A stretch of DNA of 42,228 nt from Pseudobdellovibrionaceae bacterium (GTDB lineage: Bacteria; Bdellovibrionota; Bdellovibrionia; Bdellovibrionales; Bdellovibrionaceae): positions 1-42,228 of the forward strand of contig JABWCN010000038.1 in assembly GCA_013359135.1 (NCBI GenBank), in the 5' to 3' direction. Shown here piece by piece: positions 1-42,228 of this stretch (positions are counted from its first letter, which is position 1; each line of letters opens with the position of its first letter). The notes beneath the pieces are model-generated. The model searched no databases. It was not told the DNA's origin and saw only the letters and a list, made by a program, of their open reading frames with translations. The translations under genes were made by a program, and so were the position numbers.

Positions 1-1056
1 GTCACAGGCCATGTGCAAATTATTGAAAGACCGAAATCAAACCCAAATTGGCAGGAGTTTGTCGAGGAATTGAAAGCCAAGGAACCGTTGATCACAGTGG
101 CTACAAGATTTCTTTATCTAGAGGCTGTTTTAGCTCATGAAGGGCAAATTTCTGGTGTTTTAGTTCAAGGGGTTGATAAAGAAAATTACAATCAAGTTCT
201 AAATCTTAACGCCAGAATTTCTGAAGGTGAAAACTCTCTTGAGAGTCAAGATCAGATTCCTTCGGCTTTAATAGGCAAAGGGATTGCCAAGCGTATGAAT
301 TTTAAAGTTGGCGATACTTTTAAAATTGTAGTTCCTATTAGTGATTCTTTAAATCCAGGTGTTTTTAAACGACAGATAGGTGAGTTTCGCATTAAAGGTA
401 TTTTAGATCTTGGAAAGTATGAATGGAATGAGCGGTCCATCGTTGTTGATATTCACGAAGCTCAAAAAGTAGCCTTGATTGGTAATCGTTATACTGGATT
501 GTTGTTAAAAACTAAAGATATTGAAAAAGCTAGGCAGGTGTCCTTTCAGCTAGCAAAAAAGTTGGGACCGCAGTTTTGGATTCGAGATTGGAAGGATGTG
601 AATGAAAATCTTTTTGATGCTGTGGCTATCGAACGGGTAGTGATTTTTTTAGTGGTATTGATAATTGTTATTGTTGCGGCTTTTAATATTTCGTCGACCT
701 TGTATGTCGGGGTTATACAGAGAAATAATGATATTGCGATTTTAAAAACTTTGGGAGTTTCAAAACGTCAAGTTTTGCATATTTTTACTCTCCAGGGTTT
801 GTTTTTAGGAGCTTTTGGTTTTCTATGTGGCAACTTATTAGGTCTTATTTTGTGTCAGTTATTCATGTGGGGGCAAAGAGTTTTTGAATTGATACCTGGT
901 TCTGTATATCGAATTGACAATATTGTAGTTGAGGTCAGGCTGTTAGATTTGACAGCAATTGGGCTTGTGACTCTATTTATTTGCTACATTGCCACTTTAG
1001 CGCCGGCTTTGCGTAGTTCAAGACTTACTGTTGTAGAGGGATTAAGATATGGGTAA
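1..1056 (+). CDS. LolC/LolE-type lipoprotein-releasing ABC permease (5' partial)
   Basis: This is the inner-membrane permease subunit of the Lol system, which extracts lipoproteins from the inner membrane and hands them to the periplasmic carrier. The reading frame is open from base 1, so the start lies outside the window; the GTG at 13 is an internal Val codon. About 351 residues are visible against roughly 400 for the family, so the missing part should include the first membrane helix. A periplasmic domain (about residues 1-200) precedes a long hydrophobic helix (bases about 625-720) and two further C-terminal helices, the FtsX/MacB-like fold. It overlaps lolD by 8 bases (ATGGGTAA), which supports pairing with that ATPase. 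Whether it is LolC, LolE or a single LolF-like subunit cannot be decided without its N-terminus and a search for a second copy. Confidence 0.88.
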   Translation, partial: VTGHVQIIERPKSNPNWQEFVEELKAKEPLITVATRFLYLEAVLAHEGQISGVLVQGVDKENYNQVLNLNARISEGENSLESQDQIPSALIGKGIAKRMNFKVGDTFKIVVPISDSLNPGVFKRQIGEFRIKGILDLGKYEWNERSIVVDIHEAQKVALIGNRYTGLLLKTKDIEKARQVSFQLAKKLGPQFWIRDWKDVNENLFDAVAIERVVIFLVVLIIVIVAAFNISSTLYVGVIQRNNDIAILKTLGVSKRQVLHIFTLQGLFLGAFGFLCGNLLGLILCQLFMWGQRVFELIPGSVYRIDNIVVEVRLLDLTAIGLVTLFICYIATLAPALRSSRLTVVEGLRYG

Positions 1057-1723
1057 TAGTTTATTAGTGGCTAGAGATTTGTACAAAAGTTATCCTCAGG
1101 GTAATGGCGAGTTGGAAATTTTAAAAGGTGTTAGTCTTGATATTCAATTTGGTGATGCTATTGGGATTGTTGGAAGTAGTGGATCTGGAAAATCTACTTT
1201 GCTTCAAATATTAGGAACATTAGATCGACCCAATCGGGGACAGTTGATTTATCAAGAAAAAAATTTGTTTGAGCTTTCAGATGAAGAAGTGTCGCTTTTT
1301 CGCAACCAAACGATGGGATTTGTGTTTCAATTTCACCACTTGTTAAGCGAGCTGACTGCACTAGAAAATGTTTTACTTCCGTGTAGAATTGCTAATCAAA
1401 ATATAGAAAGAGCGACGGATTACGCCAAAGAAATACTCAATATGTTGGGGCTTGGAGAAAGATTTCATCATTATCCTAATCAGCTTTCTGGCGGGGAATT
1501 GCAACGAGCAGCCATAGCTAGAGCCTTGATTCGTCAGCCAAAAATCATTTTTGCTGATGAGCCCACGGGCAATCTTGATTCTATTAACAGCCGTAAGATT
1601 CAAGAATTATTTTTCTTAATTCGTGAGCAGTTGAAAATCACCTTAGTGATTGTGACTCATGACTTGCACTTTGCTCAAAAATTCCCAAAAGTCATGCACT
1701 TGAAAGATGGAAACTGGAATTAA
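1049..1723 (+). CDS. lolD: LolD, ATPase of the lipoprotein-releasing system
   Basis: A 224-residue ABC ATPase, the usual length for LolD, which powers release of outer-membrane lipoproteins from the inner membrane. Visible motifs are Walker A GSSGSGKST (42-50), a Q-loop Gln at 94, the signature LSGGE (146-150), Walker B IIFADE (166-171) followed by the PTGNLD D-loop region typical of the MacB/LolD/FtsE group, and an H-loop in VTHDLHFA near residue 204. The start ATG overlaps the end of the permease by 8 bases, implying translational coupling. Only 54 bases separate it from the bamA start used here, with no convincing terminator, so it probably belongs to the same transcript. LolD and MacB ATPases are similar; the permease partner favours LolD. 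Confidence 0.93.
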   Translation: MGNSLLVARDLYKSYPQGNGELEILKGVSLDIQFGDAIGIVGSSGSGKSTLLQILGTLDRPNRGQLIYQEKNLFELSDEEVSLFRNQTMGFVFQFHHLLSELTALENVLLPCRIANQNIERATDYAKEILNMLGLGERFHHYPNQLSGGELQRAAIARALIRQPKIIFADEPTGNLDSINSRKIQELFFLIREQLKITLVIVTHDLHFAQKFPKVMHLKDGNWN

Positions 1724-1777
1724 CACACTGCTTTTTTTGTTGTGGGACCCCTGCTAAAAGATAATATTCTTTCAATC

Positions 1778-4246
1778 ATGCTAAATGGTTATTCACATAT
1801 AAATAAAATTTTTGTTGTTTTTTTCACTTTATTTTCTTTTTCTTTTGCCTATACAGCGCCTGTTAAAACAGCAAAAGGAAGTACTAAGGCACAAAAAATC
1901 CTCAGTAGAAAATTTAAAACTTCTCCTACCACTCCTGTTGTCGCTTTGAGTGACTTTGGAGCTCAGGGTACTTTACGTGACATACAAATAGAGGGGCAGA
2001 GGAAAATTGAAAAGGATGCGATTTTAAATCGTATTAAGTTAAAAGTTGGCCAAAGTTATACTGCTGAACAGTTGAATGAAGGACTTAGAGAGGACGTGAC
2101 TCAATTATTTAAATCGGGTTACTTTTTTGATGTCGAAGTTTCAAAGCAAGTATTAAATGATGGTTTTACTTTGAAATTTAAAGTGTTTGAAAAACCTTCT
2201 ATTGCAGAGATCACTTGGGATGGTCTTTCCGAAGATATAAAAAAAGAGGAAGTGCAAGAAGCATTGGGAGTAAAAACTTTTGAAATTTTAAACATGGCTA
2301 AAATTAAAGAGGGCCAAGAGAAAATTCAAAAGTACTATGAGGACAAAGGATATTTTTTAGCTCGAGTTGAAGTGAAAGTTGAAGATCTTGTTAAGGATGA
2401 AACTGTAAAACTTAAAATTTCAGTGAAACAAAATGACCGAGTGAAAGTAAAAAAAATCACTTTCTTAGGTAATAAAAAAATCCCAGCATCTCAGTTAATT
2501 ATTGATCAGCTTATTTCTGAAGAAGGTTTTTTTACAGGCCTGTCGGGTTCTGGACAGTTTAAGCAGGATATGTTTGAGCGTTGGGTGCAAGGCATCCGTT
2601 TCATTTATTTTAATCAAGGTTATATCCAAGCTAAAATTGATCGTCCGCAAGTTACTGTTACTCCAGATAAAAAAGGTATTTATATCACTATCAATGTGGA
2701 CGAGGGCGAACAGTTTGATGTGGGTGAAATTGATTTTTCTGGGGATATTTTATTCTCCAGAGAAGAACTTTTGGAAACCATCAAACTTGATGAAAATAAG
2801 ATTTTTGCTTACGATGTTTTACAAAGAGACCTAGCGGATTTACAGGCAAAGTATGGTGATTTGGGTTATGCCTTTGCCAATGTTAACCCCCAATGGAAGA
2901 TTAAAGAAAAAGAACGTAAAGTAGACATTGTTTTTGATTTTGATAAAGGAAACAAAGTTTATTTTGGGCGTATTCAAGTCATTGGTAACTCTAAAACCCG
3001 TGATAAAGTTTTACGTCGTGAAATGAAAATTCGTGAGGGTGAGCTTTATCATGAAACTCGTCGTCGCCAATCCTTAGAGAATATCCAACGACTTGGTTTT
3101 TTTGAAGAGGTGAATTTTAAAACCTCAACTCCTCCAGATAAGCTTGATATTTTAAATATTGATATTGTGGTTAAAGAAAGAAGTACTGGACAGATTCAGT
3201 TAGGTGCTGGTTATGGAACTTCTCAAGGTTTTACTTTGCAGGGAAGTGTTCAGCAGACAAATTTTTTAGGGCGTGGGCAAAATCTTGGAGTCAGTTTAAA
3301 TTTGGCTGACAAGTATTCTTTTTACGATTTTTCTTTTACAGAGCCTTACTTTCAGGATTCTTTGTGGTCTTTGGGAGCCAGAGTTTTTCGCAGTAGCAAT
3401 ACCGGAAGGTTAGATTATAACGAAGATAAAACGGGCGCTTCTGTTTTTGTAGGCCATCCTCTTGGAGATTATTTGCGTTTTAACGCTAGTTATACATACA
3501 CCTCTACGCGACTTTTGGATATTATTGACTCAACAACAGGAACTTCACTTACTGATAGGGCGCTGTTTCCGTTGGAAACAGCAGAAGGCGATGCTGGCTT
3601 GTTGGGGGTTAGCTTAGAATATGATACTCGAAATGATAGATTTAAACCATCTAAGGGAATTCATGCTCAATTGGGATACTCTGTAACAGGACCTTTTGGT
3701 GGAAATTTAAGATATTATAAAGCAAATTCTTCTTTTAGGTTTTTCAAAAACCTATTTTGGGATGTCGTTTTTAGAAACTCATTAAGTTACGCTCGCATTG
3801 AGTCTACAGATCCTGATCGGTTACCTCCTTTCAATGAACTTTATCTTCTTGGTGGTCCTTACAGCTTAAGAGGCTACCGCTATGCTCGAGTGGGTAGACA
3901 AGTTTATTCTCAAAAAGCTCATGATGATTTAGTTAAGCGGGGAATTACGACTGATCTTGAGGAACGCTCTATGAGATTTTATGGGGGCTCTCAGCAGGTT
4001 ATGTATCAAGGAGAATTGCTATTTCCATTGATCCGTGAAGCTCAAATGTATGGAGTAGCTTTTTACGATGTCGGGCAGGCTGAAGACACTTTGATGGATA
4101 ATAAATTTTATGCTGATACAGGTTTTGGAATTCGTTGGTTTTCACCTATCGGTCCTTTAAGGTTTGAGTGGGGATTTCCTATGAATAGAGATGCTTATTG
4201 GCATGAGGCTGTGGTGTTTGAATTTTCTATCGGAACACCATTTTAG
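1778..4246 (+). CDS. bamA: BamA, outer-membrane beta-barrel assembly factor (Omp85)
   Basis: The central subunit of the BAM complex, which folds and inserts beta-barrel proteins into the outer membrane. The frame is open from a GTG at 1742, but the ATG at 1778 gives a clean Sec signal peptide (about residues 1-24, ending FSFAYTA), so I take 822 residues; E. coli BamA has 810. No strong ribosome-binding site decides between the two. Roughly five POTRA domains span about residues 65-465, followed by a 16-strand-type barrel. The family lid motif is present as LRGY (Arg at residue 698), and the protein ends in a beta-signal strand with terminal Phe (FSIGTPF). Its position between lolD and skp and ahead of lpxA matches the classical bamA-skp-lpx arrangement, though lpxD and fabZ are missing here. 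Confidence 0.96.
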   Translation: MLNGYSHINKIFVVFFTLFSFSFAYTAPVKTAKGSTKAQKILSRKFKTSPTTPVVALSDFGAQGTLRDIQIEGQRKIEKDAILNRIKLKVGQSYTAEQLNEGLREDVTQLFKSGYFFDVEVSKQVLNDGFTLKFKVFEKPSIAEITWDGLSEDIKKEEVQEALGVKTFEILNMAKIKEGQEKIQKYYEDKGYFLARVEVKVEDLVKDETVKLKISVKQNDRVKVKKITFLGNKKIPASQLIIDQLISEEGFFTGLSGSGQFKQDMFERWVQGIRFIYFNQGYIQAKIDRPQVTVTPDKKGIYITINVDEGEQFDVGEIDFSGDILFSREELLETIKLDENKIFAYDVLQRDLADLQAKYGDLGYAFANVNPQWKIKEKERKVDIVFDFDKGNKVYFGRIQVIGNSKTRDKVLRREMKIREGELYHETRRRQSLENIQRLGFFEEVNFKTSTPPDKLDILNIDIVVKERSTGQIQLGAGYGTSQGFTLQGSVQQTNFLGRGQNLGVSLNLADKYSFYDFSFTEPYFQDSLWSLGARVFRSSNTGRLDYNEDKTGASVFVGHPLGDYLRFNASYTYTSTRLLDIIDSTTGTSLTDRALFPLETAEGDAGLLGVSLEYDTRNDRFKPSKGIHAQLGYSVTGPFGGNLRYYKANSSFRFFKNLFWDVVFRNSLSYARIESTDPDRLPPFNELYLLGGPYSLRGYRYARVGRQVYSQKAHDDLVKRGITTDLEERSMRFYGGSQQVMYQGELLFPLIREAQMYGVAFYDVGQAEDTLMDNKFYADTGFGIRWFSPIGPLRFEWGFPMNRDAYWHEAVVFEFSIGTPF

Positions 4247-4289
4247 AACAAGTAAGATTAGAATTTAAAAAATAAATGAGGAGATTAAA

Positions 4290-4805
4290 ATGAATACAAA
4301 TTTAAAAATGACTTTATTGGCATTGGTTGCAGTCACTTTTTCTATGAAGGCGATGGCTGCTGAGTTTAAGTTGGGTGTGGTGAATATGCAAAAAGCAATT
4401 CAGTCTACTTCAGCAGGAAAAAAAGCAAAAACAGAGCTTGAATCTGATTTTGAAAAAAAGAAGAAAGATCTACAAAAGAAAGAAGCTGATTTAAAGAAAA
4501 TGCAGGAAGACATTGAGAAAAAGAAAAGTGTTTTATCTGAAGAAGTTTTGTCAAAAAAACAGGAAGAGTTTCGCGAAGAGATGATGAAGTTTCAACAAGT
4601 TGTTGGAAAAAACCAGTCAGAAATTCAAAAGAAAGAGCAAGAGTTAACTCAACCTATTTTGGAAAAAATGAAAAAAGTGATTGAGAAAATCTCAAAGGAA
4701 AAAGGCTACTCTGCTGTGTTAGAACATAATGCTATGGTACTTTACATCGACAATAAGCATGATTTGACTGAAGAAGTTGTTGCTGCTTTTGAAAAAGAAA
4801 AATAA
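4290..4805 (+). CDS. skp: Skp/OmpH family periplasmic chaperone
   Basis: A periplasmic holdase of the Skp/OmpH family, which in E. coli keeps unfolded outer-membrane proteins soluble on the way to BamA. The 171-residue product starts with a clear Sec signal peptide (cleavage near AMAA-EF, residue 24). The mature N-terminus, FKLGVVNMQKAI, is the conserved first strand of the family. It is followed by a long, strongly charged Lys/Glu coiled coil (about residues 45-135) that forms the tentacle-like arms, then a short C-terminal strand region. A good ribosome-binding site (gaggag) sits just before the ATG at 4290. It lies 43 bases after bamA and 23 before lpxA, inside the operon. Confidence 0.93.
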   Translation: MNTNLKMTLLALVAVTFSMKAMAAEFKLGVVNMQKAIQSTSAGKKAKTELESDFEKKKKDLQKKEADLKKMQEDIEKKKSVLSEEVLSKKQEEFREEMMKFQQVVGKNQSEIQKKEQELTQPILEKMKKVIEKISKEKGYSAVLEHNAMVLYIDNKHDLTEEVVAAFEKEK

Positions 4806-4828
4806 TTAACCTAAAGAATTGAAAAGTT

Positions 4829-5650
4829 ATGAAAATTCATCCTTCCAGTGTGATTTCTCCAGATGTCGAAATTGGCCCAGATGTGGAAATTGGTCCCTAT
4901 TGTTTGTTACAAGGTAAAATTAAAATTGGCAAAGGTACTTTTATTGAAGGCCATGCAACGGTAGGCTCACGCTATGGTATTCTTGAAATCGGAGAGAATA
5001 ATCATATTATGCCTGGAGCTGTAATTGGGGGTCCTCCTCAAGATATCACTTATAAGTCTGAACCCACTAAATTAATTATAGGAAATAATAATACGTTTCG
5101 TGAGTTCTCTACTGTGAATTTAGCGACAAGTAAGGGCGATGGAAAAACGGAAATTGGTAACAATTGTTATTTTATGGCCTACACTCATGTTGGCCATGAT
5201 TGTAAAATTGGTAACAACGTAATTGTAGCCAATGACTCTCATATGGGTGGCCACTGTATTATTGAAGATAACGTGGTTATTGGTGGCGTGTGTGCGTTCA
5301 ACCAATTTACGCGTGTTGGGAAAAATGCTTTTATTGCTGGAAGTTCTGTTGTTAATAAGGACATTCTTCCTTTCAGTCGAGCTCAGGGAAACTATGCTTT
5401 GATAAGAGCTACTAACAAAGTGGGACTATCAAGGAAGGGGTTTTCCAGGGAAGAGGTTCAGAATGTACATAAGGCAATACGTATTTTAGTTATGGGTAAT
5501 GGAACTGTTGAAGAGGCCTTAAATCGCATCAACACAGAATGTATCCCTTCTGAAAATATTCAGTATCTTCTTCAGTTTATAAAAGCTTCAAAGAGAGGAA
5601 TTGCTATTTCTAGAGGGCATGGGTCTTCTTCAGAAATAGATTCAGATTAA
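4829..5650 (+). CDS. lpxA: LpxA, acyl-ACP:UDP-(di)aminosugar O/N-acyltransferase
   Basis: First enzyme of lipid A synthesis, transferring a 3-hydroxyacyl chain from ACP to position 3 of a UDP-GlcNAc-type sugar in the cytoplasm. At 273 residues it is slightly longer than E. coli LpxA (262). Hexapeptide repeats (I/V-G-x-x-x-x) run through about residues 1-190, followed by a helical C-terminus with the conserved RKGFSREEV segment. The catalytic His is H123 in YTHVGHDC, equivalent to E. coli H125. G171 matches the E. coli ruler residue G173, which favours a C14-length acyl chain. N158 stands where E. coli has H160 (alignment by eye). The adjacent Gfo/Idh dehydrogenase raises the possibility that the acceptor is the 3-amino sugar, making an amide bond. 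The canonical neighbours lpxD and fabZ are absent. Confidence 0.95.
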   Translation: MKIHPSSVISPDVEIGPDVEIGPYCLLQGKIKIGKGTFIEGHATVGSRYGILEIGENNHIMPGAVIGGPPQDITYKSEPTKLIIGNNNTFREFSTVNLATSKGDGKTEIGNNCYFMAYTHVGHDCKIGNNVIVANDSHMGGHCIIEDNVVIGGVCAFNQFTRVGKNAFIAGSSVVNKDILPFSRAQGNYALIRATNKVGLSRKGFSREEVQNVHKAIRILVMGNGTVEEALNRINTECIPSENIQYLLQFIKASKRGIAISRGHGSSSEIDSD

Positions 5651-5682
5651 AGAAATAAGTTCGTTCACATTATAGGTGATTT

Positions 5683-6633
5683 ATGAAAAAATTAAGATCT
5701 GCAGTCGTTGGAGTTGGTTATCTTGGAAACTTCCATGCTCAAAAGTATAAAAACAACTCCCACTGTGAATTGGTGGGAGTTTGCGATGCCTTTGTTGAAA
5801 CTGCCAAAAAAAGATCCGAAGAACTATCTGTACCTTACTTCACGGACCCTAAGGAATTGGTAGGAAAAGTAGATTTAGTTACCATTGCTGCTTCCACAAC
5901 GCATCATTATGAGTTGGCGGCTATGTTTTTAAAGGCTGGAATAGCTGTTAACGTTGAAAAACCTATGACTGCAACTTTGCAACAAGCAGAATCTCTATTG
6001 GATATTCACCAAAAAACTAAAACCCTACTTACAGTGGGGCATATTGAGCGTTTTAATCCAGCGATCAGAGAGTTAAAAAAACAAGTGTCGGGGCAATCCT
6101 CTTTACCTTACCATTTCGAACTTACGAGATGGGCCACTTTTAAAGCCCGCGGATCAGATGTTTCCGTTGTCTATGACCTGATGATTCATGATCTAGATTT
6201 GGTTTTTGATCTCACTCAAAGTGAGGTAGTAGATTTTATGGTTTCTGGTTCAAGTTTAGTTTCTAAGGAACTAGATAGTGTTCAAGCTAGTTTTAAGATG
6301 AAAAATCAGCAAACAGTTCAAGTGACTGTGAGTAGAGTCTCCCCTAAAATGGTAAGAAACATTAAAGCTTATTGCTCTCATAAAATTGTAAATGCGAATA
6401 CGGCCAGTTTAGAATTAGATATTCAAACATTAAATAGAACTCCTCAAAATAATGATGATTTAGTTTCAAGTCAGTCGATCCAAGTCGCAAAAGTAGATGC
6501 TCTTCAGGAAGAGACCAATCATTTTGTTGATTGTGTTTTAGGAAAGGCAACTCCCTTAATTACGGCTATTGATGGTTTAAGGTCAATGCAGTGGGCGGAT
6601 AAGTTAACTAATGAAATTATACGTGGCTGCTAG
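5683..6633 (+). CDS. Gfo/Idh/MocA family dehydrogenase, possible GnnA
   Basis: An NAD(P)-dependent sugar oxidoreductase of 316 residues. The N-terminal Rossmann fold shows GVGYLG (10-15), the family EKP motif follows at 92-94 (VNVEKPM), and a GHIERFNP segment comes next; the later DLMIHDLDL segment fits the conserved Asp/His active-site region. It lies between lpxA and lpxB, 32 bases after the first and 26 before the second. In Acidithiobacillus ferrooxidans the lpxA-lpxB interval holds gnnA, which oxidises the 3-OH of UDP-GlcNAc, and gnnB, the transaminase that gives UDP-GlcNAc3N. Here no aminotransferase accompanies it. I infer a GnnA-like role from position and family. Other Gfo/Idh enzymes also sit at this site in various bacteria, so the substrate is unproven. 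Confidence 0.85.
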   Translation: MKKLRSAVVGVGYLGNFHAQKYKNNSHCELVGVCDAFVETAKKRSEELSVPYFTDPKELVGKVDLVTIAASTTHHYELAAMFLKAGIAVNVEKPMTATLQQAESLLDIHQKTKTLLTVGHIERFNPAIRELKKQVSGQSSLPYHFELTRWATFKARGSDVSVVYDLMIHDLDLVFDLTQSEVVDFMVSGSSLVSKELDSVQASFKMKNQQTVQVTVSRVSPKMVRNIKAYCSHKIVNANTASLELDIQTLNRTPQNNDDLVSSQSIQVAKVDALQEETNHFVDCVLGKATPLITAIDGLRSMQWADKLTNEIIRGC

Positions 6634-6659
6634 AAGCACTCTTTAAAAAAGTAGTTATC

Positions 6660-7814
6660 ATGGAAAAAGACAAACAAGTATTAATCATTTCTGCTGAAGC
6701 ATCTTCTAATTTGTATGCACAAAGAATTTTAGAAGAGTGGAAGAGTAGAAAAATAAATATCAAGGCTTTTGGTGTTGGCTCAGTAGATATGGAAAAGCTT
6801 GGTTTTGAGCGTCTTGGAAAAGCTGAAGAGATGGCCTTAGTAGGGGCTGCTGAAATTATTGAACATTACGGTGATATAAAAAAAGTATTTAATAATATTT
6901 TAAGTCGTTGTCAGAAGCAGAAACCAGCTTTGGCTTTATTATTAGATTATCCAGAGTTTAATTTGCGATTAGCAAAAGAATTGAAGAAATTAAATATTCC
7001 TGTTTTTTATTATATTTCTCCTCAGATTTGGGCTTGGAGAAAAAAACGTGTTTTTCAAATGAAAGAGTTTTGCGAGAAAGTCTTTTTGATATTTCCCTTT
7101 GAGATTCCTTTTTATGAGCAACATCAAGTTAAGTACGAATTTGTAGGTCATCCTATTCTTGATGAGCTAAATCACGAACTATTGGAGACTGAATTTATTA
7201 ATCTTGAGCGATCTAAATGTGGGATTAAAGAAGATGAAATTGTATTAGGTTTGATGCCTGGTTCAAGAAAAGGTGAACTTCAACGTCATTTTTTGATCCA
7301 ACTCGAAGTTGCCAAACGACTCAGTAAAAAAGTTGATAATTTAAAAATTTTGATTTTATGTGCGCCAAGTTTTGAGAAAGAAGATCTGTATCCTTATTTA
7401 GAAAACTTTAAGGTACCATATATTTTGATGAAGACAGATCCTTTTAAAATGATAGCAATAACTGACTTGATACTTGCGGCTTCAGGGACGGCTACTCTGA
7501 TGGTTGGTTTATTAGAAAAGCCGATGGTTATTATGTACCGTATGAAATGGCTAACTGGTATTATTGCTAAGTTGTTAGTCAGGGGTGTTAAATTTTTTGG
7601 GATTACGAATCTGATTTTGGAAAAAGAAGTTAGTCCTGAAAGATTTCAAGAGCAGGCTTCAGTTGAAAATTTGGAAGAATTAGTTTTTGATTTGATTAGT
7701 AAACCAGAAGTTTTTGCCAAACAGAAGAAAGAACTTAAACAATTAAGGGAAAGACTTGGACAAAGTGGTGCTAATAAGAGAGTTGTGTCTGAACTAGATA
7801 AGTATTTGAGTTGA
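6660..7814 (+). CDS. lpxB: LpxB, lipid A disaccharide synthase
   Basis: A membrane-associated glycosyltransferase (family GT19) that joins lipid X to UDP-2,3-diacylglucosamine, forming the beta-1,6 disaccharide of lipid A. Its 384 residues match the family (382 in E. coli). Recognisable family segments are the N-terminal AEASSNLYA (ordinarily AGEASGD-like), YISPQIWAWRKKR near 120, VGHPILDE near 163, LMPGSRKGE near 199 and the C-terminal sugar-nucleotide site around AASGTATLM. The usual GEASGD has become AEASSN here, a deviation worth noting. It ends one base before the lpxK ATG, consistent with coupled translation. Confidence 0.95.
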   Translation: MEKDKQVLIISAEASSNLYAQRILEEWKSRKINIKAFGVGSVDMEKLGFERLGKAEEMALVGAAEIIEHYGDIKKVFNNILSRCQKQKPALALLLDYPEFNLRLAKELKKLNIPVFYYISPQIWAWRKKRVFQMKEFCEKVFLIFPFEIPFYEQHQVKYEFVGHPILDELNHELLETEFINLERSKCGIKEDEIVLGLMPGSRKGELQRHFLIQLEVAKRLSKKVDNLKILILCAPSFEKEDLYPYLENFKVPYILMKTDPFKMIAITDLILAASGTATLMVGLLEKPMVIMYRMKWLTGIIAKLLVRGVKFFGITNLILEKEVSPERFQEQASVENLEELVFDLISKPEVFAKQKKELKQLRERLGQSGANKRVVSELDKYLS

Positions 7815-7815
7815 T

Positions 7816-8871
7816 ATGAAATCTTCAGAAAATACACAAGTAAAGACTTTTTTATACTGGTTATTGAGCTTTATTTATTATTTTTTTGATAAATTGAATA
7901 AAAAAATGTACCAGTGGAAGCTTTTTAAAACACACAAGTTGACGGTGCCAGTTATTAGTGTAGGTAATTTGACTTTAGGAGGATCTGGAAAAACTCCGTT
8001 CATTATTTTTTTAACAAAATGCTTGCAGGAAAAAAAGCAAAGAGTGGCTGTAGTTAGTCGTAACTATAAAGCTCAGTGTCGTGAAATTGCTAAAATAGAT
8101 CTTAGTCAAAAGCCTGCAAAGTATTTTGGAGATGAGCCTTCTTTAATTCATTTTCACACTCAGGCAGTAGGATATGTTGGCCCTAAAAAATTTAAAACTG
8201 CAAAAGAACTGGTTCGTCGTGAAAAAGTAGATTTAATTCTTGTTGATGATGGTTTTCAACATCATGCTTTGTTTAGGGATATTAATATTCTTTTATTGGA
8301 TGTTACTCAATGGCAATTTCCAGCTCAAATTTTTCCTTCAGGGTACTATAGAGAAAACTTTAAAGAAATAGCTCGTGCAAGTTTTATATGCTGGACTCGA
8401 ATAAATCTTGTTTCTAAGGTTGAGTTACAGAAAATGAAGGAACAAGTGGCTATGCTGGGTTACACTGGACCACAATTCGATTTTTCTTATGAATCGAAAA
8501 GATTTTTAGATGTTAGTGTAAATAAAATTAAACCACTTTCAGATCTTCCTAAGCGAGTACTACTTTTTTGTGGTTTAGCTCGTCCAGAAATTTTGTTGCA
8601 ATCTTTGAAGATCCAATTTGAAAAGCTAGACTTGAAAATAGAGATAGACACGTTTTTTCTTTCCGATCATCAGATTTATGATGAAAATTTGTTACAGAAA
8701 GTTATTAATTATCAGGTCACGCATAAGTTTTTTCTAACGACTGAAAAAGATTTTATTAAGTTTAAAGAGATTTGGCCTAGCCAAAAAAGTCTAGCAGTGT
8801 TGTTATTAGAAGTAGAATTACTTCAAAAAGAAGATGAGTTTTATGAAGCCATTAATCATTTTTTGCATTAA
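7816..8871 (+). CDS. lpxK: LpxK, tetraacyldisaccharide 4'-kinase
   Basis: An inner-membrane kinase that phosphorylates the 4' position of the lipid A disaccharide. The 351-residue product has an N-terminal hydrophobic anchor (about residues 12-25), then the diagnostic P-loop of the family, SVGNLTLGGSGKTP (catalytic-site Lys 59), and the downstream LVDDGFQHH segment typical of LpxK. It starts one base after lpxB and its 3' end overlaps the next acyltransferase by 38 bases. Its presence implies that a 4'-phosphate is made at least as an intermediate. This is notable because Bdellovibrio bacteriovorus lipid A is reported to carry mannoses in place of phosphates. Confidence 0.95.
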   Translation: MKSSENTQVKTFLYWLLSFIYYFFDKLNKKMYQWKLFKTHKLTVPVISVGNLTLGGSGKTPFIIFLTKCLQEKKQRVAVVSRNYKAQCREIAKIDLSQKPAKYFGDEPSLIHFHTQAVGYVGPKKFKTAKELVRREKVDLILVDDGFQHHALFRDINILLLDVTQWQFPAQIFPSGYYRENFKEIARASFICWTRINLVSKVELQKMKEQVAMLGYTGPQFDFSYESKRFLDVSVNKIKPLSDLPKRVLLFCGLARPEILLQSLKIQFEKLDLKIEIDTFFLSDHQIYDENLLQKVINYQVTHKFFLTTEKDFIKFKEIWPSQKSLAVLLLEVELLQKEDEFYEAINHFLH

Positions 8872-9730
8872 ATTTTTTTCCAGACTCAGTTTGTTTTTTC
8901 CTCGAAGTTGGGTTCGGGGATTTTACTCATTACTTGGAGTTTTGTGGTTTGATATTTTAAGATTTCGCAGGAAAATTGTATTAGGTAATTTGAAGCTTGC
9001 TTATCCCGAAAAGAGCGAAGCCGAAAGAACTCAGATAGGCCGAAAAAGTGTTTACTCCATGTTAGCTAATGTAGCTGACTTTTTTGTTATTCCATTTATT
9101 GATCAAGATTGGATTGATAAAAACGTAGTTTATCATGGTACTGAAAACATGGAAAAAGCATTACAAGAAAAAAAGGGTGTTTTTGTTTTGAGTTTACATA
9201 TGGGAAATGGTGATCTAGCAGCAACCCTTATTCAAATGCAAAAATTCAATCTTTTTCTTATTACCAAGTTTTTTAAAAATAAACTTTTTAATGACATTTG
9301 GTTTTCTATTCGTGGAGCAAAGGGAGTTAGTTATATAGAACCTCATGGAGAAAAAACTCCTTTTCAGATATTAAAAGCACTTAAGTCGAATAGTTTGGTT
9401 GTTTTTGTTCTTGATCAATATATGGGTAAACCTTTTGGCATAGAGACAACTTTCTTTGGACGAAAGACTGGAACAGCTCAAGGATTAGGACTTTTTTATT
9501 TAAAGACAAAAGCGCCTGTTGTACCAGTTTATTGTTACGAGGGTGAGGATCATAAGGTGCATTTGGTCTATGAACCTCCCTTGGAATTAAAAGAATTGAT
9601 TACAGATGATAAGGAACAGTCCATTCACAGTCTGACTCAAAAATTTTGTGATGTAACAGAAAGTCTAGTGAAGAAACATCCCGATCAATGGATGTGGGTT
9701 CATAGACGTTGGAAAAATTTTAATGATTAA
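8834..9730 (+). CDS. LpxL/HtrB-family lipid A late acyltransferase
   Basis: A membrane-bound acyltransferase of the LpxL/LpxM (HtrB/MsbB) family, which adds secondary acyl chains to lipid A. It has 298 residues, about family length. An N-terminal hydrophobic segment anchors it. The H-X4-D catalytic motif is H122-MGNG-D127 (LSLHMGNGD), and the C-terminal HPDQWMWVHRRWK block is very typical. The start could be ATG 8834 or ATG 8843; both lie inside lpxK, giving an unusually long 38- or 29-base overlap, and neither has a clear ribosome-binding site. Which secondary chain it adds, and whether its acceptor is a Kdo-free lipid, cannot be told from sequence. Confidence 0.92.
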   Translation: MSFMKPLIIFCIKFFSRLSLFFPRSWVRGFYSLLGVLWFDILRFRRKIVLGNLKLAYPEKSEAERTQIGRKSVYSMLANVADFFVIPFIDQDWIDKNVVYHGTENMEKALQEKKGVFVLSLHMGNGDLAATLIQMQKFNLFLITKFFKNKLFNDIWFSIRGAKGVSYIEPHGEKTPFQILKALKSNSLVVFVLDQYMGKPFGIETTFFGRKTGTAQGLGLFYLKTKAPVVPVYCYEGEDHKVHLVYEPPLELKELITDDKEQSIHSLTQKFCDVTESLVKKHPDQWMWVHRRWKNFND

Positions 9731-9760
9731 TTAAACTGATAGATGTTAGAATAATTGCAA

Positions 9761-10924
9761 ATGCATTTATTTTTTTTGGTTTTACTTTTTCAATGTATGT
9801 TGTTGTCAGGTTGTTCAAGTTCTTTTCTGAAGTTGGACAAAAAATCCGAGGAGTTTTCTAAAAATAAAGAGTTTGACGACAAAGTAGTTATCAAGGAAAT
9901 CAGTCAAGAAAGTGGAGCGAATGAGCAGACCAGTATTCCGATTGATTCCAAGCAGTCTACAAAGAACAATAAAGAATTGATCATCAAAGGAAAGAAATCT
10001 AAATCCAGTTCGATTAAAGATAAAGAGTTATCAAAAAATAAAGTCGTTTTTACAGTTAAAGATAAAAAGTTTAAAAATAGTAAAGCTATAAAAGAATCTA
10101 AAGAAAGTAGTGCAGCAGAGAAAGATATGTCTAACTCTGGAATAATAAATAACACCGAGACTCGTGGCAGTAGAGAACCTGAAATTGAAGATAGTGAAGG
10201 TTTTAATGGCAGAAGGCCAATAAATGATCCATTTAGAGTTGGTGAAGAGATTGTGCATGATGTGCATTATTTTAAAGTATCGGCTGGTGAATTGTATTTA
10301 AAAGTGGAGCCATTCGTTGAGGTTAATGGTAGAAAGTCTTATACCTTTACTACATCAATAAAATCTTCATCTATGTTTTCTACTTTTTATTCTGCTGATG
10401 ATAAAGCTACTACTTATGTTGATTTTTTGGATTTGGTCCCTCATGTATTCACGTTATCAGTTAAAGAGTCCGGTCAGTTACGAGATGCAAAAGGGTTGAT
10501 TGATTTACAGAAAAACATGGCAACCTATTGGGAAAAAAAATTTACTAAAAAAAGTGGCGAAGAAGAAAAAAAACTTGAATGGGAAGTTCTTCCATTTTCC
10601 CAGAATGTTTATAGTGCCGCTTATTATATGCGACTATTTAAATGGGATGTTGGTAAAGAGTATGCCTTTCGAGTCGCTGATCAAGGTGAAAATTTAGTTT
10701 TTAGAGGTAAAGCTATACGTAAAGAAAGATTAGAAACTGAAATAGGGGATTTTGATACTATTGTTATTAAACCAGAGATAACAGTAAAAGGAGTTTTTCG
10801 TCCTATTGGCGATATCTACTTTTGGCTTAGTGATGATGATCGAAAATTTATTTTAAGAATAGAGTCTAGTATAAAAATAGGTACAATTGTTTCAGAGGTG
10901 ATTCGCCTAAATAAAGGAAAATAG
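9761..10924 (+). CDS. DUF3108 lipoprotein of the envelope operon
   Basis: A probable outer-membrane or periplasmic lipoprotein of 387 residues. With ATG 9761 the signal sequence ends in the lipobox LLSGC (Cys 18); the frame also opens with a TTG two codons earlier. Residues about 20-145 are low-complexity and rich in Lys, Ser and Glu, with no evident fold, probably a flexible linker. The C-terminal part, from about residue 148 (DPFRVGEEIVHDVHY), resembles DUF3108 proteins, predicted beta-rich envelope proteins of unknown function. It is the last gene of the lol-bam-lpx operon, which suggests a job in outer-membrane biogenesis. No intrinsic terminator is visible in the 29 bases between it and the convergent rodA. 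Confidence 0.82.
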   Translation: MHLFFLVLLFQCMLLSGCSSSFLKLDKKSEEFSKNKEFDDKVVIKEISQESGANEQTSIPIDSKQSTKNNKELIIKGKKSKSSSIKDKELSKNKVVFTVKDKKFKNSKAIKESKESSAAEKDMSNSGIINNTETRGSREPEIEDSEGFNGRRPINDPFRVGEEIVHDVHYFKVSAGELYLKVEPFVEVNGRKSYTFTTSIKSSSMFSTFYSADDKATTYVDFLDLVPHVFTLSVKESGQLRDAKGLIDLQKNMATYWEKKFTKKSGEEEKKLEWEVLPFSQNVYSAAYYMRLFKWDVGKEYAFRVADQGENLVFRGKAIRKERLETEIGDFDTIVIKPEITVKGVFRPIGDIYFWLSDDDRKFILRIESSIKIGTIVSEVIRLNKGK

Positions 10925-10953
10925 TTAACTCTCTTGGCAAGGGTGGTACACTC

Positions 10954-12078
10954 TTAAAACAAGTATCTTCTAAATGCTACACTTGAGATAAGCCCTAGAC
11001 CTGCCATCGTTGTGAGCATACTCGACCCACCATAGGACAGTAGTGGCAAGGGCACTCCAACAATAGGAAGTAATCCGATAACCATTCCCATATTTACAAA
11101 CATATGCCAAAAAATATAACTTAAAACACCTACAGAGAGTAGTGCTCCAAATTTATCGCGAGCTTGAAAAGCAATACGAATAATTAAAAAAAACAGAATG
11201 CAAAATAAACCAATGGTTGTGATTGAACCAACAAATCCATGTTCTTCACTAAGTACGGAATAAATAAAATCGGTGTGGCGCTCTGGTAGAAACTCAAGTT
11301 GTGATTGTGTTCCTTTGCGAAATCCCTTTCCAAAAAACTGCCCAGAACCTACGGCATATTTAGACTGTAGGGCATTGTAGCCTGTTTTTCTTGGATCATT
11401 CTCTGGAGTTAAAAAAGTCAAAACTCTGTTTTTTTGATAATCATGCAAAACATATTTCCAAGCCAGAGGAATAGAGACTGAAATCAAAATAATTGCACTA
11501 ACTAGGATATGTTTTCTGACTCTAGAAAATAGTATCATGGTACCACTGATCGCTGTTACCATCATAGCAGTTCCTAAATCAGGCTGTTTCATAATCAGCG
11601 CAAAAGGAATAATTAATAAAAATAGCGGTATAGCTAAATCCTTGAATCCCATACCCTTATTTAGAGTGTTTTTGATTGAAAGAACTTTCGCTAAAACCAT
11701 GATCATTGCTAGCTTCATAGTTTCAGAGGGTTGGTAGCGAAAAAAACCAAAGTCAATCCACCGTTGTGCACCCAAAGCAATTTTACCAAAAAAATCAACA
11801 TAAACAATGGCAAGTAGGTTTATAAAATACACGATATAGGCTAGCTTAGTGACAAGAGCATAATCCAGAAGGGTAATTATAAAGAACACACTCCATCCAG
11901 AGACCAACCAAACGATCTGATTTACAAAAAGAGATTCAACATCCTTAGAGTTTGGTCCATGAGTAGCGCTGAAAAGATTAATGAGTCCAATCACATTTAG
12001 GGCAAAGATAACCAGAATTAAATTCCAATCTAATCTTTTGAGTATGGTTTTTTCTTCATAGGAAACTGATAATTCCAC
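10954..12078 (-). CDS. rodA: RodA, SEDS peptidoglycan glycosyltransferase
   Basis: The SEDS-family polymerase of the cell-elongation machinery, which works with PBP2. The 374-residue product is highly hydrophobic, with about ten membrane helices. Conserved SEDS stretches include GAQRWIDFGFFRYQPSE, PDLGTA and the extracellular loop ending PERHTDF, whose Asp 270 corresponds to the catalytic Asp of RodA/FtsW. It ends with the usual VPLPLLSYGGSS segment. The start is GTG at 12078, overlapping the mrdA stop by one base (TAGTG), so translation is probably coupled. It is the last gene of mreC-mreD-mrdA-rodA and converges on the DUF3108 gene. Confidence 0.96.
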   Translation of the reverse strand: MELSVSYEEKTILKRLDWNLILVIFALNVIGLINLFSATHGPNSKDVESLFVNQIVWLVSGWSVFFIITLLDYALVTKLAYIVYFINLLAIVYVDFFGKIALGAQRWIDFGFFRYQPSETMKLAMIMVLAKVLSIKNTLNKGMGFKDLAIPLFLLIIPFALIMKQPDLGTAMMVTAISGTMILFSRVRKHILVSAIILISVSIPLAWKYVLHDYQKNRVLTFLTPENDPRKTGYNALQSKYAVGSGQFFGKGFRKGTQSQLEFLPERHTDFIYSVLSEEHGFVGSITTIGLFCILFFLIIRIAFQARDKFGALLSVGVLSYIFWHMFVNMGMVIGLLPIVGVPLPLLSYGGSSMLTTMAGLGLISSVAFRRYLF

Positions 12079-14063
12079 TATTCATCCTCGGTTGTCTCGG
12101 CTTTTTCAGCCGTATGCTCTTTTGTTACTTTTTTCGTTTTAGTTGCTTCTGCTATGACTTCAGGGTGGTATTTTTGAAAATAAGCTTGGATAACATCTCT
12201 GACAATAGGTGCAGCTCCTGTATTTCCATGGCATGAGTGCTCGGCTAAAACTCCCACGGTGATCTCTGGATTGTCTGCAGGCGCAAAGGCCACAAACCAA
12301 CCGTGGTGGCGCATATGAACAGGCCTTGACATGCAGTTAGCATAAATTTGATCAGCGGAGAACCCCATGACTTGTGCGGTTCCTGTTTTACCAGCCATTT
12401 GTACTCCAGGAATTTTCCAAAAACGCGCTGTTCCTCTGTCCCCATTAGCTACTCGTCTCATACCTTCTCTTACGATAGAGAAAGTTTTATCAGAAATTTT
12501 AACACCATTAGGTTGAGTCTGAGTTAGATCTCTCTGCAGTTGGGGAAAGTTTTCTTTTAACACTTTACCCTCTTGATCTACAATTTTTTGAATTACGTAG
12601 GGTCTATAGACTTTTCCTTTTAGGCCAATCGTGTTGTATGCTAGAGTCATTTGTAACAATGTGGTTTCAACAAAGCCCTGTCCAATGGCAGTACTTAAGT
12701 TTTCACCTTCTTGCCATTCTTCGCCACGATTCTGTTTTTTCCAGGCTGAATTGGGCATATTCCCTGGAACTTCACGAGCCAACTCGATACCTGTTTTTTG
12801 ACCAATACCCAATAAAGAAATGTAATCAAACATTTTATCAATACCTAGTTTAATTCCTAGCTGGTAAAAGAAAACGTTAGAACTTCTTTCAAGGGCATCA
12901 TAAATGTTAATATAACCATGGCCACCTTTTTGGTGATCGTGGTAGGGGCGTTTTCCAAAATAAAATACACCAGGTGCATACACTATTTGAGTTTCGGTGA
13001 TTTTCTTTTCTTCCAAGGCCGCTAAGGCGACAAAAGGTTTGAAGGTAGACCCTGGTGAGTGGTGATCTTGAATGACCTTGTTTCTCATAGGTTTAAAAGG
13101 ATCGTTAATCAGTTGGCTCCAGGTTTGGGTAGAAATAGTTGCCGCAAATTCATTAGGATCAAAGGCAGGTTCTGACAACCATGCTAGGACCTGACCATCT
13201 GATTTCATCGCAACTAATCCGCCAATACGATCTAATTTTTTGAAGGATGCGTACGCTGCTTCTTGTATATCTCTATCAATAGTTAAAACAGCATTGTTAC
13301 CATGAGTAGCATCTTGATCGGTAATTTTCTCTCCTAAAATATTTGGATTCTTTAAGCTTGTTTCGCGTCCATGAGCGTCGACTTGAATAAAACTAATACC
13401 ATCAGAGCCACGAATGTCTTTTTCTAGATTCTCTTCAATACCACTTTTTCCAATGATATCTCCCTGTTCAAAGCGAATTATACCTTTATAGAGTTCATTC
13501 AGTAAGGGTAATTGTTTTTTGGAAATTTCACTCACATATCCAAAAAGTTGGGCACCATTTTTATAAAGAGGATAATGTCTGAGTATTGTTTCACGAATTT
13601 CTAGTCCTGGGGTATCTAAATGAATTCTCTTAAGTCTAAAAACCTCTTCTCGACTTAGATTTTCTTTAAGCTTTATCAAAGCAAAAGGACCATTTATTCT
13701 GCGGCTTCTTTGAACCCTAGCGACAATTTTTTCAGGCTCTAAGCCTATTATGGGGCCTACTGTCGTTGCAAGCTCATCCAAGCTTTGAATGTATTGGGGG
13801 GAAAGAACGACTTCAAATCCAGGTAGATTTTGCACTAGAACTTTACCTTGGCGGTCCAAAATCAAACCTCTAGGTGCAGGGATTTTTAATTGTTTTATCC
13901 TATTTTTTTCTGAGAACTCTCTTAACTCATTTCCTGAAATAATCTGGAGATACCAAAGACGAATAGAAAAAATGACAAAGGTCATCGCGATAAAAAAATA
14001 GAAAAATTTATATCTGCCCCAATACTCTTTGGCTTCATCGGGATTACTGACGTATTCAGCCAT
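12078..14063 (-). CDS. mrdA: PBP2, elongation-specific transpeptidase
   Basis: A class B penicillin-binding protein that crosslinks new peptidoglycan during elongation, partner of RodA and MreC. It has 661 residues (E. coli PBP2, 633). A cytoplasmic tail and one membrane helix (about residues 18-42) are followed by the dimerisation/pedestal domain and the transpeptidase domain. Catalytic motifs are S339-TFK (PGSTFKP), SSN in ERSSNVFFY, and K559-TGT (AGKTGTAQV). A charged tail rich in Lys, Thr and Glu (about the last 25 residues) is extra. It overlaps mreD by 8 bases and rodA by 1. Confidence 0.96.
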   Translation of the reverse strand: MAEYVSNPDEAKEYWGRYKFFYFFIAMTFVIFSIRLWYLQIISGNELREFSEKNRIKQLKIPAPRGLILDRQGKVLVQNLPGFEVVLSPQYIQSLDELATTVGPIIGLEPEKIVARVQRSRRINGPFALIKLKENLSREEVFRLKRIHLDTPGLEIRETILRHYPLYKNGAQLFGYVSEISKKQLPLLNELYKGIIRFEQGDIIGKSGIEENLEKDIRGSDGISFIQVDAHGRETSLKNPNILGEKITDQDATHGNNAVLTIDRDIQEAAYASFKKLDRIGGLVAMKSDGQVLAWLSEPAFDPNEFAATISTQTWSQLINDPFKPMRNKVIQDHHSPGSTFKPFVALAALEEKKITETQIVYAPGVFYFGKRPYHDHQKGGHGYINIYDALERSSNVFFYQLGIKLGIDKMFDYISLLGIGQKTGIELAREVPGNMPNSAWKKQNRGEEWQEGENLSTAIGQGFVETTLLQMTLAYNTIGLKGKVYRPYVIQKIVDQEGKVLKENFPQLQRDLTQTQPNGVKISDKTFSIVREGMRRVANGDRGTARFWKIPGVQMAGKTGTAQVMGFSADQIYANCMSRPVHMRHHGWFVAFAPADNPEITVGVLAEHSCHGNTGAAPIVRDVIQAYFQKYHPEVIAEATKTKKVTKEHTAEKAETTEDE

Positions 14064-14595
14064 GAGCTTCCCCTTTGATTTCTGTTAGAGTTGAAGATTT
14101 TAGCGAGGTATCTAGTTTTTTTATAATTTCATAAAAGAAATAGGCACAAACTGAAGTCATAGCGATTTGTAACAGCCTTTGAAAAATCATTAACGGTGTT
14201 GTATGTGACTCCGAAGTGAAGGAGGTAATAATGTATGTTAGATGAAACAAAAAAAGCCCAGCAGAAGTCATGATTGTAAAGTAGGCTGGCCCTGGCCAAT
14301 AAACGCGATTTTTAACAAGAAATAGAAAGACAAAGGAAACCATAGAGCTCATATATAACATTCCAATAGAAGAATAAGTAAAAAAAGAATTTAGATAAAC
14401 GATACCGTAGCAGTATATCAAAGAGCGCCAAGAGTCCTTATCTAAACCAAAATAAGTAAATAAAATGAAACTAAAGTAAGGCGCGACAAAGTGGCCGAAA
14501 AATTGATACCAAATGACGCTTTGAAAAGCGCTTGATAGAATAGTTAAAAGTAAAAATAAGATCACATGAAGTACTATTTTCTTATTCTTTTTCAA
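14056..14595 (-). CDS. mreD: MreD, elongasome membrane protein
   Basis: A small, strongly hydrophobic protein of 179 residues with five to six predicted membrane helices. Sequence alone would barely identify it, but its place between mreC and mrdA is diagnostic for MreD, which links MreC to the PBP2/RodA complex. The start appears to be TTG at 14595, overlapping the mreC stop in a TTGA quartet. The 3' end overlaps mrdA by 8 bases. A weak start inside an overlap suggests its output depends on mreC translation. Confidence 0.85.
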   Translation of the reverse strand: MKKNKKIVLHVILFLLLTILSSAFQSVIWYQFFGHFVAPYFSFILFTYFGLDKDSWRSLIYCYGIVYLNSFFTYSSIGMLYMSSMVSFVFLFLVKNRVYWPGPAYFTIMTSAGLFLFHLTYIITSFTSESHTTPLMIFQRLLQIAMTSVCAYFFYEIIKKLDTSLKSSTLTEIKGEAHG

Positions 14596-15449
14596 TTGTT
14601 TGTCTCCGTTTTAAGAGCTTCACTTAAATCTTCATGGGCCGCGTTGACAACAACAAAGACTTCTTCCACTTTGTCAGGATCGACTAAAGGTTTGAGTTCG
14701 ACTTTTAAAGAAACACTGACATGTTTTTTTTCTGTAGCTTCAACAATGGCAATGGGAAAGCCTTTAGGGAAAATATTATCAAGGCCACCGGTGACTACAA
14801 GATCACCGGGCTTCACATCTTCAGTGCGTTCAACATACTTCAAAACGGCTCCTGAACTACCTTTACCCTCGACAATTCCTTGAGCACGACTTCTTTGGAT
14901 AACTCCATCAATAACCGCGTAGCGATCTGTCATCAATAACACATGGGCTGTTCTCTTAGATGGCTTATAAATATAACCCAAAGCTCCTTTGAGAGTCATT
15001 ACGGCTTGACCTGACTTTATGCCATCATCACTGCCTTTATTGATAGTTAAGGAGTTATGGTCAGGAATTAGATCTCTGCCAATAATTTGGGCTGATACCA
15101 ATGTCATTTTTGAGTTTTGTTTGAACTCAAGCATAGATTTTAAGCGATTGTTTTCAGCAATGACTTCATCAAATTTTAGGAGTTGGGTTTGTAATTGATT
15201 GTTAGTGGTTTTCAGGAGTTCATTTTCTTTTTTAATGTTTACTAGGTTGACATACCTAGCTGTGGTATCTTTGACACCTTTGCTGTAGTCATAGAAAAGA
15301 TACTGAGTTTGACTTGTGAGCCATGAAAATGGTTCATTAAACCATTGAGTTTGGTTTTTCTTTTGCTCCATATTTATGGTGATAAGAGGCAAAATAAAAA
15401 CAAATATGAAAAATACGACTTTTCTGAGATTTAAATTTACAAAGTTCAA
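14592..15449 (-). CDS. mreC: MreC, rod-shape-determining protein
   Basis: A bitopic periplasmic scaffold that activates PBP2-RodA. The 285-residue product has a short cytoplasmic tail, a membrane helix (about residues 8-25), a coiled coil (about 65-110, through NELLKTTNNQLQTQL) and the MreC beta-domain (about 115-270), with conserved GRDLIPDHNSLTINKG and KPGDLVVTGG segments. The apparent start is TTG at 15449, preceded by an AGGTAGGG purine stretch. It is the first gene of the minus-strand operon. mreB, usually immediately upstream, is absent; a PPIase gene diverges there instead. Confidence 0.94.
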   Translation of the reverse strand: MNFVNLNLRKVVFFIFVFILPLITINMEQKKNQTQWFNEPFSWLTSQTQYLFYDYSKGVKDTTARYVNLVNIKKENELLKTTNNQLQTQLLKFDEVIAENNRLKSMLEFKQNSKMTLVSAQIIGRDLIPDHNSLTINKGSDDGIKSGQAVMTLKGALGYIYKPSKRTAHVLLMTDRYAVIDGVIQRSRAQGIVEGKGSSGAVLKYVERTEDVKPGDLVVTGGLDNIFPKGFPIAIVEATEKKHVSVSLKVELKPLVDPDKVEEVFVVVNAAHEDLSEALKTETNN

Positions 15450-15467
15450 TTGTCCCTACCTTTGGAA

Positions 15468-15497
15468 ATACTAAGATATTTTTCAATCATGGGGCAA
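15468..15497 (-). promoter_or_regulatory. Candidate promoter for the mreC-mreD-mrdA-rodA operon
   Basis: On the minus strand TTGCCC (15497-15492) and TAGTAT (15473-15468) are separated by 18 bases. They lie about 20 bases upstream of the TTG start and its purine-rich ribosome-binding site. The -10 match is only moderate, so this is a suggestion based on spacing and position in the divergent intergenic region. Confidence 0.35.
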
Positions 15498-15544
15498 GTT
15501 ATAAATAACTATAATTTTGACTTGAAAAGCAAAAAAAATCAGGG

Positions 15545-15553
15545 TGATATAAT
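15545..15553 (+). promoter_or_regulatory. Extended -10 promoter for the PpiD-like gene
   Basis: TGATATAAT is a perfect TATAAT (15548-15553) preceded by the TGn extension. A -35-like TTGAAA at 15522-15527 is 20 bases away, too far for an ideal spacer, which fits a promoter that relies on its extended -10. Transcription should begin near 15560, about 50 bases before the ATG at 15610. Confidence 0.55.
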
Positions 15554-15609
15554 CAACAGACAAAAAGTAACTGGCAGACTTGGGTATAACTCTAGAGATT
15601 GGGGAAATA

Positions 15610-17193
15610 ATGGTTCACAATAATCGTGGTAAAGATAAAGGTAATTTAAAAGATAACTTAAGTGGTAATTCAAAAAACCATACTAATTTTGTAGATCCTT
15701 TAAAAGATGTCCTTCATTCAAGGGATAAAACTAAAAAAATTCTTGGAACCATTATATTTGCTGTGCCTATTATTCTTGTATTTGTTTTTTTTGGTCTTCC
15801 AAAGAATGATCTTTCCGGTGGGTCAAGCGCTGCCAGAGTGAACAGGGTTTTTATCTCGCTCAAGGATTTTTCTGATGAGGAAGCCAGAGTTCAGAAAATG
15901 CAGGAGTATTATGCGCAAATGTTTGGTCAACCGTTTACCTTTGACCCTGAGCGACAAAAAATGATGAGAAGACAGGCTATTGAGTCTTTAATTCAACGTG
16001 AGTTGCTATCGCAGTCTGCTGATGATGAGGGACTTGTTGTTTCTAGTGTCGAAGTTTTAGATAAAATAAAAGAGATCCCTCAATTTAAACAAGATGGTTT
16101 TTTTCAAGCACCTTATTATTTTAAGTTGCTAGAGGCTAACAACTTAACTCCAGCTAAATTTGAAAATTCGATTAGAAAAGAGATTCAATCTTTAAGGGCT
16201 AAGACGTTATTTGATTCTAGTGCTAAAGTTTCCATCCTAGAGGCTGATAAAATAAGAGAGCTAAAAGGCACTCAGTGGAATGTGCAATTTGTTAAGTTAG
16301 ATAAAGAGGAAGTCAGTAAAAAAGCTGTTGTTGTTGAAGCTGATGTTCAAAAAGCACTTCAACAAGATGAATTTAATAAAAGAGCAAAAGCTTATTTTGA
16401 TGCCAATAGTTCTCAGTTTGACGTTCCTGAAAAAGTTTCTGCACAAGTCATTGTAGTTAACTTTAAGCCAGGCGATGAAAATGCTATGAAAAAAGCAGAA
16501 GCTAAGATTAAAGAGATTCAAGCGAAGGCTAAAACTGAAGATTTTGGTAAGTTAGCTCAAACTTTCTCTGAGGATTTAGGGACAAAAAGCAAAAAGGGAG
16601 ATCTCGGATATTTTTCGAGGGGTGAAAAGGATCCAGCTTTTGAACAAGCAGCATTCTCTTTAGCTCCAGGAAGTATTTCTGAGCCAGTAAAAGGATTTGC
16701 TAATTTTCAACTGATCAGAGTGAATGACAAAAAGTCAGCAGTTAAGGCTCAATTTGAAGAAGTTAAAAAGAAAATAGCTGCAGAGTTATTGGCTCGTGAT
16801 AATTTTGATAGTCAAATTAAAGGTATGGAAGAGTTACTTAAAAAGAATGATTTTACTGCTTTTTCTAAAACTGTAGCTGATTTAAATCTTAAATGGGATG
16901 AAACAGGTTTTTTTAATTTAGATAGTACTCAAATTCCAAAGTTATCAGAAAAAGAATTAAAGTCAGCTGTATTTCAACTTTCTCCTAGCAAGAAATTAGG
17001 TCAAAGCTTTGTTAATTTAAGAGGCGTTAAGTACGTTGTTTATCTCAAAGAAGTTAAAAAGGATAATTTGGCTGAAGACAAGAAGTCATTAAACACTTTA
17101 GCTTTACAAAAAGGTAATCAGCTACTGGAAGATTGGGTTCAAAGTGTTAGGAAAGAGGCTACTATAGAGACTAATCCTTTGATTTATCAATAA
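15610..17193 (+). CDS. Membrane-anchored periplasmic PPIase, PpiD/SurA type
   Basis: A 527-residue protein resembling PpiD: a cytoplasmic N-terminal tail (1-42, polar, Asn/Lys/Gly-rich), one membrane helix (about 44-63), a SurA-like N-terminal chaperone region, and a parvulin (PPIC) rotamase domain at about 274-374, seen in the segments FGKLAQTFSEDLGTKSKKG and DLGYFSRGEKDPAFEQAAF. A C-terminal helical region follows. Such proteins assist folding of exported proteins at the periplasmic face. The ATG at 15610 is preferred over an upstream TTG at 15580 because GGGGA sits five bases before it. It is transcribed divergently from mreC and is followed six bases later by an unknown gene. Confidence 0.88.
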   Translation: MVHNNRGKDKGNLKDNLSGNSKNHTNFVDPLKDVLHSRDKTKKILGTIIFAVPIILVFVFFGLPKNDLSGGSSAARVNRVFISLKDFSDEEARVQKMQEYYAQMFGQPFTFDPERQKMMRRQAIESLIQRELLSQSADDEGLVVSSVEVLDKIKEIPQFKQDGFFQAPYYFKLLEANNLTPAKFENSIRKEIQSLRAKTLFDSSAKVSILEADKIRELKGTQWNVQFVKLDKEEVSKKAVVVEADVQKALQQDEFNKRAKAYFDANSSQFDVPEKVSAQVIVVNFKPGDENAMKKAEAKIKEIQAKAKTEDFGKLAQTFSEDLGTKSKKGDLGYFSRGEKDPAFEQAAFSLAPGSISEPVKGFANFQLIRVNDKKSAVKAQFEEVKKKIAAELLARDNFDSQIKGMEELLKKNDFTAFSKTVADLNLKWDETGFFNLDSTQIPKLSEKELKSAVFQLSPSKKLGQSFVNLRGVKYVVYLKEVKKDNLAEDKKSLNTLALQKGNQLLEDWVQSVRKEATIETNPLIYQ

Positions 17194-17199
17194 GTCTTG

Positions 17200-17916
17200 A
17201 TGAAGCCAGATAACTACAGTTCTTTAAGTTTTTTTCGTTCCTATGTGGGAAGTTGCAGTTTGAAACCTGACCATGACTTCCTTCAATTTTTAAAACTAGC
17301 ATTTCCTGGGGGAAATTTCCCAGGAAGCTTTAATCAACAGATTTTAACTATTCCCTATGAGGTCAGTCTTGGAAGCTCTTCTGTTATTGATTCTCAAACA
17401 GGAATGTCAGTCAGTCTGTTGACTGTTGATCAGATATTAGAATTATTCGCAAAGGATCTGAAGTTAACAGCATGGGAAAATTTATCGTTATTTCTAGCTC
17501 AAATTCAAACTTTTACTTTTTCTGATAAAAGCTCCTCACTGCTGAAATCGTTGAACAATATTCGCTTCAGGATAACTATTGGGAACATTAGTTTTGACTT
17601 TGAAACTGGTAAAATTGTTGTTAAGTCTGATTTAACAAGAATACTGAAACCTGATACGGAGAGGGATTCTTATCTAGTTAAAGTGAATTTGCACTTTTGT
17701 TTTGCTCAATTGCAGGATCTAATTATTTTTTTACAGAGAAATTTAAAAACGATTAAGGAGCATCTTTTTTTGTCGGCAGATTTTGCTCAGTTAGATGACT
17801 CACATTTTTTTTATACTTTACAAAAAAACAATACTTCCATGGATTTAAAAACTCTCTTTTTTACTGAAATTGAGTTTCCAGAAAAACTTATTCTTAGCTT
17901 TACATCAGTTTTTTAG
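17200..17916 (+). CDS. Hypothetical protein, probably cytoplasmic
   Basis: A 238-residue product that I do not recognise. It has no signal peptide, membrane helix or catalytic motif that I can name; the composition is rich in Leu, Phe and Ser with a pattern of alternating hydrophobic residues in the middle (ITIGNISFDFETGKIVV) suggesting beta structure. The ATG at 17200 directly follows a TTG that could also initiate. It begins six bases after the PPIase gene, so the two are probably cotranscribed and might share a role in envelope protein quality control, though that is only context. Its 3' end overlaps the convergent cdd by 17 bases. Confidence 0.7.
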   Translation: MKPDNYSSLSFFRSYVGSCSLKPDHDFLQFLKLAFPGGNFPGSFNQQILTIPYEVSLGSSSVIDSQTGMSVSLLTVDQILELFAKDLKLTAWENLSLFLAQIQTFTFSDKSSSLLKSLNNIRFRITIGNISFDFETGKIVVKSDLTRILKPDTERDSYLVKVNLHFCFAQLQDLIIFLQRNLKTIKEHLFLSADFAQLDDSHFFYTLQKNNTSMDLKTLFFTEIEFPEKLILSFTSVF

Positions 17917-18319
17917 AAAAAGCTTCCGGTAATAGTTTTGTAAAAGTAATGGTTTTAAATTGTTTTTGATTGTTGCCAAAAATAACTTGGGTTTTAGAGT
18001 CACAAAACTCTGCGATAACTTGTCTGCATAACCCACAGGGTGGCCATTTCTCTTTTGTTGAGGAGACAACAACGACTGTCTTGATTGGTAGTTTCATATT
18101 CTCAGAAATTCCTTTGAAGATGGCTACTCGTTCAGCACAAACGGTGCCTCCATAGGAAGAGTTTTCAACATTGCAGCCTGTATAGATTTTTCCATCTGCA
18201 TCTTCAATTGCTGAACCGATTTGAAAGCCTGAATAAGGAGCGTAAGCTTTTTGCTGAACGGCATAGGCAGCAAGAATTAGTTTTTCAGTTTGTTGTTTAC
18301 GTTGGTTTCCTTTTTTCAA
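17900..18319 (-). CDS. cdd: Cytidine deaminase
   Basis: Converts cytidine or deoxycytidine to the uridine form in pyrimidine salvage. At 139 residues it belongs to the short homotetrameric class with three Cys zinc ligands: C61 in TVCAE, with catalytic E63, and C95 and C98 in PPCGLC. The NVENSSYGG substrate-binding segment precedes the first ligand. The start is TTG at 18319, supported by a strong GGAGA ribosome-binding site six bases upstream. It lies 53 bases downstream of maf on the same strand and overlaps the convergent hypothetical gene by 17 bases. Confidence 0.95.
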   Translation of the reverse strand: MKKGNQRKQQTEKLILAAYAVQQKAYAPYSGFQIGSAIEDADGKIYTGCNVENSSYGGTVCAERVAIFKGISENMKLPIKTVVVVSSTKEKWPPCGLCRQVIAEFCDSKTQVIFGNNQKQFKTITFTKLLPEAFSKKLM

Positions 18320-18372
18320 AGTCTCTCCTTTTTTTGACGGGATGATATTTCTAGGATTGAAGAGTTAATTAT

Positions 18373-18945
18373 TCAAGGAATTTTTATTCCTAGTTCTGTT
18401 AATTTTTTTGAAAGAGAAAGTAGGGGTAGGCCTTGAATAGCCGTAAAATCAGAAGTTTTAATTTCCTCAATAATTTGAATTCCATGCTTTTCAATCTTGT
18501 AGGATCCAGCACAATCCGTAGGGCTATCAAGGTCTATATATTTTTCTATCTGTTGTTCGCTTAGAGATTTTATTTTGATTTCAGTGACATTCAAAAGAGA
18601 GTGGGGTTCTAAACCATCAAAAATGCATAGTGCTGTAATAAGCTCGTGAGTTTTTCCCTGCATTTTTAGAAGTTGTTGTTTAGCTTTGTCTTTTGTCCCT
18701 GGCTTGCCAAGGATATCCCCTTGGAAGTACACCAATTGGTCTCCGCCAATGGTGATTTGATTGTTCCTTGCAAGTGATTTGGCCTTGAGATGGCTTAAAT
18801 GAAGAGCCAGATCTTTAGCTTTTAGATTTGGATTTTTTTCTTTTTCTTCATCAATTAACGGGGCATGGCAAGCGAAACTAATACCAAGGGTTTCTAGTTG
18901 CTGTTTGCGATATGGAGATGTGCTTGCTAACACTATTTGTTTCAT
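18373..18945 (-). CDS. Maf-like nucleotide pyrophosphatase (YceF type)
   Basis: A Maf/HAM1-superfamily enzyme that hydrolyses non-canonical or modified nucleoside triphosphates to monophosphates, a house-cleaning role. The 190 residues include the N-terminal LASTSPYRKQQL motif (family S-x-R-R/K), the conserved GGDQLVYFQGDILGKP block with catalytic Asp, and a late SYKIEKHGIQII segment. The GDQ form of the middle motif is more like the YceF (m7GTP-preferring) subgroup than the dTTP/UTP group. ATG 18945 is chosen over the adjacent upstream TTG. It probably forms a two-gene unit with cdd and diverges from folE2. Confidence 0.9.
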   Translation of the reverse strand: MKQIVLASTSPYRKQQLETLGISFACHAPLIDEEKEKNPNLKAKDLALHLSHLKAKSLARNNQITIGGDQLVYFQGDILGKPGTKDKAKQQLLKMQGKTHELITALCIFDGLEPHSLLNVTEIKIKSLSEQQIEKYIDLDSPTDCAGSYKIEKHGIQIIEEIKTSDFTAIQGLPLLSLSKKLTELGIKIP

Positions 18946-18985
18946 CAATAGACTTAATCCTTTTCTTTGGTTATAAGAGCATCAT

Positions 18986-19891
18986 ATGACAGCTGTTGAT
19001 GCAACCAAAAAAACAACCCCTCTGGATAAGATTCCCTTACAATGGGTCGGTATGGGGAATTTGAAACTTCCTTTAAAAGTAGTTTTTGCAGTCAAGGAGA
19101 CGAATCTACGTAAAGAGCTTTTATTAACCGCTAAGATGAATGCCTTTGTAGATTTGGTAAAACCTTCACGTGGTATTCATATGTCACGCATTTACAGTAG
19201 TTTGCAGGAGTTCAGTAAAACCCCAATAGAAAACTTGAAGCAATTTAAAGATTTGGCGTTAAAAATTTTAGCGACCCATAATGATTTAAGTCATGCTGTT
19301 AAGTTAGAAGTAGAATTAGAAATTCCTCTTTTGAAGAAGTCGTTGAAGTCAGAATTATCTTATCGGCAAGTTTATCCTTTAAAAATTATTTTACAAAAAA
19401 CGCATAATGTTTTGGAGAGCTTTCTAGAGTTCAGTATAGCTTACTCAAGCACATGCCCTCAGTCGGCTGCTTTGTCTAAAGAAGTTTTTATTCAGCAGCT
19501 TTCGCAGAAATCCTCGAAAGAAGAAATATTGGATTTTATTGAGCAAAATGGGTTGTTGGCTACTCCTCATGCCCAAAGAAGCCAGTTAGATGTGACGATT
19601 AAATTAAAAACTCAAAATAGCGAAGATCTATTTTTGATGGATTGGGCTCAAGGGTTAATAGAAAAGTTAGAGCAAAGTCTTGGAACTCCAACTCAGGGAT
19701 TTGTGAAGAGAGTTGATGAACAGCAGTTTGCAGTACTAAACGCTCAGAATCTGATGTTTTGTGAAGATGCGGCTAGAAGAATTTTTTTATGCTTAGGCGA
19801 AGAAAAATTGCTAGAAGGATTTTGGGGAAAAGTCAGTCATTTTGAATCTTTACATTCTCACGACGCCGTCGCATATTTCTCTAAAATTTAA
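18986..19891 (+). CDS. folE2: FolE2, type IB GTP cyclohydrolase
   Basis: Converts GTP to 7,8-dihydroneopterin triphosphate, first step of folate (and queuosine-type) synthesis. The COG1469 type IB enzyme is independent of strict zinc use, unlike FolE. The 301-residue sequence shows the family start (PLDKIPLQWVGMGNLKLPL), SRGIHMSRIY near 61-70, the metal/catalytic Cys 157 in STCPQSAALS and His 195 in TPHAQRS. The Cys-His spacing is the long variant, with an extra helix between, compared with about 12 residues in Neisseria FolE2. It diverges from maf and lies 84 bases upstream of fur, which may be incidental. Confidence 0.92.
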   Translation: MTAVDATKKTTPLDKIPLQWVGMGNLKLPLKVVFAVKETNLRKELLLTAKMNAFVDLVKPSRGIHMSRIYSSLQEFSKTPIENLKQFKDLALKILATHNDLSHAVKLEVELEIPLLKKSLKSELSYRQVYPLKIILQKTHNVLESFLEFSIAYSSTCPQSAALSKEVFIQQLSQKSSKEEILDFIEQNGLLATPHAQRSQLDVTIKLKTQNSEDLFLMDWAQGLIEKLEQSLGTPTQGFVKRVDEQQFAVLNAQNLMFCEDAARRIFLCLGEEKLLEGFWGKVSHFESLHSHDAVAYFSKI

Positions 19892-19936
19892 CACTATAAA
19901 TTAGCTTTCGGATAAAATTCAGTTGCCTTTATGTTT

Positions 19937-19955
19937 GCAAATGATAATCATTCTC
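19937..19955 (+). promoter_or_regulatory. Fur box upstream of fur
   Basis: The 19 bases match the classical Fur consensus GATAATGATAATCATTATC at 16 positions, including an unbroken ten-base core and the near-palindrome ATGATaATCAT. It lies 20 bases before the fur start codon, where bound Fur would overlap or follow the promoter, so negative autoregulation is likely. The palindrome does not resemble a Zur or PerR site. Confidence 0.85.
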
Positions 19956-19975
19956 ATTAAATTTGAGGTGTTTCT

Positions 19976-20485
19976 ATGCAAAAAAATAAAAATGGAATTG
20001 AAAAAGGGGTTTTGTTGCCAAGGCCTTCCAGTAATGAAACTCAGTTTTTTGATGAAGAGTGGAGTGATGAGGATTTCAAAAACATTATCCGTAAGCTTAA
20101 TTTGAAGGTCACCCCTCAGCGAATGATTATTCTAAATTGTTTGCATAAAAATCGTAAGCACATAACTGCTCAAGAACTTTTTGAGAAAGTACAAAAGCTG
20201 AATGAAGATATTGGCTTTGCTACTGTTTATCGATTTTTAAAGGACTTGGCTTTAGGTCACGCTGTTACAGAAGTAAGAATGGGTGGGATGCCAGCAAGAT
20301 ATGAGTTAACACCAAAAAAACATCATGATCATATGACTTGCACAGAATGCGGGCGCATTGTGGAATTTCAAAATAAAAGCATAGAGCAGCATCAGGAAAA
20401 GGTTGCAGAGCAGTTTGGATTTAAACTAACACATCATGTGTTAGAGCTTTACGGCATCTGTCCCTCATGTCAGACTCACGAGTAA
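19976..20485 (+). CDS. fur: Fur, ferric uptake regulator
   Basis: An iron-responsive repressor of 169 residues. The winged-helix DNA-binding part includes LKVTPQRMIIL (about 43-53) and the recognition region FATVYRFLKDL (81-91). The metal-binding HHDHM lies at 116-120, and two structural zinc pairs are C122/C125 and C162/C165. A roughly 35-residue N-terminal extension, rich in acidic residues near its end, makes it longer than E. coli Fur (148). The ATG at 19976 is supported by GAGGTG five bases upstream. A Fur box in its upstream region argues for Fur rather than Zur or PerR. Its stop overlaps the uvrA start (TAATG). Confidence 0.92.
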   Translation: MQKNKNGIEKGVLLPRPSSNETQFFDEEWSDEDFKNIIRKLNLKVTPQRMIILNCLHKNRKHITAQELFEKVQKLNEDIGFATVYRFLKDLALGHAVTEVRMGGMPARYELTPKKHHDHMTCTECGRIVEFQNKSIEQHQEKVAEQFGFKLTHHVLELYGICPSCQTHE

Positions 20486-23121
20486 TGAAAAAAGCATATT
20501 ACGATGATGAATCAATAGTTATAAAAAATGCCAGAGAACATAACCTTAAGTCGATCAGTTTAAAGATTCCCAGAAATAAGATCACTGTTTTGACAGGTTT
20601 GAGTGGCTCAGGAAAGTCATCTCTTGCTTTTGATACCATCTATGCAGAGGGCCAACGTCGATACATTGATAGTTTGTCTTCGTATGCAAAACAGTTTTTA
20701 GAACAGCTAAAAAAGCCGGAGGTTGACTCTATAACTGGTTTGTCACCTGCCATTGCTATTGATCAAAAATCAGTAGGCTCTAATCCTAGGTCAACAGTGG
20801 GAACTGTGACAGAAATTTATGATTTCTTAAGATTATTATACGCTAAGGTAGGGACTCCATTATGTCCAACCCATAAAATTCCTGTAAGCTCGCAAACTCC
20901 CAATGAAATTGTAGATGAAATTCTTAAATTTCCAGAAGGCAGTAAACTCTATATTTTAGCACCCATAGCTCAGGGTAAAAAAGGTGAGTTTTTAAATGAG
21001 TTTCAGAAATGGCTTAAAAAGGGTTTCGTTAAAGCTAAAGTAGATGGTAAATTTGTTGATTTGGAAAAGGCTACAAAGTTAGCAAAAACAAAGAGTCACG
21101 ATATCGATCTGGTGATAGATCAGGTGGTAATCAAAGAAAGTCTTAAACATCGCTTGTCAGAAAGTGTAAATACGGCTTTGGCTATGGCCGAAGGTAAAGT
21201 CGTTGTAGAGACTTTTCAAGGAAAACGTCAATTATTTTCCATGAAATCGGCTTGTCCAGAATGTGGTTACTCTTTTTCAGATTTGGAGCCAAGGTTATTC
21301 AGTTTTAATAATCCAAGAGGCTATTGTCCTACATGTCATGGTTTAGGGACTCTAGATTATATAGAAGAAGAAGTTTTTTCTGAAGGTGAAGTTGGAAATA
21401 AAAAGCTGAGTCAAGTTAAATACACTTTGAAAAATCAAAAAGAAAATGAAGATGACGAAGATTCTACATTTGAGCCAGACCTTTCGATTTGTCCTGATTG
21501 TCTAGGAGATCGTTTAAAGCCAGAAGCTTTGAGCGTTAAAATTAATGGAAAAAGTATTGCAGAACTTTCTCAATTCTCGTGTGGAGAGTTAAAATTTTTT
21601 TTAGCAGATCTACTCGCAACAACAAAAAAAAAGACAGTATCGTCTTTTAAAGAAAAAGATAAATTCATTGCTGAAAAAATTATTCAACAGATTAGTTCAA
21701 GATTAGATTATCTTATCAGGGTTGGTGCAGGTTATTTAAGTATGAGTCGATCATCTAGGACCTTATCTGGTGGTGAGGCTCAGCGAATTAGGCTTGCGAC
21801 TCAGGTGGGGTCTTCTTTAATTGGTGTGCTTTATGTTATGGATGAACCAAGTATAGGTCTTCATCCAAGAGACCATCATCGTTTGTTGAATATTATTGCT
21901 GAACTTAGAGACCGTGGAAACACTATCATTTTGGTAGAGCATGACGAGGATACAATTCTTTTTGCTGATTATGTTGTTGATCTTGGACCTAGAGCTGGAA
22001 AATTAGGAGGAGAGATTTTAGCAGAGGGAACACCCAAAGAGATTTCTCAAAACTCGAATTCGTTGACTGGAAAATATTTAAAACGTGAACTCAGAGTTCC
22101 TGTTCCTAAACATCGTCGTCAAGGAAATGGGACCTATATTGAACTTAAGGGAGCTAAAGGTAATAACTTGAAGAATGTGAACTTAAGACTGCCACTGGGA
22201 GTATTTAATTGCATTACTGGAGTTTCTGGTAGTGGAAAGAGCACGTTAATTATTGATACTCTTTATAAAATTTTAGCTAGAGAGTTTTATAATTCTTCAG
22301 TTATATCTTCGCCATATGATAAAATAACAGGTCTTGAAAATATTGATAAGGTTATTGAAATAGATCAGAAACCAATTGGTAGAACACCTCGCTCGACACC
22401 GGCTACTTATGTAGGATTACTGCCTCTTATAAGAGATTTATTTGCTCAAATTCCTGAGGCTAAAGTGCGAGGATATGGTCCCGGGAGATTTAGCTTTAAT
22501 GTGAAGGGTGGGCGCTGCGAGGCCTGCCAAGGTCACGGTCAGATTAAAATGGAAATGCATTTTCTTTCTGATGTTTTTGTTCCTTGTGATACTTGTGGAA
22601 GTAAAAGATATAATAGAGAAACTTTAGCGATAGAATATAAAAATAAAAATATCGCACAAATTTTGGATATGACAGTAGATGAAGCTCTAGAGTTTTTCAA
22701 AAATCATTTGAATATATTTAAAAAACTAGAAACTCTATCAAGGGTGGGTTTGGACTATATGACTTTGGGGCAAAGTTCTACGACTCTTTCTGGTGGAGAA
22801 GCTCAAAGAGTCAAACTTTCCAAAGAATTATCTAAGCGAGGTACAGGTAAAACACTTTACATTCTTGATGAGCCAACGACAGGACTTCATTTTGACGATG
22901 TTAGAAAGTTAGTTGAGTTACTGCAAGAGTTGACGGATCAAGGTAACACTCTTGTTGTGATAGAACACAATATTGAAGTAATTAAGTCAGCTGATCATGT
23001 TATTGATTTAGGCCCTGATGGTGGGAATGCTGGTGGGGAAATTGTCGTCGAAGGAACTCCTGAGTTTGTTAGTAAAAACAAGAGAAGTGAGATTGCAAAG
23101 TTTCTTCAGCAAGCTCTTTAA
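20485..23121 (+). CDS. uvrA: UvrA, excision nuclease subunit with shortened insertion domain
   Basis: The damage-recognition ATPase of nucleotide excision repair. Two ABC modules are present: Walker A GLSGSGKSS and GVSGSGKST, with LSGGEAQR signatures in each half. The UvrB-binding domain (after TPLCPTHK) and zinc modules (CPEC...CPTC and CEAC...CDTC) are intact. From the start at 20485 it has 878 residues against about 940 in E. coli. The deficit maps to bases 21349-21489, between HGLG and CPDCLGDRL, where about 50 residues of acidic, low-complexity sequence replace the usual roughly 115-residue insertion domain. The frame also opens at ATG 20467, inside fur, but 20485 gives the normal N-terminus and a TAATG coupling. 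The 3' end overlaps the convergent peptidase by 4 bases. Confidence 0.96.
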   Translation: MKKAYYDDESIVIKNAREHNLKSISLKIPRNKITVLTGLSGSGKSSLAFDTIYAEGQRRYIDSLSSYAKQFLEQLKKPEVDSITGLSPAIAIDQKSVGSNPRSTVGTVTEIYDFLRLLYAKVGTPLCPTHKIPVSSQTPNEIVDEILKFPEGSKLYILAPIAQGKKGEFLNEFQKWLKKGFVKAKVDGKFVDLEKATKLAKTKSHDIDLVIDQVVIKESLKHRLSESVNTALAMAEGKVVVETFQGKRQLFSMKSACPECGYSFSDLEPRLFSFNNPRGYCPTCHGLGTLDYIEEEVFSEGEVGNKKLSQVKYTLKNQKENEDDEDSTFEPDLSICPDCLGDRLKPEALSVKINGKSIAELSQFSCGELKFFLADLLATTKKKTVSSFKEKDKFIAEKIIQQISSRLDYLIRVGAGYLSMSRSSRTLSGGEAQRIRLATQVGSSLIGVLYVMDEPSIGLHPRDHHRLLNIIAELRDRGNTIILVEHDEDTILFADYVVDLGPRAGKLGGEILAEGTPKEISQNSNSLTGKYLKRELRVPVPKHRRQGNGTYIELKGAKGNNLKNVNLRLPLGVFNCITGVSGSGKSTLIIDTLYKILAREFYNSSVISSPYDKITGLENIDKVIEIDQKPIGRTPRSTPATYVGLLPLIRDLFAQIPEAKVRGYGPGRFSFNVKGGRCEACQGHGQIKMEMHFLSDVFVPCDTCGSKRYNRETLAIEYKNKNIAQILDMTVDEALEFFKNHLNIFKKLETLSRVGLDYMTLGQSSTTLSGGEAQRVKLSKELSKRGTGKTLYILDEPTTGLHFDDVRKLVELLQELTDQGNTLVVIEHNIEVIKSADHVIDLGPDGGNAGGEIVVEGTPEFVSKNKRSEIAKFLQQAL

Positions 23122-24242
23122 AAATCACTGCTATCATAAATAAATCCTTCCGAGATTTTTTTTAGATCTTCTCTGGGAATCCAGAAAGTTCCGTTTTCGC
23201 AAAGATATTTATAAATTTGGTGGTTTTTGTATGTCTTATTATTGATTTCAAAATCCCCAGTGCACTTATTGCCCCAGGAGTTTCTAATTTGATAGTGGCA
23301 TTGGCCATTTATTATTTTTCTACCAGAAATGACAGACGCATGATTTTCTGATGCTACTTTTGGCTCATTCAAAACAGAGTCGACTTGGTAAGAAATAGCC
23401 ACTGGTTTTTCATGCTCCAGAATAAAATCAATATCTTTAAAAGTTTGCTCTTCAGAAATTTTGCTTTTATTACGAGAATCATAGAAAAACATTTTGTCAT
23501 AAGTATAGCGATTGTATTCTTCAAAGTTTACTTTTTTTTCAAGTGGAACTTTCATTTGTCCACACAAAACTTCAGACATTGTCATAGTGGCTTGGTCAAA
23601 AGTTTTTGTAGTTAGAATCTGTTTAAATTGTTCTTCAGTAAGATGAGAAATCAGGCTATTACTAACTTTCAGCTGTGCCATAAGATTATCAAAGTCGATT
23701 TTTTTACTTTGAATCATTTCTAAATTGTTTAAATTAGAGTTGTCGTGAATTTGGTTATATAGGTTGTAAAGACGATTAAAAACATAGAATTTTTCTTTCA
23801 GGCCTAATTTCAATCCTGAACCAATTAGGTTTGTATCTAGTGATTGAGGGCAAACAAATCCACTGTTTTGAACAACTGAAATAGTTTTAAGGATAAAACC
23901 TCCAGTGTTAAAAACATCAGATAGGTGATTTAAGTTTTTAATTTCAGAGTTATAATAGTGAAGAGCAGCAAAAATACCAGAGACTTGAAGGTCCTCGGGG
24001 GTTGGGTTTGATTGATTGGCTTTTTGTAAGGATTCATAGTGCGCATAGGTCAGAAGATCTGCTGCTGTATTAGCAAAACACCATCCAACGTTATTTTGAT
24101 CGCGAATTGGACCAAGGCGTGAGTTGATATTTCTAATTTCTTTACAGTTATTCAATTCTGCTGGGTTAGAGTCTTGAGCTTTACTCAAAGGGGAATAGCA
24201 GATTAAATAAATTAAAATTAAAGTAATTGGCCTCATCCTCAA
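23118..24242 (-). CDS. Secreted papain-like (C1) cysteine peptidase
   Basis: A probable exported protease of 374 residues. The N-terminus is a Sec signal (about 1-22, ending SKAQ). Papain-family catalytic positions are recognisable: Gln 49 and Cys 55 in RDQNNVGWCFANTA, His 301 in ENHASVISG, and Asn 321 in RNSWGNKCTGDFEI. The central region between Cys and His is longer than in classical papain and unassigned. No clear propeptide precedes the Cys domain, so it is unusual among C1A enzymes. Initiation may be TTG 24242 (used for numbering) or ATG 24236; neither has a good ribosome-binding site. An extracellular or periplasmic digestive role would suit a predatory lifestyle but is not shown. Confidence 0.8.
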   Translation of the reverse strand: MRMRPITLILIYLICYSPLSKAQDSNPAELNNCKEIRNINSRLGPIRDQNNVGWCFANTAADLLTYAHYESLQKANQSNPTPEDLQVSGIFAALHYYNSEIKNLNHLSDVFNTGGFILKTISVVQNSGFVCPQSLDTNLIGSGLKLGLKEKFYVFNRLYNLYNQIHDNSNLNNLEMIQSKKIDFDNLMAQLKVSNSLISHLTEEQFKQILTTKTFDQATMTMSEVLCGQMKVPLEKKVNFEEYNRYTYDKMFFYDSRNKSKISEEQTFKDIDFILEHEKPVAISYQVDSVLNEPKVASENHASVISGRKIINGQCHYQIRNSWGNKCTGDFEINNKTYKNHQIYKYLCENGTFWIPREDLKKISEGFIYDSSDF

Positions 24243-24275
24243 CTAATTAGTTCAAAACCAAAGCCAAACAAGCAA

Positions 24276-25412
24276 TTAAACTGCCGAACCAATAAACCAT
24301 TCGTTAAGTTTAATGATAATCATTTCTTTAAGAAACAAAATTTGTCTTTCAGGAGGTAAAAGTTTGACACTTGTATACTCAATAACAGAAGTTCTTGAAA
24401 TGTCCGAAAACTTGACAGTTAGTTGGATTTTCCATTCATCAATTCTATTGATTTTAATTAGATTTATTTCTTGTGAAAAGCTTATGTAATTAGAAAAGCG
24501 AATTTTAAAAGAGGGTAGGGAATGAGTCCAATTTTTGATATCATCAAAAATTAAAGTCTGGCAAATTTCATCTTGAATTTCAACAGATAAGTGAGTTTTG
24601 AAGAATTCAAAAAAATTTTTTTTAAATGGAGCTTCCTTTTTGTAAACTAGCAGGGGTTTTAGAGTATTATCCACTTGGTTAAAAACTTCTGAGAATTTTT
24701 CAATTTGGCTGTTGAAACATGATAATTTAACTTCTACATAGGGAAGATGAATACGATAACCAACAACGAGTTCATCATTTTTTATATTTGCTTTTTTAAG
24801 TATAGGCTCAATTTTATTCGCGACTTCACTTTCCCCCAGTCCAAGAGTATTCCAAACTTCAGTTTCCCAACGGTCTATATTTTGAGTATTTTTTGTAATG
24901 TAATCATAAAGAAAATTTTCGCAGATTGATTGAATTTCTTTTGGAGGGCCGGGAAGTACAAAAAATTGTTTTTTTTTCCAAGGGAATGTAAACCCATGGG
25001 CTGTGCCTTTTGAGTTTTTCATTATTGTAGCATTTTCAGGAAAGTAGGCCTGCTGGATCTGAAATTCACGGACAGGATAATTACGTTGAGCTAAATAACC
25101 TTGAATGTAATTCCAAGTTTCTTGATGCAAACTTAATGAAACATTTGTCCATTCAGATACTACATGTCTTGTGAAATCATCACTGGTTGGTCCCAGGCCT
25201 CCGTAAATAAAAACCCAATCGGATGTTTCACAAGCAAGATCGAGGCATTGTTTAATTCTTTCACGATCGTCGTCAACAACTAGATGATAGTAATTTATGA
25301 CTCCTTTTTTCTGAAGAAAACTCGCTATAAAATGAGAGTTGGTATTGAGAGTTTGACCATTAGTGAGCTCTGTTCCAACAGCAATGTGAGAAGCTTTGAT
25401 AGTTGTTTTCAT
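24276..25412 (-). CDS. CinA-like protein with divergent C-terminal half
   Basis: The N-terminal domain (about 1-175) is a MoaB/MogA-type fold as in CinA: GTELTNGQTLNTNSHF, the DRERI segment, and YGGLGPTSDDFT, followed by FVLPGPPKEIQ of the middle region. In CinA this part has ADP-ribose pyrophosphatase (COG1058) activity and the C-terminal part is the PncC nicotinamide-mononucleotide deamidase with an AESCTGG-type motif. Here the last 180 or so residues carry no such motif and look unlike PncC, so deamidase activity is unlikely. The protein is 378 residues versus about 410 for full CinA. It lies 33 bases upstream of the peptidase gene on the same strand. Confidence 0.82.
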   Translation of the reverse strand: MKTTIKASHIAVGTELTNGQTLNTNSHFIASFLQKKGVINYYHLVVDDDRERIKQCLDLACETSDWVFIYGGLGPTSDDFTRHVVSEWTNVSLSLHQETWNYIQGYLAQRNYPVREFQIQQAYFPENATIMKNSKGTAHGFTFPWKKKQFFVLPGPPKEIQSICENFLYDYITKNTQNIDRWETEVWNTLGLGESEVANKIEPILKKANIKNDELVVGYRIHLPYVEVKLSCFNSQIEKFSEVFNQVDNTLKPLLVYKKEAPFKKNFFEFFKTHLSVEIQDEICQTLIFDDIKNWTHSLPSFKIRFSNYISFSQEINLIKINRIDEWKIQLTVKFSDISRTSVIEYTSVKLLPPERQILFLKEMIIIKLNEWFIGSAV

Positions 25413-25539
25413 TTATACCTCGATAAAATTTAAAAATACATCACATACAATACTAAAAAAATCATTTGATCCCAATAAAAAACTCTATTTAAATGTAAAA
25501 TAACAACTTTGTATAACTGTATGAGAGGAATTCTGGGCA

Positions 25540-25944
25540 ATGAGTTCAAATTTAGAGATTGTTAAATCTTACTTTTATTACTTCAATCATAAAAAATACC
25601 AACAAATGCTTGATCTTCTCAGTGAAGACATTATTCATGAAGTCAACCAGGGAAAAGAACGTCATGGTAAAGTTCTATTTAGTGATTTTTTGCAGCATAT
25701 GGATAGATGTTATGATGAACAGTTGACTGATCTGACTTTTTATCAGTGTGAAGATCCTCAAAAATTTGCAATTGAATTCTTGGTAGAAGGGACTTATAAA
25801 AAAACTGACGAGGGTTTACCAGAAGCTAAACAACAAAAGTATTCCATACCAGCGGCTTCCTTTATTACAATAAAAAATTGTCAAATTAGGAAAGTAGTGA
25901 CATACTACAACTTACCTAAGTGGATAGATCTGGTAAGTCGATAG
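25540..25944 (+). CDS. SnoaL/ketosteroid-isomerase-like (NTF2 fold) protein
   Basis: A 134-residue NTF2-fold protein resembling 'ketosteroid isomerase-related' sequences. The N-terminal helix pair (VKSYFYYFNHKKYQQMLDLLSEDIIHEVNQG), the HGKVLFSDFLQHM segment and the final beta strands (ASFITIKNCQIRKVVTYYNL) follow the SnoaL pattern. Such folds bind small hydrophobic ligands or catalyse isomerisation, but the substrate cannot be read from the sequence. It starts at ATG 25540 after GAGAGGAA, opens a plus-strand operon, and is six bases upstream of a GNAT gene. It diverges from the cinA-like gene. Confidence 0.8.
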   Translation: MSSNLEIVKSYFYYFNHKKYQQMLDLLSEDIIHEVNQGKERHGKVLFSDFLQHMDRCYDEQLTDLTFYQCEDPQKFAIEFLVEGTYKKTDEGLPEAKQQKYSIPAASFITIKNCQIRKVVTYYNLPKWIDLVSR

Positions 25945-25950
25945 GTTGAT

Positions 25951-26541
25951 ATGGATCTTTCAGTAAAAGTATTTCACTCTGAAGCGGCAAATGAGTATCT
26001 TGAGTCTTTAGCTATTTTACGTGTTGAAGTTTTTAAAAGTTTTCCATATTTGTATTTAGGTGATATTGAATATGAAAAAAAATATTTGCAACGTTACGTT
26101 AAGTCCTCAAGTTTTGTTCTTGTTGGGGTGTTTGATGGATTACGTATGGTTGGAGCTTCTACGGGATTAAAATTAATTGAAGAAGATAGTAACATACAGA
26201 GTTCCTTTGTAAAAGCTGGGATTTCCATAGAGTCAATTTTTTATTTTGGAGAAAGTGTGTTGATTGAAAACTATCGAGGAAGAGGAATAGGAAATATTTT
26301 TTTTCATGAAAGAGAAAAAAAAGCACTTACTTATCCTGAAGTTGTTACAACTTGTTTCTGTTCTGTTGTGAGAGAATCAAATCATCCCCTCAGGCCTTCA
26401 ACTTATGTCCCACTGGATGTGTTTTGGGCAAAAAAAGGCTATAATAAGCAAAACTTTTGCTGTGAGATGGAATGGAAGGATATTGATCAAGAACAAGTCA
26501 CCAAAAAAGAATTACAATTTTGGTTAAAAAAAATAAGATAA
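25951..26541 (+). CDS. GNAT-family N-acetyltransferase
   Basis: A 196-residue GNAT enzyme, expected to transfer an acetyl group from acetyl-CoA to an amine. The acetyl-CoA-binding motif is R109-GRGIG (NYRGRGIGNIFF), preceded by the beta-strand FGESVLIE. It lies six bases after the NTF2-fold gene and 45 before a nitrilase-superfamily hydrolase. GNAT domains fused to the N-terminus of nitrilase-like hydrolases are known (Bacillus subtilis YhcX is, to my knowledge, one), so the adjacent pair may be the split form of that two-domain enzyme. The substrate is unknown. Confidence 0.85.
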   Translation: MDLSVKVFHSEAANEYLESLAILRVEVFKSFPYLYLGDIEYEKKYLQRYVKSSSFVLVGVFDGLRMVGASTGLKLIEEDSNIQSSFVKAGISIESIFYFGESVLIENYRGRGIGNIFFHEREKKALTYPEVVTTCFCSVVRESNHPLRPSTYVPLDVFWAKKGYNKQNFCCEMEWKDIDQEQVTKKELQFWLKKIR

Positions 26542-26586
26542 ACTTTAAATAACTTAAAATGTTGAAAATTATAATGAGTTATAAAA

Positions 26587-27519
26587 ATGAAAATAGCTAG
26601 TTTACAATATCCAATTCGTTTCTTTAATCATAAAAGAGAATGGCAAGACTCGATCTTGTTTTATGTTGAGGAAGCTTGTAAAAATCAAGCTCATTTACTT
26701 GTTTTTCCGGAGTATGGTTCAATGAATTTGTGTTCTCTGATCGATAATCATTCTGAGGACCTTGCTGGAAATAAAAAAGCATTTGATGCAAGTTTTTCTG
26801 AGAATTCTTTAGCTGGTCAATTGAAAAGTCTTCAATCTTTTTTGCCTGAGTTTAGAAGTTTTTTCTCTGAAGTTGCAAGAAAATTTTCTATTTATATTTT
26901 GGCGCCATCTTTCCCGGTTGCAGACTCAGGTAAGTATATTAATAGAGCTTTTTTTTATAATCCTAAAGGAAGCGAAAACTTCCAGGATAAACTTATGATG
27001 ACTCGATTTGAAAATGAAGAATGGAAAATAAGTGCGGGGGATAAGAAACTTAAGGTATTTATAACTTCCTACGCTTCTATAGGTATTCAAATTTGTTATG
27101 ACTCTGAGTTTCCTTTTTTTTCATCATTACTGGCTAAGAATGGATGTCAAATTATACTGGTGCCAAGTTGTACAGAAGGGTTAGCTGGAGCTACGAGAGT
27201 ACATATTTCATCAAGAGCCAGGGCTATTGAAAATCAGCTCTATACTGTAGTAAGCCAAACAGTTCAAGATTGCCCATGGAATCTTGCCGTAGATAAAAAC
27301 TATGGTTATTCTGCTTTTTATTCTCCTGCAGATTTTATTTTTCCAAATGAAGGGATAATTAGTCTTGGAGAACCTCAGAAGGAAGCGCTTTTAGTTGAGG
27401 AATTAAATTTAAAAAAGATAGAAACCGTTCGTAGCGAAGGACAAGTATTTAATTTTAAAGATAATCAAAGATTAAAAGAAAATATCAATGGATATATTAT
27501 TGAGAAAATTATTTTCTGA
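26587..27519 (+). CDS. Nitrilase-superfamily carbon-nitrogen hydrolase
   Basis: A cytoplasmic C-N hydrolase of 310 residues. The Glu-Lys-Cys triad is visible: E42 in LVFPEYGS, K135 in FQDKLMMTRFENEEW and C170 in GIQICYDSEFP. The region following, LVPSCTEGLAGATRVHISSRARAIENQLY, is typical of amidase-type members. These enzymes hydrolyse amides or nitriles or condense acyl groups onto amines. It is the third gene of the operon. Whether acetylation by the GNAT precedes hydrolysis, or the two act in opposite directions, cannot be decided from sequence. It ends five bases from the convergent acyltransferase gene. Confidence 0.9.
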   Translation: MKIASLQYPIRFFNHKREWQDSILFYVEEACKNQAHLLVFPEYGSMNLCSLIDNHSEDLAGNKKAFDASFSENSLAGQLKSLQSFLPEFRSFFSEVARKFSIYILAPSFPVADSGKYINRAFFYNPKGSENFQDKLMMTRFENEEWKISAGDKKLKVFITSYASIGIQICYDSEFPFFSSLLAKNGCQIILVPSCTEGLAGATRVHISSRARAIENQLYTVVSQTVQDCPWNLAVDKNYGYSAFYSPADFIFPNEGIISLGEPQKEALLVEELNLKKIETVRSEGQVFNFKDNQRLKENINGYIIEKIIF

Positions 27520-27524
27520 TTGTA

Positions 27525-28322
27525 TTAAGCTGTAGTTTTTATAGATTTAGTGATTTTAATCGGAGCCGCAGGCACTCCTCCCCAAGTTTCTCCTGCTGGA
27601 ACATTGGTTTTAGGTAAAAGAACAGAGTGAGGTAATATTTTAGCTCCGTCACCTATAGTTACACCGCCCATAATCGTTGCCTTTAATCCAATTGTACATC
27701 CTTTACCGATTTTTACAGGAGAAATGATTAACATTCCACCTTGTCCATAATGGGCAACAAGAGTTACAGAGCCACCTATAGTTGATTTTTCACCAATTTC
27801 AATAAGAGAAGGATCTGAAATCCAAGAGCTGTTGATCACAACTCCACGCCCAATTTTCATACCCATTAATTGGTAAAATAGAATATTAAGAGGTGAAGGA
27901 GTAACAAACTCTAAAAAAGTGAATCTAACAAGATAAGTTAATCCGTTATGTAAAAACCATTTGATAGATTCAACTGAGTAATAGGGGCCACGCCATTCTT
28001 TTAAATATCCTCTAACGACAAAATTATAAACTGGTATAATAAATAGCATTGAAACACCATACAAAAAATAGCCGATAGCTAAACTCATACCATAGTAAAA
28101 GTTTTGTAAAAGGAGGCTTTCGTTTGTTAAAAAACTTTCCACCCAGCGAAATAAAGTAATTCCTGGAATCAGAGAAAACCCTATACTGGAAGCAGCAAAA
28201 ATGTAAATAGGAATCATTAGCAGAGAATGCATTAAGGTTTTGAATTTTCTTAAGATGATTTCAAAGAAACCCTTAACACCTTTATGTTTACTTGTGGTCG
28301 AGTCTAGATCAATTTTTCCCAT
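27525..28322 (-). CDS. Membrane-associated hexapeptide-repeat acyltransferase
   Basis: A 265-residue protein with an N-terminal membrane portion (three or so hydrophobic helices, about residues 30-110) and a C-terminal left-handed beta-helix built from hexapeptide repeats (about 155-250: GMKIGRGVVI, IEIGEKSTIGG, VKIGKGCTIG, VTIGDGAKI). The C-terminal cap VPAGETWGGVPAAPIK is characteristic of LbH acetyl/acyltransferases. This membrane plus LbH arrangement resembles the C-terminal part of Pls/PosA-type NRPS-like proteins, but no adenylation or carrier domain is present. A likely role is O-acylation of an envelope glycan or lipid; the substrate is unknown. It diverges from the alpha-2-macroglobulin gene. 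Confidence 0.8.
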   Translation of the reverse strand: MGKIDLDSTTSKHKGVKGFFEIILRKFKTLMHSLLMIPIYIFAASSIGFSLIPGITLFRWVESFLTNESLLLQNFYYGMSLAIGYFLYGVSMLFIIPVYNFVVRGYLKEWRGPYYSVESIKWFLHNGLTYLVRFTFLEFVTPSPLNILFYQLMGMKIGRGVVINSSWISDPSLIEIGEKSTIGGSVTLVAHYGQGGMLIISPVKIGKGCTIGLKATIMGGVTIGDGAKILPHSVLLPKTNVPAGETWGGVPAAPIKITKSIKTTA

Positions 28323-28392
28323 CTAGAACTTTGTCGGTAAGTTAGAATTTAAGTTTAAAGGTTTAGTTCAAGGAAATAGTTTTTTTATAGAA

Positions 28393-28414
28393 AATATGAA
28401 CTTTGTTTCATATT
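28393..28414. repeat. Inverted repeat in the acyltransferase/A2M divergent promoter region
   Basis: AATATGAA (28393-28400) and TTCATATT (28407-28414) form a perfect 8-base dyad around six bases. It lies between two divergent genes, 70 bases from the acyltransferase start and 140 from the A2M start, so it could be an operator. In AT-rich sequence such dyads also occur by chance. Confidence 0.35.
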
Positions 28415-28488
28415 GAGAATTTATCTTTTTAATTAGATGAGGACATGGCCTGCACAAAAGTTTTTTTAACATTGAAAAATGCAGTGAG

Positions 28489-28532
28489 TTGGAAGTTCTG
28501 AGGTTGCTCACTTATTATATATTCGTTGTAAT
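28489..28532 (+). promoter_or_regulatory. Candidate promoter(s) for the A2M gene
   Basis: Two overlapping possibilities are seen: TTGGAA (28489-28494) with TATTAT (28513-28518), 18-base spacer; or TTGCTC (28504-28509) with TGTAAT (28527-28532), 17-base spacer. Either would start transcription 15-35 bases before the GAGGTG ribosome-binding site and the ATG at 28557. I cannot choose between them. Confidence 0.35.
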
Positions 28533-28556
28533 AAGAAAATAGGAACGAGGTGTGAA

Positions 28557-29861
28557 ATGCTTAAAAAAATAGAGACTATGATTAAAATTCTGAGTTTTTA
28601 TCAGAAAAATAAGGTGTTACTCTTTATAAGTATTTCTTTTAACATAGTCTTTGCTAACAGTTTAAAAGTAGCTGATGAAAAATTTGAAAAGGGTTTTTTT
28701 TCAACTGCAGCCAAATTATATGAGCAACAACTTAAAAGTGTTAAAGAGGAACAGCTTTCTGAAGTGAAGCTAAAGTGGCTTCAATCACTTGTGTTAGCAG
28801 ATTTTTATGAGAAAGCGCTCATTGAAATTACTTCTTGGAAGTTAAGTGAGCAAGATAAGTACTTCCCATTTTATGTATTGATCAAATTAAAAATTTTTCA
28901 AAAATATATAGAGCATTATAGTCAACAGATGCAAAGAACAGATATTGAGAATGAAGATTCAATTTTGAAAAAGAGTCCAGAGTATTTTCATGAGCAAATA
29001 ACAACAAATTATAATTACTTAATTGAAAAACGAAAGTCATATTTGCAACTAATGTTAAATCAAAAAATGTTTTTATTCGAAAGTAGAAATGCAGATTTTG
29101 AAAATATTCCAACTTTTTATGATTATTTGGTTTTTGAGTTTATTAGTCACATTAATTCTGATCTAAAACTAGGTTTAACAGTTAATGAGCTCTTGTTGGA
29201 AGCTTCAGCAACAAAGCCAGAGTTCAATAAAGGAAAGGCTTTGTTATCAGAAGTTTTACCTACTGAGGTAGATAAAAAAAGAGCTTATGTTAAAGAGCGC
29301 TGGTTGATAGAGCTCAAGAAAAGACAACTTGATATTGCATTACAAATTGATTTTGAAATAAATAGTAAAAATAGAGAGGAAGAACAAGAAAATATTTACT
29401 TAGCTGAGAAAATAAAAAAAGCATATTTGTTTATAAATCAGTTGAAAACGTTTCGCGCAAAGGCAGAGTGGTATGTAGTCATAGCTAATTTGGAAATGCA
29501 GAATTTGAATTATGAAATGGCTTATGAAGCTTGCCAAAAGGCAACAGATCTTCATAAATCAGTAAGCACTGCAAAATGCATATCATTGGAAAAAAAAATT
29601 CTCGAAAAAGAATTAGTATTTGAACATTCATCTTTTAACACTCAACAAGAGGTAATAGTCCCTTTACGTATAAGAAATGTAGATAGACTTTACTATAAAG
29701 TTTTTCAAATTTCTAGGCCGTCAGAATGGACTAAGAAACTAGATGAGTTTAAAAAATCAAATACTCAACTACTGACCCAAGATTCAGTTCAGGCTTATTT
29801 AGCTCAAAAGCCTGAACTCAGCTCAGAGATTGAAATTAAAAAAAAAAAAATATTTTTTTGA
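28557..29861 (+). CDS. Alpha-2-macroglobulin-like protein, N-terminal part (frame 1)
   Basis: The first 434-residue frame of a large exported protein. A signal-like hydrophobic segment (about 20-33, VLLFISISFNIVFA) follows a basic start, and GAGGTG sits five bases before the ATG. Residues about 35-130 are helical and TPR-like (FEKGFFSTAAKLYEQQL), with more helical repeats to about 345. From about 350 (HSSFNTQQEVIVPLRIRNVDRLYYKVFQI) beta structure typical of the first macroglobulin (MG/BMG) domain begins. The frame then runs into a run of 13 A at 29838-29850 and stops at TGA 29859-29861. The same MG-type fold continues in the +1 frame, so this is the 5' part of one gene of about 1990 codons, not a stand-alone gene. 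Confidence 0.85.
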   Translation: MLKKIETMIKILSFYQKNKVLLFISISFNIVFANSLKVADEKFEKGFFSTAAKLYEQQLKSVKEEQLSEVKLKWLQSLVLADFYEKALIEITSWKLSEQDKYFPFYVLIKLKIFQKYIEHYSQQMQRTDIENEDSILKKSPEYFHEQITTNYNYLIEKRKSYLQLMLNQKMFLFESRNADFENIPTFYDYLVFEFISHINSDLKLGLTVNELLLEASATKPEFNKGKALLSEVLPTEVDKKRAYVKERWLIELKKRQLDIALQIDFEINSKNREEEQENIYLAEKIKKAYLFINQLKTFRAKAEWYVVIANLEMQNLNYEMAYEACQKATDLHKSVSTAKCISLEKKILEKELVFEHSSFNTQQEVIVPLRIRNVDRLYYKVFQISRPSEWTKKLDEFKKSNTQLLTQDSVQAYLAQKPELSSEIEIKKKKIFF

Positions 29862-32800
29862 AAATATTCAACTTAAATTGTCAAAAAAAACTCCTGGTGA
29901 GTACATATTGATAGTTTCATCTGATAAAAATTTTGAATTCAGCAAAGGTTATGTAGCGGCTACTAGTTTTTGGGTGAGTGATCTTGTATTACTTACACAG
30001 ACCGCTATTGAGAATGATCCTGAAAAAGCGATTGATCAAAAAAAAATAGTGAATGTTCCCATTCAGCATTTATACTATTTTAACTCTATTACAGGAAAAC
30101 TAGAAAAAGATGTTAATTTATTGTATTCCTATGACACACGGGTAACTCAGAAATTATCAAATCAAGCTGAGTCTTCAGTTCTTTCTTTAGATGTCGATTT
30201 TTCTGGTAAACAGAAGTTAGGTTATGGCACAGAATTTTCAGCTTTAGCTTATAAACAAAATTCTTATAGTTTTATAAAAGAATATATTCAGCATCCCCAA
30301 TTACAAAAAATTTCTGTATTGATTGAAAAAGATAGACCTATTTATCGACCTGGACAAGAAATACAAATTAAAATCATTGGTTTAAAGAAAGTCCCTTTCG
30401 GTTGGCAATTAATCCCAAATAAAAAAATAAGTTTAGAGCTAAAAGATCCAAATTATCAAACAATTCATAAAGCTGATTTAGTACTCAATGATATGGGTAA
30501 TAGTGTATTTCGTTTTAACTTACCAAAGATAGGTGTCTTAGGACAATTTCAGATAGTAGTTCAAATGATTGATCCTGAATATAATGAGTTACAAATTCAG
30601 AAGTCCTTTTCTGATATTTTCAGAGTGGAAGAGTATAAAAGACCAGATTTTTTTGTGGGAATTCAAGGAGACAAAACCTCTTGGATATTAAATAATGAAG
30701 TCAAAATTAAATCATTTGCTAAGTATTATCATGGCTCTCCAGTTAAAAAGGCAAAGGTTCAGTATCAGATTAAAAGTCAGGCATTTAAACCATGGTTCTA
30801 TGGCGGATTTTGGCCTCAGCAAGAGGTAACTCAGTCGTCAATAATTCAAGGCGAGGGAATTACGAATGAACAAGGCGAGTTTGAATTTACATTCATTCCA
30901 AAAGCTGAAGATAAGCTCCCCAAAAAATTTGTAGTGAGTCTAGATGTCAGAGATAGCAGCGGATATACTATATCGGAAAGTAAAGAGTTTACCGCCGCTC
31001 AAACTGAGTTTTTGATTAATCTTCAAAGTGAAAAAGAGTTTTACTTAGCTAGTGAAAATTTAAAACTCAATGTGGGGCTTAAAGACCTGAACTCTAATAA
31101 TTATTCAGGCCAGGTAGAGTTAGTGCTTAGTAAGATTCTCCCTCCAGATGAACAGCAAATTAGGATTATGAAAGAGACTTTAGTTTCTGATGGAATGAAT
31201 TTCAAATCACCGATAGTACCAAAACCAAATCTTGCATTTTATTTAAAAAAACTAGCGCAAAAAGAAATTCAAAGAAAGAGTATCACTGTCTTTTATGAGA
31301 AAAATAGTTCCATAGAGTTATCTAGTCTAGAAGAAGGATTTTATCAGTTAAAAGCTTTTTCTAATGACTCAAGAAAAAATAAAATAGAAAATGAAATGTA
31401 TGTTATAGTTTATGATAATGGAAAATTTCTTTCAAAATTTTTTGTACCAAAATTGACTATTTTAGATAAAAAAAATTACGAAGTTGGACAAAAGGTAAGA
31501 GTCCTTTTTGGTTCTTCAGAATTAAAGGCTGACGTGGTATTAAATTTATTAAAGCATCAGTTTTTGATAAAGAACCAAATTTTTAGAGGTGAAGAAAAGT
31601 TTCATCTTTTTGAGTTCACTGCAGAGGAAAATAGTCAGAAAAATATTTCTATTAATTGGTTTGGTTATGGTGAAAGTGAAGTAATTCAAGATAAAGAGGT
31701 TATAGTAGTATCCCCATTGAATAAAAAGTTATATATGGGGATGTCTTTCAAAAAAGAAATAAGGCCTGGAGAACAGCAAGATATTTTATTGAAAACTAGC
31801 ACTAAAACTAATGAGATTGATGGTTTGGTCAAGATTTATGATCAGTCTTTAGATGTTTATTCTAAAGAACACAGTGATCGATTTTTGGAATTATATGCTG
31901 CCGATGAATTTTCACGCGAAGCTTATACAAATAATTTCTATCCATATCTTTTTGTTATTCCAGAGAAAAAGAGTTTATTTTCTGAAATGTTGAATTTATT
32001 TAAGGAGGTTTTAAAAAAGAAAAGTTTCGATCCTCAATTGCATATTGATTATTTCAAAAATAAGCAAAGATTTGATATGGTAAACTCTAGGCTAGGAGCT
32101 CTTGATGAAAATGTTGCTGGAAGCGATAGTGCAAAAGGCATTGTTAGTCTTAATTCTCCAACAACAATTTTAGAAAGCGATAAAGCAGAGTTAAATGAAA
32201 ATAAAAGTTTTAGAAAAGTAGAGCCAAGTTTAAAAACATCAATATCACAGTCTGGAGCTTATCAGGTCAATTTGCGCTCAGATTTCTCTGAAACAGCATT
32301 ATTTTCGCCCATAATCAAATTTACAAAAGGTTTGTCCAAAGTAAGTTTTAAAGTGCCTGATCAACTTACAACCTGGAGTATCAAATCTTTATTTTTTTCT
32401 AGAGATGGTCGTGTTTCTCAAGAGGAAGCCAGTTTTATTACAAATAAAGAGTTAATGGTAAAGATTCAAACTCCAAGGTTTTATAGGGAAAAAGATAGTT
32501 CGGAAATTCGAGTTTATGTTGAAAACAAATCTCCAGATAATCTTGCAGGCAGCTTAAAGCTCTCATTAGAACAGTCAGATAAAAATGTTTTTAACCAATA
32601 TTCCGAAGAACCAAATCTAAAATATTGGAACTTAAAGTCTGGAGAACAGGTGTCTTTAGCTTGGAAAATTCAAGTTCCATCTGAGTTAAAAGATTTAAAA
32701 ATTACTGTTTTAGCTCAGTCTAGTGAGTTTAATGATGCGGAACAAAAGATAGTTCCTATTTTGCCATCAAGAGAGCGTTTTATTGAAAATCAACTCATTT

Positions 32801-34536
32801 TTCTTGATGGTAACAGTAAGGCAAAAATGGGATTTTCAAAATGGAATGAACGTGATGATTCACGAATAAGTGAACTTCTTATGGTGCAAATTGATCCTCA
32901 GCTACCTTTAATGTTATTGAATTCTATTCCTAGTTTGATTAACTATCCTTATTACGGAACAGATCAGTTAGTTAATAAATTTGTACCATTAGCCATTTTA
33001 AATTCACTCTATATTCAGAACCCTCAATTGAAAAAATATCTTGCTACAGTTCCTGAAAAAAACAAAGTCACTTTACCATGGGAGGATTCAGATCCTCGCC
33101 GTTTGATTCGTTTGACCGAATCACCTTGGAAACTTATTTCCGAGGGAATTGAATCTAGTGAGAGTTTGATTTCTCTGTTAGATGAGAAAAATATTGATAA
33201 AATAAGAAAACATGTTCTTACAGAGCTAGAAAGTAGACAATTAGCTAGTGGAGGATTTTCTTGGTTTCCTGGGGGAAAAGAAGATTTTTATATCACACTT
33301 CTCGTATTAGAAAGTTTTGCTGAGGCTAAAAAGTACCAAGTCCCTATTCCAAAGTTAATTTTAGACAAGGCTTTACACTATGTTTTTAATGAATTACCAA
33401 AGTATTTAAAAGCTGAGATGACTGAAATTGAATTTTTAACTTACGGTTCTTATGTCTTATCAAGTTTTCTAGATCAGACCTTAAATCAAGTAAAGTTCAA
33501 ACAAGCATTAGATGTATGGATTTCATTTATAGAGAAGAATAAAAAACTATTGACTCCTCTTGGTTCGGCCTATTTGGCACATATTTATTATCAACGGAGT
33601 GATTTACAGAAAATGGAAGAAGCTTTAACTAAGGCATTTGAGGGGATGAAAAAAGATAAAACTATAGGGGCTTACTGGGCTGAAGAGGATAAATCTTGGC
33701 TATGGTACAATGATACAGTGGAGAAGCATGCTTTTTTTATACAAACCTTAATGGAACTCAAACCTAATGATGAAAGAGTTGGAGATCTTGTTAAATGGCT
33801 TTTATGGAATAGGAAGGCAAATGAGTGGAAATCAACTAAGACAACGGTAAAGGCCATTTATTCTATAATTAGTTATATGAAAAAAAGAGGGGCTTTAGAT
33901 AAAGTAACAAATATAACTTTAAATTGGGGAAAACAAAAAAAAGAGTTAGTCATAGATCCTAATGCCTTTAATAAGGAGCCATTTAGATTTTCAAAAAAAG
34001 AAAATTTTAGTTTATCTGATGGAGTAATAGAGATAAAAAAAGTTGGAGATTTACCGGTTATGTCCTCTGCGACTTGGATTTACACCTCTGATAAAGCTCA
34101 AGAAGCCTCTAAATCAAAAAATTTGTCTTTGGAGAGGAGTTTTTATTTAGTTCGACATGGCCAACGAAAATCCATCATAAAACAGTTAAAAGATGGTAGC
34201 CAAATCAAAGTCGGCGATGAAATTGAAGTCCAAATAAAGATCAAGTCAAAAACTCCTCTGGAATATATCCATCTAAAAGATCCTAGAGGAGCTGGATTTG
34301 AAGCGAATAGTCTTTTAAGTGTATATAAATGGGATATACTTCCAAGATACGAAGAACCAAGAGATTCTCTTATGAATTTCTTTTTCCCTTGGCTTCCGCA
34401 GGGAGAATATTTATTTCGCCATCATTTCAGGGCAACGACAAAAGGAAAATATAAATTTGGTTCCGCGGTTCTTCAATCATTATATTCCCCTGATTTATCA
34501 GCGTATAGTTCAGGTATAGTTTTAGAGGTTGAATAA
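29830..34536 (+). CDS. Alpha-2-macroglobulin-like protein, main part (frame 2), thioester lost
   Basis: The second frame opens at a TTG at 29830 just ahead of the A-run, but no ribosome-binding site is evident; I regard it as the continuation of the frame-1 gene. It has 1568 residues. Recognisable parts are the MG2-type segment VLIEKDRPIYRPGQEI near 160-175 and further MG domains to about 850. The macroglobulin bait/ANA-type region SFKVPDQLTTWSIKSLFFSRDGRV lies near 837-860, and an alpha/alpha-toroid TED-like domain at about 1030-1330. The place of the thioester motif (YPYGCxEQ in thioester members) reads YPYYGTDQ at 32944-32967, so the reactive Cys is gone, as in E. coli YfaS-like members. 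Such proteins are thought to trap proteases in the periplasm. No pbpC partner is adjacent. Confidence 0.88.
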   Translation: MKLKKKKYFFENIQLKLSKKTPGEYILIVSSDKNFEFSKGYVAATSFWVSDLVLLTQTAIENDPEKAIDQKKIVNVPIQHLYYFNSITGKLEKDVNLLYSYDTRVTQKLSNQAESSVLSLDVDFSGKQKLGYGTEFSALAYKQNSYSFIKEYIQHPQLQKISVLIEKDRPIYRPGQEIQIKIIGLKKVPFGWQLIPNKKISLELKDPNYQTIHKADLVLNDMGNSVFRFNLPKIGVLGQFQIVVQMIDPEYNELQIQKSFSDIFRVEEYKRPDFFVGIQGDKTSWILNNEVKIKSFAKYYHGSPVKKAKVQYQIKSQAFKPWFYGGFWPQQEVTQSSIIQGEGITNEQGEFEFTFIPKAEDKLPKKFVVSLDVRDSSGYTISESKEFTAAQTEFLINLQSEKEFYLASENLKLNVGLKDLNSNNYSGQVELVLSKILPPDEQQIRIMKETLVSDGMNFKSPIVPKPNLAFYLKKLAQKEIQRKSITVFYEKNSSIELSSLEEGFYQLKAFSNDSRKNKIENEMYVIVYDNGKFLSKFFVPKLTILDKKNYEVGQKVRVLFGSSELKADVVLNLLKHQFLIKNQIFRGEEKFHLFEFTAEENSQKNISINWFGYGESEVIQDKEVIVVSPLNKKLYMGMSFKKEIRPGEQQDILLKTSTKTNEIDGLVKIYDQSLDVYSKEHSDRFLELYAADEFSREAYTNNFYPYLFVIPEKKSLFSEMLNLFKEVLKKKSFDPQLHIDYFKNKQRFDMVNSRLGALDENVAGSDSAKGIVSLNSPTTILESDKAELNENKSFRKVEPSLKTSISQSGAYQVNLRSDFSETALFSPIIKFTKGLSKVSFKVPDQLTTWSIKSLFFSRDGRVSQEEASFITNKELMVKIQTPRFYREKDSSEIRVYVENKSPDNLAGSLKLSLEQSDKNVFNQYSEEPNLKYWNLKSGEQVSLAWKIQVPSELKDLKITVLAQSSEFNDAEQKIVPILPSRERFIENQLIFLDGNSKAKMGFSKWNERDDSRISELLMVQIDPQLPLMLLNSIPSLINYPYYGTDQLVNKFVPLAILNSLYIQNPQLKKYLATVPEKNKVTLPWEDSDPRRLIRLTESPWKLISEGIESSESLISLLDEKNIDKIRKHVLTELESRQLASGGFSWFPGGKEDFYITLLVLESFAEAKKYQVPIPKLILDKALHYVFNELPKYLKAEMTEIEFLTYGSYVLSSFLDQTLNQVKFKQALDVWISFIEKNKKLLTPLGSAYLAHIYYQRSDLQKMEEALTKAFEGMKKDKTIGAYWAEEDKSWLWYNDTVEKHAFFIQTLMELKPNDERVGDLVKWLLWNRKANEWKSTKTTVKAIYSIISYMKKRGALDKVTNITLNWGKQKKELVIDPNAFNKEPFRFSKKENFSLSDGVIEIKKVGDLPVMSSATWIYTSDKAQEASKSKNLSLERSFYLVRHGQRKSIIKQLKDGSQIKVGDEIEVQIKIKSKTPLEYIHLKDPRGAGFEANSLLSVYKWDILPRYEEPRDSLMNFFFPWLPQGEYLFRHHFRATTKGKYKFGSAVLQSLYSPDLSAYSSGIVLEVE
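29838..29850 (+). other. A13 homopolymer at the frame switch of the A2M gene
   Basis: Thirteen consecutive A followed by TATTTTTTTG. In the first frame the tract is read as four Lys codons, then Ile-Phe-Phe-stop. In the second frame it continues as Tyr-Phe-Phe-Glu-Asn into 1560 further codons. A tract of 12 (or 15) A joins the two frames. No other A-run in a gene of this window that I saw exceeds nine. It is a natural site for polymerase slippage, for a phase-variation-like length change, or for a sequencing error. Confidence 0.9.
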
Positions 34537-34552
34537 AAATTCATCAGCTACA

Positions 34553-34573
34553 AGAGCCTTATTATGAGGCTCT
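34553..34573 (+). terminator. Hairpin after the A2M gene
   Basis: AGAGCCT (34553-34559) and AGGCTCT (34567-34573) form a perfect 7-base-pair stem with a 7-base loop, 17 bases after the A2M stop. It is followed by an A-rich rather than T-rich sequence, so it is not a textbook intrinsic terminator; it may still stabilise or end the transcript. The rest of the 220-base gap before the helicase gene shows nothing else recognisable. Confidence 0.45.
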
Positions 34574-34756
34574 AAAATTAAAAAATAAAAAAAATATCTT
34601 TAGTTTCATAATTTCTCCATTTACTTTCATAGTGACAAAAGTAAATCTTCTGATTCAAAAAACTCTTTGCAGTTTAGATGTCTCAATTGAAACTAATTTT
34701 TTTAAAAATAATTGAAGGTTCTCCCTTGTTAGAATTAAGTACGAAACTGGTCAGTA

Positions 34757-37700
34757 TTAAAAATTTCTTTTTAAGGTATTTAGTGCCAAAAGATAATCAA
34801 AATCTTCTTTATTTAGAGTTTTGATTTCAGATATTTTGACTTCTAAATTTTCATTTTTTGTGAGTAGGCTGTTAAAAAGTGTATCTTTTCTATTTTTTAA
34901 TAGTTGAATTTTTTCTTCTAAAGATTCATGTATAATGTACTTAAATACTTGAACCACTTTAGTTTGACCCATTCGATGAGCACGATCGGTTGCTTGATTC
35001 TCAACCGCAGAATTCCACCATGGTTCAATGTGAAAAACATAACTTGCTTTGACCAAATTTAATCCTACTCCCCCAGTTTTTAGGGTCATCAAGAGAACGC
35101 TACCTTTCGAGTTATTTTCAAATTCAGAAAGTATTTTTTGGCGCTTATTGATAGAGACGCCACCATGCAGGCTATACACAGGAATGCTTGCTTGTATCAA
35201 TAGTGTTTGAATATGTTCTAGAGTCTGTAGGAATTGAGTGAAGATAAGTGCACTTTCGCCAGACTCAATAATTTCTTTTAATGACTCAAGAAGTATTTCT
35301 AATTTTGGTGGTGTTTTTTCATACTTAACTTCAGGTAATGCTGCGGGATCAGAGCAAATTTGACGTAGTCGAAGTAAGGCAGTGAACATTTCAAGCTGTA
35401 CTTGTGCTTGCCCCCGAGAGGTCAATGCATCTTGTATCCTTTGATTGTGTGCCAGCGCCACGTTGAAGTAAATTTCTTTTTGTTGATCTTCAAAAGCAAT
35501 AGGGATTGTGATTTCTTGTTTTTCAGGAAGCTGATCTAAAATTTCTTTTTTGGAACGTCTTAATATCAGTGGCTTTATTTTTAGTTTTAAATCTTGAATT
35601 AACTCAATGGCTATGACGGGACTATTTACGTAACTTTTACGAAAATCTTGAAGAGGTCCTAGGCTTCCTGGGACTAAGATATCAATTAAAGAATAAAGTT
35701 CGCCATAGTGATTCTCCATTGGTGTTCCTGATAGCGCTATTTTAAATCGTGCCTGTAGAGAGCGGGCAATGGAGGTTCTTTTGGCCATTATATTTTTTAG
35801 ATTTTGAGCTTCATCAAAAACTACAATATTCCATTCAATTTTTTTTATCTCTGACTGATGCTCTAATAATAAACCATAGGTTAGAATTACAATTTGATCT
35901 TTCAAGCCAGACAAAGAGTTTATTTTTTGACTTGTCAAAATAGTTTTAGGTAAGGTTGGAATGAATTTGTCAATCTCACTGTGCCAATTGAAAACTAATG
36001 ATGAAGGCACGATAATTAATACTAGTCCCATTTCTTTTTTTTCTCGAAGTATTTCAAGAAAACATAAAGTCTGTAAAGTTTTACCAAGTCCCATGTCATC
36101 AGCTAACAGAGCGCCAAGGCGAAGTTCATATAGGTCATTAAGCCACTGCACACCTTGTTTTTGATAGGATTTAAGATTTGCTTGTATAGATTTAGGTAAT
36201 GTCAGCGTGCGAGAAGTGCTTCCAAGATTATCATAAAAATCACAAAGTTTTTCCCAATGGCTATCCCCGTGAATTGGAATTCCTCTTTTTCTCATAGCCA
36301 ATAATGAAATAGTTTGATTTTGGGGTAGAGGATAATATTGATCTCTATTTTTTTTCTTTAGAGATTCTTCTTTACCTTTTTGTAACTGTCTCCAAAAGTT
36401 TTCAAGAAGACTTAGGGAGAGGATTTGAGTTTTAGGAACAAGATAAAATTTGTTTTCATACTCTATAATGCCTCTTGAGCCTAGGCGCAAAATATTTTCT
36501 GGACCAACTTCTTGGCCCATTAAAAAAAACTTTGGGCTTAGCTCAAACCAGTTTATCAAAGATTGATCTAATCGATTTTTTAAAGTGAAATCTACTTTAA
36601 GGTCAGTGTCGGCTAAATCATGAATTGTTTGATTGTTTAGTAATATTTTAAAGCCATTAGGAATAAGTAATTGAGTTATCTGTAAGGCATTTGTTAATGT
36701 TGAATCAGGAAAATAGAATTCAGCATTAGCTATCGAGGTTTCATCTTCAAATCCTTTTGAAGAAATTTTTTTTAAAAAAGGAATTTTAATTTTTGTAAAA
36801 GCACTTCCTGAGGTTGTAATAGCATAATGCTTTAGTAGTTCAAAAACTAAGTGAAATTCTCTTTCAATAAGACCAGCCATTATGATTTCACCGTCTTCAG
36901 AGTAAAAGGGAAGTGAACACTTCAAATCTAAAAAAAATTGTTGCAGAAATTGTTCTACTGTAGATAATAAAGCTTTAGAGCAAAGATGATTTAATTTTAT
37001 AGATTGGAAAGAACTTTGATTTTCACCATTAGTAAGAATACCTTTTATTTTTTCCTCAATAGCTAGAAGCAGAGCCTCTTTGGCAACAAAACGTCCATCT
37101 GATAAAGTATTGTTAAAATGAAGCGAGAGTGCCTCAAAAAAAATATATTGTAAAATTCCTAAATGTTTTAAAAAAGTTAGGTCCCATTCCCTTTGGAAAG
37201 GATCATTCGATGCTAAATCAACTGGTTGTAATTTTAAAGCATGAGGTAGCCCTCGAGAAAGTGTTATGAGATAAAAAATCGTTTTTTCAGACCATCCGAC
37301 TCTAGAAATATTTTTTCGACCTAGGACTCTAGCTTCGTGACGGATTGTGAAGTGACCATTTTCAGAAAAATTAATCTCTGTTTGGCTTTGAGATGAAGCT
37401 AAAGTTGTTGAACCTTTTGAAATACTCACTGGAATTTTACGAGAGCGTAGGTGTTCAATGATTTTTCTAGTTTTACTTTCATCTGAAAAAACAAACTGTG
37501 GCATACTTGTTTCAGTTTCCACGTTTTTTTTAAAATTGCCTTCTAAAGATAAGGTAGTTAGTTTTTCTTGTAAAAGGCTAAACTCTGTAAGCCATGGATG
37601 AACAATTAAAATTCCTTTCTCTGGTGCAAGAGCAAAAGACTCAAAAAAATAGAAGTTATATCGTTTCTCAGAAACTAATTGAAATTCTGATTTGATAAAT

Positions 37701-38314
37701 TTATTTTCGCTTAAATCAATTATCCAATAGAATTCTTCTTTTGGTTCAAATTCGATGCGTTTTAATTTTAAACTTTTTGAAGAGTGGGATTGAGTTTGAA
37801 TATAAATTTCTATTTTCTTTTGACGATGAGCTGTTATTATCCGATTTAGTAAGGATTGAATGATTTCTTCAACATTTTTTATATTATTTTTTGAACCACT
37901 GTGTTTTTGTATTAGCGGCCATTGAATAATCGAATAAGAGTCATAAGATAACGAGAAAGATTTTGCTAAAGGTAAAAATTCTTCTTCAACAAACTGATGG
38001 TAAGGGTGTCGTAAAATCTCTTTAGCGCTTATCTGAATTCCGTCATTAAAGTTATAACGTATTATATCTACTAAACTATAAATTTGATTAATCATAATGA
38101 AATCATTCTTAGAATATGCATTTAAATGCCGTTGAAAAACTTCTGGCATAAAAGAGAGCCATTGAGAATGTGATTCAAAATTTTTATTGAGACTTTGTAA
38201 TTTGTAAGGCAAGGGATCAACAGGCAATAGGCTTGCTAAACTAGGTCCTTTTATAGGTGAAGATTCATCAAGAACAAGGCTAAGCGATTGTAACTCAATT
38301 TTATCAAGCGACAT
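34757..38314 (-). CDS. SNF2/SWI2-family helicase with long N-terminal region
   Basis: A 1185-residue SNF2-type ATPase. The C-terminal 470 residues hold the motor: motif I DDMGLGKT (Lys 745), motif II DEAQ (VFDEAQNLKN), LSGTPMENHYGEL (motif III), and the helicase C-terminal half with LHGGVSINKRQ, LKTGGVGLNL and the VI-like QATDRAHRMGQ. These ATPases translocate on double-stranded DNA and remodel protein-DNA complexes; bacterial members include RapA/HepA and stand-alone SNF2 proteins. Residues 1-about 700 match no domain I can name and contain no zinc-finger SWIM pattern that I see. The start ATG 38314 has no clear ribosome-binding site. It stands alone on the minus strand, with no methylase, nuclease or restriction partner next to it. 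Confidence 0.9.
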   Translation of the reverse strand: MSLDKIELQSLSLVLDESSPIKGPSLASLLPVDPLPYKLQSLNKNFESHSQWLSFMPEVFQRHLNAYSKNDFIMINQIYSLVDIIRYNFNDGIQISAKEILRHPYHQFVEEEFLPLAKSFSLSYDSYSIIQWPLIQKHSGSKNNIKNVEEIIQSLLNRIITAHRQKKIEIYIQTQSHSSKSLKLKRIEFEPKEEFYWIIDLSENKFIKSEFQLVSEKRYNFYFFESFALAPEKGILIVHPWLTEFSLLQEKLTTLSLEGNFKKNVETETSMPQFVFSDESKTRKIIEHLRSRKIPVSISKGSTTLASSQSQTEINFSENGHFTIRHEARVLGRKNISRVGWSEKTIFYLITLSRGLPHALKLQPVDLASNDPFQREWDLTFLKHLGILQYIFFEALSLHFNNTLSDGRFVAKEALLLAIEEKIKGILTNGENQSSFQSIKLNHLCSKALLSTVEQFLQQFFLDLKCSLPFYSEDGEIIMAGLIEREFHLVFELLKHYAITTSGSAFTKIKIPFLKKISSKGFEDETSIANAEFYFPDSTLTNALQITQLLIPNGFKILLNNQTIHDLADTDLKVDFTLKNRLDQSLINWFELSPKFFLMGQEVGPENILRLGSRGIIEYENKFYLVPKTQILSLSLLENFWRQLQKGKEESLKKKNRDQYYPLPQNQTISLLAMRKRGIPIHGDSHWEKLCDFYDNLGSTSRTLTLPKSIQANLKSYQKQGVQWLNDLYELRLGALLADDMGLGKTLQTLCFLEILREKKEMGLVLIIVPSSLVFNWHSEIDKFIPTLPKTILTSQKINSLSGLKDQIVILTYGLLLEHQSEIKKIEWNIVVFDEAQNLKNIMAKRTSIARSLQARFKIALSGTPMENHYGELYSLIDILVPGSLGPLQDFRKSYVNSPVIAIELIQDLKLKIKPLILRRSKKEILDQLPEKQEITIPIAFEDQQKEIYFNVALAHNQRIQDALTSRGQAQVQLEMFTALLRLRQICSDPAALPEVKYEKTPPKLEILLESLKEIIESGESALIFTQFLQTLEHIQTLLIQASIPVYSLHGGVSINKRQKILSEFENNSKGSVLLMTLKTGGVGLNLVKASYVFHIEPWWNSAVENQATDRAHRMGQTKVVQVFKYIIHESLEEKIQLLKNRKDTLFNSLLTKNENLEVKISEIKTLNKEDFDYLLALNTLKRNF

Positions 38315-38559
38315 TTAAGGAAAAGTCCTTTCTTATGACTAAATATCTATTTGGATTAAAGTGATATTTTCTATTCCATTCACTCAAGTCTACAGAACAA
38401 TCAGATGCAGTTTGTGAAATAGATCAAAAAGAATCATGTTATTTTATAAATACGTATGAAATAGTGCACTTTCCAAAGACATCAAGGAATGATTTCATAA
38501 AAAAGCCTTTGTAACAAACAATAAAGTAGATTATTGTTCAGAGTTTTTATTAAAAATGA

Positions 38560-38573
38560 GATTACATGTAATC
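38560..38573. promoter_or_regulatory. 14-bp perfect palindrome, candidate TetR operator
   Basis: GATTACATGTAATC is self-complementary over all 14 bases. It lies 15 bases upstream of the -35-like TTGACT and 162 bases before the TetR-family start. Size and symmetry fit a TetR-family operator, so autoregulation is plausible. No second copy was found next to other genes in the window by eye. Confidence 0.45.
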
Positions 38574-38587
38574 ATTGGTAATATTTT

Positions 38588-38616
38588 TTGACTTGAAATT
38601 ACTTACTTTATTATAG
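38588..38616 (+). promoter_or_regulatory. Candidate promoter for the TetR-family gene
   Basis: TTGACT (38588-38593) and TTATAG (38611-38616) are separated by 17 bases; an overlapping TATAGC at 38612 is also possible. The predicted 5' untranslated region would be about 110 bases. Confidence 0.4.
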
Positions 38617-38735
38617 CTATTTTAATAATCTAGGGTATTTTCTTAAAAGAAATTTATTTGAATAAAAATATCAGTTTCGAGTTCGATCGAGATAGACAGA
38701 TAATGTAATATGGTCTACTCTTGAAGTAATTTAAA

Positions 38736-39329
38736 ATGCAAAAACAAAAAGGTAAAAAAACTCAAAAAAAAATTATTGATGCCGCTGTAAAATGTCTTTC
38801 TGAAAAAGGTGTCCATCAGACTACATTCCAAATGATTGCGGATGAAAGTGGAATCTCTCAGCCATTGATTATGCATTATTTTAAAAAAAAGGAAGATATT
38901 TTTCCTGTAGTTTGGAATCATATTTATGAAGATGCTGTCATTGAAACGGCTAAAAGATTGAAATCAAACCTAACTCCAGTTGAAAAGTTGCGTGAATATT
39001 TCTTGGTTTCTTGGGATTTGTTTTATGTGAATAAGGATTTAACAAAGATCTATATTCAATTTTATTTTCTTTCTGCCTTTGATGAAAAACTTAAAGCAGA
39101 AAACTCTCTGGTTAAAAGGACGGCTATAAACAGAATAGCGAGTATAATCATAGAAGGGCAGAATAAAAATTATTTTAACCTTCAATTAAATCCCCACTCT
39201 ATGGCTAAAATTATTCATATTTCCTTGAGTGGGTTTATTTTAAATCATGTGTCTGAGTTTGTTGAATTTGAGTATTCTCTTTTATTAGATCATTTTTTTG
39301 AAACTATTCTGTTGAAATTAAAGAAATGA
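38736..39329 (+). CDS. TetR/AcrR-family transcriptional regulator
   Basis: A 197-residue regulator. The N-terminal helix-turn-helix (about residues 8-55) is typical: KKIIDAAVKCLSEKGVHQTTFQMIADESGISQPLIMHYFKKKEDIF. The C-terminal ligand-binding helices (about 60-190) are divergent, as usual in this family, so the inducer is unknown. The start ATG 38736 has only a weak purine tract upstream. Its neighbour on the other side is a convergent secreted protein 11 bases away, and the divergent helicase lies 421 bases upstream, so no efflux pump or enzyme target is next to it. A palindrome in the upstream region may be its own operator. Confidence 0.92.
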   Translation: MQKQKGKKTQKKIIDAAVKCLSEKGVHQTTFQMIADESGISQPLIMHYFKKKEDIFPVVWNHIYEDAVIETAKRLKSNLTPVEKLREYFLVSWDLFYVNKDLTKIYIQFYFLSAFDEKLKAENSLVKRTAINRIASIIIEGQNKNYFNLQLNPHSMAKIIHISLSGFILNHVSEFVEFEYSLLLDHFFETILLKLKK

Positions 39330-39340
39330 TTAATAAACAT

Positions 39341-39886
39341 TTACCTCAAAAAAAGAATTTTTCTGAGATTGATTTGAACATTTGTTCTAACAAATAATTG
39401 ATGTGGTCTTATTCTATTGTTGCTATTCACTGGCAGTGTCATAGTTGTCATTGGATCTAAGATGGCTTTGAAGACAAAAACTACTCCTTGGTTCGGCTTT
39501 TGTTGCATAGTTACGGTTACAACCAAAACTTTATCTTTAAAAGGATTAGTAATTAAAAATTCATCTATAGGGTAATCGTTATACAAGGGAGTAGTGTAAA
39601 ATAAATTTCTCTCTTCGGTAGAGGACACCAAGCGATAGCCTGTAAAGTAGCTAGATTTTTCATCAACTTTAAAATAGGCTATATTTTCAGTATCCATTCG
39701 TGGTCCAGCCTCTATGGTACCCAGATAATTATTGTCTGCAGGAATTATTGCGCAAGTTCTGTGGGAATCGCAGGTATTAGCTTGCGCAATGATTTTGTTA
39801 GGGGAAATGACTCTTGTGTAACTTGGATTTGCAATGAGTTGCGAAGTGATAACTGTCAATGCAAAAAAAATAGTTATAAATTTCAT
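39341..39886 (-). CDS. Hypothetical exported protein
   Basis: A 181-residue protein of unknown function. The frame extends upstream to 39943, but ATG 39886 has an AGGAGA ribosome-binding site seven bases before it and opens a clean Sec signal (MKFITIFFALTVITSQLIA, then NPS), so I choose it. Two Cys (in ANTCDSHRTCAI) could form a disulfide. The rest is rich in beta-prone, polar sequence and ends basic. No homology recognised. It converges on the TetR gene with an 11-base gap, no terminator seen. Confidence 0.72.
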   Translation of the reverse strand: MKFITIFFALTVITSQLIANPSYTRVISPNKIIAQANTCDSHRTCAIIPADNNYLGTIEAGPRMDTENIAYFKVDEKSSYFTGYRLVSSTEERNLFYTTPLYNDYPIDEFLITNPFKDKVLVVTVTMQQKPNQGVVFVFKAILDPMTTMTLPVNSNNRIRPHQLFVRTNVQINLRKILFLR

Positions 39887-40105
39887 AATGGTCTCCTTTG
39901 TTTGTTGTGCGTCGAGTCTAACATAGTTTTTTGTTTTTTGCACATATTTTTTATAATTAATAAATTATTTATGTAAGTATATGAAATATATTGTATTTAT
40001 GTTAAAAAATATTTTATATAAATACACTTTTTTTGTTAAATAAAGAAATTTTTAGTAGTATTTATAGTCATAATTATGGGTAATAGTTAGGCCTAAGATA
40101 GTTGT

Positions 40106-40153
40106 GGGATAAGAGGGCTTTGGAACCTGATAGATCACACTTTTGCTTGTCCC
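40106..40153. other. Possible folded RNA segment
   Basis: GGGATAAG (40106-40113) can pair with CTTGTCCC (40146-40153) through seven Watson-Crick pairs and one G-U pair, enclosing 32 bases with only short inner pairings. It lies in the one GC-richer patch of an otherwise AT-rich gap. Weak evidence; no RNA family matched. Confidence 0.25.
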
Positions 40154-40799
40154 CTAGAAAGGACCTGTATGTCGTTTTGGAATAGAAAATACACATTCGT
40201 AATACTAAATTCATCTGCTGATTTTTGAAATTACTATGAGACTAGGTTTAATGCTATTATCTAAATAGTGGACCGATTCTATAGAATTACTCACTGGAAA
40301 CGCATGATATGTATAGATAAAAATTAGAATAAGCATTTGTCTTTTAATAAGATAGGAAGTCAAAGAGTACCAAGAAAAGTTAAGAATTTAGAATTAGAAA
40401 AGAGAGTGTGTAGGTGATATCTGTTTGAGGTGTTGTTGTTGTATTCACAAAAAAATAATGCCGATTTTTAGAAAAATCCTGCAAGGTGGGAAATCTTGTG
40501 TTTATGCTAAATCAGATTAGCAGAAGTGAAAATATAACTTCAGAAAATATTTTAATCATAAGAAGTGATAATGGTCTGCAGATAAGTTCAAATTGATTTT
40601 ATTTAAAGAATTTAGAAAAGAGATTAAAGCATGAGTTTATTTCTTCAAGATCTCTTGATAGAAATGTTTAATAGGAGTTTTGGGGTGTATTTTTTTAAAT
40701 GAAATTAAAAAAAATACTCTAATTGTTTTGAAGAAATTTATAAGGCTATTTTAAATTTAAGTCTTAAATGTTTACTGATAAATTAAATCCGAGAGAAAT

Positions 40800-40860
40800 T
40801 ACACTGCAATTTTTTGTAGTCTAAGTGTCTTTAAGACTATAAGACCTAAATTGTAGTGTA
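40800..40860. repeat. 61-base imperfect hairpin ahead of the Cys-rich gene
   Basis: The outer arms 40800-40812 and 40848-40860 pair over 13 positions (one G-U). After a four-base bulge (40844-40847), inner arms 40813-40822 and 40834-40843 pair over 10 positions (two G-U), leaving an 11-base loop (40823-40833). It is not followed by a T-run on either strand, so it does not look like an intrinsic terminator. It lies 126 bases before the GTG start at 40987 and could be a leader structure or a small RNA. Confidence 0.6.
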
Positions 40861-40986
40861 TATTCATGGATATTAAGAATTTATTACAAACCATAAACTT
40901 TAATGCTTTTAAACTCGAAGAGACATGTTAATTCTAACCTGAAGTGTAAGTTTCTAGAGAGTAATTTAGAAAGTAAAAGGAGTACT

Positions 40987-41310
40987 GTGAAAAAAAATAA
41001 TTTTTATTCTTTAACAAAACTGTTCGTGAATGTCTTAGTTTTTTTTAGCTTAGATGCAAATGCATATAGTTACAAAAGAGTTGAGGGTATTGGAAAATCA
41101 GATGATAAATCAAGTCACATACACGCCTGTCGTGCTGCCGAAATTGAAGCTTGGAATAATGCTGACAGCAATTGTTATAGAAAGTATGGAGTTCCGGTGG
41201 CTTCAAAAATATATAACTCCACTTATGGCTTTTTAAGCTGTGATTGCAATAAGTCGGTGTATGGGTTCACTTGTACGGCTACTGCTTGGATCTCTTGCGA
41301 AGAAAGGTAA
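40987..41310 (+). CDS. Small secreted cysteine-rich protein
   Basis: A 107-residue product of unknown function. The frame is open from 40903, but GTG 40987 is preceded by AAAAGGAG five bases upstream and immediately begins a Sec signal (MKKNNFYSLTKLFVNVLVFFSLDANA, cleavage before YSYK). The mature 80 or so residues contain six Cys (48, 63, 85, 87, 96, 104), an even number suited to three disulfides, in the pattern HAC, SNC, SCDC, FTC, SCE. No homology recognised. Its upstream region carries a long hairpin. It is most likely a periplasmic or extracellular protein. Confidence 0.72.
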   Translation: MKKNNFYSLTKLFVNVLVFFSLDANAYSYKRVEGIGKSDDKSSHIHACRAAEIEAWNNADSNCYRKYGVPVASKIYNSTYGFLSCDCNKSVYGFTCTATAWISCEER

Positions 41311-41460
41311 ATCTTTCTTTAGAGATGAAAAAATACAATAAAGCTAAAATTAGTTGGAAGAAATAATTGAGCTGATAGTTGTTTTTTTGGTTAACAAAAT
41401 TTTAGAGTGTAGTTATCAAAAAATTAACATTTCTATGCTAAAATTTTTAATCTGTTTTAT

Positions 41461-41712
41461 CTAAAATCTAAATTTTTCTATACGATGCCCAGAGGAGTAC
41501 TGCTTTTTAATGTATAAATATTCCGAAAGTGAAACTAATGGCGACTCTTCTTCTTCTGGGACCATCAATTCCAAGTCCTCTTTAGATAGTGGAGCTCTTA
41601 TGACTGGTACAAAATAATATACAAATGCAGCAACATACATGATGAAAGCAAAGCTAATAATTAAAATTATTTTTTTTATTATTTTCCTAGTTACAAGTTT
41701 AAACTTAAGCAA
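41461..41712 (-). CDS. Small single-pass membrane protein
   Basis: An 83-residue protein if translation begins at TTG 41712, which has an AGGGAGGA ribosome-binding site five bases upstream; the frame is open back to TTG 41763 without such support. A basic N-terminus (LKFKLVTRKIIKK) precedes one strong membrane helix (ILIISFAFIMYVAAFVYYFVP), then an acidic segment (LELMVPEEEE) and a basic tail, so the C-terminus is probably periplasmic by the positive-inside rule. Function unknown. The 5' side carries a 19-bp inverted repeat. Confidence 0.55.
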   Translation of the reverse strand: MLKFKLVTRKIIKKIILIISFAFIMYVAAFVYYFVPVIRAPLSKEDLELMVPEEEESPLVSLSEYLYIKKQYSSGHRIEKFRF

Positions 41713-41761
41713 AGAAATCCTCCCTAGAGCTTTAGAATGTTCATAGGGTAAAAGGTTAGTC

Positions 41762-41810
41762 AACTACAAATACTTGTTAAGCCATTTTTAACAAGTATTT
41801 GTAGTTTTTT
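41762..41810 (+). terminator. Strong 19-bp perfect hairpin with T-tail
   Basis: Arms 41762-41780 and 41788-41806 are perfectly complementary over 19 bases with a 7-base loop (GCCATTT). On the plus strand the right arm runs into six T (41805-41810), as in an intrinsic terminator. The nearest plus-strand gene ends 450 bases upstream at 41310. On the minus strand the hairpin lies in the leader or promoter region of the small membrane protein. Confidence 0.65.
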
Positions 41811-41812
41811 GT

Positions 41813-42228
41813 TAGTCAATTTACAATCTTTCAATTTCTAAAAAAATACAAAATAAAGCAATAGTCTGCCGGACTCATCAGCTACTAATTCGTGTGAAGT
41901 TTTAAAGTTAAAGGTAAATCTAATTTTGATGAACTTCAAATTTTTCTTTTTGTTTTACTTAGTAAAATCTATTGAACATAAGAAATGTTAAAACTTTTGT
42001 TGTTTGTTATAGGGAAAGGCTAAGATATTTAGAGATTTATTCTTTTGTGAGATTTTCTAGGCCAAGATAAAGAAATTTGTAGAAAAATATTTCGTGTGGT
42101 CTGACTTTATATGGCTCTGAAAACTATAATTATACCAATTCCAAAAAATAATTCCCTAAATTTGAGTTGTTAATTTTTGGCCAAATTGATTTAATTTATC
42201 CGTGGTTAAAACAGAAGAGCTTGTAGAT
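41813..42228. other. Gene-free AT-rich right end
   Basis: I see no credible ORF, RNA gene, repeat or terminator in this last stretch. It may be the upstream region of a gene beyond the window. Confidence 0.5.

Follow-up and report, generated by a model that had tools for sequence, protein, structure and literature searches.

A run of thirteen adenines divides an alpha-2-macroglobulin gene of a Pseudobdellovibrionaceae bacterium in what looks like a recent and probably leaky gene break

The window analyzed in this study, a stretch of 42,228 nucleotides from the genome of a Pseudobdellovibrionaceae bacterium related to Bdellovibrio (assembly GCA_013359135.1, contig JABWCN010000038.1), carries an alpha-2-macroglobulin (A2M) gene of about 1990 codons that is split between two reading frames (Table 1). 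The frames part at codon 428, where the sequence has exactly 13 A, then TA, then T7. Only a tract length divisible by three would bring the two frames together, and an error in the length of the T7 run would affect the frame in the same way as an error in the length of the A13 run. The end of the A-run together with the T7 run (A7-TA-T7, positions 29844-29859) forms a perfect 16-base palindrome. Read by eye, the ATG of the 5′ part is preceded by a Shine-Dalgarno (SD)-like GAGGTG and its N-terminus resembles a signal peptide. The remainder of the 5′ part appears to consist of a helical-repeat-like N-terminal region followed by the opening portion of the first macroglobulin-like domain; this fold assignment is tentative, and the structural model for this part is poor (mean pLDDT of 49.7). 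All of the named domains that scored above the Pfam cut-off, in the order MG2, bait region, A2M and bMG10, lie in the 3′ part. The neighbors of the gene are a hexapeptide-repeat protein gene and an SNF2 helicase gene on the opposite strand.

Table 1. Coordinates of the A2M gene parts and associated features within the window
Feature	Position	Strand	Description
5′ part of the A2M gene	28557..29861	+	434 aa, TGA right after the A-run; from the ORF list
A13 run	29838..29850	+	frames part here; from the sequence
T7 run	29853..29859	+	adjoins the A13 run; from the sequence
3′ part of the A2M gene	29830..34536	+	1568 aa, one frame over; MG2, bait-region (BRD), A2M, bMG10 (Pfam)
Thioester motif site	32950..32967	+	YYGTDQ here, Y[HS]CSEQ in 5/5 congeners (alignment A1)

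For comparison, five Bdellovibrionaceae genomes (among them G001, G002, G003 and G005, with G003 the nearest to the source genome, G000) served as congeners. Searching the named genome collection with a single protein gave no matches, while the profile search gave Bdellovibrionaceae relatives; two of the congeners match named Bdellovibrionaceae metagenome bins. In BLASTP searches the 434-residue part matched residues 19-433 of the G003 orthologue, which is a single frame of 2025 codons (38% identity, E value of 2e-85), and the 1568-residue part matched residues 432-2025 of the same protein, to which it is 52% identical in alignment A1. Because these matches are collinear, the two parts are halves of one protein. 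The first-pass annotation had stated that the A-run splits one A2M gene that is otherwise open over about 6 kb, and both statements were borne out by the sequence, the ORFs and the BLASTP collinearity, with no second stop or indel found across that distance. Its list of alternatives, namely slippage, a length-variable switch and an assembly error, was likewise well chosen.

The A2M gene is unbroken in all five congeners, at lengths of 1981-2025 codons, and the matched region stays in a single frame in 78 of 80 distant homologues, so the frame break is specific to this genome. The uninterrupted frame of roughly 2000 codons and the export signal expected of a bacterial A2M are present in the congeners, but the frame is split here. 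No long A-run was found at the aligned place in any of the five congeners. The distance from a conserved KP to a conserved PG around the break is exactly 31 residues in each of them, and so the congeners have no linker of variable length here. The A2M locus itself is not collinear with those of the congeners, and control genes could therefore not be chosen by synteny.

Pattern searches of both strands of the 3.84-Mb genome returned 452 exact runs of A9, 49 of A10, three of A11, four of A12 and one each of A13 and A16. Of the nine runs of at least 11 A, only the A13 run described here is inside a gene, the other eight all being outside ORFs of at least 60 aa, whereas in a sample of 30 A10 runs about 18 are, by our reading, in ORFs, with a frame break at none of them (Fisher p of 0.02 for the in-gene share). 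The genome avoids long runs, and since A10 runs are found in genes and longer runs are kept out, it tolerates A10 but not longer tracts in genes, the A13 run being the sole exception. From base composition alone an A13 run is not rare, as shuffling the window 100 times produced one in 34 cases. Among the A10 runs L037-L066 of the source genome, many of those in genes are no more than about 180 bases from the gene start, a location for such runs that is known from other prokaryotes (PMC2831843).

These counts bear on the concern that the break is an assembly or consensus error, in which case the true modal length of the A tract (or of the T7 run) would be in frame and the gene would be intact and merely thioester-free. 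Length calls tend to fail at a site such as an A13 run beside a T7 run, the source assembly is in 94 contigs, the two matched congeners are metagenome bins, and the A2M gene is otherwise unbroken. In the G001 bin, moreover, an A34 run (L086, G001:C86:2166-2199, minus strand) splits a PhzF-like gene whose G003 orthologue (L224) is an open frame of 300 aa. Whether that run is an artefact or a second homopolymer break, it indicates that long runs in this group are subject to error or variation. However, the sampled A10 runs in ORFs are never at a frame break and two A9 runs inside the same A2M gene are in frame, so that the consensus at shorter runs is sound, and short-read stutter would need to miscall the modal length. 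We therefore regard an error as somewhat unlikely, yet serious enough to be kept in view.

If the A13 run is taken as it stands, the next consideration is how it would be decoded. A classic -1 ribosomal frameshift on AAAAAA(G) was rejected as the way in which the parts are joined, since it leads into the third frame and not into the frame of the 3′ part. An internal re-start of the 3′ part was likewise rejected: the starts that follow the run have no SD visible by eye, and a protein made from them would carry no export signal. No significant RNA structure flanks the A13 run (z of +0.74 and -0.65), and the conservation expected of a programmed recoding site is absent, the congeners having no long A-run at this place, so that nothing suggests an evolved frameshift signal. 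Given the wrong frame of the -1 shift, the lack of structure and the lack of conservation, programmed recoding is unlikely.

Slippage by RNA polymerase is a different matter. A run of at least nine A/T at the frame break followed by an open downstream frame is a feature of slippage-rescued genes, and it is present here. Long A/T runs within genes have been shown to yield mRNAs in all three phases (PMC1088944), and in Citrobacter rodentium tssM1 transcriptional slippage on an A11 run is about 20-25% (PMC4256274). As in the A2M gene, the A-run of tssM1 precedes a premature stop that splits a large gene with an intact 3′ frame, and slippage would restore the frame at either run. By analogy with these cases, RNA polymerase slippage on the A13 run very likely still gives a minority of in-frame mRNAs. 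The two genes differ in that slippage was demonstrated by experiment for tssM, as was the requirement for both of its products, while in the A2M gene slippage is a prediction and a key motif has been lost. Like Citrobacter tssM or Thermus dnaX, the A2M gene might use programmed transcriptional slippage to make two useful products, here the 434-residue N-terminal protein and full-length A2M; the anatomy is of the same kind, with the A-run close upstream of a stop and an open 3′ frame. This is nonetheless highly improbable, as the A-run is not conserved in the genus, flanking RNA structure is absent, and the short product, judging from the alignment and a low-confidence model, seems to break off within the first macroglobulin-like domain and not at a domain boundary.

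Citrobacter tssM is also a better precedent than the endosymbionts on which the first-pass annotation had based its argument for slippage. The likeness to them holds in that Blochmannia and Buchnera also have single A-run frameshifts in otherwise whole genes, for example visC of B. vafer with 11 A, and the same ambiguity between slippage rescue and early erosion applies (PMC3017870). The analogy is weaker than had been stated, however. Coding A-tracts are abundant in Blochmannia, with 153 of A9 or longer in B. vafer (PMC3017870), and the endosymbionts have more than 100 such coding tracts and several such genes, whereas here runs of at least 11 A are nearly absent from genes and a single break was found at such a run. 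In addition, a direct survey of indels in the Buchnera transcriptome reported no frame-restoring event (PMC5574713).

The state of the gene was examined apart from the break itself. The C, S and E of the thioester motif, which reads CSEQ in all five congeners, are replaced to give GTDQ, and the CxEQ motif of Type I A2Ms is thus missing. The site lies in this genome's only A2M: the source genome is 99.98% complete and has a single copy, while four of the five congeners (G001, G002, G003 and G005) have a second A2M paralogue, which carries CVEQ or CWEQ. Amino acid changes on this branch and on the G003 branch were counted at positions identical in all four outgroup congeners, and two conserved genes of the window served as controls, the SNF2 gene being dropped as patchy. 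In the A2M gene 114 sites changed on this branch and 74 on the G003 branch, with 37 and 14, respectively, in residues 1001-1400 of the 3′ part, the thioester-domain region. The control genes gave 31:29 and 31:34 (pooled, 62:63). The Fisher p was 0.06 for A2M overall and 0.007 for the thioester-domain region, a region chosen after the counts were seen. The ratio of branch lengths, this branch to G003, was 1.4 for A2M and 0.75-0.78 for the two controls. The substitution counts thus point to a gene-wide acceleration that is modest and of borderline significance with just two control genes. In B. vafer, four genes that are frameshifted only in that species showed no unusual acceleration (PMC3017870).

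From the continuous frame it had been concluded earlier that the gene is not decaying. The absence of a second break in 6 kb held up, but the conclusion drawn from it was not supported, in view of the GTDQ motif, the faster thioester-domain region and the missing second paralogue. The codon-position GC of the split gene is still gene-like, and together with the lack of any other break this means that the break is recent or that the gene is still under selection. If indels are taken to be a tenth of substitutions, a gene decaying neutrally should acquire another break by about 0.5% divergence, so the absence of further breaks bounds the age of this one and does nothing more.

Loss of the thioester is, in turn, no proof of decay. 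Thioester-free A2Ms of about 2000 aa with whole frames occur in Elusimicrobia and in Chryseobacterium-type sequences without CxEQ, and in Pseudomonas MagD remains able to trap a protease although it has no thioester (PMC5764988). The loci without CxEQ but with whole frames are L101-L105 and L121 as well as L147, L156, L163, L167-L169, L172, L173 and L175, a distribution which suggests that the thioester was lost repeatedly in the A2M family. The gene described here shares the MG2, bait-region, A2M and bMG10 domains with both Type I A2Ms (SaA2M/ECAM) and Type II A2Ms (MagD, PMC5764988). The Type I thioester motif is present in the congeners and not in this copy, which resembles MagD in lacking CxEQ while keeping the bait region. 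In contrast to MagD, this A2M descends from a thioester-bearing lineage, and where MagD belongs to a six-gene mag operon, the hexapeptide-repeat and SNF2 helicase genes flank the gene here, with no PBP1c directly next to it. The MagD-like absence of the thioester looks like an independent loss and not Type II membership.

A plain recent loss of function, with A13 fixed, slippage too rare to matter and the gene departing along with the second paralogue, would agree with the missing thioester motif, the accelerated thioester-domain region and the absence of the second A2M. We consider it unlikely, as the frame is clean over about 6 kb and as a leak of zero is doubtful, given the transcriptional slippage on long A-runs in those bacteria where it has been measured (PMC4256274, PMC1088944). 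Alternatively, replication slippage in the A13 run might toggle the A2M gene between cells as in a phase-variable (contingency) gene, the assembly having caught the off state. In other species, mutation rates of about 1e-3 to 1e-7 are known for A-runs as short as 7-9 (PMC2831843), so that a switch of this kind is conceivable for a longer run, and an exported protein is a usual target. As in the 5′ phase switches inlA and swrA (PMC2831843), the A-run is able to vary and break the frame. Those switches, however, are near the gene start and polymorphic between strains, whereas the A13 run is deep in the gene, well away from its 5′ end, and was seen in one genome. Since the tract is also absent from all five congeners, and the other runs of at least 11 A in the genome, lying outside ORFs, give no sign that long runs act as switches, we find such a switch quite improbable. 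It is less probable still that this AT-rich bacterium of a predatory lineage keeps a giant thioester-free A2M under A13 slippage control, with the ratio of the N-terminal fragment to a minority of full-length protein mattering and tract length tuning the dose between cells; we consider this very unlikely.

The explanation that we tentatively prefer, while according it somewhat less than an even chance, is a recent slippage frameshift in a gene under relaxed constraint, which would now be a leaky, early pseudogene with a hypermutable tract. The protease-trapping role may already have weakened in this lineage, allowing first a long A-run and then a tract length that breaks the frame to persist, the frameshift itself probably arising by replication slippage in a lysine-codon A-tract that only this species' A2M copy has. 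Most ribosomes would stop at the TGA just after the run and produce an exported fragment of 434 aa, while slippage of RNA polymerase of the kind known from other bacteria would provide the few in-frame mRNAs from which some full-length, thioester-free A2M could still be made. The tract would also be hypermutable at the DNA level. This leaky-pseudogene reading is tempered by the modest acceleration and by the Buchnera survey mentioned above.

Our results indicate that the A13-split A2M gene is a new example of a lineage-specific homopolymer frameshift, which is an already known kind of event, and the break looks like a recent, probably leaky one and not a new kind of genetic switch. Should the run prove to be a consensus error, then single-run "pseudogenes" in AT-rich draft genomes need checks at the level of the reads. 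Because the loss of the thioester, the loss of the paralogue and the frame break occur together in one lineage while the congeners are intact, the order of these events could be dated from sister strains. If the A13 run is real and leaky, this gene would be a clean natural case, outside the endosymbionts, in which to study how far transcriptional slippage delays the death of a frameshifted gene.
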